DNA of 64,000 nucleotides, from assembly GCA_025057645.1 (NCBI GenBank), contig JANXBJ010000003.1, forward strand, positions 1 through 64,000. Reading direction: 5' to 3'. Of the stretch, positions 1 to 64,000 are shown one piece after another (positions within the stretch are counted from its first letter, which is position 1; each line of letters opens with the position of its first letter). The position numbers were made by a program, and so were the translations under genes. Below the pieces are notes generated by a model. That model was not told where the DNA came from, searched no databases, and saw only the letters and a list, made by a program, of their open reading frames with translations. The stretch is from Anaerolineales bacterium (GTDB lineage: Bacteria > Chloroflexota > Anaerolineae > Anaerolineales > UBA4823).

Positions 1-4
1 GCGA

Positions 5-1117
5 ATGAGATTGAGGAGCGAATTTGTGCAACTTGCCCAAGTGGAAGGCGTGAATTTCAGCGAGCTCTGCCGTCGTTTTGGCGTCAGTCGCAAGACGGGG
101 TACAAATGGTTGCGTCGCTATCGTCAAGAAGGTGCAGAGGGGCTGGCTGATCGCTCGCGGCGGCCGCATCACAGTCCGAAGCGCAGTGCTGCAGAAGTTG
201 AGCAAAGGGTCTTGGAAGTGCGTCAAGAACATCCGGCTTGGGGCGGGCGGAAGATCAAGGCTTATTTGGAGCAAACGCAGGGGGTGCAGGCGCCGAGTGC
301 CAGCACGATCACGGCTATCTTGCATCGTCAGGAGCAAATTGATGCAGAAGAGTCGCTCAAACATCGGGCCTTTCAGCGTTTTGAGATGGCGCACCCCAAT
401 GAACTGTGGCAAATGGACTTCAAGGGATATTTTCGGCTGGAAGCGGGGGGGAAATGTCATCCCTTGACCGTTTTGGACGATTATTCTCGCTTTTTGATTG
501 GCTTGCGGGCTTGTAGCGACCAGAGCCACCTGACCGTCAAAACGCAACTGAGCGAGTTGTTTCGCCAGTATGGCTTGCCCGAGCGGATGCTGATGGATAA
601 CGGTTCGCCATGGGGAGATGACGCCGAAACCCATCACACGGTTTTGACCGTCTGGTTGATGCGCTTGGGTATCCAGGTTTGCCATAGCCGTCCGTATCAT
701 CCCCAAACCTTAGGCAAGGATGAACGCCTCCACCGCACGCTTCAAGCGGAATTGCTGCGTTATCTCAAGCCCGATCATCTGGCTGCTTGTCAAACTCAGT
801 TTGACCGCTGGCGAGCAGTCTACAATGCACAGCGTCCCCATGAAGCTCTAGACCTCCAACCACCAGCCATCCGTTACCAACCCAGCCCGCGCCCCTTTCC
901 CGAAGTCTTGCCCCCCATCGAATACGAACCCCAGGACTTGCTCCGCTGCGTCGATGTCAACGGTCGTTTCCGTTTTCGCAACCGTGTCTTTCGAGTCGGG
1001 AAAGCCTTCCGCAGTCAAATTGTTGCCTTGCGTCCGCAAGAGATCGATGGTATGTTTGCGGTGTACTTCTGTCATTCGAAAATCGCTGAGATCAACCTCA
1101 GAGAAGTGAAACCTTAA
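5..1117 (+). CDS. IS481-family DDE transposase
   Basis: Integrase-type transposase that would catalyse cut or copy-and-paste movement of the element. The N-terminal 50 residues form a helix-turn-helix (LCRRFGVSRKTGYKWLRR), followed by a second HTH_29/32-like segment and an rve integrase core from about residue 130. The catalytic triad is visible: D138 in WQMDFKG, D198 in MLMDNGS and E240 in GKDERLHRTL. The C-terminal 70 residues form the small beta domain usual for the family. The 370-aa length is about normal for intact members. The ATG lies only 4 nt from the window edge, so a slightly longer N-terminus starting outside is possible. The gene appears intact and so potentially active. Confidence 0.9.
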   Translation: MRLRSEFVQLAQVEGVNFSELCRRFGVSRKTGYKWLRRYRQEGAEGLADRSRRPHHSPKRSAAEVEQRVLEVRQEHPAWGGRKIKAYLEQTQGVQAPSASTITAILHRQEQIDAEESLKHRAFQRFEMAHPNELWQMDFKGYFRLEAGGKCHPLTVLDDYSRFLIGLRACSDQSHLTVKTQLSELFRQYGLPERMLMDNGSPWGDDAETHHTVLTVWLMRLGIQVCHSRPYHPQTLGKDERLHRTLQAELLRYLKPDHLAACQTQFDRWRAVYNAQRPHEALDLQPPAIRYQPSPRPFPEVLPPIEYEPQDLLRCVDVNGRFRFRNRVFRVGKAFRSQIVALRPQEIDGMFAVYFCHSKIAEINLREVKP

Positions 1118-1127
1118 CAAATTCACT

Positions 1128-1167
1128 TGTAACCCATGTCTCCGAACACCTGTTACCCATGTCTACG
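1128..1167 (+). repeat. Tandem IS-end repeat (two 17-bp copies)
   Basis: TGTAACCCATGTCTCCG at 1128 and TGTTACCCATGTCTACG at 1151 differ at two positions and are separated by 6 nt. They lie directly after the transposase stop and probably form the transposase-binding end of the IS. Confidence 0.7.
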
Positions 1168-2272
1168 GTCTATACAATGGGAGAGGGGAGCTAAATCCCC
1201 CTCTCCCACCGGGAGAGGGGAAAGGGGTGAGGGAAAAGCGCAGCGATCCCTAGTGCTGTTCGCCCTATTCCTCTTTTCTGCGCTCTCCCTCCTCTTGGCT
1301 GCCTCCGACCCCGTCCACGCCCAAGCTCCGATCCAAGTGGGCTTGGTGGTTCAATCGGCGCCGGGGAACGTGCTCACTAAATGTGTCACTCTGAGCCAGC
1401 CCAACCCCACGGGTTGGGATGTGCTGGTGGCAGCCAATGTCGGTGTGGTGGGCTCCCCCAGCGGCATGGGCATGGCGGTTTGCGCAATCGGCAACGTGGG
1501 CTGCCCACCGAACGACTGTTTTTGCAAATTCAACACGGGAGAAAATCTCTATTGGTCTTACTGGCACTCGAAAGGGTCAGGTTGGGTGTATTCCAACTTG
1601 GGCGCCAGCAATTACATTGTCTCGCCGGGCGAGGTCGAGGGCTGGATTTGGGGCGATGGACGCACTCCCCCACCGCTCATTCCTTTTGAGCAGATCTGCG
1701 CTGCGCCTGCGACGGCGACCTCTACGAGCACTCCCCTGCCCACCTCGACCTTCACCTTGACCCCACTGCCGACGTCTACGTTTACCCTCACTCCTCTGCC
1801 GTTGGCGACCACGGCTTCTCCACCCAACCCTTCGCCAACGCCTCGATTGCCTACCTCGGCCCCCGTGAGCCTGCCCACTTCCTCCCCGACGCCCATCCCC
1901 CCTACTGCAACGTCTGCGCTCCAAGGGCCGCTGCGCACGCCAACCCTAACTCCCAGCCCAACCATCACTCTGCCGTTTGGCGCGTTCGTGGCAGCGACCA
2001 CCGTTGCGCCGGCGCAGAACCCGCCGCAATCGCTTGCCGAGCAACCCACCGAGGTCGCACTGGACTTACAAGCCATCTCCCTCACCGCCACAGCCGCTGA
2101 AGCAGCCCGGCAATTCGAGTCGCCTAGCGGAGAAGGGCAACAGCCACAGGAGGCAAGCCAGGTCGGTTTTGGCATCCCCGCTTTGGATATCGCCTATTTC
2201 GTTTTCTTCGCCATCGCAGGAGGGTTGTTGATTACCCTAATTGTTCTCGTCCGCCGCCGGGGTGGGGCATGA
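1136..2272 (+). CDS. Membrane-anchored transcobalamin-like (DUF4430-like) surface protein
   Basis: Predicted secreted domain tethered to the membrane, first gene of the ECF transporter operon. A hydrophobic segment at residues 40-62 ending in VHAQA looks like a signal peptide. Residues 65-175 resemble the beta-grasp DUF4430/transcobalamin C-terminal fold (NLYWSYWHSKG, then GASNYIVSPGEVEGWIWGDG). A Thr/Pro/Ser-rich linker runs from about 185 to 300, and a transmembrane helix plus an Arg-rich tail ends the protein. The stop overlaps the start of ecfS as ATGA, so the genes are translationally coupled. The 5' end is disturbed: the only ATG in frame lies inside the IS end repeat, and residues 20-33 are encoded by a palindromic repeat. 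GTG at 1253 is an alternative start. I infer a substrate-capture role, perhaps for a cobalamin-like ligand; the substrate is not shown by the sequence. Confidence 0.6.
   Translation: MSPNTCYPCLRSIQWERGAKSPSPTGRGERGEGKAQRSLVLFALFLFSALSLLLAASDPVHAQAPIQVGLVVQSAPGNVLTKCVTLSQPNPTGWDVLVAANVGVVGSPSGMGMAVCAIGNVGCPPNDCFCKFNTGENLYWSYWHSKGSGWVYSNLGASNYIVSPGEVEGWIWGDGRTPPPLIPFEQICAAPATATSTSTPLPTSTFTLTPLPTSTFTLTPLPLATTASPPNPSPTPRLPTSAPVSLPTSSPTPIPPTATSALQGPLRTPTLTPSPTITLPFGAFVAATTVAPAQNPPQSLAEQPTEVALDLQAISLTATAAEAARQFESPSGEGQQPQEASQVGFGIPALDIAYFVFFAIAGGLLITLIVLVRRRGGA
1179..1232 (+). repeat. GC-rich palindromic repeat (gggagagggg type)
   Basis: GGGAGAGGGG, CCCCCTCTCCC and GGGAGAGGGGAAAGGGGTGAGGG are arranged as overlapping inverted repeats between the IS end and the signal-peptide coding sequence. 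The same motif family recurs inside genes at 44692-44812, 45261-45344, 50876-50942 and 53341-53422. Confidence 0.7.
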
Positions 2273-3096
2273 TCGGGAGCAGAGGGGAACGCTTGCTAAG
2301 CAATCTAGTTATTCTCGCCAGCACACTATTGGGATGTTTTTCCTTTCTTTACCCGTTCTTCTTGCCCAATTTCCAGCAAACCCCCAGCCCGGCAGGCATT
2401 CGCTTGAGTGAGATGCCCCTGACTATGACCCTGGTGCTGGGCTTGTGTGTGATTGCCCTTTTGTTCGAGTCTCAGCAGGGTGCCTCCAATGCCCGTATGG
2501 TAGCGTTGATGGGGGTTCTGGTTGCCCTGAACTCCGTTTTGCGCTATATCGAGGTGGCAATTCCGGGTCCTGGGGGGTTCAGCCCGGTCTTCTTCTTGAT
2601 CATCCTATCCGGGTATTTGTTCGGGGCGAAGTTCGGCTTCCTGATGGGGGCGATGACCTTGTTTGTCTCGGCGATTCTGACCGGCGGGGTCGGTCCGTGG
2701 CTTCCCAGCCAAATGTTCACCGCCGGTTGGGTTGGGATGAGCGCAGCGATTCTCTCACCGCTGGTCGTCCGCTTGGGCTGGCAGCAAAGGCGCGGGGAGA
2801 TCGTCCTGCTTGCGCTATTTGGGTTTGGATGGGGCTTGTTATATGGAGCGATTATGAATTTGTGGTCTTGGCCGTTCATCACCGGGCCCGCCGATCAGTA
2901 TTGGCAGCCAGGCATTTCTTTTGCCGAGACCATTGCCCGTTATGGTGTGTTTTACCTCGCCACTTCTCTGGCCTGGGATTTGGGTCGCTCGCTGGGCAAT
3001 GTGCTACTGATCGGTTTATTCGGCACAGCCACTTTGCGCGTGCTGCGCCGCTTTCGGGAACGGTTCACCTTCGTGTATCAACCAGCGGAGGTGTAG
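2269..3096 (+). CDS. ECF transporter substrate-binding (S) component
   Basis: Integral membrane protein of 275 aa with about six hydrophobic helices, the expected size and topology for an ECF S component that captures a vitamin or metal ligand in the membrane. The segment FGAKFGFLMGAMTLFVSAIL, followed by GPWLPSQMF, resembles the glycine-rich helix packing of S components of the CbrT/HmpT type. Genes for EcfT and a double EcfA follow directly, making a dedicated (group I-like) ECF operon. The start overlaps the preceding stop (ATGA). Specificity cannot be read from the sequence. The adjacent transcobalamin-like protein makes a corrinoid a reasonable guess only. Confidence 0.8.
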   Translation: MIGSRGERLLSNLVILASTLLGCFSFLYPFFLPNFQQTPSPAGIRLSEMPLTMTLVLGLCVIALLFESQQGASNARMVALMGVLVALNSVLRYIEVAIPGPGGFSPVFFLIILSGYLFGAKFGFLMGAMTLFVSAILTGGVGPWLPSQMFTAGWVGMSAAILSPLVVRLGWQQRRGEIVLLALFGFGWGLLYGAIMNLWSWPFITGPADQYWQPGISFAETIARYGVFYLATSLAWDLGRSLGNVLLIGLFGTATLRVLRRFRERFTFVYQPAEV

Positions 3097-3099
3097 CCG

Positions 3100-4161
3100 A
3101 TGCCAGGAGGACACGCGCCCATACACTTTCATCCATGGGTATGGCTAACTTGGACAGGAAGCACTCTCCTGTGCGTCTCGCTGACGCGCAATCCTCTCTA
3201 TCTGGTGGTGGTGTGGTTGTGTGTGGCGATTGTGCATGCCGCAGGCGGCATGGGGGAGCTAGCTAGGGGGAGCGCTCCCTTTCCTCTCTGGCTTAGTCTC
3301 ACTGTTGTGCCGTTGGGAGCGCTGTTTAACGCTCTGACGGTGCACGTGGGCGAAAACATCCTCTTCGTCATCCCCGGAGCAATTCCCCTGCTAAGCGGAC
3401 GCGTTACTTGGGAAGCCGCCCTCTATGGGGCAACCAACGGATTGGCGTTGGGGGTTATCCTGCTCGTTTTTTGGGTTTTCAACCGCAATGTCTCAATTCC
3501 TTCATTTCTACGGCTATTGCCCCGTGCCTTTCATTCCCTGGCAGTTGTCGGGTCGATCGCTATGACGTTTGTTCCTTGCTTGCAACAGCAATATCAACAG
3601 ATTCAAGAAGCCCAGGCAATTCGCGGCAAGCAGCTCAGGGGCATTCGCGATCAGCTCGGATTGCTTTTGCCGCTTTTGGTCAGCTCGTTGGAGCATGCCT
3701 TTCAATTGGCGGAGGTGATGACGGCGCGCGGTTTTCTCGCTTCCCTATCCCCCCTGACTCGGAGCAACCTGCGGGCTGCCTTTTTAGGCGGCTTTGGTTT
3801 GGTTCTAGGAGGTTGGCTGTCTCGTTTTTGGGGCCTGCCGGGTTGGATTGCTAGTCTTCTGTTTTGGTGTGCCTTGGCGCTCTTTGGGGCTTTGTTCTTC
3901 TTGGCAATGCGTCAAGTGCGTTACACGATCTATCGCCCCCGGCGTTTTGGCGTGCGCGATGGGTTGGCAATCGGCGGGCCTTCTTTGCTTTCGCTGCTTC
4001 TGGTCTTGAATCACCTTTTCCCTGAGCGAGGCCTCCTCGCCTACACCCCCTATCCCGCCTTGACCCTGCCGCCCTTTGAGCCTTTGGTGGCCTTCCTCCT
4101 GTTAGGCATTCTCAGCCCATTCCTTGTTGCCGTTTTTGCTGGCCATGATTCGCTTTCGTAG
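3100..4161 (+). CDS. ecfT: ECF transporter transmembrane coupling protein EcfT
   Basis: Energy-coupling transmembrane subunit linking the S component to the ATPases. It has N- and C-terminal hydrophobic helices and a cytoplasmic helical region around residues 165-215. That region carries both alanine-arginine-glycine coupling motifs typical of EcfT (AQAIRG, then AEVMTARGF). At 353 aa it is somewhat longer than the usual 260-280 aa because of extra C-terminal helices. It starts 3 nt after ecfS behind a GGAGG and overlaps the start of the ATPase gene, so it is part of one operon. Confidence 0.85.
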   Translation: MPGGHAPIHFHPWVWLTWTGSTLLCVSLTRNPLYLVVVWLCVAIVHAAGGMGELARGSAPFPLWLSLTVVPLGALFNALTVHVGENILFVIPGAIPLLSGRVTWEAALYGATNGLALGVILLVFWVFNRNVSIPSFLRLLPRAFHSLAVVGSIAMTFVPCLQQQYQQIQEAQAIRGKQLRGIRDQLGLLLPLLVSSLEHAFQLAEVMTARGFLASLSPLTRSNLRAAFLGGFGLVLGGWLSRFWGLPGWIASLLFWCALALFGALFFLAMRQVRYTIYRPRRFGVRDGLAIGGPSLLSLLLVLNHLFPERGLLAYTPYPALTLPPFEPLVAFLLLGILSPFLVAVFAGHDSLS

Positions 4162-5872
4162 AGTCTCTTTCCGCTACTCTCGGACCGAGCCTTGGGTGGT
4201 TCGGGCGGCGAATTTTGAGATTCCTCGGGGCAGCTTTTGTCTGGTCTGTGGTGCATCGGGCAGCGGCAAATCCACCCTCTTGCGCCTGATCAACGGCTTA
4301 GTGCCGCACTTCAGCGGGGGAGTCGTAGAGGGAGAGATCGAAGTCAATGGTCTCAACCCCATTCAGCTTGGACCGGCGCCGATGAGCCGAGTGGTGGGGT
4401 TCGTCTTTCAAGACCCCGAAACGCAGTTCATTCTGGATAATGTTGAGGATGAGATCGCCTTCAATCTAGAGAATGCGGCTGTACCAGCGCAGCAAATAAC
4501 CTATCGCATCGAAGAAACACTCCGGGGTTTGGGGATTGAGCATTTGCAGCGGCGGCGGCTGGAGAGTCTCTCTGGAGGAGAAAAGCAAAAGGTAGCTATT
4601 GCTACGGTCCTGTCTCTCGCTCCAAGCATCTTGGTGTTTGACGAACCAACTTCCCAATTGGATGGTCAATCCGCAGAAGAAATCTTGACTTTGATTCAAA
4701 CCCTTGCTCGACAGCGGCAGATGACAATTGTAGTTGCCGAGCATCGCCTCGACCGCCTGTTACACTTTGCCGATCGTCTCGTTTATCTTCCGGCATGTGG
4801 AGAACCACCTTTGGTGGGCGAGCCGCAGCATATCCTGCCGCACATAGAGGCTGTGCCGCCAGTGGTGCAATTGGGCAAGCGCTTGGGGTATCGACCTCTT
4901 CCACTTAGCATCAGCGAGGGGCGTCAAATGCTCCAAGACTTGGGGGTGGATCAGGCGGATCATCGGGATCGTCTGCTTGCTACCGATTCGGCTAGTCTGC
5001 CCTCTCTGCCGCCTCTGCTGTCGGCTGAAGGGGTGAGCGTTCGTTACGGCAAGACACAAGCCTTATCCGAGGTCAGCCTTGATCTTTTTCCTGCGCAGAT
5101 TACCTGTCTGATGGGAGCCAACGGGGCGGGCAAGACCACCTTGTTGCGGGCCATTCTCGGGCTGGTGCCCTTGCAACAAGGGCAAATCCGGTTACAGTCT
5201 GAGGATATCACCAGCCTGCCCACTTGGCGGAGAAGTCGTGTGATCGGTTACTTGCCGCAGGACCCAAATGCCCTCTTGTTTTCGGAGACGGTCCTAGAAG
5301 AGTGCTTGCTTACCCTGCGCAATCATGCGCTGCCCGAGGAGCAGGGCAAGGTCCTGGATTTATTAAGCCAGTTAGGGCTAGCGGAGCTTGTCCAGCGTTA
5401 TCCACGCGAGCTGAGCGTTGGGGAGCGGCAACGTGTGGCCTTGGGGTCGATTTTGATTACCGAGCCACGAGTGCTTCTGCTGGATGAACCGACGCGCGGC
5501 TTAGACGAGCGGGCAAAAGCTAGGTTGGGCGAGCTATTGCGCGCTCTAAAGACGAAGGGGATGGCGGTTCTGGTGGTCACCCACGACGTCGAATTCGTGT
5601 TGAACCTTGCGGACCGATTGTGTGTTCTCAAGCAAGGGAAAGTGATTGCCGACGGCATGCCGATAGAAGTGTTGCGCAAGACAGGCCTTCCGCCTCCCCA
5701 AATTATGCAGTTATTTCCTGAGCACGAGTTTCGAAATGTCGAAGAGGCTTTGGCGGCTATTGGCGAAGTTTTGTCCCACATGCCCGACAAAAGCGATCGC
5801 CGGGCAGCGCCCGCTTGCCACAATGGTGACAATAAACTGTGCCCTCGGGAATCACCTCCCGTGGTTCGATGA
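4145..5872 (+). CDS. Fused ECF ATPase (EcfA-EcfA' tandem ABC domains)
   Basis: Two complete ABC ATPase domains in one chain power the ECF transporter. Domain 1 has Walker A GASGSGKST, signature LSGGEKQK and Walker B ILVFDEPT. Domain 2 has GANGAGKTT, LSVGERQR and VLLLDEPT. H-loops are present in both halves (VVAEHR, VVTHDVE). I take ATG 4145 (MIRFRRVSF) rather than the track start at 4124, because the domain begins there; either way it overlaps the ecfT end. The last roughly 38 residues (from LSHMPDKSD) look unlike ABC sequence and are read antisense to the 3' end of the convergent zinc-ribbon gene, suggesting loss of an earlier stop codon. Confidence 0.9.
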   Translation: MIRFRRVSFRYSRTEPWVVRAANFEIPRGSFCLVCGASGSGKSTLLRLINGLVPHFSGGVVEGEIEVNGLNPIQLGPAPMSRVVGFVFQDPETQFILDNVEDEIAFNLENAAVPAQQITYRIEETLRGLGIEHLQRRRLESLSGGEKQKVAIATVLSLAPSILVFDEPTSQLDGQSAEEILTLIQTLARQRQMTIVVAEHRLDRLLHFADRLVYLPACGEPPLVGEPQHILPHIEAVPPVVQLGKRLGYRPLPLSISEGRQMLQDLGVDQADHRDRLLATDSASLPSLPPLLSAEGVSVRYGKTQALSEVSLDLFPAQITCLMGANGAGKTTLLRAILGLVPLQQGQIRLQSEDITSLPTWRRSRVIGYLPQDPNALLFSETVLEECLLTLRNHALPEEQGKVLDLLSQLGLAELVQRYPRELSVGERQRVALGSILITEPRVLLLDEPTRGLDERAKARLGELLRALKTKGMAVLVVTHDVEFVLNLADRLCVLKQGKVIADGMPIEVLRKTGLPPPQIMQLFPEHEFRNVEEALAAIGEVLSHMPDKSDRRAAPACHNGDNKLCPRESPPVVR

Positions 5873-6689
5873 TCAACCGCCGCCGGCGCGATCGGTCGGT
5901 CTTCTTGCGCGGCTGGACCATGCGAGCTTGCCAGAACCACCAAGCGACGGAGCCGAAAATCAACAAAAGGCCTAATCCGCCCAGCAGCCAGGGGAGTGCG
6001 TTTTCTGTGGCAGGGATGCTTGAGGTAGCACTGCCCATCGGGGCGCTGGGCTGCACTTGTAAACCCTCGGCGGTTAGGGCATCGCTGGGTTTGCGATATT
6101 GAATCGTGACTTCAAAACTTTGTCCTGCTGCCAGCGAATCGACCTGGGTGACGTAATAGGTGAGGCCGTCTTTTCCGATAGCGAGATTGCTTGTGTGGGG
6201 AGTGATCCTCATCTCGGCTGCGCCGAGCGGCCGTTGAACTCGGAGGGTGAATTCGTCAACAGCATAGTCTCCCGGCCATTGGTAATGAAAGGTGCGCTCG
6301 GGGCCCTCTTTTTTCAGCGAGGGATCATAGTATTCTAATTGCACCTCGGGCAGAGTGGTGGTAAAGACAACTTCGCTCCATTCGCCTAAAATGTTGCGGC
6401 TATACACAAGATTGATTAGGGTGCCGTCTGCCTCGCGCATAGCTAGCGCGTTGGGTTCACCGGCTGCAACCGGGGTGCGCATGCGCAGTTCAACGGGCAG
6501 CCCGATCTCCTTCGGTAAGGTGATGCGGTAAATCACAAGCACCGAGGGACGGTCATACTCCGGCCAGATGTCTACTTCGAGAGAGTGAAGCTTGAGCGGG
6601 GTGTTCTGTGCCTTGGCACTGGGGGGGAGCGCACCAAGCCAGAGAAGGAGCAGACTCCCGAGGAAGAGCAAGAAAGCTTTTCTCCTCAT
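5757..6689 (-). CDS. Secreted-domain membrane protein with C-terminal zinc ribbon
   Basis: 310 aa with unknown function. A clear signal peptide (RRKAFLLFLGSLLLLWLG) is followed by a beta-rich extracellular region to about residue 215, a transmembrane helix (LPWLLGGLGLLLIFGSVAWWFW) and a basic stretch. The end is a cytoplasmic zinc ribbon with two CxxC knuckles (CHHCG and CRACG). This inside-out arrangement (external sensor, internal zinc finger) is a recurring Chloroflexi architecture, but I do not recognise a characterised member. It converges on the ECF ATPase gene with a 116-bp overlap. An extended -10 box sits so close to the ATG that the transcript may be leaderless. Confidence 0.75.
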   Translation of the reverse strand: MRRKAFLLFLGSLLLLWLGALPPSAKAQNTPLKLHSLEVDIWPEYDRPSVLVIYRITLPKEIGLPVELRMRTPVAAGEPNALAMREADGTLINLVYSRNILGEWSEVVFTTTLPEVQLEYYDPSLKKEGPERTFHYQWPGDYAVDEFTLRVQRPLGAAEMRITPHTSNLAIGKDGLTYYVTQVDSLAAGQSFEVTIQYRKPSDALTAEGLQVQPSAPMGSATSSIPATENALPWLLGGLGLLLIFGSVAWWFWQARMVQPRKKTDRSRRRRLIIEPREVIPEGTVYCHHCGKRALPGDRFCRACGTKLRQ

Positions 6690-6697
6690 AGGCTTCT

Positions 6698-6706
6698 ATC
6701 TTACCA
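6698..6706 (-). promoter_or_regulatory. Extended -10 promoter element of zinc-ribbon gene
   Basis: On the minus strand this reads TGGTAAGAT, a TGn-extended -10. It ends 9 nt before the ATG, which puts the predicted transcription start within about 0-3 nt of the start codon. No good -35 is visible. Confidence 0.4.
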
Positions 6707-6906
6707 CGAGCACCTGCGGCCGAAAAGGTGCTTTCTCGACTCTGTAGGGGGACTTTCGATGGAAAGGGGTCTCAAAGAAACCTTTGAGTAAGCGCTTATA
6801 CGACCGTTAGTGGGCTTTCGTCTCTGCGACCGGGGAATGCTTCCTCCGCGTTACCAAAAATCGAGGGGGCAACCTGTGTTTCTAAGGACTTCGAGTAAAA
6901 TTAGAG

Positions 6907-7482
6907 GTGATGGCGCGAGACGACGCACTCCGATGGGACTCCCGCTACCGAGAAAGCAGCCTATTGAGCCTGCGCAAGCCGCGATCGTTTCTGCTCGAGG
7001 TCGAGGAGTGGTTGCCGCAGCGAGGCTGGGTATTGGATTTGGCGATGGGCTTGGGGCAAAACGCAGCGTTCCTAGCCGAGAGAGGGCTTAGGGTGGTGGG
7101 GGTCGATATTTCGCTCACCGCTCTAAGACGGGCAAAAATTCTTTATCCACAGGTGATGACAATTTGTGCTGATCTGGAACATTTTTCTCTGCCCGAAAAA
7201 ACCTTTAATGTGGTTTTGAACTTTTATTACCTTCAACGATCTCTTTGGGAGGGTGTGCGGAGGTGGCTTAAACCCGGTGGACTGTTAATTGTGGAGACCA
7301 TGACCCAAGAAATGAAAAGGGTCAAGCCGGAAATTGACGAGCGGTATCTTCTTCGACCTGGTGAATTGGAGAAAAGTTTTGAGGATTTCGAAATCTTACT
7401 CTATTGGGAAGGCTGGCGGGACCTAGGAGGAGAGCATCCTCGTGCCGTAGCCTCTTTATTGGCGCGTAAGCCGGAAGTTTAG
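6907..7482 (+). CDS. Class I SAM-dependent methyltransferase
   Basis: 191-aa methyltransferase of the TehB-like size class. The SAM-binding motif I is VLDLAMGLGQNAAFLAERG at about residue 42. Motif II acid follows in VVGVDIS, a further acidic residue in ICADLEHF, and the post-core strand is WLKPGGLLIVET. The substrate is unknown. GTG 6907 and ATG 6910 are adjacent possible starts behind TTAGAGG. The following gene begins 12 nt or less downstream, so the genes from here to the radical SAM gene probably form one transcript. Confidence 0.8.
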   Translation: MMARDDALRWDSRYRESSLLSLRKPRSFLLEVEEWLPQRGWVLDLAMGLGQNAAFLAERGLRVVGVDISLTALRRAKILYPQVMTICADLEHFSLPEKTFNVVLNFYYLQRSLWEGVRRWLKPGGLLIVETMTQEMKRVKPEIDERYLLRPGELEKSFEDFEILLYWEGWRDLGGEHPRAVASLLARKPEV

Positions 7483-7494
7483 TTGAGCAAGTCG

Positions 7495-8157
7495 ATGTGC
7501 GGACGGTTCACCCTTTCTGCTGAACTGGAGGAGCTGCAGAGGGCATTTCCCGGGGTGGAATTTCCTCCTCAAATGGCCCCACGCTACAATATTGCTCCTT
7601 CTCAGCCAGTGGCTGTAATTACCAACCAGAATCCGCGAAAGGTGGATTTCTTCGTCTGGGGGCTGATCCCGAGCTGGGCAAAAGACCCTCGCATCGGTCA
7701 ACGGCTGATCAACGCACGCGCAGAGACCTTGAGCCAAAAGCCGGCTTTTCGCGGTGCTTTTCGCTATCGCCGCTGTTGCGTCCTCGCCGATGGTTTTTTT
7801 GAGTGGCGTAGGGAGGGGAAAACGAAAATACCACATCTGGTGCGGCTGAAGTCCAAAATGCCTTTTGCAATGGCCGGTTTGTGGGATCGATGGCAAAGCC
7901 CTGACGGCTCGGAGATCTTTTCCTGTACGATCATCACCACTGACGCTAACGAACTGGTTCAGTCTCTCCATTCGCGGATGCCTGTGATCCTTCCTGCTTC
8001 CGCCTACTCCGTTTGGCTCGGAACGCCTGCTGCCGATCTTGAGCAACTGAGCGCCTTGCTTCGTCCCTATCCGGCTTCGGAAATGGAACTCTTTGCGGTC
8101 TCTCCATCGGCTAATAATCCCCGATGGGATCGAGCCGAATGTATCCAACCTGTGTGA
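7495..8157 (+). CDS. HMCES/YedK SRAP-domain DNA-crosslink protein
   Basis: SRAP-family protein that covalently traps abasic sites in single-stranded DNA. The family works through a cysteine exposed as residue 1 after Met removal. I therefore choose ATG 7495 (MCGRFT), not the TTG at 7483, because only this start places Cys2 correctly. Other family residues are visible: NARAET, GFFEWRR with the catalytic Glu, and the His in LHSRMPVIL. At 220 aa it has the usual length. It lies between a methyltransferase and glycerate kinase without obvious functional linkage. Confidence 0.93.
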   Translation: MCGRFTLSAELEELQRAFPGVEFPPQMAPRYNIAPSQPVAVITNQNPRKVDFFVWGLIPSWAKDPRIGQRLINARAETLSQKPAFRGAFRYRRCCVLADGFFEWRREGKTKIPHLVRLKSKMPFAMAGLWDRWQSPDGSEIFSCTIITTDANELVQSLHSRMPVILPASAYSVWLGTPAADLEQLSALLRPYPASEMELFAVSPSANNPRWDRAECIQPV

Positions 8158-8163
8158 TTGAGA

Positions 8164-9528
8164 ATGCCGGTTGAGTTTCTTCCACCTCTCCCTTATAGTT
8201 TGCAGTCGCATCCCTGGCGGACTGTGGTTCTGGACGCACTCTGTGCTGCTCTTAATGCAGTTAATGGGGAGCAAGCCGTATGCCAGAATTTGCATCTTGA
8301 GGGAGATCAGCTGTGGGTTGGAGAGCAAAGGTTTCCTCTTGAGCCTCGAGGACGCCTTGCCGTTTTGGCAGTAGGCAAGGCTGCGGTTGCTATGGCTCGG
8401 GGCGCCAAAGCGGTTTTAGGTGAACGGGTCTCCCAAGGATTAATTGTGACCAAATTTTTGCCCCAAGACGAGCTGGCTCCCTTTCCCGTGATGCTGGGAG
8501 ACCACCCTATCCCAAAACAGCGGAGCTTGCGGGCAGCGCAGGCCGTAGGGCGCTTCCTGAAGTCCTTGCAACCCGGGGACACCTTGCTCTGCCTAATCTC
8601 CGGTGGGGCCTCTGCTCTCCTGACTCTTCCCCGTTCTCCCTTGCGACTGCGCGACCTGCAAAAAACTACGCAGTTACTTTTGCGTTGTGGTGCCACTATT
8701 TACGAGCTGAACACGCTTCGCAAACATCTCGAACGTCTAAAGGGTGGCGGAATTGTTAAGAGCGTAAACTCAGTTCGGGTGATCAGCCTGATCATCTCGG
8801 ATGTGATCGGGGATGCAGTTGAGGTGATCGGCTCAGGGATGACCACAGCCGATCCAACCACGTTTGGGGATGCGATCGAGGTGATCGATCGGTATGAGCT
8901 TCGCCGCTTGATTCCCCCTAGCGTTCTGGAGTATTTGCTCCAAGGAGCTCAAGGCTTGTATCCTGAGACCCTCAAACCCAATGAGGTTGCTCCCGATCGA
9001 GTGCTCAACCACGTTATTGCAAGCAATCGCCATGCCTGCGAAGCGGCGCAGCGTTCACTTCAGAGTTCGGGGGTAGAAGTTTTCTATCTGACTTCCTACT
9101 TGCAAGGTGAAGCGAGTCAGGTGGGGCGCGTCTTTGCCGCTTTTGCGCGCCATCTTTGTGCAACTCGGAGCGCTTCAGCACCTCCGTTGTGCTGGATCGC
9201 CGGCGGAGAGACCACTGTGACCGTGCGCGGGAATGGCATCGGAGGGCGCAACTCAGAGGTGGCACTAGGGGCCGTGGCGGAAATGAGCGGTTTGGAGCGT
9301 GCTTTACTGATCACGCTCGCCTCTGATGGAGATGACGGTTTCAGCCCTGCAGCAGGAGCAGTGGTCAACGGTTCGACAGCGACCCGAGCAAGCCAGATGG
9401 GCTTGTCGCCCGGGGCATTTCTCAAACGCAATGATTCCTATACATTCTTCAATCGGCTTCAAGATTGCCTTTATACTTCACCAACGCACACCAACGTTAA
9501 TGACCTAATTTTCTTGTTTATTGGTTAG
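8164..9528 (+). CDS. Glycerate 2-kinase (MOFRL family)
   Basis: Phosphorylates D-glycerate to 2-phosphoglycerate, feeding glycerate from serine, glyoxylate or sugar-acid breakdown into glycolysis. The N-terminal DUF4147 domain has the nucleotide-binding loop VLAVGKAAVAMARGA and the ISGGASALLTLP segment. The C-terminal MOFRL domain ends with NGIGGRNSEVALG, TLASDGDDG and SPTHTNVNDLIFLFIG, all standard for the family. ATG 8164 is preferred to the TTG 6 nt upstream. Length (454 aa) is normal. It follows the SRAP gene after 6 nt. Confidence 0.92.
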   Translation: MPVEFLPPLPYSLQSHPWRTVVLDALCAALNAVNGEQAVCQNLHLEGDQLWVGEQRFPLEPRGRLAVLAVGKAAVAMARGAKAVLGERVSQGLIVTKFLPQDELAPFPVMLGDHPIPKQRSLRAAQAVGRFLKSLQPGDTLLCLISGGASALLTLPRSPLRLRDLQKTTQLLLRCGATIYELNTLRKHLERLKGGGIVKSVNSVRVISLIISDVIGDAVEVIGSGMTTADPTTFGDAIEVIDRYELRRLIPPSVLEYLLQGAQGLYPETLKPNEVAPDRVLNHVIASNRHACEAAQRSLQSSGVEVFYLTSYLQGEASQVGRVFAAFARHLCATRSASAPPLCWIAGGETTVTVRGNGIGGRNSEVALGAVAEMSGLERALLITLASDGDDGFSPAAGAVVNGSTATRASQMGLSPGAFLKRNDSYTFFNRLQDCLYTSPTHTNVNDLIFLFIG

Positions 9529-9546
9529 TGTTCGTAAGGAGAGCAT

Positions 9547-10473
9547 ATGGAGACAATTAAAGTTGCAAGTTATGTGGGCCTCGATCCGCAAACTCTTGCC
9601 GAGCGAGCCGAAGCCGCTCGCGAACACTTGGCGCACTGCGACCTATGCGGTTGGGAATGTGGAGCGAACCGCTTAGCAGGAAAGTTCGGGGTCTGTAAAA
9701 CCGGCGAAATGGCCTATGTCAGCAGTTATGGCCCTCACTATGGGGAGGAGAACCCTTTGCGCGGATGGCGTGGCTCCGGCACGATCTTTTTTGCCGGTTG
9801 CAACTTGCGTTGCCAGTATTGTCAGAACTATGAGATCAGTCAGTTCTATCAAGGCCATGCGGTCACTCCAGCCCAACTAGCCGAGATCATGCTTCGCCTC
9901 CAAGCAATGGGCTGCCATAACATCAACTTTGTGTCACCCTCGCACGTGATTGTGCCGATTTTGCAAGCCTTGGTTATTGCCCGCTCGAAGGGTCTCCGCA
10001 TCCCGCTGGTTTATAACACCGGTGGATATGACTCGCTGGTGGCTCTGAAGTTCTTGGAAGGGATTGTCGACATCTACATGCCGGATATGAAGTATAGCGA
10101 TGCTTCTCTTGCCCGCAAGTATTCTAAAATTCCTCATTACCCTGAAACGAACCAGCAGGCCGTAAAGGAGATGCACCGTCAGGTGGGCGACCTAGTTTTA
10201 GATGAGCATGGGATTGCTCAGCGGGGGTTATTGATTCGGCACTTGGTCTTGCCGAATCGGATTGCGGGGAGCGAGCAAATTCTGAGGTTCATTGTGGAAG
10301 AGATTTCGCCGAACACTTATGTGAATATCATGGAGCAATACCGTCCCCTCTATCTGGCTCATCAATACCCCGAGCTGAACCGTCGTATCACCCTCCAAGA
10401 GTATGAGGAAGTTGTCGCCTTGGCGCGATCTTTGGGCCTAAGGCGACTGGATGGAGCGCTTTTTCGGCCTTGA
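9547..10473 (+). CDS. PflX-type radical SAM protein (COG1313)
   Basis: Radical SAM enzyme similar to pyruvate formate-lyase activating enzymes. The cluster-binding motif is CNLRCQYC at about residue 95, preceded by two further cysteine pairs (CDLCGWECG and a downstream C in GVCKTGE) that form the N-terminal Cys-rich region of this family. Further landmarks are NTGGYD and DIYMPDMKY in the barrel. Proteins of this group are often called putative PFL-activating enzymes, but the real substrate is unknown and no glycyl radical enzyme is present here. It starts 18 nt after the kinase behind AAGGAGAG. Confidence 0.85.
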   Translation: METIKVASYVGLDPQTLAERAEAAREHLAHCDLCGWECGANRLAGKFGVCKTGEMAYVSSYGPHYGEENPLRGWRGSGTIFFAGCNLRCQYCQNYEISQFYQGHAVTPAQLAEIMLRLQAMGCHNINFVSPSHVIVPILQALVIARSKGLRIPLVYNTGGYDSLVALKFLEGIVDIYMPDMKYSDASLARKYSKIPHYPETNQQAVKEMHRQVGDLVLDEHGIAQRGLLIRHLVLPNRIAGSEQILRFIVEEISPNTYVNIMEQYRPLYLAHQYPELNRRITLQEYEEVVALARSLGLRRLDGALFRP

Positions 10474-10497
10474 CACTACTCTACATAATGGTAAACT
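10470..10497 (+). promoter_or_regulatory. proS promoter
   Basis: A perfect -35 (TTGACA, 10470-10475) is followed after 16 bp by TAAACT, itself preceded by TGG (extended -10 TGGTAAACT). It begins inside the last codons of the radical SAM gene and predicts a start near 10504, giving a leader of about 175 nt before proS. Confidence 0.6.
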
Positions 10498-10503
10498 ACT
10501 TCT

Positions 10504-10679
10504 AATGAGATTGATCAAATCGCTCAGCGAACTCTCCCCGTTCCCGCCTCCCCGGAAACCGTAAGGTGGCTTTCGGCTTCTGAGAGTTCGCCGGCGAAAG
10601 TCTACACCCCTTTGCCCTCTGGAGCGAAAGCCACAGAGGGCAATTCTGTTGCTACAATCCATACCCTGAGGAGGAAGCC
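10504..10679 (+). promoter_or_regulatory. Structured 5' leader of proS
   Basis: Two strong inverted repeats are seen. The first is GCGAACTCTC (10527-10536) with GAGAGTTCGC (10582-10591), enclosing a smaller hairpin. The second is GCCCTCTG (10614-10621) with CAGAGGGC (10634-10641). They lie between a good promoter and the GAGGAGG ribosome site. The size suits an aminoacyl-tRNA-responsive leader, but the T-box core sequence is not present, so the class is unassigned. Confidence 0.45.
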
Positions 10680-12452
10680 GTGAGAGTTTCGCAATTGTTC
10701 AATGTGACCTTGCGAGAAGCTCCTGCCGAGGCCGAGGTGGCCAGTCATCAACTCTTGGTGCGGGCGGGGTTTATCCGTCAACTGGCAGCGGGGATCTTCA
10801 GCTTTATGCCCCTGGGCCGTCGCACTTTGACCAAGATCGAAAATATCATGCGCGAGGAAATGAACGCCATTGGGGGGCAAGAGGTGACAATGCCCGTGGT
10901 TCATCCTGCCGACATTTGGAAGGAGACCCAGCGTTGGTACCAGATCGGCAGCGAGATGGGGCGCTTCAAGGACAAGAACAACCGCGATATGGTCTTAGCA
11001 ATGACCCACGAAGAGGTTGTCGCCGATATCGTGCGCAAGGATATTCGATCATATCGGCAACTTCCACGCCTGATCTATCATATTCAGACCAAATGGCGGG
11101 ATGATCCTCGTCCTCGCGCCGGGTTGATCCGCGTGCGGGAATTCACGATGAAGGACAGTTACAGCTTGGATGCAGACTGGGAGGGATTAGATAAACAATA
11201 TCGCGCCCATTATCAAGCCTACTTTAACATCTTCCACCGTTGTGGGATTCCGGTGATTGCGGTGAAATCCGATGTGGGGATGATGGGCGGCCAGATGGCA
11301 CACGAATACATGTACCTCACCCCTATCGGAGAAGACACGATTGTCTTATGTGACAGTTGTGGTTATTCTGCCAACCGTCAGATTGCTTTCTTCCAGAAGA
11401 CCCCTCCCCCCGCTGAGATGCCCCTTCCCGCCGAGAAAGTTTACACGCCAAACGCAAAGACCATTGAGGCTTTGGCCAACTATCTCCAAATCCCTAAGCA
11501 GAAGACAGCTAAAGCAGTTTTTATGGTGGCGACCTTGCCTGCCGATGGAGGGTATAAGGAAGCCTTTGTATTCGCCATCGTACGGGGAGACATGGAGCTC
11601 AATGAGACCAAACTTGCCAACGTACTCAAGGCTAAAGATTTGCGTCCGGCAACGGAAGAGGAAATCCTTGCCACCGGCGCTGTTCCGGGTTATGCTTCGC
11701 CTGTGGGGTTAAAGGACGTTTTGGTGGTGGTGGACGATCTCATCCCTCAATCGCCAAACCTAGTCGCCGGTGCGAATGAGGAGGAATACCACCTCCGAAA
11801 CGTCAATTACGGGCGGGACTTCCAGGCCAATCTTGTTGCAGATATTGTGGCGGCTCAGGATGGTGATCCTTGCATTCGCTGTGGGGCTCCTCTGCGCACT
11901 GCCCGGGGTGTGGAGGTTGGTAACATCTTTAAGCTCGGCACCCGCTACTCGGATGCGATGGGATGCACCTTCCTCGACAAGGACGGTGTAGAGAAGCCGA
12001 TCATTATGGGCTCGTATGGAATCGGCAGCGGAAGGCTGATGGCCTGTATCGCCGAAGAGCACCACGATGAACAAGGGTTAATCTGGCCGATCACGGTGGC
12101 TCCGTACCAGGTCATCATTGTCTCGATCGGCGGTCACCAGAGCGAGAAGGTTCAGGCCGCAGCGGATGCCCTCTACCAGGAGCTGGTCTCCAAAGGTTTG
12201 GAGGTGTTATATGATGATCGCGAGGAAAGCCCGGGGGTGAAGTTTATGGATGCCGACCTGATCGGCATCCCCATTCGCCTCACCGTGAGCGAAAGGACAC
12301 TGCAGCAGAACTCGGTGGAGTTTAAGCGCCGTGATCAGAGTGAGAAACGGTTAGTTCCAGTTTCCGAGGTCTATGGAGTTGTAAAATCTGAGATTGACCT
12401 GCTCCACCAGGCGATTCAAGCAAAGGTGGTTGAAGTGCCCTTTGAGGGGTGA
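10680..12452 (+). CDS. proS: Prolyl-tRNA synthetase, bacterial type with editing domain
   Basis: Charges tRNA-Pro with proline in the cytoplasm. 590 aa, the length of the bacterial (E. coli-like) form. The class II core carries motif 1 near residues 60-90 (MPVVHPADIW) and motif 2 with DDPRPRAGLIRVREFTMKD. The YbaK-like editing insertion spans about 240-380 (NETKLANVLKAKDLRPATEEE). Motif 3 is SYGIGSGRLMACIAEEH, and the C-terminal anticodon-binding domain is present. GTG start at 10680 sits 5 nt behind GAGGAGG. A tRNA-Pro gene lies about 11 kb downstream in this window. Confidence 0.96.
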   Translation: MRVSQLFNVTLREAPAEAEVASHQLLVRAGFIRQLAAGIFSFMPLGRRTLTKIENIMREEMNAIGGQEVTMPVVHPADIWKETQRWYQIGSEMGRFKDKNNRDMVLAMTHEEVVADIVRKDIRSYRQLPRLIYHIQTKWRDDPRPRAGLIRVREFTMKDSYSLDADWEGLDKQYRAHYQAYFNIFHRCGIPVIAVKSDVGMMGGQMAHEYMYLTPIGEDTIVLCDSCGYSANRQIAFFQKTPPPAEMPLPAEKVYTPNAKTIEALANYLQIPKQKTAKAVFMVATLPADGGYKEAFVFAIVRGDMELNETKLANVLKAKDLRPATEEEILATGAVPGYASPVGLKDVLVVVDDLIPQSPNLVAGANEEEYHLRNVNYGRDFQANLVADIVAAQDGDPCIRCGAPLRTARGVEVGNIFKLGTRYSDAMGCTFLDKDGVEKPIIMGSYGIGSGRLMACIAEEHHDEQGLIWPITVAPYQVIIVSIGGHQSEKVQAAADALYQELVSKGLEVLYDDREESPGVKFMDADLIGIPIRLTVSERTLQQNSVEFKRRDQSEKRLVPVSEVYGVVKSEIDLLHQAIQAKVVEVPFEG

Positions 12453-12539
12453 GAAAGGCGCTGAGGTGCAAGGGATATTTGGTGTCGTACGGAGAGATCA
12501 AGGGGGGAAAGTCTTTCTCTCTGGTATCGGCGAAGGTCG

Positions 12540-12570
12540 GCCTTCCGAAGTCCACCGGACTTCGGAAGGC
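12540..12570. terminator. Hairpin between convergent proS and SCP2 genes
   Basis: Perfect 14-bp stem GCCTTCCGAAGTCC / GGACTTCGGAAGGC with a 3-nt loop. No U-tract follows on either strand. It probably acts as a bidirectional RNA 3'-end or stability element rather than a textbook terminator. Confidence 0.5.
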
Positions 12571-12647
12571 GGCTTAGAGTGTCCTAGAGCGAAGAGAGTT
12601 ATGGAGGCAGGGCAGACGAGTGTCGATTAGCCAAGCCCGGACTCGTT

Positions 12648-12977
12648 TTAGCCCATCTTAAAGAATTGAGTTAACTTCGTCGCCAGGTTCAAGTCGCCCG
12701 ATAGCTTGAGTTTTCCCTGCATGAAGTACTGCATTCCGTTGGCCTTGCCGGTGAGAATATCTTTGAAGTCTTGGGCGTCTGCGGTCAGGGTCATGGTCGG
12801 ATTTTCAGCCACCCCGCTGGCCACCGTGCATGTCCCATCTTTGATAGTGATGATGTAGTCACCTCCCTCTTCGCCGGTGAGGTGATACTGGATCACTGCG
12901 TTGACTCCCTGTGCCTTTTCTGGGATGAACGCTTTAGGGTGATTTTCGATCAACTGCTTTACGGTTATTTCGGCCAT
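12648..12977 (-). CDS. SCP2 sterol-binding-domain protein
   Basis: 109-aa single-domain SCP2 protein. The fold is seen from VNAVIQYHLTG through PTMTLTADAQDFKDILTGK to GKLKLSGDLNLATKL, which is the family's C-terminal signature. Such proteins bind acyl-CoAs or hydrophobic lipids. As last gene of the beta-oxidation operon, 12 nt downstream of the thiolase, it likely acts as a soluble fatty acyl-CoA carrier. Ligand is inferred only. Confidence 0.88.
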   Translation of the reverse strand: MAEITVKQLIENHPKAFIPEKAQGVNAVIQYHLTGEEGGDYIITIKDGTCTVASGVAENPTMTLTADAQDFKDILTGKANGMQYFMQGKLKLSGDLNLATKLTQFFKMG

Positions 12978-12989
12978 TTTGTGCTCCTT

Positions 12990-14192
12990 TCAACTGGGAA
13001 GATTCTCGAAGATGCCGGCGGCACCCATTCCACCGCCGATGCACATTGTCACCATTCCGAATTGTACATCACGTCGTTTCATCTCATAGATTAATTGGGT
13101 AGTAAGCTTCGCTCCCGTGCATCCGAGGGGATGTCCTAGGGCGATTGCACCGCCGTTCACGTTCAGAATCTCGGGGTTCAGGTCTAGCTCTCGGATTACG
13201 GCTAGAGACTGGGCAGCAAAGGCTTCATTGAGCTCAATCAAGCCGATTTCTCGCAGCGATAATCCGGCCAACTTTAGCGCCTTGGGGATAGCCACAACCG
13301 GCCCGATTCCCATGATTTCCGGTGCAACCCCCCCCACAGCGAAGGAAACAAACCGTGCTAGGGGCTTTAGGCCTAGCTCTTCTGCTTTTGCTTGGGACAT
13401 GATCACCACTGCGGCTGCGCCGTCCGACATTTGGGAAGAGTTACCCGCAGTGACCGTACCCCCCTCTTTGAAAGCCGGCTTGAGTTTGGCTAAAGCCTCT
13501 AGGCTGGTATCCTTGCGTGGTCCTTCGTCGACCTTGAAGGTGAACTGGTTGATTTGCGTTTTCCCCTCCTCGTCCAGTTCAACTTTGATCACCTCGACCG
13601 GGACGATTTGGGTCTCAAAGTAGCCTTGTTCGATCGCCCGGATCGCTTTTTGGTGGCTTTGCAAGGCAAACCGATCTTGGTCTTCGCGGGAGATGCCGTA
13701 CTTTGCTGCCACGTTTTCGGCAGTCAATCCCATATTGGTGAAGACCTCTGGCTGATGCTGAGCAAGGTAAGGGGTGGGGGCGAACTTGAAGCCGGTCATC
13801 GGCACCATGCTCATCGACTCCACTCCCCCGGCGATAGCGACTTCGATTTGACCAGCTAGGATAGCATACGCCGCATGAGCAATGCTCTGCAGCCCGGAGG
13901 AACAGAAACGATTGATGGTCTCCGCCGCCACAGAAACCGGCAAACCCGCCCGCAGGCCAACCAGACGCGCAATGTTCATGCCCTGTTCACCCTCCGGAAA
14001 GGCGCACCCTAGGATCAGGTCGTCTACCATCTGCGGCTCGAGGCCAGGGGCACGCTTGAACAAATCTTGGACCACAGCCGATGCAAGTTCCTCGGGACGG
14101 GTGGTTGCCAGGCTTCCTCGCTTGGCCTTTCCCACGGCTGTGCGGGCAGCCGCTACGATTACGGGAATTCTAGATGGATCCTTTGTAGCCAT
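12990..14192 (-). CDS. fadA: Acetyl-CoA acyltransferase (thiolase)
   Basis: Final step of beta-oxidation: thiolytic cleavage of 3-ketoacyl-CoA to acetyl-CoA and a shortened acyl-CoA. The three catalytic residues are visible: C97 in NRFCSSG, H354 in ALGHPLG and C384 in CIGGGMG. 400 aa, the normal length. The ORF track runs 58 codons further upstream into the preceding gene, but ATG 14192 has AAAGGAGGG in front and starts with the usual [13 protein letters not shown], so I use it. It follows fadN closely and matches the fadN-fadA order known from Bacillus. Confidence 0.95.
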
Positions 14193-14215
14193 CAGTCGTC
14201 CCTCCTTTGCTTTAC

Positions 14216-16636
14216 CTAATTGCGCAATGGCTTGCCCGTTTGAAGCATGTGCCATAGGCGTTGCTGTGTCTTTTCCTCGCCACACAAAGAGAGGAAGGCT
14301 TCTCGCTCTAGATCGAGGAAATATTGTTCGTCCACCCAAGTTGGATGGCTGAGTTCTCCACCGCACAGGACATAGCCTAGCTTTTCACCGATGTGGCGCT
14401 CATAGTCGGTGATGTAGCCTCCCTGGTTCATCAGGTAAATCCCAACCCGTAGAGCGGCTAGGGCATCTCGCCCCGCAGCATAGAGCTTTTCGGGCAGAGG
14501 AGGTCGATATCCATTGGCGGCTAGGTGTAAAACCTCTCGCTTAGCCTCGGCAAGCAAGTGACTGCGATTCATCACTACTCGGTCGGCCGAGCTAAGGAAG
14601 CCGAACTGACGGGCTTCGTCTGCGCTGATGCTCACTTTGGCCATGCCGATGGTTTCGAAGACGCGTTGTAGGAAGGGCAAGGCTTCGGCGTTTTGTGTGC
14701 GCATTGGAGGGGAGATGAGGCGCCGCACCATTTCCTTCGTTCCTCCACCGGCAGGGATCACTCCTACCCCGACCTCGACTAAGCCACTATATAGTTCGGC
14801 ATGGGCGACCACCCGGCTGCCGTGCATCATCACTTCACACCCACCCCCGATGGCCAGGCCGGCCGGAGCAACAATTACCGGTTTCGGAAAGTAGCGCATG
14901 CGCAAGTTCATGTTTTGCAGCTTCCTGACTGCGGCATCCAGCGTGTCCCACATGCCGCTCTGGGCTGCCATCACGATCATAAAGATGTTCGCTCCAGCCG
15001 AGAACTGCTCGGCATCGTTTCCGATCACGATCCCTTCGTAGTCTTTCTCGGCCAGATCCATCGCTTCGAGGATCATGTTGAAGATGTCGTCATCGAGTGC
15101 GTTGACCTTGGTATGAAACTCGACACAGAGCACGCCGTCTCCAAGGTCGATCAGACTTGCCCCGGGGTTGACCTTCAAGCGTTTGCCAGCGCCCTTGAGT
15201 TCCGAGAGCACAATTGCAGAAGGGTGAGGAGGGATCGGCTCGTAGGCGTGTTTGCCGGGGTGGTAGACGCCGATTTTACGGCCGCTTTCCACCCGGTAGA
15301 AGGTGGAGAAGCCCCGGGCGAGCATCTCATCCACCCAACCTGCGGGTGGGAAGCCGGCTTCCTTCATCGCTTGTACGGTTGGAGCAACGCCTAGTAAATC
15401 CCAGGTCTCGAAGGGGCCTGCTTCCCGCCCAAATCCCCACCGCATCGCGTCATCAATTGGCTTCGGGGTCTCGGCGATTTCCGGAATGCGCTCGGAGGCA
15501 TAGGCAAGACTTTGATACGTAAGCGCCCGCACTAACTGTCCGGCGCGGTCTGGGGCCTCGATAAGCGTCCTTAACCGCTTCCCCAAATCTTCGTCTTTTA
15601 CTTTTCCGATCGACTCAAACCGGGGCTTCTGAGGCGGTTCGTATTCTAGTGTCTTAAGGTTAAGTGACCAGAATTCTTTCTTGCCGTCAGGCTGGACCAT
15701 TTCTTTATAAAAACCCTGCTTGGTTTTGTTACCTAGCCTTCCTTGGGACAGCAGAGCGCAGATCAGGTTGTTTACCCGCTCGGAATTGAGGTACTTTTGA
15801 GCTTGAGCGTCGTGGGGGATTGCCGAAGCCAGATTTCGCCTGACGTGTTCCCAAACATCGATGCCAACCAAGTCCAACAAGCGGAATGTTGCTGTCTTCG
15901 GATTCCCAATTGGAGGGCCAGTGATGGCATCCACCTCTTCGACCGTGTATTCATTTTCTAGAATGTAATCCAAGGCAAATGCTGCGCATCCGAATGCAAT
16001 GCGATTGGCGATGAAGTTGGGGGTGTCTTTACATAATACAATCCCCTTTCCGAGACGGTATTCTGCAAAGTGGCTGATCGACTCAATCACTTCGGGCAGC
16101 GTATCCCGGGTGGGGATCACTTCCAGAAGCCTTAGATACCTTGGAGGGTTAAAGAAGTGGGTGCCTAAGAAGTGTTGACGAAAGCCCTCACTGCGCCCTT
16201 CTGCGATCGAGGCGATGGGAATCCCGGAGGTATTGGTGCTGACGATTGCGTAGGGAGAGCGCGTTTGATCTACCTTTTCCATTAATCGGCGTTTGATCGC
16301 TAAGTCTTCGACCACCGCTTCGATGATCCAATCGGCCTGAGAAATGCTCCCGAAGTCGTCTTCCAAATTACCTAAGCGCACCAAGCTGGCATGATCGGCT
16401 GTGAAGAAACTCGCCGGACGTGACTGCAAGGCGCGTTCGAAGCCTTCGCGCACGATGCGGTTGCGCACCTCGCGGTCGGCAAGGGTCAGCCCCCTTGCCT
16501 CTTCCTCAGGCGTTAGCTTCTGTGGCACAATATCCAGTAAAGTCACCCGTATACCAGCGTTTGCCAGATGCGCAGCAATGGCGGCGCCCATGGTGCCAGC
16601 GCCGATGACGGCTGCGTGTCGAATGAAGTACTTCAT
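14216..16636 (-). CDS. fadN: 3-hydroxyacyl-CoA dehydrogenase / enoyl-CoA hydratase (FadN type)
   Basis: Bifunctional beta-oxidation enzyme of 806 aa. The N-terminal Rossmann domain has [16 protein letters not shown] for NAD. The dehydrogenase dyad is the His in THFFNPPRY and the Glu in LLEVIPT, followed by the HCDH C-domain to about residue 430. The C-terminal third is a crotonase with oxyanion-hole glycines, [10 protein letters not shown] and [13 protein letters not shown] providing the two hydratase glutamates. Dehydrogenase-first order identifies the FadN rather than FadB/FadJ arrangement. It starts 20 nt after the acyl-CoA dehydrogenase gene behind a GGAGG. Confidence 0.95.
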
Positions 16637-16656
16637 CTTGCCTCCTTTCTGCTCCC

Positions 16657-17916
16657 CTAGCGCAGTTCCCGCCCGGAGTAACCGAGGATGTTTCGGGCGA
16701 CCACCAGCCGGTTAATTTGTCCTGTGCCTTCGTAGATGTCGGTGATTTTTGCATCGCGGAACCACTTTTCCAAGAGATAGTCGCGTGAATAGCCGATCGG
16801 GCCCATCAGCTCGACTGCGCGTTGGGTGATCTTGGTCACGATATCTCCGGCGCGCAGTTTCGCCATCGAAGCTTCGAGGGGATTGGGTTTGCGGTTGTCG
16901 GCCATCCAAACGGCTTTGAGCACCAGTAGCCATGCAGAGCGGAGCATCACTTCCATGTCGATGATTTCCCTTTCGATGTTGGTCAGCTTAGAGCGGGGTA
17001 AGCCATAACGAATCTGGATTCCCTGTTTGGCGAGCAGTTCCTTGACCAATTCGAGCGTCGCTCGAGCAACCCCGACCCCGGTGGCCGCAACCAGTGGTCG
17101 GGTGGCATCGAAGGTGGCCATAGCGCCCTTGAAGCCTTTGCTGGTATCGGGTTGGATTTCGGGGCTGCCGAGCAAGTTTTCAAACGGCACTCTTGCATCT
17201 TGGAGGACGATCGAAGCGGTGTCGCTAGCGCGAATACCCATCTTATGTTCCAATTTTGTCACCTTGACCCCTGGCGTGCCAGCTTCGACCACAAAGGAGC
17301 GAATTCCTGCTCTGCCTGCGCTTGGGTCAATGGTTGCCCAAACGACCACGAAGCCGTTGCTCTCCACTAATGCCTTGTGTCCGGCGGTGACAAAGATTTT
17401 TTCCCCATTCAAGACCCACTCGTTGGTGTTCCTGTCTAATACAGCCGTTGTGCGGATGGCAGAGGTATCCGAGCCGCAGTGCGGTTCGGTCATCGCCATG
17501 GCGGCAAAAACAGGCTTTTCTTCGCTAAAGCGGGCGAGGAATTTCTGCTTTTGCTCGGGAGTTCCTGCGGCTTCCACGGCGGCCGCCCCTAGCCCTCCAC
17601 CAGGGGTGCATAAATAGATGCCCACGTCTCCCCAAGAAAGCATTTCGAGCATAAAGGCCAGCATTTGGTAACCAATGGGCGGTCGTTTCTCCTTCTTTTC
17701 TTCGGTTTCTGCCCCCTCTTTCTTCTCTGAACTGGGTGCCATTGATCCGGCACCGGTAGCGCGCATCGCCATATGCATAAAGTTAATGTAATCCCAGGGA
17801 ATTTCGTGCTCGTGCTCGTCGAAGTAACGGGAGACCGGGCGCATCATGTTTTCTGCGATCGTTTGAAGCACGTATCTCTGTTGAGCGATCGGTTTTGGCA
17901 TCTCAAATTCGATCAT
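16657..17916 (-). CDS. Acyl-CoA dehydrogenase, catalytically complete
   Basis: FAD-dependent first step of beta-oxidation, 419 aa. Hallmarks are AMTEPHCGSD in the FAD-binding middle domain, NGEKIFVTAG, and near the C-terminus ITDIYEGTGQINRLVVARNILG, which supplies the catalytic glutamate. A charged insertion (KKEGAETEEKKEKR, about residues 66-79) interrupts the N-terminal helical domain, where loops vary. Electrons would pass to ETF, which is not in the window. It directly follows a second acyl-CoA dehydrogenase that lacks these motifs; the two may form one enzyme. Confidence 0.93.
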   Translation of the reverse strand: MIEFEMPKPIAQQRYVLQTIAENMMRPVSRYFDEHEHEIPWDYINFMHMAMRATGAGSMAPSSEKKEGAETEEKKEKRPPIGYQMLAFMLEMLSWGDVGIYLCTPGGGLGAAAVEAAGTPEQKQKFLARFSEEKPVFAAMAMTEPHCGSDTSAIRTTAVLDRNTNEWVLNGEKIFVTAGHKALVESNGFVVVWATIDPSAGRAGIRSFVVEAGTPGVKVTKLEHKMGIRASDTASIVLQDARVPFENLLGSPEIQPDTSKGFKGAMATFDATRPLVAATGVGVARATLELVKELLAKQGIQIRYGLPRSKLTNIEREIIDMEVMLRSAWLLVLKAVWMADNRKPNPLEASMAKLRAGDIVTKITQRAVELMGPIGYSRDYLLEKWFRDAKITDIYEGTGQINRLVVARNILGYSGRELR

Positions 17917-17937
17917 TATTACCTTCCTTCTCTTTCC

Positions 17938-19032
17938 CTAAATTATCCCCAGACCGGTGAGCATGGCAAAGCCACGCCCGTTGCGCATCCATAGTTCGAC
18001 CGGGTGTTCACGGATATACCCATGTCCCCCGAGGATTTGAACCGCGCGGTCGGTCACCATCATTGCCATGTCCACAGCGCCGATATGCGCTAGGTAGGCT
18101 TGCTTACTGGCTTCCTCCCTTTTTTTGTCCACCATCCAGGCAGCTTCCCAGGTCAGTAAGCGGATAGCTTCGATCTCCGTTGCCATTTCAGCCAGCATGA
18201 AAGCGATAGCTTGCTTTTGGGCAACTTTGACCCCGAATACTTCGCGCTCCTTGGCATAATCTCGGGAGTATTCAAAGGCCGCTCGACTCACTCCAACGGC
18301 CATTGCAGCCATTGCCAGGCGCATCAAGTCGAATACCGGATTGAGATCACATCCGTTCACTCCCCCCAGACGCCGTTCGGCTGGGACTATAACATCTTCT
18401 AGGGAGACTTTGTAAATCGGTAGGGCATTGACTCCCAGAGTCTTTTGACGTTCACCGACAATGAGCCCTGGCGTGTTGGGGTCTACAATGAAGCCTTGGG
18501 TCCTTCCCTCTAAGTTGGCATAGACGAGGAATTGTCTGGCTTCATTGGCAAAAGGGACATAAATTTTCTCTCCGCGCAGCACGTAGTGGCCGTTTTTCTT
18601 TTCAGCTATTGTGCGCATTTCGAGTAAATCGAAGTCAAAAAAGGGTTCAATACAAGCGGCGGTGTAAGGCTGCCAACCTCCTTCGGCAATTGGGGGTAGA
18701 TAGGTTTTCTTCTGTTCCTCGCTGCCACAGGCGAGAATCGGGAGAGCAAACAAGGCCGGTGTGAGCACAGCCAGTGTGCCTGCGAGATCCCCGTAGCTCA
18801 TTTCCTCTGCTGCCAGAACACCGGTTAGAGCGGAGTGCTCGCCAAACCCACCATAGGTCTCAGGAATCGAGCCCTGCAAGACACCCAGTTGCCATCCTTT
18901 ATCGATGATTTCTTGAGGAAACCCATACCCCTCGTCAGCCTCATGGGCTTTGCGTCGTAAGTCATTGAGGGCGTAACGGTTGACGGCATCGATCAACATT
19001 TTTTGTTCATCTGTTGGTTCAAAAGAATACAT
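17938..19032 (-). CDS. Acyl-CoA dehydrogenase-like subunit lacking catalytic motifs
   Basis: 364 aa, acyl-CoA dehydrogenase fold throughout: N-terminal helices, middle beta domain, and the C-terminal AVQILGGHGYIREHPVELWMRNGRG. The FAD-site motif TEPxxGSD is replaced by IEPFFDFD. The end of the protein (NGRGFAMLTGLGII) has no YEGT, so the catalytic glutamate is missing. I choose ATG 19032 (MYSFEPTDEQ), which has AAAGGAGGG upstream. It is first of the pair with a complete homologue 21 nt downstream. Known heteromeric acyl-CoA dehydrogenases combine an active and a degenerate subunit, so this may be a structural partner. Confidence 0.85.
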   Translation of the reverse strand: MYSFEPTDEQKMLIDAVNRYALNDLRRKAHEADEGYGFPQEIIDKGWQLGVLQGSIPETYGGFGEHSALTGVLAAEEMSYGDLAGTLAVLTPALFALPILACGSEEQKKTYLPPIAEGGWQPYTAACIEPFFDFDLLEMRTIAEKKNGHYVLRGEKIYVPFANEARQFLVYANLEGRTQGFIVDPNTPGLIVGERQKTLGVNALPIYKVSLEDVIVPAERRLGGVNGCDLNPVFDLMRLAMAAMAVGVSRAAFEYSRDYAKEREVFGVKVAQKQAIAFMLAEMATEIEAIRLLTWEAAWMVDKKREEASKQAYLAHIGAVDMAMMVTDRAVQILGGHGYIREHPVELWMRNGRGFAMLTGLGII

Positions 19033-19095
19033 GGAACCCTCCTTTATTCTCTCCAGACCCGGTGAAATCAAACATGCCTCTCGTGAAAGATGGAT

Positions 19096-20136
19096 TCATA
19101 CTCGGCGGTAGCGGATGGGAACAACCCGATAGGTGTTCTTGAGCTCCTCTAAGTTAGCAATTTCGAGCAGACCCCGTTGGTAGAGATATTCCACGTGCGC
19201 CCCGGTTTCTTCCAAAGCCAGCAGAACGTTATAGCCATTCACCTCTCCGAACAAGGTGCGGGAGACTTCCGCCACGGTATGGGGTTGCTCCAAGATCGCC
19301 AACACTCGTTTCAATCTCTCTTGGTGGACTTCTCGGATCTCCTGAATACGTTGATGGAGGTTGAGGATTGGAGCACCGTGCCCTCCGAAGGCAACCTCAG
19401 TGTCCTTTGCCCATGCCTCGAGCTTTGAGAGCGACTCGAGATAATGTCCCAGTCCTGTATAGTGGGTCAACCGTTCGGGGGCTTGATGAGGGCTAACGTG
19501 TCCTAGGACCATATCGCCGCAGAAGAGCAGATTGTCTAACTTCAATACCACGTGGCCGGCACAGTGGCCAGGGACATGGAGCACCTCGAAGCGACCGACA
19601 CAATAGTTCTCTGCTTCGTATGTGCGTTCAACGGCAATGGAACGCCCTAAGCTTTTTGTAATCCGATAGAGTTCTAGACAGCGCTCCTGTAGGGGCGCGC
19701 TTACTCCGGCTTCGAGCAAGAACTCAGCTAAGTGTTTCGAGACAATAACAATTCGCTCCTCATAGTTCGTTAGATTGCGCAAATCCAGTTCGTGAATATA
19801 CACCTGGGCTGTAGTTTGGTGACGTAGTTGGGCAATCCCGCCGAAATGATCGATATGACCGTGAGTAATCAGGATTCGGTGTAGCTGGGAGAAGTCTATA
19901 GGTCGATCGAGTCTTTCGCCTACCGCTTGAATTCCGCTCAGCAGGTCTGCATTTGACTCAGGCATTCCGGAGCCGCTGTCAATTAGGGTGAAAGTCGGAG
20001 GATGCTCATTTTCTTCGACCACTAAGTAGGCATAGCCGCGCAGAACCGGGAAGAGCCGCAGAGGGATGGCAAAGACCCTTGCCCCACCTGACGAGCGGTA
20101 TTCCTTAATTGTCTCGATCTCCCCTGTCATCTTCAC
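19096..20136 (-). CDS. Metallo-beta-lactamase-fold hydrolase
   Basis: 346-aa MBL-fold enzyme. The metal motif is THGHIDHFGG, followed by further metal ligands in HVPGHCAGH and the Asp in LLFCGDMVLG. The C-terminal 90 residues resemble the winged-helix tail seen in LACTB2-like proteins (HTVAEVSRTLFGEVNGYNVLLAL). It overlaps the 3' end of the TetR gene by 32 bp and sits ahead of the acyl-CoA dehydrogenases. A thioesterase role on an acyl-CoA intermediate is plausible from context; the sequence alone does not show the substrate. Confidence 0.8.
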   Translation of the reverse strand: MKMTGEIETIKEYRSSGGARVFAIPLRLFPVLRGYAYLVVEENEHPPTFTLIDSGSGMPESNADLLSGIQAVGERLDRPIDFSQLHRILITHGHIDHFGGIAQLRHQTTAQVYIHELDLRNLTNYEERIVIVSKHLAEFLLEAGVSAPLQERCLELYRITKSLGRSIAVERTYEAENYCVGRFEVLHVPGHCAGHVVLKLDNLLFCGDMVLGHVSPHQAPERLTHYTGLGHYLESLSKLEAWAKDTEVAFGGHGAPILNLHQRIQEIREVHQERLKRVLAILEQPHTVAEVSRTLFGEVNGYNVLLALEETGAHVEYLYQRGLLEIANLEELKNTYRVVPIRYRRV

Positions 20137-20701
20137 CTAGCCGTTTCTTTAGACCGAGCAAGAAGAGGTTGGCACATTGGTGTGCCAGTTGAGCGGGAGT
20201 CAAAGGTCCGTCTTCCCGATACCAAGTGACCGTCCAGTTCATTACCCCTAGAAGAAAGCGGCAGATAAGAGGAATATCCGAAACCGCAAATATCCCTTGC
20301 TCTGCACCCTCGCTCAACAGTTTGCGCCATAAGGCTTCATACTGATCGCGGCGCTGGATATGCTGCTGCCTGCACTTTGGGTCCAAGGAGCGGTACTCTA
20401 AGAGCAGCACCGCAGAGAGATCGCGCTGTTCCAGCATGGTTTGTAGGTAGACGAGGATTGCTCGGCGAAGCTTCTCTTCGGGAGGCAAATCTAAGGCCAA
20501 GACCTCTTCCATCCTTTCAATGAGCAAATCCAGTGCTCGATCTAAAAGGGCGAGCAGGATTTCTTGTTTGCTGTTTACGTGGTGATAGAGGCTGGCCTTT
20601 TGGAGTTTGACTGCATCGGCGATGTCTTGCATGGAAGCAGCATGATAGCCTTTTTGACGGAAGATTTGGGCAGCAGCTTCTAGGATCGCGTCCCGGGTCA
20701 T
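20105..20701 (-). CDS. TetR-family regulator of the beta-oxidation operon
   Basis: 198-aa TetR repressor. The HTH occupies residues 3-50 (AAAQIFRQKGYHAASMQDIA, then KASLYHHVNSKQEI). The C-terminal ligand domain resembles the KstR2/FadR type. It is first gene of the operon and its start lies just downstream of a strong promoter whose start site overlaps a near-perfect palindrome. This means it probably represses itself and the downstream fatty-acid genes, relieved by an acyl-CoA. The acyl-CoA ligand is inferred from context. Confidence 0.88.
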   Translation of the reverse strand: MTRDAILEAAAQIFRQKGYHAASMQDIADAVKLQKASLYHHVNSKQEILLALLDRALDLLIERMEEVLALDLPPEEKLRRAILVYLQTMLEQRDLSAVLLLEYRSLDPKCRQQHIQRRDQYEALWRKLLSEGAEQGIFAVSDIPLICRFLLGVMNWTVTWYREDGPLTPAQLAHQCANLFLLGLKKRLGEDDRGDRDN

Positions 20702-20705
20702 GGCC

Positions 20706-20731
20706 TAATCTACCGAACGGTCGGTAGATTA
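20706..20731. promoter_or_regulatory. TetR operator palindrome
   Basis: TAATCTACCGA and TCGGTAGATTA form 11-bp inverted arms around a 4-bp centre. The palindrome abuts the -10 box of the operon promoter and ends 4 bp before the regulator's ATG, the usual place for an autoregulatory TetR site. Confidence 0.8.
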
Positions 20732-20760
20732 AGCATAGCAAACTTGGGAGGTGGTGTCAA
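20732..20760 (-). promoter_or_regulatory. Promoter of the beta-oxidation operon
   Basis: Minus strand: TTGACA (20755-20760), 17-bp spacer, TATGCT (20732-20737), with TG one base upstream of the -10. The predicted start falls inside the operator and gives a leader of only about 22 nt. Confidence 0.8.
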
Positions 20761-20782
20761 GTTAAGAGCAGATGAGCATCCG

Positions 20783-21589
20783 CTAATCTCCGCCCCGGCC
20801 TAAAACCAGCATGGGGTCGATTGCTCGGAATTCTCCCGAGGTCCTCCAGCGGAGGTAGGCCCGGCGCTCCTCTGGCGAAGCATCGGCGACATAAGATGCC
20901 ATACTGGGGAAGGTTTGCGCTTCTTTGCCGATCCGAACTTCCAAGTGTAAGTGGGCAACGCCGGCGTTTCCGCTTTGTCCGACAGCCCCAATCAACTGGC
21001 AAGAGGAGACCCTCTCTCCGACTTCTTTTGGGTAGAACTCAGCTAAGTGGGCGTAGAGCACATAGAGCGACTCCCCTTCAGCCAGCTCCAGTGTTTCCTT
21101 GACCCAAGTTGGCAACTGGCTAGAGAGGGTTTCGATGATCACAGCGTTCCCGTACGGGAAGCGCTCACGCACTAACCCTGAGACTTTCCCTGCTAGGATA
21201 GATTGGACGCTTTCCCCGGCGATCGAGTTACGCCCAAACCTGCGGTAATAAGCGAAATCCACTCCTTGGTGACGGCCGTCCTGCCCTGGCGGTGGCGGAT
21301 GAAAGCCATTCGAGACGATGGAGTAGAGTTCTTCTAAAGGGGTTGAGGATAGGGGAGAGCAAATTTTGGCCTCGGAGGTGGAGGTTGCCGGGAACTCCTT
21401 CAGAGACGGGGGGCTGGGTGTGCGGGTGGGATAGGGAGAGGGAGATATGCTTGAAGGGAGCGGAGAGAACGTTGGCGTTATTGCTGTGGTCGGGGGGAGT
21501 CTCGTATCCGCCTGTGCAACTTCTTCAGTAGCAGAGCACCCAAGTAAGATTATTACACTGCTGAATACAAACAACCGATAGCAAGTCAT
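20783..21589 (-). CDS. M23-family peptidase lipoprotein
   Basis: Predicted surface LytM-type metallopeptidase acting on cell-wall or other peptides. Starting at ATG 21589 gives a lipoprotein signal peptide with lipobox LLGC at about residues 14-17. A Pro/Ser/Thr-rich spacer follows to about residue 80, then the M23 domain. Zinc ligands are seen in GRHQGVDF and HLHLEVR. The track start at 21718 would add 43 non-signal residues and is not used. It stands alone between the TetR promoter and tRNA-Pro. Because it lies upstream of the operon on the same strand it could read towards it. Confidence 0.85.
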   Translation of the reverse strand: MTCYRLFVFSSVIILLGCSATEEVAQADTRLPPTTAITPTFSPLPSSISPSPYPTRTPSPPSLKEFPATSTSEAKICSPLSSTPLEELYSIVSNGFHPPPPGQDGRHQGVDFAYYRRFGRNSIAGESVQSILAGKVSGLVRERFPYGNAVIIETLSSQLPTWVKETLELAEGESLYVLYAHLAEFYPKEVGERVSSCQLIGAVGQSGNAGVAHLHLEVRIGKEAQTFPSMASYVADASPEERRAYLRWRTSGEFRAIDPMLVLGRGGD

Positions 21590-21732
21590 AATCAGTGGAG
21601 AAGAGGACCGCCTAACCTTGGGAGGAAGTGGAGGAACAAGGGGGCTGACGATGAGTCCAAACAAACTCTTATGGAACCTTATCACCTTGTTGATGAAAGC
21701 CCAGCATCCGCCGTGCACTTTCGATTTTGCGC

Positions 21733-21761
21733 TTGTCAGAAAGGCTCACCTGCGCTATAAT
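21733..21761 (+). promoter_or_regulatory. tRNA-Pro promoter
   Basis: TTGTCA (21733-21738), exactly 17 bp, TATAAT (21756-21761), ending 12 nt before the mature tRNA. A near-consensus sigma-A promoter. Confidence 0.85.
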
Positions 21762-21773
21762 GCAAGTTGACAA

Positions 21774-21848
21774 CGGGGCGTGGCGCAGCCCGGCTAGCGC
21801 GCTTGCATGGGGTGCAAGAGGTCCTGGGTTCAAATCCCAGCGCCCCGA
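21774..21848 (+). tRNA. tRNA-Pro (GGG anticodon)
   Basis: Full cloverleaf: acceptor CGGGGCG / CGCCCCG, anticodon stem CTTGC / GCAAG with loop ATGGGGT and anticodon GGG at 21809-21811, T arm CTGGG TTCAAAT CCCAG, and discriminator A. The 3' CCA is not encoded. It has its own promoter and terminator, so it is monocistronic. Confidence 0.95.
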
Positions 21849-21895
21849 CTAGCAGAATTTCGGTCGATGGTTCATATCTTTTCTCCAAGGCGCAT

Positions 21896-21931
21896 GTCCC
21901 CTCGAACAGGGCGAGGGGACTTGTTTCTTTT
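21896..21931 (+). terminator. Rho-independent terminator of tRNA-Pro
   Basis: GTCCCCTCG / CGAGGGGAC (9 bp, 7-nt loop) followed by TTGTTTCTTTT. Confidence 0.85.
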
Positions 21932-22035
21932 CCAGAAGCTTCAACGATCTCTTTCAGTTTCCCGAGGTCCTATAACGATTTTCTCCACACTTGATGTTTA
22001 CTCCTTGCTGAATGAGAAGTTTGTCAAGGAAGTTT

Positions 22036-22284
22036 TTAGCGGGTTTCTTCCTCCTCTTCCTCTTCATCGTCTTCGTCCCTTAAGACGTTGAAGCCGATTT
22101 TTACGGTCACCTGCCACTGATCGACGTGATCTTGATCAACCCGGCCGCGGATTTCTACCACTTCGATCCACCTCATCTCGCGCACCGTCTGCGCCGCTCG
22201 CTTGAGTGCATTTTGAACCGCATCCTCGATGCCGACCGGGGAAGTGCCGATGATTTCAATTTTCTTATAGACGGGATTGGCCAT
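22036..22284 (-). CDS. Dodecin flavin-storage protein
   Basis: Small flavin-sequestering protein that assembles into hollow dodecamers. The family core is clear: KKIEIIGTSPVGIEDAVQNA, RAAQTVREMRWIEVVEIRG, and QWQVTVKIGF. The Trp in RWIEV is the residue that stacks on the flavin. 82 aa rather than the usual 66-72 because of an acidic C-terminal tail (DEDDEEEEEEE). It is divergent from the small ORF and wecB and has a long AT-rich region containing a palindrome in front. Confidence 0.93.
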   Translation of the reverse strand: MANPVYKKIEIIGTSPVGIEDAVQNALKRAAQTVREMRWIEVVEIRGRVDQDHVDQWQVTVKIGFNVLRDEDDEEEEEEETR

Positions 22285-22388
22285 TGGGACAGGAACTCCT
22301 TTCCTTTTGGATGTGAGGTGTGTTGTAATTGTACTTGAATTGGCACGTTTTTTCCATCGGAGCTTTCTGTGCTGGTCTCTGATCTATA

Positions 22389-22433
22389 AAATGCAGATGC
22401 CCGGGTGAGGGGGGCACCCGGACATCTGCATTT
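22389..22433. repeat. Long palindrome in dodecin/wecB divergent region
   Basis: AAATGCAGATG plus CCGGGTG pair with CACCCGG plus CATCTGCATTT: 18 bp with one mismatch and a 7-nt GC-rich loop. Minus-strand sequence after the stem reads TTTTATAG, so it might work as an attenuator in the dodecin leader. It might equally be a protein-binding or nucleoid site. The rest of 22434-22650 is AT-rich with nothing else recognisable. Confidence 0.5.
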
Positions 22434-22658
22434 GTAATATATCATATAAATCCGAAAAAATCAATAGGAATTTCAGATTTTTATAGAGTCTAGCTCAGTT
22501 TTTTGCGGGAAGGGGTATCACTCAGACACAATCGATTGCTTGCTAAAGGTGCAAAAATTTGAATTACGCCCCTAAATTTTTTCTAGATTTTAGCTTCTTT
22601 CTTCATCAATAAGAGGGTCTCGACTCGAGAAGGACCTTTTCCCAAGCGGGAAATGAAG

Positions 22659-22667
22659 TGGTATATT
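22659..22667 (+). promoter_or_regulatory. Putative extended -10 for wecB transcript
   Basis: TGGTATATT, a TGn-extended -10 like those before ppc, xdh and proS. It places transcription start near 22674 and leaves about 200 nt before wecB. No convincing -35. Confidence 0.35.
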
Positions 22668-22685
22668 CAAGGAGGAGTCTGTGCG

Positions 22686-22823
22686 GTGAGCAATCAGGAG
22701 TATGCCAAGCGCTGGCGGGAGGTGTCCCCGTGCCTCGTAGCAACTCGGGTGTGGACCGGGTGGGAAAAAGCACTTTTTGCCTACCCGAGACCTCGAATTT
22801 GCATCTACCTATGGCCTTTATAG
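22686..22823 (+). CDS. Possible 45-aa leader peptide or small protein upstream of wecB
   Basis: Not in the ORF track. GTG 22686 is preceded by AAGGAGGAG at ribosome-binding distance, and the frame runs 45 codons to TAG. The translation begins VSNQEYAKRWREVSP and is rich in Trp and charged residues, with GC-rich third codon positions in the first half, which is protein-like. An in-frame ATG exists at 22653. I do not recognise a family. The same stretch also contains strong inverted repeats, so it could instead be a structured leader RNA of wecB. Confidence 0.35.
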   Translation: MSNQEYAKRWREVSPCLVATRVWTGWEKALFAYPRPRICIYLWPL

Positions 22824-22878
22824 GGTATTCAAGGGATCGCCGTCCTGCCGTGGGCTCATAGCTTTAGAAGAAGCGGAG

Positions 22879-24021
22879 ATGAAATTGCGCGTCCTTTCGG
22901 TTTTGGGCACACGTCCCGAAGCGGTGAAGATGGCCCCGGTCGTTCGGGAGCTAGCTGCGCAGCGGGAAGTCGAGTCGCTGGTTTGCGTCACTGCACAACA
23001 TCGTGAGATGCTGGATCAGGTTCTCGGCCTTTTTGACATCCGCCCCGATATCGATCTAAACCTGATGCGGCCCAACCAGTCTCTGGCCGAACTGACGGCA
23101 GCGATCTTCACTCACCTCGACCCCGTCCTAAGCCAGTTGAAGCCGGACTGGATCCTAGTGCAGGGTGACACGACCACCGTAATGGCCACTGCTCTGCTGA
23201 GCTACTATCATCGCATTCGGATAGGACATGTCGAAGCCGGTTTGCGCAGTGGAGATAAGTGGCAACCCTTCCCTGAGGAGATCAACCGCTCGGTGGTTGG
23301 GGTGGTGGCGGACCTCCATTTTGCTCCTACCGAGTGGGCGCGCCAGAATTTGCTCCGGGAGAATGTTGCTCCGGAACGGATTTTGGTCACCGGTAACCCA
23401 GTCATTGATGCCCTACAACATGTGGCAAACCTTCCCCTCTCTCCCGAAGCGGAAGCCTTTTTCCGTCATTATCGTCTGCCGCCTTACCACCCGCCTGAGC
23501 AGAGCCATTTGATTCTGGTCACCGCCCATCGGCGTGAGAATTTTGGTAAGCCGCTGGAAAACATCTGCCGGGCTTTGCGGGCACTTGCAAGTGAATACGG
23601 AGAGAGCCTGCGAATCGTCTATCCGGTTCATCTTAATCCCAATGTCTGGGAGCCGGTTTATCGCTGGTTGGGCGATATTCCGAATATCACCTTGCTCCCC
23701 CCTATGGACTATTTACCCTTTGTCCATCTGATGAAGAACGCCACCTTGATTTTGACCGACTCGGGGGGACTACAGGAAGAGGCGCCAGGTCTGGGGAAAC
23801 CTGTGTTGGTTCTGCGCCAGGTTACCGAACGCCCGGAGGGCGTCCAGGCCGGCACAGTGCGCTTAGTTGGCACGGATGCAGAGATAATCGTAGCAGAGAC
23901 CCGCCGTCTGCTCAACGACCCCGAAGCCTATCGAGCTATGGCGCAAGCGGTGAACCCTTATGGTGACGGCAGAGCTGCCCAGCGAATCGTGCAAGCCATT
24001 TTAGAAAGAGCGAGATCTTGA
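22879..24021 (+). CDS. wecB: UDP-N-acetylglucosamine 2-epimerase (non-hydrolysing)
   Basis: Interconverts UDP-GlcNAc and UDP-ManNAc, supplying ManNAc units for surface polysaccharide. The protein starts at ATG 22879 (MKLRVLSVLGTRPEAVKMAP), the standard N-terminus, and not at 22777 as in the ORF track. Active-site landmarks are VQGDTTTVMA, GHVEAGLRSGD, PEEINR, HRRENFG and DSGGLQEEAP. 380 aa is normal. A strong terminator follows. No other polysaccharide genes are adjacent, though the membrane glycosyltransferase block lies further along. Confidence 0.94.
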   Translation: MKLRVLSVLGTRPEAVKMAPVVRELAAQREVESLVCVTAQHREMLDQVLGLFDIRPDIDLNLMRPNQSLAELTAAIFTHLDPVLSQLKPDWILVQGDTTTVMATALLSYYHRIRIGHVEAGLRSGDKWQPFPEEINRSVVGVVADLHFAPTEWARQNLLRENVAPERILVTGNPVIDALQHVANLPLSPEAEAFFRHYRLPPYHPPEQSHLILVTAHRRENFGKPLENICRALRALASEYGESLRIVYPVHLNPNVWEPVYRWLGDIPNITLLPPMDYLPFVHLMKNATLILTDSGGLQEEAPGLGKPVLVLRQVTERPEGVQAGTVRLVGTDAEIIVAETRRLLNDPEAYRAMAQAVNPYGDGRAAQRIVQAILERARS

Positions 24022-24106
24022 GTAAGTGAGACCGAGAGATGTTTTCTCTTCAGGTGGTTGTCTCACTCTGCGATCATCGATATTGGGTGAGTAGAGGGGC
24101 CAGAGT

Positions 24107-24159
24107 GCCAACCACCCTCTATTAGGAAGCAGGCTAATAGAGGGTCGCTGGGCTTTTTT
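24107..24159 (+). terminator. Rho-independent terminator after wecB
   Basis: Core stem CCCTCTATTAG / CTAATAGAGGG (24115-24144), extended by GCC with GGC, then TTTTTT at 24154-24159. A second inverted repeat GTGAGAC / GTCTCAC lies just before it (24026-24066). It also separates wecB from the convergent ppc. Confidence 0.8.
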
Positions 24160-24202
24160 CGTCGGGGGTTGTTTTTTCTGCGCTCGGGCAGGCGGCAGAG
24201 CC

Positions 24203-26956
24203 TTATCCCGTGTTTTGTAAGCCGGCGGCGATCCCATTGATCGTGAAGACAATGACATCGAAAACAGCCTGTGCGGCCGGGCTCTCCGGATCGTGGAACT
24301 TTCGCCACCTTCCCAGCATTTCTACTTGCAGGTAATTCAAGGGATCGATGTAGGGGTTGCGTCGCTGTGCTGCGCGTTGGGCGATCGGTTCATCGTCGAG
24401 GAGCTGGGTGTTCCCGCTGGCGTGTAGTACCCACTCTACGGTGCGTTCGTATTCTTCACGGATTTGCTGATAGTAGCGCTGGCCCTGCTGAGAGTCTCTG
24501 ACCAGGTCTAGGTAAAGCGCTGCAATTTCCATATCGGCTCGGACCAATGAACTCTCGGCGTTGCTGATCAGGGTGTGAAAGAAAGGCCAGCCTTCGTACA
24601 TCTCACGCAGGCAAGCCTTATCTCCCAAGGCGGCCAGGCCGCTGCCCAACCCATACCAACCCGGCAAGTTATAGCGGCTCTGCATCCAAGAGAAGACCCA
24701 AGGAATGGCGCGCAAACTCTCTATAGTAACAGTTGGCTGACGGGCTGCCGGCCGTGAACCGATCTGCAGCCGACGAATGACGTCGATCGGGGTCACCGCT
24801 TGCCAGAAGTCTATAAACTCGGGATTGTTTTTGACCAATTGAGCATAGGCGTGAAAGGATTGTCTTGCCATCTGCTCCATTGCCGAACGCCAGCGCTCTT
24901 CAACGGGGGTTCGGTTATCTGGGGCAGAAGCAAGCAAGACGGCGTGAACCAATTGTTCCAGATTGCGGTGGGCCAAGGCGGGATTGGAGTAGCGAGCAGC
25001 AATCACTTCTCCTTGTTCGGTAACCCGAAAACGGCCTTGGATAGTGCCGACCGGCTGGGCACGGATAGCACGGTTGGCAGGCCCTCCTCCGCGCGCAATA
25101 CTCCCTCCTCGGCCATGGAAAATGGTCAGCTTGATCCCCGCTTGCTGGGCAACTTTGACCATTCTCTCTTGAGCGCAATAGAGCGCCCAATTTGCCATCA
25201 GCAGCCCCCCATCTTTATTGCTATCCGAGTAGCCGATCATCACCATTTGCTCATCGTTACAGGTTTGCAGATGTTGACGATAGAGCGGCAGGTTGAAAAG
25301 CTCCTCGAGAATGTTCGGTGCGTTTTCAAGATCGGCTATTGACTCGAAAAGCGGACAGATTGCAAAGCCATCTGCACACCCTGTCCAATAGGCGATCAAC
25401 AGGGCGCATAGAATATCCGCTGCGCAATGGGTCATGGAGATGATCAAAGGACCGATGAGTTCTTCACCGTAGGTGCGCCGAGCGCGATTGATCAGGTTAA
25501 ACAGCGCCCAAGTCTTGGCGGTCTCAGTTGTGACCCCCGGGCTTTCTGCCAAAGGAGGGGTGGGTGAGGATAGCACCTTAACTAGGATTTCTAATCGCTG
25601 TGCGGGCGATAATCGTTCGAATTCGGGGGTCACCCCTAGGGCTCGCAACACTTCCCCTACGCTTCGGTTAATCGTATCAGAGTGTTCGCGAATATCTAGA
25701 CGGGCTGCGTGCAGACCGAAGATGGCAAGCTGGCGCTGCAGGCGGCTGAGGTTGTTTTTATGCAGAACCGGGGGCAAGGTTTCTTCCATCCAACCTAGAG
25801 GACGGCGCAAATGTTCGACTGTGATCCGGGAAGGCTGTGGCTGCGGTGAAAGCAGATTCGCCTTCATGTCGGCTTGGGAGGCAAAAGCAAGATCGTTAGC
25901 TAAAAGGGAGAGAATCAGCCGATAAGGCTCGTGAGCATAGCGTTTGGCAATGTATTGACTATGTTCTGGAAGAGGCTGACGCTCATCCAACCATTTTTGG
26001 AGGGTGGATGGAAGAGGAAAGCGGCGAGCGCTGACGCTCAGCCGTCGCGCCTGTTCGCTGAGCTCGCGGCGGTAGTTTTCAATCGCCAGACCGCGATGCA
26101 AGCGCAACGTTTCAAGGGTGATCTCGGGGGTGACGTTGGGATTGCCATCCCGATCACCGCCGATCCAAGAGGCCAAACGCAACCAAGGATGCTCAACCTT
26201 GATACTCGGGTAATGTTCGACCAATGCGCGGTCTAAATCCTCGTAGAGTCTGGGCAAAGTATGCCAGAAAACGTTTTCGATGTAATACAAACCCGTGCGC
26301 ACCTCGTCAGTTACTTCATATCGATTTACGCGAGCCCTTTCGGTTAGCCAGAGAGCGGCGATCTCTGCCCGGATCGTTTCGATCACCTCCTCTTCTTCTC
26401 CGGGGGTGCAAGCAGACTGAGTCAGCTTTTCAAGGGCTGCAGCGATGCGCCGTAGTTTGGATAGGATGGTGCGTCGTCTTGCTTCGGTGGGGTGGGCGGT
26501 GAGTACGATTTCAATGGAGAGGCTGTGAAGTAACTCGCTCATCTGTTCAGGAGTAAGGCCGCGTTCTTTCAGCAGGGCAATCGCCTCGCCGATGGAGTCA
26601 TGCTCGGGACGGGGATAGATCTCCCGCTGGCGTTGACGCAGAGTATCGAGGCGGGAGCGCTCCTCGGCTAGGTTGACCAAGTCGAAATAAGCGGCAAAGG
26701 CTGCGGCAATCCTTTGAGCCTCTCCGAGTTGGATGCTTTTGAAGAGAGAGCGTAACAGGGCATCGGCTTCTGTGTTTCCCGAGCGGCGTTCTTTGGAGTA
26801 GCCCCGAATGCGCTCAATCATTTCAAACTGCGCCTTCCCTTCGAACTCTAGGATCACTTTCCCTAGTAGGTCTCCTAGCAAGTGAATCAATTGAGAGATC
26901 TCTAGAGGCTTGCCACGGGAAGGGTTGAGGGCAGAAGGTTGGGTGTAAGCGATCAT
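24203..26956 (-). CDS. ppc: Phosphoenolpyruvate carboxylase
   Basis: Carboxylates PEP with bicarbonate to oxaloacetate, replenishing the TCA cycle. 917 aa, full length. The catalytic His is in VLTAHPTEA. Other conserved blocks are SWIGGDRDGNPNVT, GYSDSNKDGG, IFHGRGGSIARGGGP, and the invariant C-terminus LQNTG. The gene has its own extended -10 promoter about 40 nt upstream and is not linked to its neighbours. Being the bacterial-type enzyme, regulation by acetyl-CoA and aspartate is possible but not visible. Confidence 0.97.
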   Translation of the reverse strand: MIAYTQPSALNPSRGKPLEISQLIHLLGDLLGKVILEFEGKAQFEMIERIRGYSKERRSGNTEADALLRSLFKSIQLGEAQRIAAAFAAYFDLVNLAEERSRLDTLRQRQREIYPRPEHDSIGEAIALLKERGLTPEQMSELLHSLSIEIVLTAHPTEARRRTILSKLRRIAAALEKLTQSACTPGEEEEVIETIRAEIAALWLTERARVNRYEVTDEVRTGLYYIENVFWHTLPRLYEDLDRALVEHYPSIKVEHPWLRLASWIGGDRDGNPNVTPEITLETLRLHRGLAIENYRRELSEQARRLSVSARRFPLPSTLQKWLDERQPLPEHSQYIAKRYAHEPYRLILSLLANDLAFASQADMKANLLSPQPQPSRITVEHLRRPLGWMEETLPPVLHKNNLSRLQRQLAIFGLHAARLDIREHSDTINRSVGEVLRALGVTPEFERLSPAQRLEILVKVLSSPTPPLAESPGVTTETAKTWALFNLINRARRTYGEELIGPLIISMTHCAADILCALLIAYWTGCADGFAICPLFESIADLENAPNILEELFNLPLYRQHLQTCNDEQMVMIGYSDSNKDGGLLMANWALYCAQERMVKVAQQAGIKLTIFHGRGGSIARGGGPANRAIRAQPVGTIQGRFRVTEQGEVIAARYSNPALAHRNLEQLVHAVLLASAPDNRTPVEERWRSAMEQMARQSFHAYAQLVKNNPEFIDFWQAVTPIDVIRRLQIGSRPAARQPTVTIESLRAIPWVFSWMQSRYNLPGWYGLGSGLAALGDKACLREMYEGWPFFHTLISNAESSLVRADMEIAALYLDLVRDSQQGQRYYQQIREEYERTVEWVLHASGNTQLLDDEPIAQRAAQRRNPYIDPLNYLQVEMLGRWRKFHDPESPAAQAVFDVIVFTINGIAAGLQNTG

Positions 26957-26994
26957 AAACGTACATCCTAGACTAAATTAGGCGTTTTCATCCC

Positions 26995-27003
26995 ATTATA
27001 CCA
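26995..27003 (-). promoter_or_regulatory. ppc: Extended -10 promoter of ppc
   Basis: Minus strand TGGTATAAT, a perfect TGn-extended -10, with predicted start about 32 nt before the ppc ATG. The -35 region is weak, as expected for an extended -10 promoter. Confidence 0.65.
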
Positions 27004-27062
27004 GTAGACCGGTTTTTTTTAGCTTTTTCCCCCGATTCGCCTGGGGAGAACAGTATAAGGGT

Positions 27063-27686
27063 TCAGTCGAACACGGTCGGCGCAGAGGGGTCGGCGTGGG
27101 CGCGGAAGGCATCGGCGATGTGGCGGGGCAGGGTGCGCTCTCCTGAAAGCACAGCGGGAATCTCCTCTGCACGGAAAAAGGCCACTGCGCTGGTCTCATA
27201 ACCCGGGGTTGGCTCTCCTCCTATAATTTCGCAAAGAAAAACCAATTTGAAAGCGTGGAATAGCTCCAAATCGCCCATGCGGTTAGCATCGTAGATCCCC
27301 ACCACTTTGCGCGCTTTGACGCGCAACCCGGCTTCCTCAAAGACCTCCCGTTCGACGGCTTCCGAAGGAAGATCACCGACATCCGCCCAGCCACCCGGCA
27401 TGGTCCACCCTCCATCCGCCCGTTCGCGCACCAGTAATAGGCGATCGCCTTGGAACACCGCCGCCCGAACGTCGATGCGTGGCGTAGCATAGCCTTTGGG
27501 TTCGCGGAACAAACGATGAACTAGGGCGAAGTCCAAATTCCCCGCCTCGCTGGCAATTTCCGCCGCGATCTCTAGCAGTCGTTCGTAGCGTTGGCGGTCG
27601 TACTCGTTGGCCGAATAGTGAAGGCCTGTCTGGGCGATAGCTTGAATTTGGCGCGCCCACTCCAGCCAACGCAGCAAACTAGGCAC
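27063..27686 (-). CDS. Nudix hydrolase with N-terminal helical domain
   Basis: 207-aa Nudix protein. The N-terminal 60 residues resemble the PF12535 helical domain (LEWARQIQAIAQTGLHYS). The Nudix box GGWADVGDLPSEAVEREVFEEAGL spans about residues 98-121 and keeps the metal-binding REVFEEAG. The first box glutamate position is Asp-like, which is common in this subgroup. The likely substrate is a nucleoside diphosphate derivative such as ADP-ribose, but this is not shown. It overlaps the end of the molybdenum hydroxylase gene by 8 bp, so it belongs to that operon. Confidence 0.88.
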   Translation of the reverse strand: MPSLLRWLEWARQIQAIAQTGLHYSANEYDRQRYERLLEIAAEIASEAGNLDFALVHRLFREPKGYATPRIDVRAAVFQGDRLLLVRERADGGWTMPGGWADVGDLPSEAVEREVFEEAGLRVKARKVVGIYDANRMGDLELFHAFKLVFLCEIIGGEPTPGYETSAVAFFRAEEIPAVLSGERTLPRHIADAFRAHADPSAPTVFD

Positions 27687-30498
27687 GGCTCAACTCTCGC
27701 ACGATCACTTCTTGATCCACCGGAAGACGATCGATGCGCACCCCCACGGCGTTGTAAATGGCGTTGGTGATAGCGGGGGTGGTGGGAATGCTGACGATTT
27801 CTCCCACCCCTTTGGCACCGTATGGGCCGGCTTCGACCGGATGCTCTACTGCGTAAGCGGTGATCTTAGGCGTGTGCATAATAGAAGGCATGCGGTAACG
27901 CGCAAGGCGATCGGTAATGACAATCCCATTCTCCACAATGAAGTGCTCGGTTAGGGCGTTGCCGATACCCATCATGATTCCGCCTTCGAATTGCCCTTGC
28001 AACCCGAGAGGGTTAATTACCTTGCCGACATCGATGGCTGAGATTACCTCAAGCACCTTAACTTCGCCGGTGAGCGTGTTGACCTCGACCTCTGCCGCCT
28101 GAGCAGCAAATGAGAAAGCAAAGTGCATGTCCCCGCCTGTCCCAAGAGGCTGGGTTTTGGGTGCCCAGTATTCGTAGAAAGCTTTAGGAGTGCGCCCCTC
28201 TTGACGCACAATTCTCGCCACCTCTCCAAGCGTCAGGGTGTGCCCGTTGACTTGCGCCAGACCCTCGACAAAGCGAATACGTTCCGGCGATACGTCGAAC
28301 TTCTCTGCAAGAGAGGCAGCTAGAGCTTCTCGTAGCGACTGAGCGGCGTGGCGTGCAGCGTTGCCGGTGACGAAGGTTTGGCGCGAGGCAGTGGTTGGGC
28401 CACCGTCAGGGGTAAGGTCAGTATCCATAACCACGACACGCACCCGTTCGGGGGGCAGGGCGAATTCCTCGGCCACAATCATCCGCAAGACTGTTACCAA
28501 GCCCTGTCCTAACTCGGCAGAAGAGGTGCGAACTTCCAACGAGCCATCCTCGTAAAGTTCGACCTCAGCACCGGCTTTGTCCGGCGCTCCACCCCCAAGT
28601 CCGGTATTTTTATAGGCTACGGCAAAGCCCCAGGCGCGGCGCAAATGGGGCTGTCCCTCAACGATGCGAGAGGTGAAGGGGTTCTCCCCAGCTCGCTGCT
28701 TGAGCTCTCGGGCGACCGTTTCAATGCAATCCAGCAAGCCTACACTTTCCCTTAGCACCTGGCCTGTGTTAGTTACGCTCCCCACGCGCAGGGCGTTGAT
28801 CCGGCGCAGTTCGATCGGGTCGATGCGCAGGGCATGAGCGAGCATGTCCATTATGCTCTCGATAGCAAAAGCTGACTGGGTGACGCCAAAACCGCGAAAT
28901 GCCCCGGCCGGTGGGTTATTGGTATACATGGCATAACAATCGGCGCGTGCATGGGGCACCTCATATGGACCGGCCGAGTGGGTAGTGGCCCGAGTCATCA
29001 CTTTTTCGCCAAGCGAAGCGTAAGCACCTGTATCTCCGTAGAGCTCGGTTTCCACGGCGGTTAGACGCCCATCCCGTTTAGCCCCAATCTTGACCCGGAT
29101 TTGGGTGGCATGACGCTTCGGATGCACCAACAGACTCTCGTGACGGTCAAAGAGCAACTTGACCGGCCGACCAGTGGCGTGCGCTAGCAGAGCGGCGTGA
29201 ATCTGACCAGCGATGTCCTCTTTTCCGCCGAAGCCGCCACCCATGAGTTGACCGATGACATGCACTCGCTCATCGGGCCAACCCAAAGCCCGTGCTACCT
29301 GATGGCGGTCAGCATAGGGGATTTGTGAGCCAACGTAAATCTCCATCCGCCCATCAGGCGTGGGGCGAGCGATGCTGCACTCGGGCTCCATGAACGCATG
29401 CTCGGTGATGGCTGTGTGGAAAGTGTGTTCGAGGATCACATCCGCTTCGGCAAAACCCTGATTCACGTCCCCTTTGCGCACTTTGATGTGCTTGAGCAAG
29501 TTGCCTTTAGGGTGTAGCTGAGGTGCATCCGGTTGGCGAGCACGAACCGGGTCAGAAATCACCTCCTGCAGTTCGTACTCCGCCTTGATCAGCTCTAGGG
29601 CCTGGGTCGCGATTTCACGTGTTTCGGCGGCAACAATGGCGATTGCATCGCCGACATAGCGTACCCGCTCGCCGATCCCAACCAAGATTGGCCAGTCAAA
29701 GATGACTAAACCGTGGTTTCTTTCGCCGGGGATGTCTTCAGCGGTCAGCACTGCATGCACACCGGGTAAAGCGCGCGCTTTTTCTACATCTAAGCATTTG
29801 AGAATAGCATGGGGGACCATAGCTCGCTTCACTCGGGCATGCAACATGCCGGGGAACTTCAAATCGTCCGTAAACTTGGCGGTGCCGTTAACTTTTTCGA
29901 CCGCATCGGGGCGGGGTTGAAGGGTGCCGATTACATGTAGGGAGGGTTGGGATCTGCCCGATTCGGAAATCACGGGGGCCACCAACGGCGGTAATGGCTC
30001 TTCGCCGCGCAGCCGGCGCGCAGCCGACTGCACTGCACGGATAATCGAGGGATAGCCGGCGCAGCGACAGAGCGTATCCTTCAGAGCATGGCGGATCTCC
30101 TCTTCGCTGGGCTCGGGATTGTGCTGCAGAAGTGCATATGCGGTCATAATCTGACCGGGAATGCAAAAACCACACTGTACTGCTCCGTGGCGAATAAATT
30201 CTTCTTGTAGAGGGTGCAACATCGGCTGTTGTTCTGCCCCTTCTTGAGAGCGCCCAACAAAATAGGTGTCTGCTAGCCCTTCGATGGTCAAGACCGACTT
30301 CCCGGCGGCCCGAGCTGCCGGATAGGTGCAACTTAATATGGGTTCTCCGTCTACCAAGACGGTACAAGCGCCACACTCTGCTTCCTCGCAACCAATTTTG
30401 GTGCCGGTCAGACCGAGACGCTCCCGCAGTAGGTGGGCCAGCATTTCGCCGGGCTCGGGTTCAACCTCGACACGATTTCCGTTGACGATCAGTTCCAT
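27679..30498 (-). CDS. Molybdenum hydroxylase, fused 2Fe-2S and molybdopterin subunits
   Basis: Xanthine-dehydrogenase-family enzyme of 939 aa. Residues 1-155 are the small subunit with a plant-type 2Fe-2S site (CEEAECGAC plus a downstream Cys) and the second cluster (CGFC, CRCAG). From about 185 the Mo-cofactor subunit follows, with MGGGFGGKED, AGAFRGFGV, AELGQGLVT and the catalytic glutamate in AKGVGEIVSIP. Small and large subunits are usually separate genes, and fusion without the FAD domain is less common. The FAD subunit is the next gene upstream. The substrate (purine, nicotinate, aldehyde or other) cannot be decided. Relation to selenium-dependent hydroxylases is possible given the nearby tRNA-Sec. 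Confidence 0.9.
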   Translation of the reverse strand: MELIVNGNRVEVEPEPGEMLAHLLRERLGLTGTKIGCEEAECGACTVLVDGEPILSCTYPAARAAGKSVLTIEGLADTYFVGRSQEGAEQQPMLHPLQEEFIRHGAVQCGFCIPGQIMTAYALLQHNPEPSEEEIRHALKDTLCRCAGYPSIIRAVQSAARRLRGEEPLPPLVAPVISESGRSQPSLHVIGTLQPRPDAVEKVNGTAKFTDDLKFPGMLHARVKRAMVPHAILKCLDVEKARALPGVHAVLTAEDIPGERNHGLVIFDWPILVGIGERVRYVGDAIAIVAAETREIATQALELIKAEYELQEVISDPVRARQPDAPQLHPKGNLLKHIKVRKGDVNQGFAEADVILEHTFHTAITEHAFMEPECSIARPTPDGRMEIYVGSQIPYADRHQVARALGWPDERVHVIGQLMGGGFGGKEDIAGQIHAALLAHATGRPVKLLFDRHESLLVHPKRHATQIRVKIGAKRDGRLTAVETELYGDTGAYASLGEKVMTRATTHSAGPYEVPHARADCYAMYTNNPPAGAFRGFGVTQSAFAIESIMDMLAHALRIDPIELRRINALRVGSVTNTGQVLRESVGLLDCIETVARELKQRAGENPFTSRIVEGQPHLRRAWGFAVAYKNTGLGGGAPDKAGAEVELYEDGSLEVRTSSAELGQGLVTVLRMIVAEEFALPPERVRVVVMDTDLTPDGGPTTASRQTFVTGNAARHAAQSLREALAASLAEKFDVSPERIRFVEGLAQVNGHTLTLGEVARIVRQEGRTPKAFYEYWAPKTQPLGTGGDMHFAFSFAAQAAEVEVNTLTGEVKVLEVISAIDVGKVINPLGLQGQFEGGIMMGIGNALTEHFIVENGIVITDRLARYRMPSIMHTPKITAYAVEHPVEAGPYGAKGVGEIVSIPTTPAITNAIYNAVGVRIDRLPVDQEVIVRELSRA

Positions 30499-30505
30499 AG
30501 CTCTC

Positions 30506-31414
30506 TCATCCTTTCACCGATAAAGGACCTAACTCTTCTGCAAAATTCAATTGGGTTCGTTCCCAAGCTGTTTGGAGAGTTTGGCGCAATAGGACTCCCG
30601 CTAAGTGGTAGCGATATTCTGCTGTGGCCCGATGTGGACTGGTGCGGAAGCGCGCCTCTGACTTCAAAACCTTCTCCGCTTCGGCAAGGGTTTCTTCGTC
30701 CAACGGCTTGCCTCGCAAAACCTGTTCGGTTTGCCGAGCGCGGAAAGGCATTGGTCCAGAGGGGCCAACAGCAATGCGGATGTCCTCAATACGCTCGTCT
30801 TTGCGTCTCAACCAGATGCCCATATTCTCGATGGCGATAGCCACGCCTTGCGGACGCATCACGCGCCGGAAAGCGGAAGCCTCCTCTTTTTCACAAGCCG
30901 GGACTTGAAAAGCGACAATAATCTCAGCCCTCTGCAGCGCAGTTTTACCCGGGCCGGCGTAGCACGCCAGCAAAGGTTGGAGGCGCTGACCTTCTGGCGA
31001 AGCAACGAGTACCTGAGCGTCCAGAGCGAGCAGGGCAATCGCCCCATCGGCGGCAGGCAAGGCGTGAGCGACATTGCCGCCCAGGGTTGCAACATTGCGC
31101 ACCTGTGGGCCACCGATCAGCGAAATCGCCTCGCAAAGCGCAGTGGCGAAGTGGCGAACTGGGGGCCAAGCGATCACCCGGTTCAGAGGTACGCTGGCTC
31201 CGATCCACAATGCCCCTTGGCTCATTTCAAGCCGTTGTAGTGCAGCAATTTGCGAAAGGTCCACCAGAGTGCGGACCGGGGGATGTCGACCTTGTTGTAA
31301 CTCGAGAAGCAAGTCGGTTCCCCCCGCTATCGCTTTGCTCTGCGGCTCTCGGCATAGGAGCGAAAGTGCTTCGTCCAGCGTTTGAGGAATGTAATAATGG
31401 GTCCAAATAGCCAT
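30506..31414 (-). CDS. Molybdenum hydroxylase FAD-binding subunit (CoxM/XdhB-like)
   Basis: FAD subunit passing electrons from the 2Fe-2S clusters to an acceptor. FAD-binding motifs are AIAGGTDLLLEL near residue 30 and TLGGNVAHALPAADG near 112. The C-terminal CO_deh_flav_C domain ends the 302-aa protein. It is the first gene of the operon, 7 nt ahead of the fused large subunit. The ATG at 31414 abuts a long inverted repeat in the leader, suggesting control by RNA structure. Confidence 0.92.
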   Translation of the reverse strand: MAIWTHYYIPQTLDEALSLLCREPQSKAIAGGTDLLLELQQGRHPPVRTLVDLSQIAALQRLEMSQGALWIGASVPLNRVIAWPPVRHFATALCEAISLIGGPQVRNVATLGGNVAHALPAADGAIALLALDAQVLVASPEGQRLQPLLACYAGPGKTALQRAEIIVAFQVPACEKEEASAFRRVMRPQGVAIAIENMGIWLRRKDERIEDIRIAVGPSGPMPFRARQTEQVLRGKPLDEETLAEAEKVLKSEARFRTSPHRATAEYRYHLAGVLLRQTLQTAWERTQLNFAEELGPLSVKG

Positions 31415-31521
31415 GGATCGGCGTGACTCCTGTTCCCGTTTAGATTGAGAACGGCGGCACTTTTCGACGGAAACTCTTCCGACGCCGACGCAGCAAAACC
31501 CCCTGCGCCGACCGCCGATCC
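31415..31521 (-). promoter_or_regulatory. Structured 5' leader of the molybdenum hydroxylase operon
   Basis: GGATCGGCG at the predicted 5' end of the transcript (31513-31521) is exactly complementary to CGCCGATCC immediately before the ATG (31415-31423). The start of this 5' arm can also pair with an internal CCGCC, giving two competing folds. The AGGAG ribosome site lies inside. No known riboswitch consensus was recognised. Confidence 0.45.
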
Positions 31522-31530
31522 AACATATAA

Positions 31531-31539
31531 ATTATACCA
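31531..31539 (-). promoter_or_regulatory. Extended -10 promoter of the molybdenum hydroxylase operon
   Basis: Minus strand TGGTATAAT, identical to the ppc element. The predicted start falls at about 31524, at the 5' edge of the leader stem. -35 weak. The sequence 31540-31735 between this and tRNA-Sec shows nothing else I can support. Confidence 0.6.
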
Positions 31540-31737
31540 TAGAGTGCCGGTCCATTGGAGAACTGTGGAATTCGCAATCCTAAATTCGATGAAAAACGTC
31601 GATTTATGTCAAAAGCCGCAGCTTTCTATTATGTAAGGAGGTAGTCCGGTGAAGCATCATGAACTTAGATTGCTGATGAAGATAAGTAAGGTATTTCCCC
31701 CTTGTCAGTGGTGGACGGATAGAGTATGCTTAACGGT

Positions 31738-31831
31738 GGGAGTGGTTGAGCCCCGGTGGGTTCCTCGGTCTTCAAAACCGGTGGCGGGTCGCGTTGCGAG
31801 CCGCGGTGGGTTCGACTCCCATCCACTCCCG
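31738..31831 (+). tRNA. selC: tRNA-Sec (UCA anticodon, selC)
   Basis: All bacterial tRNA-Sec hallmarks are present. They are an 8-bp acceptor stem (GGGAGTGG / CCACTCCC), a 6-bp D stem with 4-nt loop (GAGCCC CGGT GGGTTC), and an anticodon loop CTTCAAA with TCA at 31772-31774. There is a long variable arm (GCGGGTCGC gtt GCGAGCCGC), a 5-bp T stem with loop TTCGACT, and discriminator G. CCA is not encoded. The organism therefore decodes UGA as selenocysteine. No selA, selB, selD or selenoprotein gene is in the window. The mature 3' end is only 11-14 nt from the next start codon. Confidence 0.96.
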
Positions 31832-31845
31832 TTGGAGGTCTCATG

Positions 31846-33057
31846 ATGTTCTCGACGGAATACGACCCACTTACTTCAATTATAGCCCGCCATTTGCGTA
31901 TCAGCGATGTCACTCAAGGCGATGGCAAACAGCCCTACGCAGTGCGCTATCGCGGGCAGTTGTACGGTGACTCCGAACAAGCCTACGAACAGCTCTCTGC
32001 TGCGCTCAAACCCTTGGGCTATACTCCCCTCTTTCGTATGGAGAAGGGTCAGCATGTGATCTATCTGGTGGCGGCTCTTCCGGATGCCAAACCCGGAAAA
32101 ATGGCCTTGAACGTAATTCTGTTTGTGCTTACTGTGATCAGTGTAATCATCGCCGGAATACTTTATTCCTTGGGTGGCCAAGAACTACCTCTCACTTCGC
32201 GCAACTTAGAAGATTGGCTTCCCGCTCTCCGCGCCAGCTTAAGCAATGGAGTTGCCTTTGCTATCAGCTTGTTAGCGATCCTCCTCGCTCATGAATTTGG
32301 TCACTACCTTGTTGGACGAGCGCATGGTGAACAGGTCACTTTGCCCTATTTCCTGCCCTTTCCGTTCAGCGCTTTCGGCACCCTAGGGGCGTTTATCAAT
32401 ATGAAGGCACCCCCGAAGAATAAGCGTGCTCTGCTAGATATTAGCTTAGCTGGCCCTCTGGCCGGTTTGGCGGTTGCCTTCCCGATCTTGATCCTCGGAC
32501 TGGCCCTATCGGAAGTCACTCCCTTGCCTAGTAGTCCGCACAGCGGGGTGGGCATTCAGATTGAGGGGAATTCGCTTCTTTACTTGTTTGCAAAGTGGAT
32601 CGTGCACGGCAAGTTGTTACCTCAACCGCCCACTTATGGGGATTTACCCCCTTGGTTGTATTGGTTACGATATATTTTCACCGGCCGCCCGTTCCCTTAC
32701 GGAGGCGTTGATGTGTTGCTCCATCCCGTGGCATGGGCAGGTTGGGCGGGTCTTTTAGTCACTTCGCTCAACTTGATCCCCGCCGGACAGTTAGACGGGG
32801 GGCATGTGGCCTATGTCCTCCTGGGCAAGAAGGCGCATCGCATCCTGCCTCTAGTCTTGGGAGCCCTAGTATTGTTGGGGTTTGTTTGGAACGGCTGGTG
32901 GATTTGGGCCTTGCTGGTCTTTGCCTTTGGCCGCCAATACGCCGAGCCTCTAGATCAAATTACCGAGTTGGACTCCGCTCGGCGTCTTGTGGCGTGGTTT
33001 GCGGTCCTTCTATTCGTGCTGGTCTTTATTCCGGTTCCCCTTTTGACCATTAGTTGA
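31846..33057 (+). CDS. M50-family intramembrane metalloprotease
   Basis: Polytopic site-2-type protease of about 403 aa. The zinc motif HEFGH lies in a membrane segment (AILLAHEFGHYLVG) and the third ligand is in NLIPAGQLDGGH near residue 315. It belongs to the long form with an N-terminal soluble domain of about 80 residues (resembling plant EGY-type proteases, as does the GXFINMKAPPKN loop). Two ATGs (31843 and 31846) follow GGAGG; the second has better spacing. The track ORF starts inside tRNA-Sec and is wrong. The tRNA and this gene are probably transcribed together, then separated by tRNA processing. Confidence 0.88.
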   Translation: MFSTEYDPLTSIIARHLRISDVTQGDGKQPYAVRYRGQLYGDSEQAYEQLSAALKPLGYTPLFRMEKGQHVIYLVAALPDAKPGKMALNVILFVLTVISVIIAGILYSLGGQELPLTSRNLEDWLPALRASLSNGVAFAISLLAILLAHEFGHYLVGRAHGEQVTLPYFLPFPFSAFGTLGAFINMKAPPKNKRALLDISLAGPLAGLAVAFPILILGLALSEVTPLPSSPHSGVGIQIEGNSLLYLFAKWIVHGKLLPQPPTYGDLPPWLYWLRYIFTGRPFPYGGVDVLLHPVAWAGWAGLLVTSLNLIPAGQLDGGHVAYVLLGKKAHRILPLVLGALVLLGFVWNGWWIWALLVFAFGRQYAEPLDQITELDSARRLVAWFAVLLFVLVFIPVPLLTIS

Positions 33058-33065
33058 GGGGTGAA

Positions 33066-34925
33066 GTGACGGACGAAGTCTTGCTGCGGGAGGCCATTGA
33101 GGCTGTTCGCGAGCAGAAATTCGACCGCGCCCGCGATCTCCTGACTCGTCTGTTGCGTAACGATCAGAACAATCCGACTTATTGGCTGTGGATGAGCGCA
33201 GCCGTCCAAACCCCAAAAGAAAGACGCTATTGCCTTGAAACGGTTTTGCGCCTTGACCCTACTCATGAGCAGGCCAAGCAAGGCTTGGCTCTACTAGGCA
33301 TCTCTGAAGCGGAGATCGGCACTCGCCCTCTTTCCTTGCCACGTCGCAAATGGGACGTGGAAGAGCGCATCGCTCTCTCCCCGCAAGAGGAGAAGGACGG
33401 ACGGAAGACGTTTCGGCGAGGCAGAGTAGGGTTCGGCGCGATCCTACTGACCTTGTTGATCTTCGTAGGATGGGGACTTGCGCTGATGATCCCTCGAAGA
33501 GCTGTCCCAACGGTGGTCTTTCCCACGCGCACCCCCGGCCCGCCGCCGACGTTTACGCCCACACCGACCTACATTGGCTTCGTGGCCCCTCTTTCCTCTG
33601 AAAGTCTAGCGCAACCTACACCGTTATGGATGCTTCTGGAGGCAACCTACACCCCTACGCCCCTATACGTCAATACCCCTCATCCTGTGTCTGAAGCGTT
33701 TCGTGCTGGATTAGTGGCTTATCACCAAGGCGCATGGGACAGGGCGATTGCTTTCTTTGAACAGGCCCAAGAAATCGAGCCTCAAGCTGCGGATATCGCC
33801 TATTACCTGGGAGAGACCTTTCGCCTGATGGGAGAACCGCACCGGGCTTTGGAGGCATATGCCCAAGCTCTGCGACTGAATCCGAGCTTTGCACCTGCTC
33901 TGTTGGGGCGCGCTCGGGCAAACCTCTCTCTCAACCCCGGAAGTGACGTCCTGCCGGATTTGAACCAAGCCTTGCAAATCGACCCCAATCTGGCCGAGGC
34001 CTACCTGGAGAGGGCGAAGGTTTACCTGAAGTTGGAAGAAGTGGAAAAGGCCCTGCAAGATGCGGACAAGGCGGAGGAACTATTGCCCTCTTCGCCGTTG
34101 CCGCCCCTGATGCGGGCGCAGATTTTGCTCCAACAGGGAAACGTCCAACAAGCTTATCAGGAGGCGCAAAAGGCCTATGCGCGCGACCGCACGCTTCTGG
34201 AAGCTTACCGCCTGTTGGGCGAAACGGCCCTGCTGAATGGTGAGCTCGAGCAAGCTCGGGAGGTGCTGCAAATCTATCTTGAGCACGAAAGAGAGGATAG
34301 CGCTGCATATACCTTATATGCCAGAGCGCTGATCGACCTGGGTGAAGAGAAGGACCTGATTGACGCCATGATGGTCGGGCTGCCCTCGTCTGAGGGGAGA
34401 AAAGAAGCTTTGCAAGCGCTGGACCGTGCCCTTGCGCTGGAACCGGATAATGCTTGGGCGCGCATAGCGCGCAGTTGTCTCTTTCTCGAACTCGATGAGG
34501 GACAAAAAGCTGTGAACGATCTTACCGAGGCACGCCCTCTTCTGTTCCAGAGAGCAAATGCCCAAAAGGACCCGCTTTGGTTTGCTTACCACCTTGCTCT
34601 AAGCCGCGCCCTTTTGGAAGCTGGTCGATTGGAAGCGGCGGAAAAGCAGTTTAACTATGCGGCAGAATTTGCAAAGAGTAACCGCGAAAAGGCTGCTCTA
34701 TACTATTGGCGCGGACGAGTTTATCTTGCTCTTGAGCAGAAAAGTTTGGCTCAGCGCGATTGGGCAGCTTTGCTTAAGCTGCCTCCCCAGGAAGTGCCGC
34801 TTGAGTGGCGACGCGCAGCGCAGAGCTTTCTGGTGACACCAACCCATACCTCCTTGCCATGGCGTGCTTCCCCCACCCCACAACGCACTCCTTCGCCGAC
34901 TCTTGCAAGGACTGCTACTCCCTAA
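33066..34925 (+). CDS. Membrane-anchored TPR protein
   Basis: 619-aa protein of unknown function. The N-terminal 100 residues contain helical TPR-like repeats, followed by one transmembrane helix (FGAILLTLLIFVGWGLALMI, about 118-137) and a Pro/Thr-rich spacer. About ten TPR units run from residue 215 to 590 (for example AADIAYYLGETFRLMGEPHR), and the tail is Pro/Thr-rich. GTG 33066 behind GAGGGG is preferred to TTG 33054, which overlaps the M50 stop. It sits between a membrane protease and a histidine kinase, so a scaffold or assembly role at the membrane is a reasonable inference. Confidence 0.8.
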   Translation: MTDEVLLREAIEAVREQKFDRARDLLTRLLRNDQNNPTYWLWMSAAVQTPKERRYCLETVLRLDPTHEQAKQGLALLGISEAEIGTRPLSLPRRKWDVEERIALSPQEEKDGRKTFRRGRVGFGAILLTLLIFVGWGLALMIPRRAVPTVVFPTRTPGPPPTFTPTPTYIGFVAPLSSESLAQPTPLWMLLEATYTPTPLYVNTPHPVSEAFRAGLVAYHQGAWDRAIAFFEQAQEIEPQAADIAYYLGETFRLMGEPHRALEAYAQALRLNPSFAPALLGRARANLSLNPGSDVLPDLNQALQIDPNLAEAYLERAKVYLKLEEVEKALQDADKAEELLPSSPLPPLMRAQILLQQGNVQQAYQEAQKAYARDRTLLEAYRLLGETALLNGELEQAREVLQIYLEHEREDSAAYTLYARALIDLGEEKDLIDAMMVGLPSSEGRKEALQALDRALALEPDNAWARIARSCLFLELDEGQKAVNDLTEARPLLFQRANAQKDPLWFAYHLALSRALLEAGRLEAAEKQFNYAAEFAKSNREKAALYYWRGRVYLALEQKSLAQRDWAALLKLPPQEVPLEWRRAAQSFLVTPTHTSLPWRASPTPQRTPSPTLARTATP

Positions 34926-34934
34926 ACGACCCTG

Positions 34935-36434
34935 ATGGAAAACCCATTCTCCTCTGAGGACCCCGCTCTCGCAGCTCCTAAGGTCGCCCACCCGAGGCAA
35001 AACGTTTTGCGGGGAGGTCCTGCTTTACGGCGCACTCTTTTTGTAGGATTTTTGATTCTAGCGCTCCTAGTTCTCTTGCCCTCCCAGCGCCCAGATCGCT
35101 ATTGGCTCAGTGCCATGGCGTTGCTCTCCATCCTCTTAGCGGAGACGGCCCTCAGCTTGCGTGAGTTGCGACAAAGGGCCCGGGAGCGGGACCAACAGCT
35201 CTCCACCCTAAGTGCCATCAGCCAGGCGATGCAAAATGCTACCCAACTTGATGAGATTCTGGTGATGATTCAACAACGCGTGCGTCAACATCTTGGGGTG
35301 GATAACTTCTACGTTGCCCTATACGACGAGCCGAACAATCGAATCTGGTATCCTATGGCGGTCAAGGGCGGACAGATTGTCTACTGGGCCGTGCGCCCTC
35401 TGACAAACCGGCTGACCGACAGGGTTATCCTAGAACGGCGCCCCCTCCTTTTGTCTGGACAAGCTCATCGGGAGCTGGAGCGGATTGGATTGCCTCTGGG
35501 AGAAGAGCCGCTTTCGGCTTGGATGGGTGTGCCCTTACTGATGAATGACCGTGCTATAGGTTGCCTAGCCGTTTTTTCCTATTCTCCTCTGACCTCTTTT
35601 TCTTATGAGGATCTTGGGTTTCTCCAGACCCTCGCCGGACAGGTGGCAGTTGTAGCGCAGAACCGCTTGCTCAGTGAACAAATCCAGCAGAGTGAACAGC
35701 GCCTTCAAAAAATGAGCCTTCAGAGCCGCCAGCGCGAATTGCTCACCGAAACCCTGGTGCATGATTTGCGTTCCCCGATCGGAACTGTCCTTAATGCTTT
35801 GGAAGTGATTGCCACAACAGTTGAGGATGAGGAAGTTCCTCCTAAGGAGACCTTGCTCCGTGCAGTAGAGATTGCTCGGCAAGGCGCAACCCGTTTGCTC
35901 AAACTGACGGATCGCGTTCTTGAGATTGCTCGCATGGAAGAGGGGGATGTTGAGCTGCATAGACAACCTATCTCTGTTTCAGAATGGCTCTTTGCAATTT
36001 ATCAAGAGTATCAACCGCGTTGTGCCAAGGAACGGTTGGCTTTTCGCCTTCACCTTGGTGCAGATTTGCCGGTGTTGGATGGGGATGAGGAAAAGCTGAG
36101 CCGCGTACTGCGCAACCTTCTGGATAATGCAATAAACTTCACCCCGCACGGCGGCGAGATCCGCTTGTCTGCTTTCGTGCCGCAGAGAGGCCAGTTGAGG
36201 CTCCAAGTAGAAGATACAGGTCCGGGCATTCCTCCCGCCGATCGTGAAAAAGTATTCGAACGGTTTTATCAGGTTTCTGGACAGCCGGCAAAGCAACGTG
36301 GCACGGGTTTAGGATTGACCTTTTGTAAGCTAGTGGTTGAAGCGCATGGGGGAGAGATTTGGGTCGAGAGCTCGCCTGAGGGCGGTTGCCGCATGGTCAT
36401 TCAGTTTCCGACTCAGCCTTTAGAGGCTGCCTGA
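34935..36434 (+). CDS. GAF-domain sensor histidine kinase
   Basis: 499 aa: two transmembrane helices in the first 75 residues, a coiled linker, a GAF domain (about 90-245), then HisKA with the phospho-accepting His in LVHDLRSPIG and a HATPase with N-box NLLDNAINFTP, G1 DTGPGIP and G2 RGTGLGL. No response regulator gene follows. It starts 9 nt after the TPR gene, so the M50-TPR-kinase set is one operon. Its last 22 bp overlap the 3' end of a convergent histidine kinase gene. Confidence 0.92.
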   Translation: MENPFSSEDPALAAPKVAHPRQNVLRGGPALRRTLFVGFLILALLVLLPSQRPDRYWLSAMALLSILLAETALSLRELRQRARERDQQLSTLSAISQAMQNATQLDEILVMIQQRVRQHLGVDNFYVALYDEPNNRIWYPMAVKGGQIVYWAVRPLTNRLTDRVILERRPLLLSGQAHRELERIGLPLGEEPLSAWMGVPLLMNDRAIGCLAVFSYSPLTSFSYEDLGFLQTLAGQVAVVAQNRLLSEQIQQSEQRLQKMSLQSRQRELLTETLVHDLRSPIGTVLNALEVIATTVEDEEVPPKETLLRAVEIARQGATRLLKLTDRVLEIARMEEGDVELHRQPISVSEWLFAIYQEYQPRCAKERLAFRLHLGADLPVLDGDEEKLSRVLRNLLDNAINFTPHGGEIRLSAFVPQRGQLRLQVEDTGPGIPPADREKVFERFYQVSGQPAKQRGTGLGLTFCKLVVEAHGGEIWVESSPEGGCRMVIQFPTQPLEAA

Positions 36435-39400
36435 GCGGTTCCGGCGCTACCGGTCTGGGAGGGGGGTTGGCGGATTGGCAAAGCGAGGTAGAAAGTTGAG
36501 CCGCGGCCAAGCTGACTTTCTACCCAGGTGCGTCCGTGGTGCCGTTCGGCAACGGACTTAACAATTGCTAGCCCTAGACCCGCACCGCTGCTTTGGGAGT
36601 CTTGGCGCTTGACGCGGAAGAACTTATCGAACAGGCGTGGTTGGTCGATCGGCGCAATGCCAATACCGGTGTCGCGCACCGCAAAGAGGATTTGATCTTC
36701 CTTTGCTTGCGCGCTGAGCTGCACTTTCCCCCCTGTCTCCGTGAATTTGATGGCGTTGTCGAGGAGGTTATATAGAGCTTGGCTCACCAATGTAGCGTCC
36801 ACTTCGATCAGGGGCAGGCCTTCGGCCGGCAAATCGATGGAAAGGTGGATTTGCTTCTGATTGGCTTGAAGTTGAACGTTGCTAATCGCCTTCTCGACCA
36901 GATCTTTGGGGGCAACAAGTTCAAGCTGCAAACCAATTCCGGCTTCGATCCGCCCCAAATCGAGCAGATTATTCACTAAGCGGCTCATGTTTCCAACGGC
37001 AAGCAGAATCTTCTGCACGTAGCTCGATTGATGCTCGTTCAAGGAGCCGGCCATCTCTAGCATAGTGGCATATCCTCGGATCAGGGTCAACGGGGCACGC
37101 AAATCGTGGGAGACGTTGGCAACAAATTCCGATTTGAGCTTGTCAAGCTCTTTGAAGTGCGTGATATCGCGCAGCAAGCAGACCCGATTGACCAGACGTC
37201 CTTCGGCATATACATTGGAGATTGTGGCAAAGTAGACTTTACCGTTAGGTAAGGTAAGCTCAATCGACTGGGGACTTTCGTCTGTTGCGCGTATTAGCTC
37301 ATAGAGTTCTTGAGGCAGGCGGACTTGTGTGCCAGAGACAAGTAGCTCCCTTGTGGCGGAGAATGCCTGTAACGCAGCGGGGTTTACCAAAGAGACTCGG
37401 CCTTGGATGTCGGTGACGACAATCGGATCTGAAGTAGAAGCTAAGATCGCTTCTAGGCGCTTACGCCCGATTTCAGCGGTCAAAAAGTGGCGTGCATTCG
37501 CCACGGCTAAAGCGGTTTGGCCGGCCAGGGTGGCGATGAAACGAAGTTCCTCTTCGGTAAAGTTATGAGGGAGGTCAAATGCCAGCCACAAAGCTCCTAC
37601 GGTTTCATTTTGCAGCTTGAGCGCTACGGCAACCAGCGCCTCGGGAATGGGGGCATGCGGTGGATAGGTTAGCAGCCGCGGACGAAAGGGATGAGGGAAA
37701 ATGAGGCGTTCCTGTTGACGACAGAGGTTGAGAATTTGATCATCTAGATCAGCATAAAGTTGGGCAGCGTGCCCGTCAGCAAAGACCGTCAGGCGATTCT
37801 CCCCTTTATCTAAGCTCGGTAATGCGCCGGGGGCTAGGACAATGCGCGCCGAAGCTGCGCCCAGATCGAGAGTCGCTTCGAGGATGGGGCGAACGGCTTG
37901 ACTCAAGTCCAGATTAGAAGCCACCCCTTGGCTGACCCACAACAAGCGGTTGAGCTCTTCCAAGCGTGACTTCAGGCTTATGCGCATGGTCTCAAAGGCG
38001 GCCCGCAGACGTCCTTCCTCATCTTCTCCTTTGACTTCGATCGACTTGTCCAAATGTCCTTCGGCAATGCTCGCAGCTTGCTCGGCGAGAAGCTGGAGAG
38101 AAGAGGCAACCTGACTCAGGTTGAAGTAGAGGTATAGGAGAGCACCGCTGCCCAGGAGGAACGTTGTGACTAAGATCGGTGCTGCAATGTTAATAGCTAG
38201 CTGTTGAGCTTGACGGGCAGGCAAACTTAAGACCACCGTCCACGGTCGCCCGCGGGCGGACTGAATATATACTAGGCGACGGGTTCCGTCCGGCGCAGTT
38301 TCGTCGAGCAAAGTCTCGTGCAAGTCGAGTCGTCCGGGGTAGGATTCCATCAAGCGGCTGGTTTGGGGGTGGAAAAGGATCAGACCGTTCTCGTCGAGGA
38401 GGATTCCCTCTCCCTGATACTGCTTCATGTCGCGCAGGATGTTGAGCAGAGATTGGGTAATTGGGTTGACACTCAGGGATGTGCGTCCGATAAGCACTCG
38501 TTGAGTATTGCCTTGGTCGTCCTGGAGGGCAGCGATAAAGGAGACTTGAGCTGCATCCTCGCCGCTCTGAGGTGGAGCGGAATACGTTTGGAAAGGGACT
38601 CCGCCGAGCGCCAACCGAATGCCCATTTGCTCGGCAACCAAAGCACCACTGCGGTTGTAGTCACCTTGAGGATAGCCAGCGATGCTTTCGCCTTGTTGGT
38701 TAAGAAGATAGAGTTGGGTAAAGAAAGGCACAGCTCGCAGATGTTCCTGCAAGTAGTTCTCGACTTCGCTCGGTGATCCGCTGACCAAACGTCGGTCTTG
38801 AGCAATTCTCTGGATCATGTTCTGGCCCACTTCTAGGAAATACGGGATGCTCTCGGACGAAAGTTGGGAGATCCCTTGCAGGCGGTCGGCGATCATCCGC
38901 CGCGCAGCACTTTCGGAGACTCGCCAAACGATGACGCTCAGGAAGAGGGTGACCAATAGGACCAGCGGCAGAAAAAGGTAAATGAACCGGGCCGACAAGC
39001 TTCTTTCAGCCGGCGAAGGGGCGAGCGTCGTTCTGCTTTCGCGGTGTTTGATGGCAACTAGGTAACCCACCTCGGTGAGGAGACCACCGCTCCATAGCAT
39101 TCCTGCTGTTGCTACCGCAGAGTGAGGCAGATTAGTCAGGACATAATCTAAGCGCACCGCTATGGAGCCGTCCACCTGCCAAATGCGTGTCATCAGGAAA
39201 ATCGGCGGACTCACCCCGGAGAGCACGAGCCCTGCCATAAACGGATGTCGCAGAGCGCGATAAAAGAAGGTGCGATAACGCTGGCGCACCATTGCGCTAA
39301 AACACGCCGCGTAGAATAAGTATTCCAGGGGGGTGAAGATGCTATGGGTTGACCACACCATCAGGAGCAGCCCGCTGACTCCAGCCACAATGAGGGCGGG

Positions 39401-39751
39401 GAAAACGCCGTAAAGCCCGGCAACGATCATCCAGGGAAGGGCAGCGAAGAACATCAACGCCGCAGCAGCGGCTTGGATCGGCAGGCCCGGGGGAGGCAGT
39501 GCATCCCTAGCCGTCAATTGAATCCCCACAAACAGGGTCATTAGGGTAGAAGCGAAAGCCGCTACGAGGGTTACCCCCAATATCTCCCTTTTCCAAGGTG
39601 CAGAGTATTTGCGCCAGCGATAGATGATCCAACCCAAGAGCAGAACAGTAACAGAGCACGTTGCAAGGAGAAGCAAGCGAGATGACCAACTTAGGGGCAA
39701 GGCTAAGTAGGCCGGTAGTTGGATTAGGGAAAGAAGCCATTCGACTTGCAT
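36413..39751 (-). CDS. Large multi-domain sensor histidine kinase (Cache-HAMP-GAF-PAS)
   Basis: 1112-aa membrane sensor. About seven hydrophobic helices occupy the first 270 residues (MASE-like). An extracellular dCache-like domain spans about 300-520, then a transmembrane helix, HAMP (about 545-595), GAF (600-760) and PAS (770-880). HisKA has the His in NVSHDLRAPLT and HATPase has NLLDNAIKFTE, DTGIGIAP and GAGLGLAIVK. It is last gene of the eight-gene membrane glycosylation block, 18 nt after plsC. That position suggests it may sense envelope state, though the cognate regulator is not here. Confidence 0.9.
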   Translation of the reverse strand: MQVEWLLSLIQLPAYLALPLSWSSRLLLLATCSVTVLLLGWIIYRWRKYSAPWKREILGVTLVAAFASTLMTLFVGIQLTARDALPPPGLPIQAAAAALMFFAALPWMIVAGLYGVFPALIVAGVSGLLLMVWSTHSIFTPLEYLFYAACFSAMVRQRYRTFFYRALRHPFMAGLVLSGVSPPIFLMTRIWQVDGSIAVRLDYVLTNLPHSAVATAGMLWSGGLLTEVGYLVAIKHRESRTTLAPSPAERSLSARFIYLFLPLVLLVTLFLSVIVWRVSESAARRMIADRLQGISQLSSESIPYFLEVGQNMIQRIAQDRRLVSGSPSEVENYLQEHLRAVPFFTQLYLLNQQGESIAGYPQGDYNRSGALVAEQMGIRLALGGVPFQTYSAPPQSGEDAAQVSFIAALQDDQGNTQRVLIGRTSLSVNPITQSLLNILRDMKQYQGEGILLDENGLILFHPQTSRLMESYPGRLDLHETLLDETAPDGTRRLVYIQSARGRPWTVVLSLPARQAQQLAINIAAPILVTTFLLGSGALLYLYFNLSQVASSLQLLAEQAASIAEGHLDKSIEVKGEDEEGRLRAAFETMRISLKSRLEELNRLLWVSQGVASNLDLSQAVRPILEATLDLGAASARIVLAPGALPSLDKGENRLTVFADGHAAQLYADLDDQILNLCRQQERLIFPHPFRPRLLTYPPHAPIPEALVAVALKLQNETVGALWLAFDLPHNFTEEELRFIATLAGQTALAVANARHFLTAEIGRKRLEAILASTSDPIVVTDIQGRVSLVNPAALQAFSATRELLVSGTQVRLPQELYELIRATDESPQSIELTLPNGKVYFATISNVYAEGRLVNRVCLLRDITHFKELDKLKSEFVANVSHDLRAPLTLIRGYATMLEMAGSLNEHQSSYVQKILLAVGNMSRLVNNLLDLGRIEAGIGLQLELVAPKDLVEKAISNVQLQANQKQIHLSIDLPAEGLPLIEVDATLVSQALYNLLDNAIKFTETGGKVQLSAQAKEDQILFAVRDTGIGIAPIDQPRLFDKFFRVKRQDSQSSGAGLGLAIVKSVAERHHGRTWVESQLGRGSTFYLALPIRQPPSQTGSAGTAQAASKG

Positions 39752-39769
39752 CCCGCTGCCCCGCTCCTC

Positions 39770-40513
39770 CTAGAGCCATTCTAGAGTGGTCTGGGTTGCT
39801 TGATCGAGCTGGCCATACACGCCGCGTAGTTCGGGCGGCAGGAGGGCAGCCAGGACATACATTGCTTCATCGGTCATCAGACGCAGTTCTTCTCGGGTGG
39901 GACGCCTTAGGCGGGGATGGTAGCGGAAAGGCTTGCCAAATCGCACCTGGACACCGGGTTGTTTCCAGCGGCGAGAGGTGCGCAGGGCGGGGAATCCCAC
40001 TGTTCCCCAAATGGCAGTGGGAATTAGCGGCGCACCGCTGCGCGCTCCCAGGTAGGCAATACCCTCTTTTGCCGGAGCGAGGGCTGGTCGCCGAGTGCCT
40101 TCTGGTGCAATTAGCACAATCTCTCCGGCCTGCAATACTTCCAGGGCCTGCTGTACGGCGCGGCGGTCGAACTCTTCGCGACGCACCGGAATCACTCCCC
40201 AAATGCGCGGGATCAGGCCGATTAGGGGATAATTATACACCTCGATTTTAGCAAGGGGCACGATGTTGCGCGACACAACATGGACGACCACCAGGGGATC
40301 GACAAAGGCAATGTGATTGATGTAGAGAATAGCTGGACCCTCGGCAGGGACGTTTTCGATACCCTCTACTCCATCGAGCTTGACCAACAGGGTCATCCCG
40401 ATGGTGCGCAGAAGAAAACGTAGAACACGCCTTTGGGCTTCCCAGCGCATGTGGTTATAGCGCAGGGAGGTGGAGTGGGGCAGAGAAGCGTTCAGCGTGT
40501 TTTGGCTATCCAT
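39770..40513 (-). CDS. PlsC-family 1-acylglycerol-3-phosphate acyltransferase (copy 2)
   Basis: 247-aa membrane-associated acyltransferase of the PlsC family, which converts lysophosphatidate to phosphatidate. The catalytic HX4D motif is NHIAFVDP at about residue 81. The substrate motif block is APEGTRRPAL and the third block is PLIPTAIWG. Overlaps the upstream plsC copy by 8 bp. The two neighbours differ enough to suggest different acyl or lyso-lipid acceptors; one may acylate a glycolipid. Confidence 0.9.
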   Translation of the reverse strand: MDSQNTLNASLPHSTSLRYNHMRWEAQRRVLRFLLRTIGMTLLVKLDGVEGIENVPAEGPAILYINHIAFVDPLVVVHVVSRNIVPLAKIEVYNYPLIGLIPRIWGVIPVRREEFDRRAVQQALEVLQAGEIVLIAPEGTRRPALAPAKEGIAYLGARSGAPLIPTAIWGTVGFPALRTSRRWKQPGVQVRFGKPFRYHPRLRRPTREELRLMTDEAMYVLAALLPPELRGVYGQLDQATQTTLEWL

Positions 40514-41222
40514 GGTCTAATCCTTCTTCGAGTGGAAGCGAAAAGTTGGAATAAACGCCGCGGTATTCGGGGGGCAGAAGGGCGGCAATTGCTAACATCA
40601 CCTGATCGGCATTGCGCTGGCGCGCTCGGCGACGGGCCTTGCCTTTGGCGGGAAGCGGCGGTAGATAAAGCGGTTTCCCGATGTTCATTTCCAAGCGAGG
40701 CCGTTCAAGGCGCAAGACGCGCAGCAAGAAGTCGGCGGTGGCACCGACAATCCCTACAGGCACCACAGGTACTCTAGCTTTCTCCACTAAGAAAGCAATC
40801 CCCGGGTAAGCGCGGCACAAGCCAGGACGGTGCGTTCGACCGCCTTCTGGGGCAATGAGCAAGGGTGTACCCCTGGCAAGAACGGAGAGACCCTGTTCTA
40901 GAGCTCTGCGGTCGTAACGATTACGGTGAATCTGGATTCCATAATACAGATGGGCAAAAATATTCTGTCCCATGCGCTGCCAGACTTCCACAGCTCCGAT
41001 TGCTTCTAGCTCGGTTGGCCAAAAAGTTAGTAAAAACGGCACGTCGTAGAGAGAGACGTGGTTGAAGGCGACAACGTATGCACCGTTCTTGGGTACGTTT
41101 TCCATGCCCTGAATATGCATGGAACTGAGTAGAAAATATAAAGAGCGGAAGATGGGGCGCATAATCTGTCGCGCCACGCGGTTGATGCGCGGCACGCGAT
41201 ACGAGAAGGCTCGATCGTTCAT
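40506..41222 (-). CDS. PlsC-family 1-acylglycerol-3-phosphate acyltransferase (copy 1)
   Basis: 238-aa PlsC-family enzyme. HX4D is FNHVSLYDVP near residue 70, followed by APEGGRTHRPG (an EGGR variant of the usual EGTR) and VPVVPVGIVG. It follows cmk after 20 nt. A cmk-plsC neighbourhood is common in bacteria and links nucleotide activation (CTP for CDP-diacylglycerol) with phosphatidate synthesis. Confidence 0.9.
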   Translation of the reverse strand: MNDRAFSYRVPRINRVARQIMRPIFRSLYFLLSSMHIQGMENVPKNGAYVVAFNHVSLYDVPFLLTFWPTELEAIGAVEVWQRMGQNIFAHLYYGIQIHRNRYDRRALEQGLSVLARGTPLLIAPEGGRTHRPGLCRAYPGIAFLVEKARVPVVPVGIVGATADFLLRVLRLERPRLEMNIGKPLYLPPLPAKGKARRRARQRNADQVMLAIAALLPPEYRGVYSNFSLPLEEGLDHG

Positions 41223-41242
41223 AGCTTTGATGGCTTCCTTGC

Positions 41243-41965
41243 TTAGAGATTTTCCCTTTTCTGTGAGTGTACGATGTGTAAGACCAGCTCAAGTACCTGC
41301 TCGATATCCTTGTCATTTGAGTCGATGCGGATGGCGTCTGCGGCCGGCCGTAAAGGGGCGACTGTTCGGGTAGAGTCGATCCGGTCCCGTTCGCGCATGG
41401 ATTGTAAGACTTCCTCATACTCAACGTGTTCACCTCGTGCTTGCATTTCTTTAAAACGGCGCCGGGCACGTTCTTCTGGGGAGGCATCTAAGTAGATTTT
41501 GATTCCGGCTTCCGGCAAGACCACTGTGCCAATATCTCTTCCTACCATAACGACTTTGCCACGCAACCCGATGCGGCGCTGTTGGAGGCTCATCGCCCTT
41601 CGTACGCCGGGATAAGAGGAGACAATCGAGACGTAGGCATCCACCTGAGGATGCCGAATAGCCCAAGTGATATCTTGGTCTCCGATCCACACGTCATAGG
41701 CTCTGCCATCCCTCTTTGAAGGGGGCGTCACTTCGATTGGCACTTTCTCGGCCAGAGCAGTAAGTGTTTCTTCATCTTCTACGGAAATTCCCTGTTGGAG
41801 CGCCAGCCAGGTTAGGGCGCGATACATTACGCCGGTGTCAAAGTAAAGATAGCCTAGAGCCTCGGCCAGCCGTTGGGCAAGGGTCGATTTACCTGAAGCG
41901 GCGGGGCCGTCAATGGTGATGATCTCTCGAGGGTCAAACTCCTGCGGGGCTTTAGGGTTGGTCAA
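41243..41965 (-). CDS. cmk: Cytidylate kinase
   Basis: Phosphorylates CMP and dCMP. 240 aa. The P-loop is IDGPAASGKSTLAQRLA near residue 20, then YLYFDTGVMYRALTW, the insert characteristic of bacterial CMP kinases, and GRDIGTVVLPEAGIKIYLDASPEERARRR. Start ATG at 41965 overlaps the end of the upstream glycosyltransferase-like gene by 14 bp, so translation is coupled. Confidence 0.96.
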   Translation of the reverse strand: MTNPKAPQEFDPREIITIDGPAASGKSTLAQRLAEALGYLYFDTGVMYRALTWLALQQGISVEDEETLTALAEKVPIEVTPPSKRDGRAYDVWIGDQDITWAIRHPQVDAYVSIVSSYPGVRRAMSLQQRRIGLRGKVVMVGRDIGTVVLPEAGIKIYLDASPEERARRRFKEMQARGEHVEYEEVLQSMRERDRIDSTRTVAPLRPAADAIRIDSNDKDIEQVLELVLHIVHSQKRENL

Positions 41966-43784
41966 GCAGAGACTCCTTTTCAGGTGGGGTATCTAGGGGG
42001 AGTTCCTTCTGCCCGGTTTGGACCTCCTGACCGTCGGGGAAGAGATCAACACGCGCCCAAAGAATAATTGGTCGGATTTCCCACGTGCCATGGCGGAAGA
42101 GCCACCAATTCAGAGGAAAAGGCGGGAGACCCTGCCAATTGGGCTGATATTCCCAGTTGAAATCTTGGCCGCGATAAGCTGCTGAAAGGGGAGGATTTTC
42201 AATCGTGGCGGGCGTGATGAGGAGAGGGGGTGGTTCTCCGACTGACCACGCAGACAGCCGGGCGAGCGCCTGATCCTCAGGGAGCACGGTGAGCTGTGTT
42301 TGATGGCGCAGCAACCAGCGCAAGGCGGGAGAATCAACAGCGATGAGAATGGGTAAGCTGTCGGCGCGTCCGGTCTTCCGGCGCGAGAGGTCGTGCACGG
42401 TTTTCAAAATCAGGTCGGCGTCGCCGATCTGGGGATAGGGCTTCCACAACTCCTGGCGAAAAACCTGGCTCCACGGCAACGAAAAAGCCACTCCCCATAC
42501 CGCCGAAACCGTGTAGAGGGCAAACGCAACCAACGCACCGAGGATCATCCCCTGCCAAGCCAATCGGGGAGACCAGACCATTTCTGCCAGCCAGACAGAG
42601 AGCGCAATCAGTGCTAGGCTGGAGAAAACACCGGCAAAGCGCAGCCAATCGGCGATCCCGTATGCAGCTAAGGAGCTATAAGCGGCAAGTTGCAACCAAA
42701 AGAGGGCAAGCAAAACAAAAGTGACCCCGCCTAGGATCAATGTCGCCCACCACGGTTGTTCCAACGTTTCAACCCAGCGGGTGATCTCCTGGGCGGCAAG
42801 AATCCACAGGGGCAGAATTGCCCAAACCAAGTTCCCCATCTGCCGCCCGGGATAGACTATTGCTAGCAGAAGAGCTACCCCCAGCCAGAGAGCAAGAAGG
42901 CGTTGCCACCGCTGAGAAAGGGAAGGTGGGTGGAGCGGATGCTTTAGCAGGCTGCGCACGATTGAGACTCCCCCGAAGAGGATTGCTAACGGTTGGTAGA
43001 CTCCCAGCGCCAAAAGGAGGTGCGGGATGGAAACCGAGCTAGTCTGCGCCCAACCGGCAAGGAAGCTCAGCAGAGGTGCAAGAATTGCGCCCAGCCCGCG
43101 CAGGTAGAACAGGAAGAGGGTGCTGCTGAAAAGAAGCGTCAGCAACGTTGCCCCTCCGATCGTTCTGAACGCATCTTTGGCGGGCAGTAGCTGCTCCCAA
43201 AGCGCTTGGGAAGAGTCGGATAGCGAAGCGAGGCGCTTCTCCATCGCCGAAAAAGCGATAGCCACGAGCAGGAGCAGGAGGCTGCCGAACCAAAAAGGCG
43301 GCCCGCTCAGAATGCCGAACCCGAGAGCAATCCCTACCCATCCCCAGCGCGCCTGGCTGGCAAAGAGAAGCACTGCGCCGAGGGCGGCCAGCGCCGGCAT
43401 GACAGATCCCATCTGCCGCGATTGCGCCACTAAAGCGGGATCGATTGCTACGATAAAAGCCAAGACCAGGGTGAGAGGTGTGCCTAAGCGCTGATGTAGG
43501 GAAGTCACAATAAGGATCAGCAATGTGCCACTAGCTGCTGCGAGGAAGCGCGCCCAGAAATTGCTGCTGCCAAATAAAAAGAAGAGTGCCGAGGAAACCA
43601 GCACTTCCAGCGGGTAAGTTTGGATTACCGTAGGTTCGCCTTGCGCAATTTGCCAGGCTTGCAAGGCAAGCTCGGCTTCGCTATCCGTCAGCGGGGCTCT
43701 TCCCAAGGCGCTGAAGCGGATCAATGCAGCAATCGCCAAGGGTAGCCAGAGTGTAGTTTGCAGTGAAAACAATCGCTGCTTCAT
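41952..43784 (-). CDS. GT39-like polytopic membrane glycosyltransferase (TIGR03663-like)
   Basis: 610 aa with about 12 hydrophobic helices and an extended soluble C-terminal part from about residue 480. The first extracytoplasmic loop has the acidic motif LTDSEAELAL typical of GT-C family 39 (ArnT/PMT-like) enzymes, which transfer sugars from polyprenyl phosphates on the outer face of the membrane. The family usually found beside YYY proteins (TIGR03663) has this size. It lies in a tight operon with two YYY proteins. Donor and acceptor are unknown. Confidence 0.75.
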   Translation of the reverse strand: MKQRLFSLQTTLWLPLAIAALIRFSALGRAPLTDSEAELALQAWQIAQGEPTVIQTYPLEVLVSSALFFLFGSSNFWARFLAAASGTLLILIVTSLHQRLGTPLTLVLAFIVAIDPALVAQSRQMGSVMPALAALGAVLLFASQARWGWVGIALGFGILSGPPFWFGSLLLLLVAIAFSAMEKRLASLSDSSQALWEQLLPAKDAFRTIGGATLLTLLFSSTLFLFYLRGLGAILAPLLSFLAGWAQTSSVSIPHLLLALGVYQPLAILFGGVSIVRSLLKHPLHPPSLSQRWQRLLALWLGVALLLAIVYPGRQMGNLVWAILPLWILAAQEITRWVETLEQPWWATLILGGVTFVLLALFWLQLAAYSSLAAYGIADWLRFAGVFSSLALIALSVWLAEMVWSPRLAWQGMILGALVAFALYTVSAVWGVAFSLPWSQVFRQELWKPYPQIGDADLILKTVHDLSRRKTGRADSLPILIAVDSPALRWLLRHQTQLTVLPEDQALARLSAWSVGEPPPLLITPATIENPPLSAAYRGQDFNWEYQPNWQGLPPFPLNWWLFRHGTWEIRPIILWARVDLFPDGQEVQTGQKELPLDTPPEKESLLDQP

Positions 43785-43824
43785 TGGACACTCGAATTAT
43801 ACTCAATCAGGGGAAGAAACCGTT

Positions 43825-46551
43825 TCAAGGAGTTTGGTAGATGATAACTTGCCCGGCTTGGAAGACAGGGGTAAAGGCGCGCTGGAATTTCGCCTCATAT
43901 AGACCGCCCGGGCAACCGTCGCTGCCGGGGTGGTAGGTGGTGCGTTCCAAATCGCCGACAAAGATATAGCGGATGCGGTATTGCTCCACGATTTGAAGCG
44001 CCTCTTCAAGGCTGCGAGAACAATACAAGCGTGCGAGGTCAGCCTGACGGCTGCCTATCTCTCGTGCTCCACCGCGCCACTGGCTTTCATGTCCGACCCA
44101 CCCGAGCACAATGGGTTGACCGGAGAGCGTCCCCACACGAGCGTATTGGGTATAGCTGCCCCCGGTGGGACTGACCGCCTCGGCAACCGTTCCTAGCGGT
44201 GCTCGGCTGAGCCAGAGGATGGCCTGCATCTCATTGGGGCTTTGCCGCCATAAGTAAGCGGTGCTGTCTAGGGTGTAACCTTCGGGAGGGCGAAAATTGT
44301 TCGCTTTGCTCAAGGTAGCCAAGACGGTATAAACCAGCCCGGCAAGGATGAACAACGTCGAAAGAGCCAAGCTAGCTTGCACACTGCGCCAAGGAGATCG
44401 AGGAGAACTAGAATCTAAGCTTCTCCTTGGACTACGCCGCTTGCTCGGCGAGCGCAGCGAGGGATTCGAACTTGAAGAAAAGGTGTCGGAGATCGGAGAT
44501 CTTGTCGGAGAAGCGAAATGGCTAAACCATGCCACGGCATACGCAGCCGCAATCCCCCAAAGCAGCCAAGCTTGGTAGTAAAACTTGAACACGGTGTTCA
44601 TGCGCCAGCCGAACTGGTCGCGCAGGTAGAAAAATTCAGGGAAAAGGACTAACAATGCGCCTCCAAGAATGAGAAGGGCGATGAAGGCCCCCACCCTTTT
44701 CCCCTCTCCCGACGGGAGAGGGGAAGCCCTCACCCCTGCCCCCTCTCCCAACGGGAGAGGGGAAATTGATTCCTTTCTGCCTTCAGGAGGAGGGTCGAGG
44801 GTGAGGGAAACGAGGGCAGCCAGGCCACCGCTCAAAATCGCCCCTAACGTCAACCAACTGCCGGCATACAATAATCGCCGTTGGATTGCCACCGGCAGCC
44901 AATCGTTCACCGTTTTCGCCCCCAGCGTGCTCATGAACAGCCCCCCGAGGCCTGGTAATGCACTGATCACCAGCCCCATGGCAAGCGAGAGAATCCATAG
45001 TGCACCGAGGAGAGCCCCCGCCCAGCCGATCGCCCGCCGCAGTTGAGATCGAAGCTTACCGAAGTGCAAGCCCAGCCAGGCCAGAATGGGGACGAACAAA
45101 GGAGCGAACATCACCCACAGGTGTGCTCCCCGCGTCGGATAGACAAGATTGGGCAAAAAGCCGCCCGCCTGAGAGGAGAAGCCCAAGTAAAAAGGCAAGT
45201 AAAGAATTCCTCCCCAAATGCCTGTCCAAACCCCGAAGCGCAAGAAGTCCTCGAGAAATCGCCTCACCCCTGACCCCTCTTCTAAGGGGAGAGAAGGAGT
45301 AGGCTTGTCGCTTCTCGTTTCGGGAGAGGGGCCGAAGATGAGGGAAGAAAGCGCATACGCTGCGGCACACAAGGCCACATAGATCGGAAAATCCCAAGTG
45401 TTGAGAAATGCCATCCCGCCCAAGATCAGCGCTGCAACAAAGCTTTCCGCAAAGGGGATGACAAGGGGATAGCGTAGCGCCCAACGCCTCTTCCCAAGAA
45501 CTATCGATACCGCCTCTGAGGAGTTTGGACGGTTTTTCCAAGATAACCACAGGCTGAGCGCCAACGCCATGGATAAGAGTGCAAAAGGCATTGCTAGCAC
45601 GTGCGGGTGCAAATCGGCGAGGACATAGGAAAAGGCGGGAAATTCATCGATAATTTCGCGCGGGGCACCGCTTACATCGTAATCTTGAACTACCCGCGAT
45701 GCTCGCCACCACCAATACCAGCGTTTGGGCAGCCCGTCCAAGGGCAATTGCGGCGGTTCGCTGAGTTCGACCAAATCCAGCCATTTCCAGAAAGGAGAAG
45801 ACCAGACACCATTGCGCTGTTGCCAGAAGATTCCCGCTGCGTGTAGGACTTCCAATAACCCGCCCAAATTGCCCACCAACAGCACCAGCAAAGGTGCCAG
45901 CAAAGGCTTCCAGTGAAGACGTTTGGCGAATTGAAGGCTCAATAGGTTGCTTAATAACCCATAAGCGTTGAGCGCACTTAAAGCAAAGACCAGAGCGGTG
46001 CCCAAGTTAAACGCTACTGCCCCGCTCGTGCCGCACAGCTTGGCCAGCATTGCCACCAGAACGTACCCGAAGTAATAATAGGAAATAGCATAACCGGAAA
46101 GCCAAGGGTCGTGAGGCGGAAAGGTCTCCGAACGCAGGATGGCGTTGATAAATGCCAGTTCCATCGGCTTTTCGGTGCCGAGTGCTTCGGGGTTCGCAGC
46201 GCGGGTCACCGCCATTGCAGCCAAGGAGAGGGCGAACAAAGCTTCCATCACTCCGACCTGAGCGCGGTTTTCGCGCCACCACTGTAAAAACTCCGCCTTG
46301 CCAACTTTGAGGAACGAGAAAAAACTAAACCCAAGCACGATAGCCAAAGCAAAGACGATCCCCTCACTGCGGTTGTAGGTCAGGTGAAGCGAGGTCAACA
46401 GCCAAAAGACGTAGCCCCACAAGAGCAAGCCCAAAGTGCGGCTGAAAGCATAGCCCCGATCGGGCAGGCGACGGAAGAACCAAAACGCAATCGGGAAGCT
46501 CAGCCAACCGAGCAAAGTAACGGCGAAATACCAAAGCAGGACATCGCTCAT
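43825..46551 (-). CDS. YYY (DUF2298) membrane protein
   Basis: 908-aa very hydrophobic protein of the Chlor_Arch_YYY family. The naming motif is AISYYYFGYVLVAM at about residue 158. A second conserved site, VLADLHPHVLAMPFAL, follows the large periplasmic loop. These proteins are thought to be GT-C-like glycosyltransferases, but no activity is established. Three non-conserved segments look inserted: PTPSLPLEEGSGV, SISPLPLGEGAGVRASPLPSGEG and a Ser/Arg-rich run near residue 700. Each corresponds to a GC-rich repeat in the DNA. Start ATGA overlaps the stop of the preceding giant gene. Confidence 0.85.
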   Translation of the reverse strand: MSDVLLWYFAVTLLGWLSFPIAFWFFRRLPDRGYAFSRTLGLLLWGYVFWLLTSLHLTYNRSEGIVFALAIVLGFSFFSFLKVGKAEFLQWWRENRAQVGVMEALFALSLAAMAVTRAANPEALGTEKPMELAFINAILRSETFPPHDPWLSGYAISYYYFGYVLVAMLAKLCGTSGAVAFNLGTALVFALSALNAYGLLSNLLSLQFAKRLHWKPLLAPLLVLLVGNLGGLLEVLHAAGIFWQQRNGVWSSPFWKWLDLVELSEPPQLPLDGLPKRWYWWWRASRVVQDYDVSGAPREIIDEFPAFSYVLADLHPHVLAMPFALLSMALALSLWLSWKNRPNSSEAVSIVLGKRRWALRYPLVIPFAESFVAALILGGMAFLNTWDFPIYVALCAAAYALSSLIFGPSPETRSDKPTPSLPLEEGSGVRRFLEDFLRFGVWTGIWGGILYLPFYLGFSSQAGGFLPNLVYPTRGAHLWVMFAPLFVPILAWLGLHFGKLRSQLRRAIGWAGALLGALWILSLAMGLVISALPGLGGLFMSTLGAKTVNDWLPVAIQRRLLYAGSWLTLGAILSGGLAALVSLTLDPPPEGRKESISPLPLGEGAGVRASPLPSGEGKRVGAFIALLILGGALLVLFPEFFYLRDQFGWRMNTVFKFYYQAWLLWGIAAAYAVAWFSHFASPTRSPISDTFSSSSNPSLRSPSKRRSPRRSLDSSSPRSPWRSVQASLALSTLFILAGLVYTVLATLSKANNFRPPEGYTLDSTAYLWRQSPNEMQAILWLSRAPLGTVAEAVSPTGGSYTQYARVGTLSGQPIVLGWVGHESQWRGGAREIGSRQADLARLYCSRSLEEALQIVEQYRIRYIFVGDLERTTYHPGSDGCPGGLYEAKFQRAFTPVFQAGQVIIYQTP
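44410..44515. repeat. Ser/Arg-rich coding insertion in YYY gene
   Basis: DNA encoding a low-complexity stretch (SLRSPSKRRSPRRSLDSSSP) with GCTTGCTCGGCGAGC palindrome character, in a cytoplasmic-type loop of an otherwise hydrophobic protein. It looks like an inserted repeat different from the gggagagggg family. Confidence 0.4.
44692..44812. repeat. Palindromic repeat inserted in YYY gene, double copy
   Basis: Two back-to-back CCCCTCTCCC..GGGAGAGGGG units with flanking CCCTCACCCC and GGGTGAGGG, kept in frame (peptide SPLPLGEGAGVRASPLPSGEG on the minus strand). Confidence 0.75.
45261..45344. repeat. Palindromic repeat inserted in YYY gene, second site
   Basis: CCTCACCCCTGACCCCTCTTCTAAGGGGAGAGAAGG and a GGGAGAGGGG..GATGAGGG half, in frame (peptide PTPSLPLEEGSGV). 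Confidence 0.65.
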
Positions 46552-49500
46552 GGTTGATTTACCTCATAGATCACGGTTTGCCCTTCGCGATAGACTTCTC
46601 GCCAGAGCAAGCCATCCGCAGCCTCGAACTTCTCAAGGCCGGGTCCGGCATATTTGCCTCGCTCTTGTTGTCCAAGGATAATGTAGCGCACGTTGTATTT
46701 CTGTAAAAAGTTCATCGCCGCTTGCAGGTCGAGCGTGCGGTAAAATTCTTCGATTTCCTCAATGCGCTCGGTGACCCAGTTTGCGGGCAGGATAGTGCGT
46801 TGTTGCTGCTGGTGCCATTCCCAGCCCACCACCCCGGGCAAGCCGGTGTAGATGCTAAACCGCGAGCCCCAACGATAGAGATCGCGCAAGTTCGCCTCTA
46901 CGATAACTGGTGACCCCTTAACATTGTCTTGCATCCACAAGATGGCGCGGTAATCCTGGCTCAGGTCCATTTCTCCCCAACTATCGGTGTATTTGGAATA
47001 CGCCATGAAAGCCATGCCGTCTAAGGTATGAGGGGCGGCGTCGCTCATGCGGTCCTTGATCTTGGCTGTTGTGGCCGTGATCGGGTAGAGCGCAGCCGAG
47101 AGGACAAGGAACAGGAACACACCTTTCCAGAGGCTACCCCAACGGCTGCGCCAAGCAAGCAAACCGGGCAACAGCCAGCCTAGGGCAGCTCCGGCTGCAA
47201 CGGCGAACATCGTCCAAGCCTGCAAATAGAACTTGAAGACGGTGTTCATGCGCCCGATATCACCCGCAACGACTACAACCTCAACCATTAAGGTGATCAT
47301 AAGCCCTGTTCCGACAAGGAAGAGCGCAAAGCGTTTCTCATCCGGTTGGTCGGAACGTAGGATAAGCACGCCCGCCCAAGCGGCGAGAGGAAGCACTATC
47401 CAAGCAATTGCCACCTCTAAACCGACCATCAAGCCGAGGATCGCTATAATCAAGGCCAAGGTGGCATAACCTATCCAGGGTAGGTAAGGTTTTAGCTTGC
47501 GCAATGCAGAGAGCGGCGTTTTCGCCATCCAATCAACGCTTTCATAGGCCAGCCAGGAAACGAGGATAAAAAGGAATAACCCCCAATGGACAAGGTAGGA
47601 AAGGCTGGGAGTATGGGTGCCTTTCCATAAATTGATTTGCGAATACCCCCAACCTAACCAACGGGTGTAGGGATAGAACCAGAGGTCCGAGGCAACCACC
47701 AGAAGTCCAACTGCCAGAAGGGCGCTTCCAGCAGTCTCTAGCGATGCTCTGCCGAGGTGAAAGGTTGGCCTTCCTGCGGCGCTCTCGGCAAAGAGCAAGG
47801 GCCGCAACAGGCGGTAGAGTACTACTGCGCTCACCAATGCTAGGTAGGGATAATAATCCGAATAATTGGTGGGGCGCAGAACCCCGATCAAAAGCCCCCC
47901 ACACACAAGACGCCCTGCGTTCCCGAGATTGAGTTTGGCTTCGCCCAAAAGGAGAAAGGAGAGGGCAAAGGATAGGGTGAGCAAGGCCAGAGGCAATGCA
48001 AAGAGGTGGGCATGAGGGTCGCCGTAGAGCACGGTGAAGAAGGGAAACTCGGTGATCGGCTCAACATCGTTCGGCGCCGGGATGGCGCGACTGGGAATCC
48101 AGTACCAATCGCCCAAGCTATAGGGCAGACTCATCCCCTTCAGAACCTCGATAAAGCCTCGTACTGTCCAGACGGCGCGGATGAGTAGGTTAGCACCTTC
48201 GAGATTCCCGCCCGGGGCAGCCAATTTTTGGTAGCCAACCAGGATCATGCGCAAAGTGCCCAGGTTGCCTAAAACCGCCATGCCCAACGCTGCAGCGAGG
48301 CCACTAATCCAAGGGAGGGCGAAGCTGAGTTTGCCGCTTGCCTCATCCGGTTTGCGCCAACGCGCCACCAGATTCCAACCCAGTGAGAATGCCCCTCCGG
48401 CGATCAAGCTGAAGGTGGTGGGCAAGATCAAGTTGTAGGCGATCGCCGGGACGATGCCCAGCCACTTCACCGGCACTCCCATCAGGACAAAGCCATAGTA
48501 GTAATAGTTCAAGTAGCCACCGGCATACCATGGATCATAAGGAGGGAAAGATGTGCTCTTCAGAATGGCATTGAAGTAGGCAAAATCCATCGGCTTCTCG
48601 CCACCTTTCCAAGGGTGCCATAGATCCGGATTGCCCAAGCGGATGAAGAGATCGGCGAGGAAAAAGCCAAGCAAGAGAGCTTCCGTCCAGAGGAATTGTT
48701 TTTTGCGTTGGCGGAACTCTTGGCGCAATCCATTCCAATCGAGCAAGGCAAAGGCAAGTGAGACCAAGAGAAGAGCACCAAAGACGGCGCTGATGGTTAG
48801 CCTTTGAAATGGTACACGCAGCGAACCCAGCAGCCAGACTAGATAGGAGAGCAGGAGCAGACCGAATGTGCGCGATAAGGGGTAGCCGCGATCGTCCAGG
48901 CCGGCGAAGAGTTGGCGGGTGAGAGGGTAAGCTACCCAGCCCAAGAGGCTGATCGTCAAGTACCAGACCAGAACTGTGACTGCTTGGTTGCGGTTATGCA
49001 AGGCGTTGCGGTTAAACAGCTCTGACCAAGTTCCACCGGACTGTTGTTCTTTGAGGCGGTCGGGGGGCAGGAGCAACAAACCGGGGAATTTCGAGGCTTG
49101 GCGCGGCGTGAGGCGGATGACCTTTGAGAGATCAACTGCGGTGAGCAAGCGCCGCACACTCAAGGGGTCGTACTCAGGAGTCTTGCGGAAGATCAGCACT
49201 TTGGGGTGATCGTAAACCGTGAAAGCTTCTTCGGCGAATTGATCGTTGATCCGCCACCGTCCCAGGCTGGGAAAAGACTCAAAGACTTTTACCAGCTCAA
49301 AGCCGAGTTGACCCTTGAACATTCCCGGTTGGGCGACGTTGTAGCACCAGATCACCTCTTTGTCATCCGGACAGCCAATCAAGAGACGATAATAAGCAGT
49401 AGAGAGCGGATAACGTTCTGGCACACGTGGTATCGTGCCCCATTGCCGATTGGAGGAGATAAAGATGTAGTCTGCTTGATCGAGAATAGAGAGGAAACGG

Positions 49501-51497
49501 GCAAGCTTTTCGGCGTTATCGTCCCAATACATCTCGAAAACGAGATCGCGCTGGTAAATCCCCCCGTAACCATCGTAGCCGTCTAAGCGCAAGGGCAAGC
49601 CGTCGTCCCAGGAGCTTTCATTGGCCGGGGCAGCACCGGAAATAGCAAGCGCTGCAGAGCTGGTGGGTTCAAGGGCAAGGGTAAGTTGGTATTGCTGATC
49701 CTCCGAGACAGGGACAGGCTGGCTAAGGCGAAGAGTTACCCTCTCGCCCCGAGGGTCGTTGAAGGCTAAAAAGTCGCCTTGCACCGAAGCGCTCCAAACC
49801 GTTTCGGGAGCAGTGGCTTTGGAGAGGCTGAGGGTCAGGGTCTTCGTTTGACGCAGGTCTGTAATGTCTCTCACATGGGCGAGGGTGATCTGTTCGATGG
49901 TCCCGCTGACCGCAGCGTTGAATAAGGTGCGGTAGGGTGCTTCCGCGGTGATCAGATTATCGTAAGGGAAAGGTAGAGGCTGTCGGTAAAGGCTACCATC
50001 TTCCTGTCGGATGTCGAGGTGAATCGGAGCGGGCACGTTTTGATAAATCCAGCGCGAGGCCTCTACTCGTGTCACCGGACGCACGTAAATGCGAGTGAAG
50101 GCAAAAGCCCAGAGGAAGGTCAAAACGAGGACAAGTGCACCAACCGTGAGCGCAGCAATGCGCCGCAAAGCCTTGCTTTTCCAAAGAGAAAGCTCTGCTG
50201 TTCCCTGATCCTGGCGCCATTGCCACAGGGCAAAGATCGTCCAAGCTGCCATGATGGTCAGGCCGGGATAAGATGGCAACTGATAGCGCATGGTCGGGTT
50301 GGGTTGCAAAGATTGCCAGGTGAAATAAAATGCCGTCCAACCCCACAGGATGCCATGGAGACCGAGTTCACCTTTGATCAGCCTCCAACCCATCCAAAGA
50401 AAACCCGCCCAAGCCAGAAGACCTAAGGGCAAACCCAATCCCCAAACGGTCAAGTTCTGCCAGGAAAACCAGCGCGGGCGGCGTGCCCACTGTAGAGCAG
50501 GTGGAAAATCGACATCGCCGGTGCTTTGGTTGCGTTGCTCGCGGATGTTCGCTACCCAGGCCGGATTGGGCTTGATGCCGAAGAAGCCCGGCCCGGCAAA
50601 TGCGTAAGGCTGAAAGATGCGGAATGTGAGAATGCTCACTGCCCCAGCAGCGACCAAGCATAGCAGGGTTTGACTCCAGAAATCCGCTTGCACTTGCTCC
50701 TGCAATCCTTCTCGGCGAAGCTTCCAGTAGCGCAGTGCGAACGCCACCGGGAGCAAGAAAGCCAAGGGGTAAGCGGTGAGCTTAGAGGCCATAGCACAGC
50801 CAAAACTGAACCCGAACGCCAAGCTGGCCAAGAAGAGAGGCGATCGCAGCCCTTCTATCCACTTTTTTCTCTGTGGGGGAGGCTCTAGGGGGTGAGGGCT
50901 ACTCCCCTCTCCCATAGGCAGAGAGGCTGGGGATGAGGGCTTCTGCACGATCCACACCGCAAAGTACACCCCCAGAAAGATAAAGAAGTTGAGAAAGGTA
51001 TCCTCTTTGAAAAAGTGCGAAAGCTGAATGGGCAAGACGGCTAAGCCGTAGAACGCAGCCGCCAGCAGGCTCACCCCTCTCCCGTAAAGACGCAAAGCCG
51101 TGGCGGCCACCAAAATGAGGGTCAGCAGGTCGAAGATCGCCGAGAGCGGACGGCCGACAGTGAGCATTTCGCGGAACCCCGAATGCCCATAGATGCTCTC
51201 GACTAGGTAGCGCACAAGGAAGATCGGCAGGGTGCCGTAGACAAAGAAGCCGTGCCCGCGATTGTGCGGGTTCAGAGAGGAGATGGCCGTGTTGAAATAT
51301 TCGCTCAGGCTTTTGACCGGGGCAATGTCTGACCCTACCCAAACCAAAAAGCGTTCGTCGGGGTGCAGATATTGCTCTTCGCCCCAATAGATGCCAATAA
51401 AGCGGAAATAGATGGCTATCGCCAAGATAATGGTCAGACCGAGCCAGTAGAGCCCCACGGCAAGGGAACGGCGTTGAGAGGTGGAGAGTCGGGTCAT
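46548..51497 (-). CDS. Giant GT39-YYY fusion membrane protein
   Basis: 1649 aa. The N-terminal half (to about residue 500) resembles a GT39 enzyme: first-loop acidic motif YLHPDERFLVWVG, then HFFKEDTFLNFF. A soluble beta-rich region spans about 500-860 (jelly-roll-like, carbohydrate-domain character). From about 880 to the end comes a YYY (DUF2298) domain with GYLNYYYYGFVLMG and YGDPHAHLFALPLAL. The carboxyl third repeats the organisation of the neighbouring 908-aa protein, so the two YYY domains are paralogues. Fusion of both activities strongly suggests that GT39 and YYY parts work on the same molecule. A repeat-derived insertion (PASLPMGEGSSPHPLEPP) lies near residue 190. Confidence 0.85.
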   Translation of the reverse strand: MTRLSTSQRRSLAVGLYWLGLTIILAIAIYFRFIGIYWGEEQYLHPDERFLVWVGSDIAPVKSLSEYFNTAISSLNPHNRGHGFFVYGTLPIFLVRYLVESIYGHSGFREMLTVGRPLSAIFDLLTLILVAATALRLYGRGVSLLAAAFYGLAVLPIQLSHFFKEDTFLNFFIFLGVYFAVWIVQKPSSPASLPMGEGSSPHPLEPPPQRKKWIEGLRSPLFLASLAFGFSFGCAMASKLTAYPLAFLLPVAFALRYWKLRREGLQEQVQADFWSQTLLCLVAAGAVSILTFRIFQPYAFAGPGFFGIKPNPAWVANIREQRNQSTGDVDFPPALQWARRPRWFSWQNLTVWGLGLPLGLLAWAGFLWMGWRLIKGELGLHGILWGWTAFYFTWQSLQPNPTMRYQLPSYPGLTIMAAWTIFALWQWRQDQGTAELSLWKSKALRRIAALTVGALVLVLTFLWAFAFTRIYVRPVTRVEASRWIYQNVPAPIHLDIRQEDGSLYRQPLPFPYDNLITAEAPYRTLFNAAVSGTIEQITLAHVRDITDLRQTKTLTLSLSKATAPETVWSASVQGDFLAFNDPRGERVTLRLSQPVPVSEDQQYQLTLALEPTSSAALAISGAAPANESSWDDGLPLRLDGYDGYGGIYQRDLVFEMYWDDNAEKLARFLSILDQADYIFISSNRQWGTIPRVPERYPLSTAYYRLLIGCPDDKEVIWCYNVAQPGMFKGQLGFELVKVFESFPSLGRWRINDQFAEEAFTVYDHPKVLIFRKTPEYDPLSVRRLLTAVDLSKVIRLTPRQASKFPGLLLLPPDRLKEQQSGGTWSELFNRNALHNRNQAVTVLVWYLTISLLGWVAYPLTRQLFAGLDDRGYPLSRTFGLLLLSYLVWLLGSLRVPFQRLTISAVFGALLLVSLAFALLDWNGLRQEFRQRKKQFLWTEALLLGFFLADLFIRLGNPDLWHPWKGGEKPMDFAYFNAILKSTSFPPYDPWYAGGYLNYYYYGFVLMGVPVKWLGIVPAIAYNLILPTTFSLIAGGAFSLGWNLVARWRKPDEASGKLSFALPWISGLAAALGMAVLGNLGTLRMILVGYQKLAAPGGNLEGANLLIRAVWTVRGFIEVLKGMSLPYSLGDWYWIPSRAIPAPNDVEPITEFPFFTVLYGDPHAHLFALPLALLTLSFALSFLLLGEAKLNLGNAGRLVCGGLLIGVLRPTNYSDYYPYLALVSAVVLYRLLRPLLFAESAAGRPTFHLGRASLETAGSALLAVGLLVVASDLWFYPYTRWLGWGYSQINLWKGTHTPSLSYLVHWGLFLFILVSWLAYESVDWMAKTPLSALRKLKPYLPWIGYATLALIIAILGLMVGLEVAIAWIVLPLAAWAGVLILRSDQPDEKRFALFLVGTGLMITLMVEVVVVAGDIGRMNTVFKFYLQAWTMFAVAAGAALGWLLPGLLAWRSRWGSLWKGVFLFLVLSAALYPITATTAKIKDRMSDAAPHTLDGMAFMAYSKYTDSWGEMDLSQDYRAILWMQDNVKGSPVIVEANLRDLYRWGSRFSIYTGLPGVVGWEWHQQQQRTILPANWVTERIEEIEEFYRTLDLQAAMNFLQKYNVRYIILGQQERGKYAGPGLEKFEAADGLLWREVYREGQTVIYEVNQP
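50876..50942. repeat. Palindromic repeat inserted in GT39-YYY gene
   Basis: GGGGGTGAGGGCTACTCCCCTCTCCC and GAGAGGCTGGGGATGAGGG, in frame (peptide PASLPMGEGSSPHPLEPP). Confidence 0.65.
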
Positions 51498-51534
51498 GGC
51501 TTTAGAAATAGCACTCCGGGTTTGGAATTGAAAG

Positions 51535-53895
51535 CTAGGGTTGTGGACTTGACTCGGGGGGCAGGATCAACTTGCCTGGTGGAACAAAATACACGTAGAA
51601 GTTTTTCCCCTCCCAAGGCGAACGTTGTTCCTGCCAAGTGCCCCACGGATAAAGCCGTTGCAGGGCTTCCAAGCCAGCAGTATCTTCGGGTTTGACGATG
51701 AACAACAGAGGACCTTGGAAAGCTAAGGTCTCCATGAGCTGATCTGGCCAGATAGCATAGTCTTTCAGCGGGAAGCCGGCGTTGATCCCCACCAAGCGGG
51801 TGTCCACCCAATGGGGATAAGCGACTACCCAAGCGGTGTCTGGCGTGCCAATGGTGGTGGCAAATTCACGGATGATTTTCCCCATTTGGCTGGTATTCCA
51901 AGCCGATTGGGCATATTGCGTGTAATATTGGCGGAAGATCAAATCGTAATCTTGCGCCATGCTTAACCCCAAAAGGGAAAAGGCCAGCAACCACCCCAGA
52001 GCACGCTGCCAACCGCTGCGGAAGGCCGCTTCAATCGGCCGGATCAGAGCTTCTAGACCGAGGGCAGCTAGGATAAAAACAGGGATAATTGCCCCAGACG
52101 TGCGATTCAGGATCGGATTCTCATCTGGGAAAGCCAACGACAAGACCGAGGGCAACAACAACAAGGGAACAGACACGAGCAGGAAAAGGTCTAACCACTC
52201 CCGGCGGCGCAGGTAACGCATGAGCACAAGAAAGCCGCCGATAAAAAGCAAGGCCGCCGGGACCACACTCAGGGCTGGCCGTCCTGGTATCGAAACCACC
52301 CACACGTTGCCATTGTCCCAGAAGAACATGATCAATGCTCTCCAGAGGTTACTAAAGAAGATTTCGAGCGCTGGTCGATCGAGAGGTTTCTCGATGTCGG
52401 TCAAGCGGGTCAAGCCACGGTAAAAAAAGATTTCGGGGTTCTGCAGGGCATAGCGCAGCAGGGGCAAGAAGACGGTCAACGAGATAATGGCCACAATCAC
52501 CAGGCCGATAATCAGGGAGCGGCGGCTCTGTGGAGTGCTGCGGTGCAGGAGGGCCAAGCCGATGGCAGCCAGAACCACCAGCGGCACGAGGCGGAAGGGG
52601 GAATAGCCGTGCAGTCCCAGCCCTAAAAAGAAACCGCAGAGAATGAAATCTTTAGGGTTAGGGCGGCGCAGAGCACGGATGAGGTAGTATAGTGTCGGGG
52701 CGACAAACAGGGGGTAAAGGCTAAAGCGCAACCCCACCCGGGTGATCACGTTCAGCCAGTAAGAGACACCGGCCAGCATTACAGCAAAGAGTCCGACACG
52801 GCGATTGGCAATCTCTTTACCTAGAAGATAAATATAGAGCAAAGTCAGCAACCCGGCGATGGCGGTGCCAAGCTTTAGGCTCATAAAGCTCAAACCCGTG
52901 CCAAAGAATTTCGCCACGGCAGCGGTGAGGAACATCTGGAAAGCCTCGCGGCCGGTGTTACGGGGGTAGAAGATATGCCATTTGCCGTCCAACACGTCGG
53001 CCACGTCGAGCAACTTTTCGGCATGGTCGCTTACCATCTCCGGCGGCACGTCTGCCAGTCGATAGAAACGGAAGAAGAGCAACACCATCGCAGCGAGAAA
53101 GACCAAAACCGACCAACGAGTGATACGCACCTGCCATTCCTGCTTTTGTAGCCATTCAAATACTTTTTTGATCCACTCTAGGCGAAATAAGTGATAGGGA
53201 TAAAAAGCGCGCACGATTAGCGCAAACGATAAGCTCCATAGGAAAAGATTAAGGGTATTGAAGTCCCCACTGCCGAAGGTCAAAAAAGCCAAAGCAGCGC
53301 TGACCAGCCCCGCCCCGAAAGCCGGCAGATGCAGGCGAAACTCCTTCTCCCCTTGAGAAAGGATTTGGGGGTGAGGGCTTTCTCCCCTCTCCCAAGGGGA
53401 GAGGGGCTGGGGGTGAGGGCTCAAAGGCACCTCAAGACCTGCTCTCAAACTCGCAAACAGCAAGATTAGGGCTGTGATCCCATATAGAACGGCGCCCAGC
53501 GTAGCATCGGGTCGGGGAGGCTCCAACGAGATTTGGGCGAACAGAGCGAGCGTTAGCGCAGAAAGACCGCTCAGAATGGCCAAACGCTCCGCCCGTGAGA
53601 GCCGCTGTGGGAGCGCTTGCTCGGTAGAGACCGTAGCAAAAGCCGCGTCAACGGTCGGGTCTTGCTGCGGAATTAGCGGGGTTGTGGAAACTGCCTTGCC
53701 GGGGTCGCGTACCAACTGACGAGATTCTTCTTCTGGAGTGGCTCCGGTTAGCGCCTCGGCACTGAACGCAGCCTTGCGCACTGTTGTTACCCCTTCCTCC
53801 GCCTTGGGGGATGCCACCTCCTTGAAGAGCGTGAGCAATTGTCGCCAATCTTTTAGCAAAGACTTCACGTAATCCAGGACGGTTGGTTCTTCCAA
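51535..53895 (-). CDS. GT39/PMT-like polytopic membrane glycosyltransferase
   Basis: 786 aa and the first gene of the block. The N-terminal 110 residues are soluble and charged. Two helices follow, then an insertion (SPHPQPLSPWERGESPHPQ, repeat-encoded) near residue 165. The GT-C catalytic core begins about 270, with first-loop PPEMVSDHAEKLLDV and NVITRVGLRFSLYP. About 12 hydrophobic helices are visible. A C-terminal soluble tail ends the protein. It is probably a polyprenyl-phosphate-sugar-dependent transferase; donor and acceptor are unknown. Confidence 0.78.
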   Translation of the reverse strand: MEEPTVLDYVKSLLKDWRQLLTLFKEVASPKAEEGVTTVRKAAFSAEALTGATPEEESRQLVRDPGKAVSTTPLIPQQDPTVDAAFATVSTEQALPQRLSRAERLAILSGLSALTLALFAQISLEPPRPDATLGAVLYGITALILLFASLRAGLEVPLSPHPQPLSPWERGESPHPQILSQGEKEFRLHLPAFGAGLVSAALAFLTFGSGDFNTLNLFLWSLSFALIVRAFYPYHLFRLEWIKKVFEWLQKQEWQVRITRWSVLVFLAAMVLLFFRFYRLADVPPEMVSDHAEKLLDVADVLDGKWHIFYPRNTGREAFQMFLTAAVAKFFGTGLSFMSLKLGTAIAGLLTLLYIYLLGKEIANRRVGLFAVMLAGVSYWLNVITRVGLRFSLYPLFVAPTLYYLIRALRRPNPKDFILCGFFLGLGLHGYSPFRLVPLVVLAAIGLALLHRSTPQSRRSLIIGLVIVAIISLTVFLPLLRYALQNPEIFFYRGLTRLTDIEKPLDRPALEIFFSNLWRALIMFFWDNGNVWVVSIPGRPALSVVPAALLFIGGFLVLMRYLRRREWLDLFLLVSVPLLLLPSVLSLAFPDENPILNRTSGAIIPVFILAALGLEALIRPIEAAFRSGWQRALGWLLAFSLLGLSMAQDYDLIFRQYYTQYAQSAWNTSQMGKIIREFATTIGTPDTAWVVAYPHWVDTRLVGINAGFPLKDYAIWPDQLMETLAFQGPLLFIVKPEDTAGLEALQRLYPWGTWQEQRSPWEGKNFYVYFVPPGKLILPPESSPQP
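53341..53422. repeat. Palindromic repeat inserted in GT39-like gene
   Basis: GGGGGTGAGGGCTTTCTCCCCTCTCCC and GGGGAGAGGGGCTGGGGGTGAGGG, in frame (peptide SPHPQPLSPWERGESPHPQ). Confidence 0.75.
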
Positions 53896-53971
53896 AGCTT
53901 CTCTTTCCCGATCGGTGAGAATGAATGTCTAAATGATACATCAAGCCGAAATAGCAGGCAAGCGATCAACA

Positions 53972-53980
53972 TGGTAAAAT
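53972..53980 (+). promoter_or_regulatory. Extended -10 promoter of SLC13 permease gene
   Basis: TGGTAAAAT, about 24 nt before the ATG with GGGAGAGG as ribosome site between them. The 109-bp gap also has to hold the promoter of the divergent eight-gene block, which I could not identify. Confidence 0.5.
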
Positions 53981-54004
53981 CATCCCCACGTTAGGGAGAG
54001 GTAG

Positions 54005-55783
54005 ATGGAGTTTCAACACGCTTACTTAATTACGGTCATTGTCTTAGCGGTAATTCTCTTTTCCCTCGAGGTTTTTTCAATCGATGTGATCGCCCTTTTG
54101 GTCTTGCTCAGCCTGATCCTCGGCGGGGTCTTGCCATTGGATCAAGCTTTCCTTGGCTTCGGTAGCGAAACCATCGTTATCATTGTGGGGCTGCTGATCT
54201 TGACTGCTTCACTGGCTCGAAATGGGGTGATTGAGTTAATCAACGCTCAGCTCTTAGCGAGACTTCGCGGCGATTCAGCCCGTCTGACACTTATTTTGAT
54301 GGGGATCGTATCAGCGGTGAGTAGTTTCATCAGTAATACTGCGGCGACAGCTTTGTTCATTCCGGTTGCTAGCGGTGTCGCAAGACGAACCAACACTTCC
54401 CTCTCCAAGGTCTTAATGCCGGTCGCTTACGCCGCAATTTTAGCCAGCTCAGTGTCCTTGATCGCCTCCTCGACCAATATCGTGGTTAGCGCTTTCATGC
54501 GCCAGTATGGCTTACCAGGGTTAGGAATATTTGAGTTGACGCCGGTGGGCTTGCCGATCGTGATTGCGGGGTTAATCTATATGGGCCTTTTAGGGCTTCG
54601 CCTGATCCCACAGCGTGAGACACCGCGCCGCCTGAGTGAAGAATTCGGGCTGCGATCCTACCTCACCGAAATTGTTGTCTTGCCTTCCTCTCCATTGGTT
54701 GGCAAGACCTTCGGCGAAGCGAACATCGGTGCCCAGTTTGAGTTGAACGTAGTTGCTATCCTGCGCGGCGATCAGCAAATTACTACCCCGGATGCTTACC
54801 AAACTATCCACGCCAATGATATTTTGCTGGTTGAAGCGACTCGGGATCAGATTCTAAGAATCAAGGAAGCCGCAGGTCTGGAATTGGCCCCCAAAGCAGC
54901 GGTTTCCAATCACGAACTTGAACAGCTAGAGACGCGCTTATACGAAGCGATCATATTGCCCCGCTCGTACTTGATTGGTCGAACTCTTAGAGGGGTAGGC
55001 TTGCGCCGTCGTTTTGGGGTGAATGTTCTAGCGATCCACCGCCAGGAAGAGACCCTGACTCAAAAGCTAAGTCAAATTGTGTTGCGCTTGGGGGATGTGT
55101 TGCTAATCCAAGGAGACCCAGATTCAATTGCTTCTCTGGAGAACAATTTCTTTCTCCGAGTGCTCAACCCGGTGGAGGAGCGCCAGATTGACACGCGGCG
55201 AACCCACTTGAGCCTGATGATTTTTGCGGGCGTGCTGTTGGCTTCCGGTTTAGGCATGCTTCCCCTCTCGGTTGCGATTTTGGGAGGGGTCATCTTGGCT
55301 TTTCTCACCCGTTGTATCACGCCGGAGGAAGCTTACCGCGAGGTAGAATGGAAGGTGGTCATCCTCGTTGGGAGCATGTTGGCCTTGGGGGGAGCAGTGG
55401 AGAAAAGCGGCACGGCAGCGTTTCTTGCTCAGCAGTTAGTGCGGTTGGTGGGGGATACTCATCCTTTGTGGTTGCTAAGCGGTTTCTTTTTCTTGGCTAT
55501 GCTTCTTACCCAGCCAATGTCCAATCAGGCTGCTGCAGCGGTCATCTTGCCGGTGGCGATCCAAACTGCTTTGCAACTAGATCTTAACCCTCGAACCTTT
55601 GCGGTAATGATTGCGGTCGGCGCCAGTACCTCATTCGTTACCCCATTGGAGCCGGCCTGCTTAATGGTCTACGGCTTGGGCCACTACCGTTTCTTCGATT
55701 TTGTCAGAGTGGGGTTTTTGCTGACGCTGGTGATCTTCGGAGTGGCTATTCTGCTTGTGCCGGTAATCTGGCCTTTGAGCTAA
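54005..55783 (+). CDS. SLC13-family permease with two RCK_C domains
   Basis: 592-aa transporter of the DASS/CitMHS-like type (also seen as YfbS). About five N-terminal helices include the SNT signature segment SSFISNTAATALFIPVA. Two cytoplasmic RCK/TrkA-C domains lie at about 215-290 and 315-385 (TEIVVLPSSPLVGKTFGEAN and AIILPRSYLIGRTLRGVG). The C-terminal helices repeat the inverted half (TQPMSNQAAAAVILPVA). Probable substrate is a small anion (sulfate, dicarboxylate or phosphate); not determinable here. Confidence 0.88.
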   Translation: MEFQHAYLITVIVLAVILFSLEVFSIDVIALLVLLSLILGGVLPLDQAFLGFGSETIVIIVGLLILTASLARNGVIELINAQLLARLRGDSARLTLILMGIVSAVSSFISNTAATALFIPVASGVARRTNTSLSKVLMPVAYAAILASSVSLIASSTNIVVSAFMRQYGLPGLGIFELTPVGLPIVIAGLIYMGLLGLRLIPQRETPRRLSEEFGLRSYLTEIVVLPSSPLVGKTFGEANIGAQFELNVVAILRGDQQITTPDAYQTIHANDILLVEATRDQILRIKEAAGLELAPKAAVSNHELEQLETRLYEAIILPRSYLIGRTLRGVGLRRRFGVNVLAIHRQEETLTQKLSQIVLRLGDVLLIQGDPDSIASLENNFFLRVLNPVEERQIDTRRTHLSLMIFAGVLLASGLGMLPLSVAILGGVILAFLTRCITPEEAYREVEWKVVILVGSMLALGGAVEKSGTAAFLAQQLVRLVGDTHPLWLLSGFFFLAMLLTQPMSNQAAAAVILPVAIQTALQLDLNPRTFAVMIAVGASTSFVTPLEPACLMVYGLGHYRFFDFVRVGFLLTLVIFGVAILLVPVIWPLS

Positions 55784-55796
55784 ACCCTTTGATCCC

Positions 55797-57734
55797 TCAT
55801 TTGGGACGCTTTTGCAAGTTTTCCGGCTCAGCGGCGGGTAACACGACGGTAAACGTGGTACCTTCTCCTAAGGTAGACTCCACCCAGATGCGACCCTGAT
55901 GGTCTTCTACGATGGATTTGACGATCGTGAGGCCTAAGCCTGTCCCCCCAATGTCCTCGGGCAAGTTGCTTGCCCGATAAAACTTATCAAAGATATAGGG
56001 TTGCTCGGCCGGGGGAATTCCAATTCCCTTATCCCAGACCTGTAGAATCAATTGCCCACTCTGTGACCAGGTGCGGATGCCCAATTTTCCCCCTCTAGGG
56101 GTGTATTTGATGGCGTTGCTGAGTAAATTAGCGATCATTTGCTCCAGTCGCACCGGACTGCCCCAAACAAGGGGGGTGTCGGGCGAAATGTCGATTTCCA
56201 GTTGTTGATCTTTGGCGGTGGCCGAAGTTTGGTAGCTTCCGGCGACTTGGTGGAGCAGTGGTCGCAGGTCAATCAGCTCTTTGTGGGCGTCCATCCCGGC
56301 TTCGATGCGTCCGAGGTCTAGGAGATCTGCTATCAGGGCGGTGATTCCCCGTACGCTGGCCTGGACGCGCTTGATGAACTCTTGCTGTCGTTCATTTAGA
56401 GGACCTACCTTGGCGATCAACTCGGTGTAGCCTAAAATCGCAGTTAACGGCGAACGCAGATCGTGGGAAACTGCGCTGACAAATTCGGACTTGGCTCGGT
56501 CTAGCTCCTTTAGATGGGTTATATCGTGCAGGGTCACGACCAAGCCAACACCGGCAATGGAAGAGACCTGACAGTCCAGAATTCGACCATCCTCCAGACG
56601 GATTTCACCCCCTTTCATCCACCGCAAAGGGGGCTGTTTGAGCATCAAGACTAAGTCTGAGTTGAAGAGTACTTGGTCAACGGGCTTGCCGAGGTAGTCC
56701 TCCGCTTTGATGTTAAGGGCTTGGCGACAGGCTTCGTTGATGAGCAAGACGCGTTGTTCTTCATCGAGCACGATCACCCCGTCGCGCACGTGGGTGAGAA
56801 TCGCATATAGCTTTTGACGTTCCCGTTCGCTGGCTGTGTAGTACTTGGCATTTTGGATGGCAATTGCGGCGTAGTCCGCTAGCGTCTCCAGCAGCTTCTG
56901 GTGATAGTCCGAGAAAGTATGCACCCCCTCTCGATTATAGACGCCCAGAACGCCGATCGCTTTTTCCTGTATGAGCAAAGGAACGTAAATCAATGCGCGG
57001 ACGAGGAAGGCAGTCTTGATCTTTGTGAGTTCGCTTCCGCTTAGGTTGATCGCTCTCTTGGTGGCGATAACTTCCCCTAGCAAGGTATCGTACACGGGCA
57101 CGCACAGAAGGCTGGTTTTCCGATCCTCTACTGAGTGCGCTGCTCTCAGGAGCAAGTTTCCGCTTTCCTCCTCCAGAAGCATCAGGTTGCCTTCTTCGGC
57201 CCCCGTCAGTTCGACAGCTGCAACGACGACTTCCCTCAAAACTTGGTCGGTGCTTAGGGAGGCAGAGATCTTTCCCCCGATCCGATGTAGTCGTTCAAGA
57301 TCCTTGATATGGCGTTCGAGAGGTTGGGTATGACGTTTGCGATCCAGTCGTACCCATCTTTGCCAGCTCTCGTGTCGTGCAACGACACGGTGAATCGCCG
57401 CAAGAGCTTTTCTCGGAGCATCTTGGGCTGTGATCACGGCCTGGAAGCCCTCTTGGTATCGTTGGAGTGCTTCCTCGGTAGAGAGTGAGCTCGCATAGTA
57501 GATTAGCGGTAAGAGGGGAAAGTCCTCGGCCAACGAGTGCAAAATCTCGGCAGGAGCAGAGGAATCCACAATAAGGGCACTCGGCGAGCAGAGTTGGAAA
57601 TAGGCCTTTAGATCGGTTCCGGGGGACAGACGCTCGGCTTGATACCCGGCAGGTTGCAAAAAGCGCATAGTGAGCCAATCGGCAATCGAGTCGTCTTCGA
57701 TGAGTAAAGCGATGCGGTTCGTCGATGTCGCCAT
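55797..57734 (-). CDS. Receiver-like/GAF/PAS histidine kinase
   Basis: 645-aa soluble kinase. An N-terminal receiver-like domain (residues 8-120) keeps acidic residues (LLIEDD) and an Asp at position 57 but lacks the conserved Lys, so its phosphorylation is doubtful. GAF follows (about 160-305), PAS (315-425), HisKA with VSHDLRSPLTA, and HATPase with NLLSNAIKYTP, DKGIGIPP and GTGLGLTIVK. No transmembrane segment. It converges on the permease with a 13-bp gap and follows the pseudo-receiver GAF gene in the same direction after 23 nt, making a likely signalling pair. Confidence 0.9.
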   Translation of the reverse strand: MATSTNRIALLIEDDSIADWLTMRFLQPAGYQAERLSPGTDLKAYFQLCSPSALIVDSSAPAEILHSLAEDFPLLPLIYYASSLSTEEALQRYQEGFQAVITAQDAPRKALAAIHRVVARHESWQRWVRLDRKRHTQPLERHIKDLERLHRIGGKISASLSTDQVLREVVVAAVELTGAEEGNLMLLEEESGNLLLRAAHSVEDRKTSLLCVPVYDTLLGEVIATKRAINLSGSELTKIKTAFLVRALIYVPLLIQEKAIGVLGVYNREGVHTFSDYHQKLLETLADYAAIAIQNAKYYTASERERQKLYAILTHVRDGVIVLDEEQRVLLINEACRQALNIKAEDYLGKPVDQVLFNSDLVLMLKQPPLRWMKGGEIRLEDGRILDCQVSSIAGVGLVVTLHDITHLKELDRAKSEFVSAVSHDLRSPLTAILGYTELIAKVGPLNERQQEFIKRVQASVRGITALIADLLDLGRIEAGMDAHKELIDLRPLLHQVAGSYQTSATAKDQQLEIDISPDTPLVWGSPVRLEQMIANLLSNAIKYTPRGGKLGIRTWSQSGQLILQVWDKGIGIPPAEQPYIFDKFYRASNLPEDIGGTGLGLTIVKSIVEDHQGRIWVESTLGEGTTFTVVLPAAEPENLQKRPK

Positions 57735-57757
57735 AGGTTACCGTGTAGTGCGAGAAG

Positions 57758-58921
57758 TCAGCCTGAGTTGGTCTGTGGTTTTGTCGGTCTGCGCTCGGAG
57801 AGGGCTTCTTGAGCTTGAATAAGTTGCTCGCGCACCTGGAGCACGGATTGTTTTTGTCGAGCGGCGAGCATCTCGCCCTCTTCCGCCAAGAAAGTATCAA
57901 GGGTTATTTGGGCTGTTCGGATCCTCTGATAGGCCGAGGACAATCTGGATTGAAGACGTTGGTTTTGCTTCTCCTGTTGGGATTGAAAGAAACGTCTCTC
58001 AATTGTACGGATCAATTGCAAATTGACCAAAGCAATTGCTGCATAATCGGTGATTGCCTCGGCGAGCGATTGGACGTGGGGATCAAAAGGCTGCGCTTGT
58101 GTGCGCAACAAGATAAACATTCCTAAAACCTCGTTTTTGATCTTGAGAGGTACAATCAGTGCCGATTGTCCATACTTTGACAGGATAAAGGGCTTGAGTG
58201 GCTCGCCGTGAATGGCCAGAGGCACCCCCGACTCGGCGACAAGATAAGATACGCCGTCGTCCCAGTTTCTATTCAGCATTAGGCTGAACTCTGCGGGGAA
58301 GTGGAGAGCCGCACGCAACACGTAGTTTTGCCCTCGGTCGGTGCGTAAGACGACCAAGCCGCGGTCAGCATTGCTGAGAAGAACACAATTCTCCAGCGCT
58401 GTCTGGATAATTTTCTTGGGATCGGTGAGGACCGTGATTGACTTGCTGGCGTTGATTAGGCTGTTTAGATCATTGATCTTCTTCTCCAGCTCCTGATTAA
58501 GACGGGAGAGTTGGTCAACCAGCGCCTGACGCTCTTGGCGAATTCGCACCTGTTTTAGGGCTCGTTCGACAGTGGCGACAATTTCGGTTTCCTGAGCGGG
58601 CCAACTGAGAAAGTCGATTGCGCCGAGGCGGAAGGCTTGGAGAATATCTCCCTCTTTGGTCTCTTCGGCAAGCACAATGAAGGGGATCTCATAGCCCTGT
58701 GCTTGGACGGCAACCAAGAGGTCTTTGCCCGAAAGGCCGGGTAAGTTAAGGTTGGCGATAATCAGGTCGGGTTGAATTCGGCTGATCTCTTGCAGGGCGG
58801 CAGAGGCATGCAGGACAATATCCACTTGATAGCCTAAGGGACGAAGGGACTGCCGTGCAATTCGATCGCTGATAGCAGCGTTATCCTCGACAAGAAGAAT
58901 ACGCTCGCGGTGGGATTTCAT
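57758..58921 (-). CDS. Pseudo-receiver GAF protein with coiled coil
   Basis: 387 aa. Residues 6-125 have a CheY-like fold with the acidic pocket (LLVEDN), but the phospho-acceptor Asp is replaced by Asn57 in LIIANLNLPG and the conserved Lys by Trp (FLSWPAQ). This is a phosphorylation-independent receiver. A coiled coil (VDQLSRLNQELEKKINDLN) leads to a GAF domain (about 170-325) and a second C-terminal coiled coil. No output HTH or enzyme domain. ATG 58921 is preferred because MKSHRERILLVEDN is the natural N-terminus; the track adds 24 residues. It is likely an adaptor for the kinase downstream. Confidence 0.85.
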   Translation of the reverse strand: MKSHRERILLVEDNAAISDRIARQSLRPLGYQVDIVLHASAALQEISRIQPDLIIANLNLPGLSGKDLLVAVQAQGYEIPFIVLAEETKEGDILQAFRLGAIDFLSWPAQETEIVATVERALKQVRIRQERQALVDQLSRLNQELEKKINDLNSLINASKSITVLTDPKKIIQTALENCVLLSNADRGLVVLRTDRGQNYVLRAALHFPAEFSLMLNRNWDDGVSYLVAESGVPLAIHGEPLKPFILSKYGQSALIVPLKIKNEVLGMFILLRTQAQPFDPHVQSLAEAITDYAAIALVNLQLIRTIERRFFQSQQEKQNQRLQSRLSSAYQRIRTAQITLDTFLAEEGEMLAARQKQSVLQVREQLIQAQEALSERRPTKPQTNSG

Positions 58922-58923
58922 AC

Positions 58924-58929
58924 TATAAT
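58924..58929 (+). promoter_or_regulatory. Candidate -10 of the eRF1-like gene
   Basis: TATAAT directly adjacent to the divergent start codon. The -35 is poor. If used, the leader would be about 100 nt. It is placed so that transcription of the two divergent genes would interfere. Confidence 0.35.
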
Positions 58930-59037
58930 CATAGCATGGAAGTATTAAAACGGGAACGAAGTTCAAGTGAGGGGGGAGAGTTCCTGGTGTCAACGCTTCG
59001 CTCCCGGAACATCCCTTTAGCTACAGAGGAGGATGGC

Positions 59038-60138
59038 ATGCTAACCGACCGCGACTTGCGCGAGCTTTTGGATTTTCAAGCCCCGAATGCGGTAGTCAGC
59101 CTGTATTTGAACACTGATCCCTCTGAGGGCAATAAGGAAACTCACCGGCGGCATTTGCGTGCCTTGCTGCGTCAGGTGGAACTACCCTCAGACGTAGAAG
59201 TCATTGAACGGTATTTTGAGCACGAGTTTGATTGGGCGGGGCGCAGTGTGGCGGTTTTCTCTTGCGCTACTCGGGACTGGTTTCGCTCCTTCTCTTTGGC
59301 CGTTCCTCTGCGCAGTCGAGTGCGTGTAGGCGATCGCCCCCATGTTAAACCGCTAGCGGATTTATTGGATTCCTACGGAGGGTATGGAGTGGCTATAGTC
59401 GATAAACAGGGGGCGCGGTTCTTCTATTTTCACTTAGGTGAGTTAGTTGAGCAGGAAGGGGTAGTGGGAGAAATCGTTCGTCATACTAAGCGCGGCGGCG
59501 GTTCCCAAGCTGCCGGACGGCGGGGTGGAATAGCTGGGCAGACCAATTACATTGAAGAATTGGCCGAGCGAAACTTACGTGAAGCTGCGGAATACGCTGC
59601 GCGGTTCTTTGCAGAAAACAACGTGCGCCGCATCTTAATTGGTGGCACCGAGGAGAATGTCAATCTCTTTCGGGGTTTCCTTCCGAAAACCTGGCAGAGT
59701 CTGGTCGTTGGAACCTTCCCGATGAGCATGGCGGCTAGTCATACCGAAGTGTTGGAACGGGCGATGAAAATTGGGGAGGAAGCAGAAAGGCATCAAGAGA
59801 GCAGACGAGTTGAGGCTCTGATTACGGCGGCGGCGAAGGGAAAAAACGCTGTTTTAGGGTTAGAGGATACTCTGAACGCATTGAATGATGGACGCATTCA
59901 CACTCTTTTTATCCTCGAGGGCGATCGCCAACCGGGTTATCAGTGCGGGCAATGCGATTACCTAACTTCTGTAGAGGTGCCGAGATGTCCCTATTGTGGA
60001 GGCCAGGTCAAGAGCATTCCTGACATGGTCGAGCTTGCGGTGCGTCGGGTGATGCAAAATGGGGGAGAGGTAGAAGTTCTACGGCAGAATGAAGCTCTTG
60101 CCAAAAAGGGAAGAATTGGCGCTCTTTTGCGTTACTGA
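59038..60138 (+). CDS. Bacterial eRF1/Vms1-like protein (baeRF type) with zinc ribbon
   Basis: 366 aa. The middle is an RNase H-like eRF1 domain 2 with a Gly-rich loop GGGSQAAGRRGGIAGQ (residues 153-168), resembling the catalytic GGQ/GSQ loops of release factors and Vms1/VLRF1-type peptidyl-tRNA hydrolases. Domain 3 follows (RRILIGGTEENVNLF, later GLEDTLNALNDGRIHTLFI). A zinc ribbon with CxxC knuckles (CGQCDYLTS and CPYCGG) ends the protein. ATG 59038 has GAGGAGG at proper distance, so the 34 extra residues in the ORF track are dropped. Function as ribosome-rescue or tRNA hydrolase is inferred from family; no activity has been shown for this protein. Confidence 0.8.
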   Translation: MLTDRDLRELLDFQAPNAVVSLYLNTDPSEGNKETHRRHLRALLRQVELPSDVEVIERYFEHEFDWAGRSVAVFSCATRDWFRSFSLAVPLRSRVRVGDRPHVKPLADLLDSYGGYGVAIVDKQGARFFYFHLGELVEQEGVVGEIVRHTKRGGGSQAAGRRGGIAGQTNYIEELAERNLREAAEYAARFFAENNVRRILIGGTEENVNLFRGFLPKTWQSLVVGTFPMSMAASHTEVLERAMKIGEEAERHQESRRVEALITAAAKGKNAVLGLEDTLNALNDGRIHTLFILEGDRQPGYQCGQCDYLTSVEVPRCPYCGGQVKSIPDMVELAVRRVMQNGGEVEVLRQNEALAKKGRIGALLRY

Positions 60139-60154
60139 GATGAGCAGCTTTCTA

Positions 60155-60188
60155 TTGACACAGCCGCCCAGGGGGACGGCTGTGTCAA
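60155..60188. terminator. Hairpin between convergent eRF1-like and bfr genes
   Basis: Perfect 12-bp TTGACACAGCCG / CGGCTGTGTCAA with a 10-nt loop and no T-run on either strand, similar in style to the hairpin at 12540. Confidence 0.5.
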
Positions 60189-60211
60189 CGAATGGCTGAG
60201 AGAAAAAGCGC

Positions 60212-60679
60212 TTAGTGGGTTTGTTCCCCAAGGTATACCTGAATCCCCATTTGGGCGATCTGCTCAAGCTGAGCCTCGAGCCAGTCCAGGTGGTTCTCTT
60301 CGTCTTCGAGGATATCCTCCAGCAGTTCGCGCGTGCCCCCATCCTCCAGCTCAATAGCCTGCCGGATAGCATCGTTATACATTTTGACCGCTTCTGTCTC
60401 TGCCTCCTTGTCGTTGCGCAGTTGATCTTCTACAGTTGCCCCGATGTGAATCTTTCCTAGTTGGCTAACGATTGGCATTCCTTCGAGGAAGAGAATCCGG
60501 GCTATCAACTTCTCAGCATGGCGCATTTCGTCTATGGCGCGCTTCTCGTTTACTTCATGAAGCCTCTCGTAACGCCAATTGGCGCACATTTCAGAATGCA
60601 CCATATATTGGTTGATCGCGGCCAGTTCCTCAGCAAGCAGGGCATTCAAAGTCTCAATGATTTTTTCATTTCCTTTCAT
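60212..60679 (-). CDS. bfr: Bacterioferritin
   Basis: Heme-containing iron-storage ferritin forming 24-mers. 155 aa. Ferroxidase ligands are visible: E18, E51, H54, and the later E and H in DEENHLDW. M52, the inter-subunit heme ligand, is conserved in DEMRHAE. GGAGG precedes the ATG. A Fur-like sequence lies about 70-90 nt upstream. The adjacent Hsp20 gene is on the same strand, but with a terminator between, so bfr is monocistronic. Confidence 0.95.
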   Translation of the reverse strand: MKGNEKIIETLNALLAEELAAINQYMVHSEMCANWRYERLHEVNEKRAIDEMRHAEKLIARILFLEGMPIVSQLGKIHIGATVEDQLRNDKEAETEAVKMYNDAIRQAIELEDGGTRELLEDILEDEENHLDWLEAQLEQIAQMGIQVYLGEQTH

Positions 60680-60747
60680 ATTTTCCTCCGTGTCTGAAAG
60701 ACGATCGCTGCATTGCTCTCTTGCGTACCTTGTTCACGGTCGCCCGA

Positions 60748-60766
60748 CTTAATGATAATCGATTTT
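60748..60766. promoter_or_regulatory. Fur-box-like site upstream of bfr
   Basis: TTAATGATAATCGATTTTC region: 11 consecutive bases (TAATGATAATC) match the Fur consensus, and about 13 of 19 overall. The second half is poor. Confidence 0.25.
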
Positions 60767-60932
60767 CTCGAGAAGAGCAACACTTGGGCACAAGAAAGCG
60801 CAAGTCAAAGTTTGGCATTTTGAGGGGCGCAGCAACGATCGTGTTTCGATAGAGGGCATCCACCTTTTCCAACTAAAAAGTTGACCCTCCTCGCAGAAGG
60901 GGTGTTTAAAGCTGTTTGGGGCTATCTTGTAT

Positions 60933-60956
60933 AAAAAAGGCGGGCATTAGCCCGCC
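60933..60956 (-). terminator. Rho-independent terminator of hsp20
   Basis: Minus strand: GGCGGGC taat GCCCGCC followed by TTTTTT, about 20 nt after the hsp20 stop. Confidence 0.9.
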
Positions 60957-60977
60957 AATGCACTTTCTGGTTTGGAT

Positions 60978-61466
60978 TTAGTTCTTGCTTTTAATGTCGG
61001 AGACCTTGCCTTCGATCATCTTGGTCGCTTCACTCTTGACTGTGATGCGCTTCGGCCGGGCCTCCTCGGCTTTAGGCAGACGGATCTTCAATACCCCTGC
61101 TTCATAGCTGGCCTCAATCTCGTCTGCTTTCACTGTGCTGGGCAGGGTTAGGCTACGACAGAAGCTGCCATAGCGGCGTTCGCGGAGATGGTAGCGACCT
61201 TTCTTGCTTTCCTCTTCGGACTTGATCTCACCTTTGATGGTGAGTGTGTTGCCAGTATAAGTGATCTCGAGATCATCTGGATTCATCCCTGGCAGAGAGG
61301 CTTCCACAACATATTCGTCATCGTTTTCGACAACGTCAAGCGGCAACTCCCAGTCGAAGCCTGTGTCCACGTCCCAGCTAGCGAAAGCAGAGTCGAAGAG
61401 GCGATCCATCATGCTCCGGATGTTCATCAGTTCACGGAAGGGATCACGGCGCATAATTGGGAACAT
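60978..61466 (-). CDS. Hsp20-family small heat-shock protein
   Basis: ATP-independent holdase chaperone of 162 aa. The alpha-crystallin domain spans about residues 45-140 (LPLDVVENDDEYVVEASLPGM). It ends with EAGVLKIRLPKAEEARPKRI, the beta8-beta9 signature (GVLxIxxPK), followed by a short C-terminal extension. The N-terminal MRRDPFRELMNIRSMMDRLF is typical. No CIRCE or HAIR element is visible upstream. A possible promoter (TTTACT, 16 bp, TATTCT on the minus strand) lies about 75-100 nt before the ATG. Confidence 0.95.
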   Translation of the reverse strand: MFPIMRRDPFRELMNIRSMMDRLFDSAFASWDVDTGFDWELPLDVVENDDEYVVEASLPGMNPDDLEITYTGNTLTIKGEIKSEEESKKGRYHLRERRYGSFCRSLTLPSTVKADEIEASYEAGVLKIRLPKAEEARPKRITVKSEATKMIEGKVSDIKSKN

Positions 61467-61609
61467 AGACCACCTCCTGCTCGCAGAATTGGATTTTTTG
61501 TTTCTGCCCGTTTATTTAAGAGCAGCGTGTAAGAATAGCATCGGAGGAATATAAGTAAAGCGTAAAAGTCGGGCCGGCTATGGATAAGAGGTGAGTCAAG
61601 AGGAGGGAT

Positions 61610-61623
61610 AAAGCCCGGGCTTT
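61610..61623. terminator. Short palindrome after PIG-L gene
   Basis: AAAGCCCGGGCTTT is a 14-bp perfect palindrome. As a hairpin it has only five pairs around CCGG, so terminator function is doubtful. Confidence 0.25.
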
Positions 61624-61627
61624 CTTC

Positions 61628-62500
61628 TTACGAGTCGAGCTCTACCCCTTCGAACAGGTCGGTCTCCAATCGCCTTGGGGATAAGGGAGGGTAAGCGCGC
61701 AGATAATAGTCGGAGCTGGAGAATAAACGATTGAACAAGCGAGCGATGGGGTTGCTCATTAATGCACCGTCTAGCTGGCTTTCGTGACAACGGGAAGCTG
61801 TTTGTTTTTTTCCATAGACCGACCCATAGCGGATTCGGGCGTGAACGGGAAAATCGCCCTCTTCGACAAGCGCTACCAAATCGATGTCCCGATTCTTACC
61901 GACACGACGCGGGTCCTTCCCAAAGAGACGCAGAACTCGAATCGCAGCCTTGAGAAACCTTTTAGGGATGAGGTGAAAGTAAAGCTTGGCTGGCTGGTAG
62001 GGCGGGAGACCATCGATGAAGCTTTCGTCAGCGGCTAAATAAAAAGCCTCTACGGTGGCGCGGTGGACAGCAATATGATCGGGGTGTTTGTAGCCGCCGA
62101 TAGGATCGAAAGTGATTAGGACTTGGGGGCGGATTTGGCGGATTAAGTGAGCAATCTTCTCGGCTACTTCGCGTTGAGGCGCGTTGATCAAGGCGTTAGG
62201 ATGTTGGTTGTCAGGCGAGCCGGGCATGCCCGAGTCGCGATAATCCAGAAAGTAGACTTCTTTGACCCCAAGGACCTCGAGGGCACAGCGGAGCTCGCTT
62301 TCGCGCCGGGCTGCCACCGAACTATAGCCCTCCAAGCAATCCTCGTTCATGGATCCAGCTTCGCCGCGGGTGGCACAGATTAGATACGTGTGCACCCCGC
62401 GTTGGGCGTAATAGGCTAATGTGCCTCCCACGCCAAACGTTTCATCATCAGGATGCGCTAAGACTGCCAAGAGTCTTCTTTCGCCTGAGGCTTCTTGCAT
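61628..62500 (-). CDS. PIG-L/LmbE-family N-acetyl-sugar deacetylase or amidase
   Basis: 290 aa zinc enzyme. The metal and catalytic motif is LAVLAHPDDETFGVGG at residues 10-25 and the second site is GGYKHPDHIAVH. The family removes N-acyl groups from N-acetylglucosaminyl substrates, including thiol cofactor precursors (MshB, BshB, Mca) and lipids (PIG-L). The extra C-terminal 80 residues resemble the Mca/MshB group. It lies 90 nt downstream of the CysO/MoeZ-like pair, on the same strand, so a connection with cysteine or thiol metabolism is possible but not shown. Confidence 0.85.
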   Translation of the reverse strand: MQEASGERRLLAVLAHPDDETFGVGGTLAYYAQRGVHTYLICATRGEAGSMNEDCLEGYSSVAARRESELRCALEVLGVKEVYFLDYRDSGMPGSPDNQHPNALINAPQREVAEKIAHLIRQIRPQVLITFDPIGGYKHPDHIAVHRATVEAFYLAADESFIDGLPPYQPAKLYFHLIPKRFLKAAIRVLRLFGKDPRRVGKNRDIDLVALVEEGDFPVHARIRYGSVYGKKQTASRCHESQLDGALMSNPIARLFNRLFSSSDYYLRAYPPLSPRRLETDLFEGVELDS

Positions 62501-62590
62501 ATTCCTGCGATGCTCGTGAAATTGCTAGCGCGGGCTCAAGCTTGTGCCGCAGAATGCGTTGTCGGCCGTTCCGGCCGGTATATTGCTGGG

Positions 62591-63754
62591 TTAGTATATA
62601 GGCAATGAGGGATCAACCTCTCGAGCCCAAGCGTTGATACCACCTTTTAGGTTTTTCACTTTGCGGAATCCGGCGCTGAGCAATAGCTCTAAGGCGCGCG
62701 CAGAGCGAGTGCCGGCTTTACAGAACAGTACGATTTCCTCTGCACTATCTAGCTCGGAGAGTCGAGCAGCGAGCTGACCTAGAGGGATCAACTGCGCGCC
62801 CGGGATGTGCGAGATTTCCAGTTCGTGGGGTTCGCGCACGTCGATAAGACGCAGAGGAGCACCGTTTTTGAGCCGTTGGGCTAGCTCAGTAGCGGTGATA
62901 TCCCATTCCTTGCCCGCTGAGCCTTCTTCATGGTCGTGGCCGGGCACTCCACAAAAGGCTTCGTAGTCAATTAATTCTGTGATTTCCGGCTTGGCGGAAC
63001 AGATCTTACACTTCGGGTTCTTTTTGAGATTAACGAAGTCAAAACTCATATCTAGGGCGTTGTAGAGTAAGAGCCGACCGATCAGGGGCTCGCCGATGCC
63101 AAGTATTAGCTTTAGAGCTTCTGTGGCTTGGATAGTGCCAATTGTGCCAGGGAGAACGCCTAGCACGCCGCCCTCGGCGCAGGAGGGCACCATTCCGGGC
63201 GGAGGCGGCTCCGGAAAGAGGCAGCGGTAGCAGGGTCCACGGCGGGCATCGAAGACACTAACCTGGCCTTCAAAACGGAAGATCGAGCCATAGACGTTTG
63301 GCTTGCCCAGCAAAACACAAACGTCATTGCTGAGGTAGCGTGTAGGGAAGTTATCTGTGCCGTCGATAATCACATCGTAGTCGGCAGCAATGCGCATCGC
63401 ATTCTCGGACGTGAACGGCTCGTTGTAAATCTCGACTTCAATATTCGGGTTGAGGTCGAGCATGCGGCGGCGCGCCGACTCGACCTTGAGCTGTCCTACC
63501 GTACTTGTGCCGTGGATCACCTGGCGCTGTAAATTGGAGGAGTCGACAACGTCATAGTCAACTAGTCCGATATGTCCGACCCCTGCAGCCGCAAGGTAGA
63601 GTGAGACCGGAGAACCCAATCCTCCAGTGCCGATCACTAGGATCGAGGCAGCTTTGAGCTTGCGTTGTCCCTCTAAGCCTACCTCGGGAATCAGCAAGTG
63701 GCGGGAATAGCGCAAGATTTCCTCATGAGATAAACTGGGCAACATCTCTGTCAT
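62591..63754 (-). CDS. moeZ: MoeB/MoeZ-type E1 enzyme with C-terminal rhodanese domain
   Basis: 387 aa. The ThiF/MoeB domain (residues 1-245) adenylylates the C-terminus of a sulfur carrier: ATP-binding VIGTGGLGSPVSLYLAAAGV and DYDVVDSSNLQRQ, zinc cysteines in CYRCLFPEP and CKIC. The rhodanese domain (about 285-385) has active site FCKAGTR and supplies sulfur. This fusion activates MoaD/ThiS/CysO-type proteins. The start codon overlaps the stop of the upstream CysO-like gene by one base (TAATG), so the two are stoichiometrically coupled. Confidence 0.92.
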   Translation of the reverse strand: MTEMLPSLSHEEILRYSRHLLIPEVGLEGQRKLKAASILVIGTGGLGSPVSLYLAAAGVGHIGLVDYDVVDSSNLQRQVIHGTSTVGQLKVESARRRMLDLNPNIEVEIYNEPFTSENAMRIAADYDVIIDGTDNFPTRYLSNDVCVLLGKPNVYGSIFRFEGQVSVFDARRGPCYRCLFPEPPPPGMVPSCAEGGVLGVLPGTIGTIQATEALKLILGIGEPLIGRLLLYNALDMSFDFVNLKKNPKCKICSAKPEITELIDYEAFCGVPGHDHEEGSAGKEWDITATELAQRLKNGAPLRLIDVREPHELEISHIPGAQLIPLGQLAARLSELDSAEEIVLFCKAGTRSARALELLLSAGFRKVKNLKGGINAWAREVDPSLPIY

Positions 63755-64000
63755 TACCCTCCAGCGATACTGGGGATCAACAAAATTCGATCATTATCTT
63801 CAACCGGAGTAGCGACCCCTTGCAGATCGTTAACGTTGTTCTCGCCAATGAAAAGATTAACAAACGGACGCAGCTCACCGTTTTCGTTGAAGATGTGGGT
63901 GCGCAGAGCGGGATACTGTTGCACGAGGTTCTCTAACACCTGCCCTACAGTCTCACCGGCGACGGTGAGCTCGCTCTGTCCGTTGGTGTAGGGCCGCAGC
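63754..64000 (-). CDS. MoaD/ThiS-family sulfur carrier, CysO-like (N-terminus outside window)
   Basis: Ubiquitin-like sulfur carrier, truncated by the window edge. The frame stays open beyond the track's internal start (reads LRPYTNGQSELTVAGETVG), so the real ATG is past position 64000. The C-terminus IPSIAGG has the Gly-Gly that becomes a thiocarboxylate. The pattern LRPYT..GQ, GELRPFVNLFI and GVATPVEDND is closer to the CysO carrier of O-phosphoserine/O-acetylserine-dependent cysteine synthesis than to MoaD. A cysM- or mec-type gene would be expected upstream. Confidence 0.85.
   Translation of the reverse strand, partial: LRPYTNGQSELTVAGETVGQVLENLVQQYPALRTHIFNENGELRPFVNLFIGENNVNDLQGVATPVEDNDRILLIPSIAGG

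What the first reader, a model, noticed from the sequence alone, without database searches (positions are those of the whole stretch)
58921..60138. eRF1/Vms1-like bacterial protein divergent from a two-gene GAF signalling pair
The protein has a loop with GGGSQ and GGIAGQ, reminiscent of the GGQ of eRF1 and the GSQ of Vms1-like enzymes, plus a zinc ribbon. Bacterial members of this class are barely characterised. Start codons of the divergent genes are within about 120 bp and a TATAAT abuts the opposite ATG.
Basis: partly seen in the sequence, partly recalled or inferred. Interest (0 to 1): 0.55.

Follow-up and report, generated by a model that had tools for sequence, protein, structure and literature searches.

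The report
Balon-like ribosome factor, heat-shock setting
The gene encodes a bacterial cousin of the eukaryotic stop-codon release factor, of a family already described (baeRF family 10, relatives of the ribosome-hibernation protein Balon); the glutamine that would make it a release enzyme comes and goes among its close relatives and its relatives' genes sit with heat-shock chaperones, so it more likely parks or protects ribosomes under stress than cuts peptides free.

Summary
The gene starts at ATG 59038 (conserved AGGAGG; not 58936), is 366 aa, and has an aeRF1 middle domain, a Gly-rich loop with GGGSQ (Q157) and a Cys4 zinc ribbon. It is a baeRF family 10 protein (Pfam PF18854, 142 bits, cut-off 27); its predicted fold is closest to the hibernation factor Balon (8v9l, Foldseek E 2e-25), then aRF1/eRF1. 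The loop lies where the GGQ loop lies. The Gln is not conserved: 33 of 98 homologues carry it, 23 of 33 in the window's clade, with at least four losses there; at least six clade members have no loop Gln, while most flanking Gly/Ser/Arg are 88-100% kept. The second Gln (Q168) is worse. Homologues lie in an HspR-DnaJ-HtrA-[baeRF10]-Clp/Hsp20 context (59 of 66 loci), not with RQC genes; RqcH was not detected, while RF1, RF2, ArfB, tmRNA and HPF are present. Best reading: a Balon-like A-site occupant tied to the heat-shock response, whose Gly/Arg loop enters the peptidyl-transferase region; catalysis is unproven and probably not the core function. New member of a known kind. Function is inferred; nothing was tested in vitro.

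The parts
59038..60138 (+). baeRF family 10 protein, 366 aa plus stop; three domains (Balon-type N domain, aeRF1 middle domain, eRF1_3/Pelota-type C domain with zinc ribbon)
59027..59032 (+). AGGAGG ribosome-binding site, 5 bp before ATG 59038, conserved in homologues
59338..59775 (+). middle domain (PF18854 baeRF_family10)
59488..59541 (+). Gly/Arg-rich loop KRGGGSQAAGRRGGIAGQ (residues 151-168) at the position of the eRF1 GGQ loop; pLDDT below 50 in the model
59506..59508 (+). codon of Q157 (the Gln of GGGSQ), present in 33 of 98 homologues and 23 of 33 of the own clade
59944..59997 (+). Cys4 zinc ribbon (C303, C306, C317, C320) in the C domain; each Cys kept in 89-90 of 98 homologues
58951..59006 (+). 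inverted repeat CGGGAACGAAG-N34-CTTCGCTCCCG in the leader, kept with at most one change per arm in three congeners, single copy in the genome; role unknown
58924..58929 (+). TATAAT, conserved in three congeners; no -35 box found by consensus scan
57758..58921 (-). divergent response regulator with GAF domain (ATG at 58921)
55797..57734 (-). GAF-PAS histidine kinase, second gene of the divergent pair
60212..60679 (-). ferritin-like (bacterioferritin-type) gene, neighbour
60978..61466 (-). Hsp20 family gene (same cluster as PF00011 proteins of the relatives), neighbour

Best explanation
The protein is a three-domain, aeRF1-fold ribosome A-site factor of baeRF family 10 that works like Balon. Under heat or proteotoxic stress it is made with chaperones and proteases, enters the vacant A site, and places its Gly/Arg-rich middle-domain loop by the peptidyl-transferase centre. 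There it blocks or protects the ribosome (hibernation) rather than acting as an obligatory peptidyl-tRNA hydrolase. Shown here: family, domain order, loop position, variable Gln, conserved Gly/Ser/Arg scaffold, conserved zinc ribbon, heat-shock gene neighbourhood of homologues. Inferred: ribosome binding, A-site occupancy, stress induction, lack of essential catalysis.
For: Fold: the three best PDB matches are Balon structures (8v9l E 1.7e-25, TM 0.74; 8v9j TM 0.76; 8rdw), ahead of aRF1 4af1 (TM 0.52). Sequence: the Balon-family model NF052288 aligns over the whole protein (residues 36-400 of the longer reading) whereas the aRF1 model aligns only from residue 136 on, so the N domain resembles Balon's rather than the stop-codon-reading one; no NIKS is in the sequence. 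Loop: Q157 is average in conservation (44th percentile in the clade) while G153, G154, G163 are 100%, S156 94%, G160 97%, R162 91%; at least six clade members have no Gln in the loop and loop length varies. Variable loop length and missing Gln were the marks by which Burroughs and Aravind judged baeRF families inactive (PMC6514570). Neighbourhood: 59 of 66 loci carry DnaJ, HtrA, Clp, Hsp20 or an HspR-type MerR gene within 5 kb; HtrA is directly upstream in 28 and DnaJ in 12 (identities). Balon genes are reported in stress operons with Hsp20, DnaK, DnaJ (PMC10901736). The genome already has RF1, RF2, ArfB, tmRNA and HPF.
Against: The window's protein itself, and most of its clade (23/33), does carry GGxSQ, and family 10 is the baeRF family that the 2019 paper singled out as possibly active. 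The NCBIfam Balon equivalog cut-off is not met (96.7 against 480 bits). The Balon HP motif is not evident (K104-P105 where MSMEG_1130 has H-P in the alignment; P is kept in 86/98), and a zinc ribbon probably stands where Balon has its EF-Tu-binding hairpin (position not compared in detail). No HPF gene was seen nearby. In the window's own genus dnaJ and htrA are not adjacent; only hsp20 is close.
Confidence: 0.6

Rival explanations
1. A true release/rescue factor: in Gln-bearing members the GGGSQ loop hydrolyses peptidyl-tRNA on stalled ribosomes, as Vms1/ANKZF1 or eRF1 do, and HtrA/DnaJ/Clp then deal with the freed chain.
For: GGxSQ is the motif reported for aVLRF-1 and acVLRF-1, and family 10 is named as the baeRF family with a well-kept Gln. 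The deep outgroups carry GGWSQ at the same place. Chaperone/protease neighbours fit nascent-chain handling.
Against: Q157 is lost at least four times inside the window's clade without loss of the gene or of the loop scaffold. RqcH was not detected in the genome and does not co-occur with the gene in the class (77 both, 92 baeRF only, 74 RqcH only, 55 neither; odds ratio 0.62). RF1, RF2, ArfB and tmRNA are already there.
Confidence: 0.2
2. A Pelota/Dom34-like non-catalytic rescue factor: it binds stalled ribosomes with an empty A site and promotes their splitting or hand-over.
For: Same fold superfamily; non-catalytic middle loop; Burroughs and Aravind proposed either this or inhibition for baeRF proteins.
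Against: Pelota structures match far less well (best E 3.7e-10, TM 0.38) than Balon; no ABCE1 or Hbs1 partner was sought in this genome; the heat-shock neighbourhood and the Balon-type N domain fit hibernation at least as well.
Confidence: 0.15

Closest known systems
baeRF family 10 (Pfam PF18854; Burroughs and Aravind 2019, PMC6514570)
   Same: Middle-domain model matched at 142 bits (cut-off 27.1); three-domain architecture; GGxSQ in this protein and in deep outgroups
   Different: Here the loop is lengthened by a Gly/Arg stretch (RRGG) and the Gln is not maintained across the Anaerolineae members
Balon (MSMEG_1130, Rv2629, P. urativorans Balon; PMC10901736)
   Same: Best structural and best PDB sequence match; full-length alignment including the N domain; stress/heat-shock gene context
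   Different: Below NCBIfam equivalog cut-offs; Cys4 zinc ribbon in the C domain; HP motif not evident; carries GGGSQ; EF-Tu and bL27 contacts could not be tested
aRF1/eRF1
   Same: Middle and C domains alignable; loop at the GGQ position
   Different: No GGQ, no NIKS, N domain not matched by the aRF1 model; the bacterium has its own RF1 and RF2
Vms1/ANKZF1 and acVLRF1
   Same: GGxSQ-type loop motif
   Different: No match to the acVLRF1 model (PF18859) in the protein or the genome; [quoted passage not shown]

Membership tests
baeRF family 10 | match to PF18854 above the gathering cut-off | tested here: met
   141.8 bits against 27.1
baeRF family 10 | three-domain aeRF1-type architecture | tested here: met
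   full-length Foldseek matches to Balon and aRF1; eRF1_3 itself only a weak match, 21.1 bits against cut-off 25.8
baeRF family 10 | well-kept loop Gln reported for the family | tested here: inconclusive
   present in this protein, but only 33/98 homologues and 23/33 of the clade
Balon hibernation factor | NCBIfam equivalog cut-off (NF052288, NF052289, NF052287) | tested here: not met
   96.7/480, 61.3/320, 48.4/330 bits: a relative, not filed as an equivalog
Balon hibernation factor | Balon fold | tested here: met
   8v9l E 1.7e-25, 8v9j TM 0.76; predicted model, pTM 0.62
Balon hibernation factor | absence of the GGQ motif | tested here: inconclusive
   no GGQ, but GGGSQ present
Balon hibernation factor | HP motif of the N domain | tested here: inconclusive
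   K104-P105 at the aligned place; the motif's position was inferred from the alignment, not from the structure
Balon hibernation factor | binding to the ribosomal A site, bL27 trap, EF-Tu contact | not testable with these tools
   needs biochemistry or cryo-EM
classical aeRF1 | GGQ and NIKS motifs; TIGR03676 cut-off | tested here: not met
   neither motif in the sequence; 55.1 against 234.7 bits
VLRF1 / Vms1 | match to the acVLRF1 model | tested here: not met
   no PF18859 match in the protein at E up to 1 or in the genome
VLRF1 / Vms1 | GGxSQ/GxuQ loop with conserved Gln | tested here: not met
   motif present here, Gln not conserved among relatives

The most novel reading that the evidence does not exclude
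The release-type Gln was lost early in the Anaerolineae branch of family 10 and regained in the window's clade inside a longer Gly/Arg loop, so that a ribosome-parking protein became a heat-shock-coupled peptide-release factor again (a natural switch between hibernation and release in one gene family). The two-state likelihood reconstruction gives P(Gln) below 0.03 for the six nodes just ancestral to the clade and 0.95 at the clade's base; parsimony agrees unless a gain costs about four or more losses.
Probability: 0.12. Interest if true: 0.7.

Novelty: new member of a known kind. Interest (0 to 1): 0.35.

Why it matters
Family 10 was put forward as the bacterial eRF1-like family most likely to be catalytic. 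A large natural series in Anaerolineae, with and without the Gln in an otherwise constant loop scaffold, makes the question 'release enzyme or hibernation plug' directly testable by comparing orthologues. The HspR-DnaJ-HtrA-baeRF10-Clp linkage suggests that ribosome parking and protein quality control are switched on together in this class.

Tried and rejected
Vms1-like RQC role: no acVLRF1 match, no RqcH detected in the genome (95.75% complete, so absence is not certain), no positive co-occurrence with RqcH. Second Gln (GGIAGQ, Q168) as the catalytic one: replaced by K, R, L and others, 38th percentile. HAIR or CIRCE operators upstream: none near the gene. Sigma-70 promoter: none by consensus scan. 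Leader inverted repeat as a repeated regulatory element: single copy in the genome, and the window's leader folds only slightly better than shuffles (z -1.24). One call failed on wrong coordinates.

Full report
WHAT IS THERE. The open reading frame at 58936-60138 was confirmed. The true start is ATG 59038: an AGGAGG precedes it at 59027-59032 and the close homologues start at the same residue with a similar site. The protein is 366 aa. Residues below use this numbering (subtract 34 from the 400-aa reading). GGGSQ is residues 153-157, GGIAGQ 163-168, and the zinc ribbon C303/C306/C317/C320.

FAMILY AND FOLD. Pfam: PF18854 baeRF_family10, E 2.3e-41, 142 bits against a cut-off of 27; weaker baeRF 2 and 3; eRF1_3 sub-threshold. 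NCBIfam: Balon-type hibernation families and aRF1 are hit well below their equivalog cut-offs. The Balon model spans the whole protein, the aRF1 model only the middle and C domains. Against solved chains, Balon 8v9j is the best sequence match (E 1.4e-8), with aRF1 and plant eRF1 far behind. An AlphaFold2 model from a 40-sequence alignment has mean pLDDT 85 and pTM 0.62; the loop 151-168 is unstructured and lies between strand 135-143 and the long helix 166-193. Foldseek ranks Balon first (8v9l E 1.7e-25; 8v9j TM 0.76), then aRF1 4af1 and eRF1; Pelota is weaker. The loop is therefore where eRF1 has GGQ; this agrees with the sequence alignment of the loop with eRF1's RGGQSA region.

IS THE GLN CONSERVED? 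Homologues were gathered from relatives, class and phylum and from named contigs (Anaerolineales/Chloroflexi MAGs). The gene is in 182 of 298 sampled genomes of the class and single-copy in the window's genome. In an alignment of 98 distinct proteins, Gln stands at position 157 in 33, with A 34, S 20, G 6, T 4, R 1. Deep outgroups have a short loop QGGWSQANYQR; many Anaerolineae have QGGWAAxxYQR; others have GRGSS.. or GGGSA..GRRGG; the window's clade of 33 has a Gln at that place in 23. In that clade Q157 is 70% conserved, the 44th percentile of all columns; G153, G154, G163 are 100%, G160 97%, S156 94%, R162 91%, R161 88% (G155 is 73%). At least six clade members have no Gln in the loop. On a tree built without the loop columns (quick method, SH-aLRT only, 27 open forks), the Gln state changes at least 10 times, with at least four losses in the window's clade. 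A two-state likelihood model places Gln at the root (0.82), absent along the Anaerolineae stem, and present again at the base of the window's clade (0.95). Parsimony favours regain by one step up to a gain:loss cost of 3:1 and repeated loss from 5:1 on. Regain is thus suggested, not shown. Short-loop proteins (L139/L093, L054/L160) nest among long-loop ones, so loop length is also labile; in the 2019 analysis such lability marked the families judged inactive (PMC6514570).

NEIGHBOURHOOD. Stretches of up to 17 kb around 80 homologues were fetched and genes clustered. Directly upstream on the same strand there is often a DnaJ with J and C domains and an HtrA-type trypsin-PDZ protease; downstream often a ClpB/ClpC-type AAA+ protein; in some an HspR (NF047375, 105.3 against 105 bits) or a nearby Hsp20. 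Of 66 loci with at least 2.5 kb on both sides, 59 have one or more of these within 5 kb: DnaJ 36, HtrA 35, Clp 17, Hsp20 14, MerR/HspR 7. Related genomes are not independent, so these are counts, not a test. In the window's own genus dnaJ and htrA are absent from the spot, and the divergent GAF response regulator / histidine kinase pair abuts the gene; genes of that cluster lie near the gene in 20 of 66 loci. A bacterioferritin-like gene and an Hsp20 gene follow in the window. Balon genes are reported in stress operons with Hsp20, DnaK and DnaJ (PMC10901736), so the association is of a known kind; the particular HspR-DnaJ-HtrA-Clp set is what was seen here.

TRANSLATION GENES OF THE GENOME. 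RF1, RF2 and a 147-aa ArfB-like protein with GGQ and a basic tail, tmRNA and an HPF of 216 aa are present; RqcH and acVLRF1 were not found. Across the class the gene and RqcH do not go together (odds ratio 0.62, Fisher p 0.047, uncorrected for kinship; lists copied by hand with match thresholds of about 1e-20 for the baeRF gene and 1e-15 for RqcH).

READING. A Balon-like A-site occupant is the best-supported mechanism (0.6). In Balon a lasso-like loop wraps 23S A2602 and the catalytic centre stays inert (PMC10901736). A flexible Gly/Arg loop at the same place could do the same, with or without a Gln. Release by the Gln-bearing members (0.2) and a Pelota-like rescue role (0.15) remain open. None of these was tested experimentally.

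Noticed in passing
window 58951-59006 (+): Inverted repeat CGGGAACGAAG-N34-CTTCGCTCCCG in the leader; the arms are kept (at most one change per arm) in three congeners while the interior varies; single copy in the genome.
   Followed up: partly
L139/L093 and L054/L160: Short QGGW-type loops nested inside long-loop clades of the family 10 tree: loop exchange, convergent change or a tree error.
   Followed up: no
L040/L126: A family 10 homologue that has lost the zinc-ribbon cysteines and the loop Gln.
   Followed up: no
window 55797-58921 (-): The GAF histidine kinase / GAF response regulator pair is a recurrent divergent neighbour of the gene in this family (cluster present near 20 of 66 loci); signal unknown.
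   Followed up: partly
G002:C24:7376-8218, G005:C68:164-997: Distant second copies (22-24% identity) in two congeners, possibly another baeRF family.
   Followed up: no
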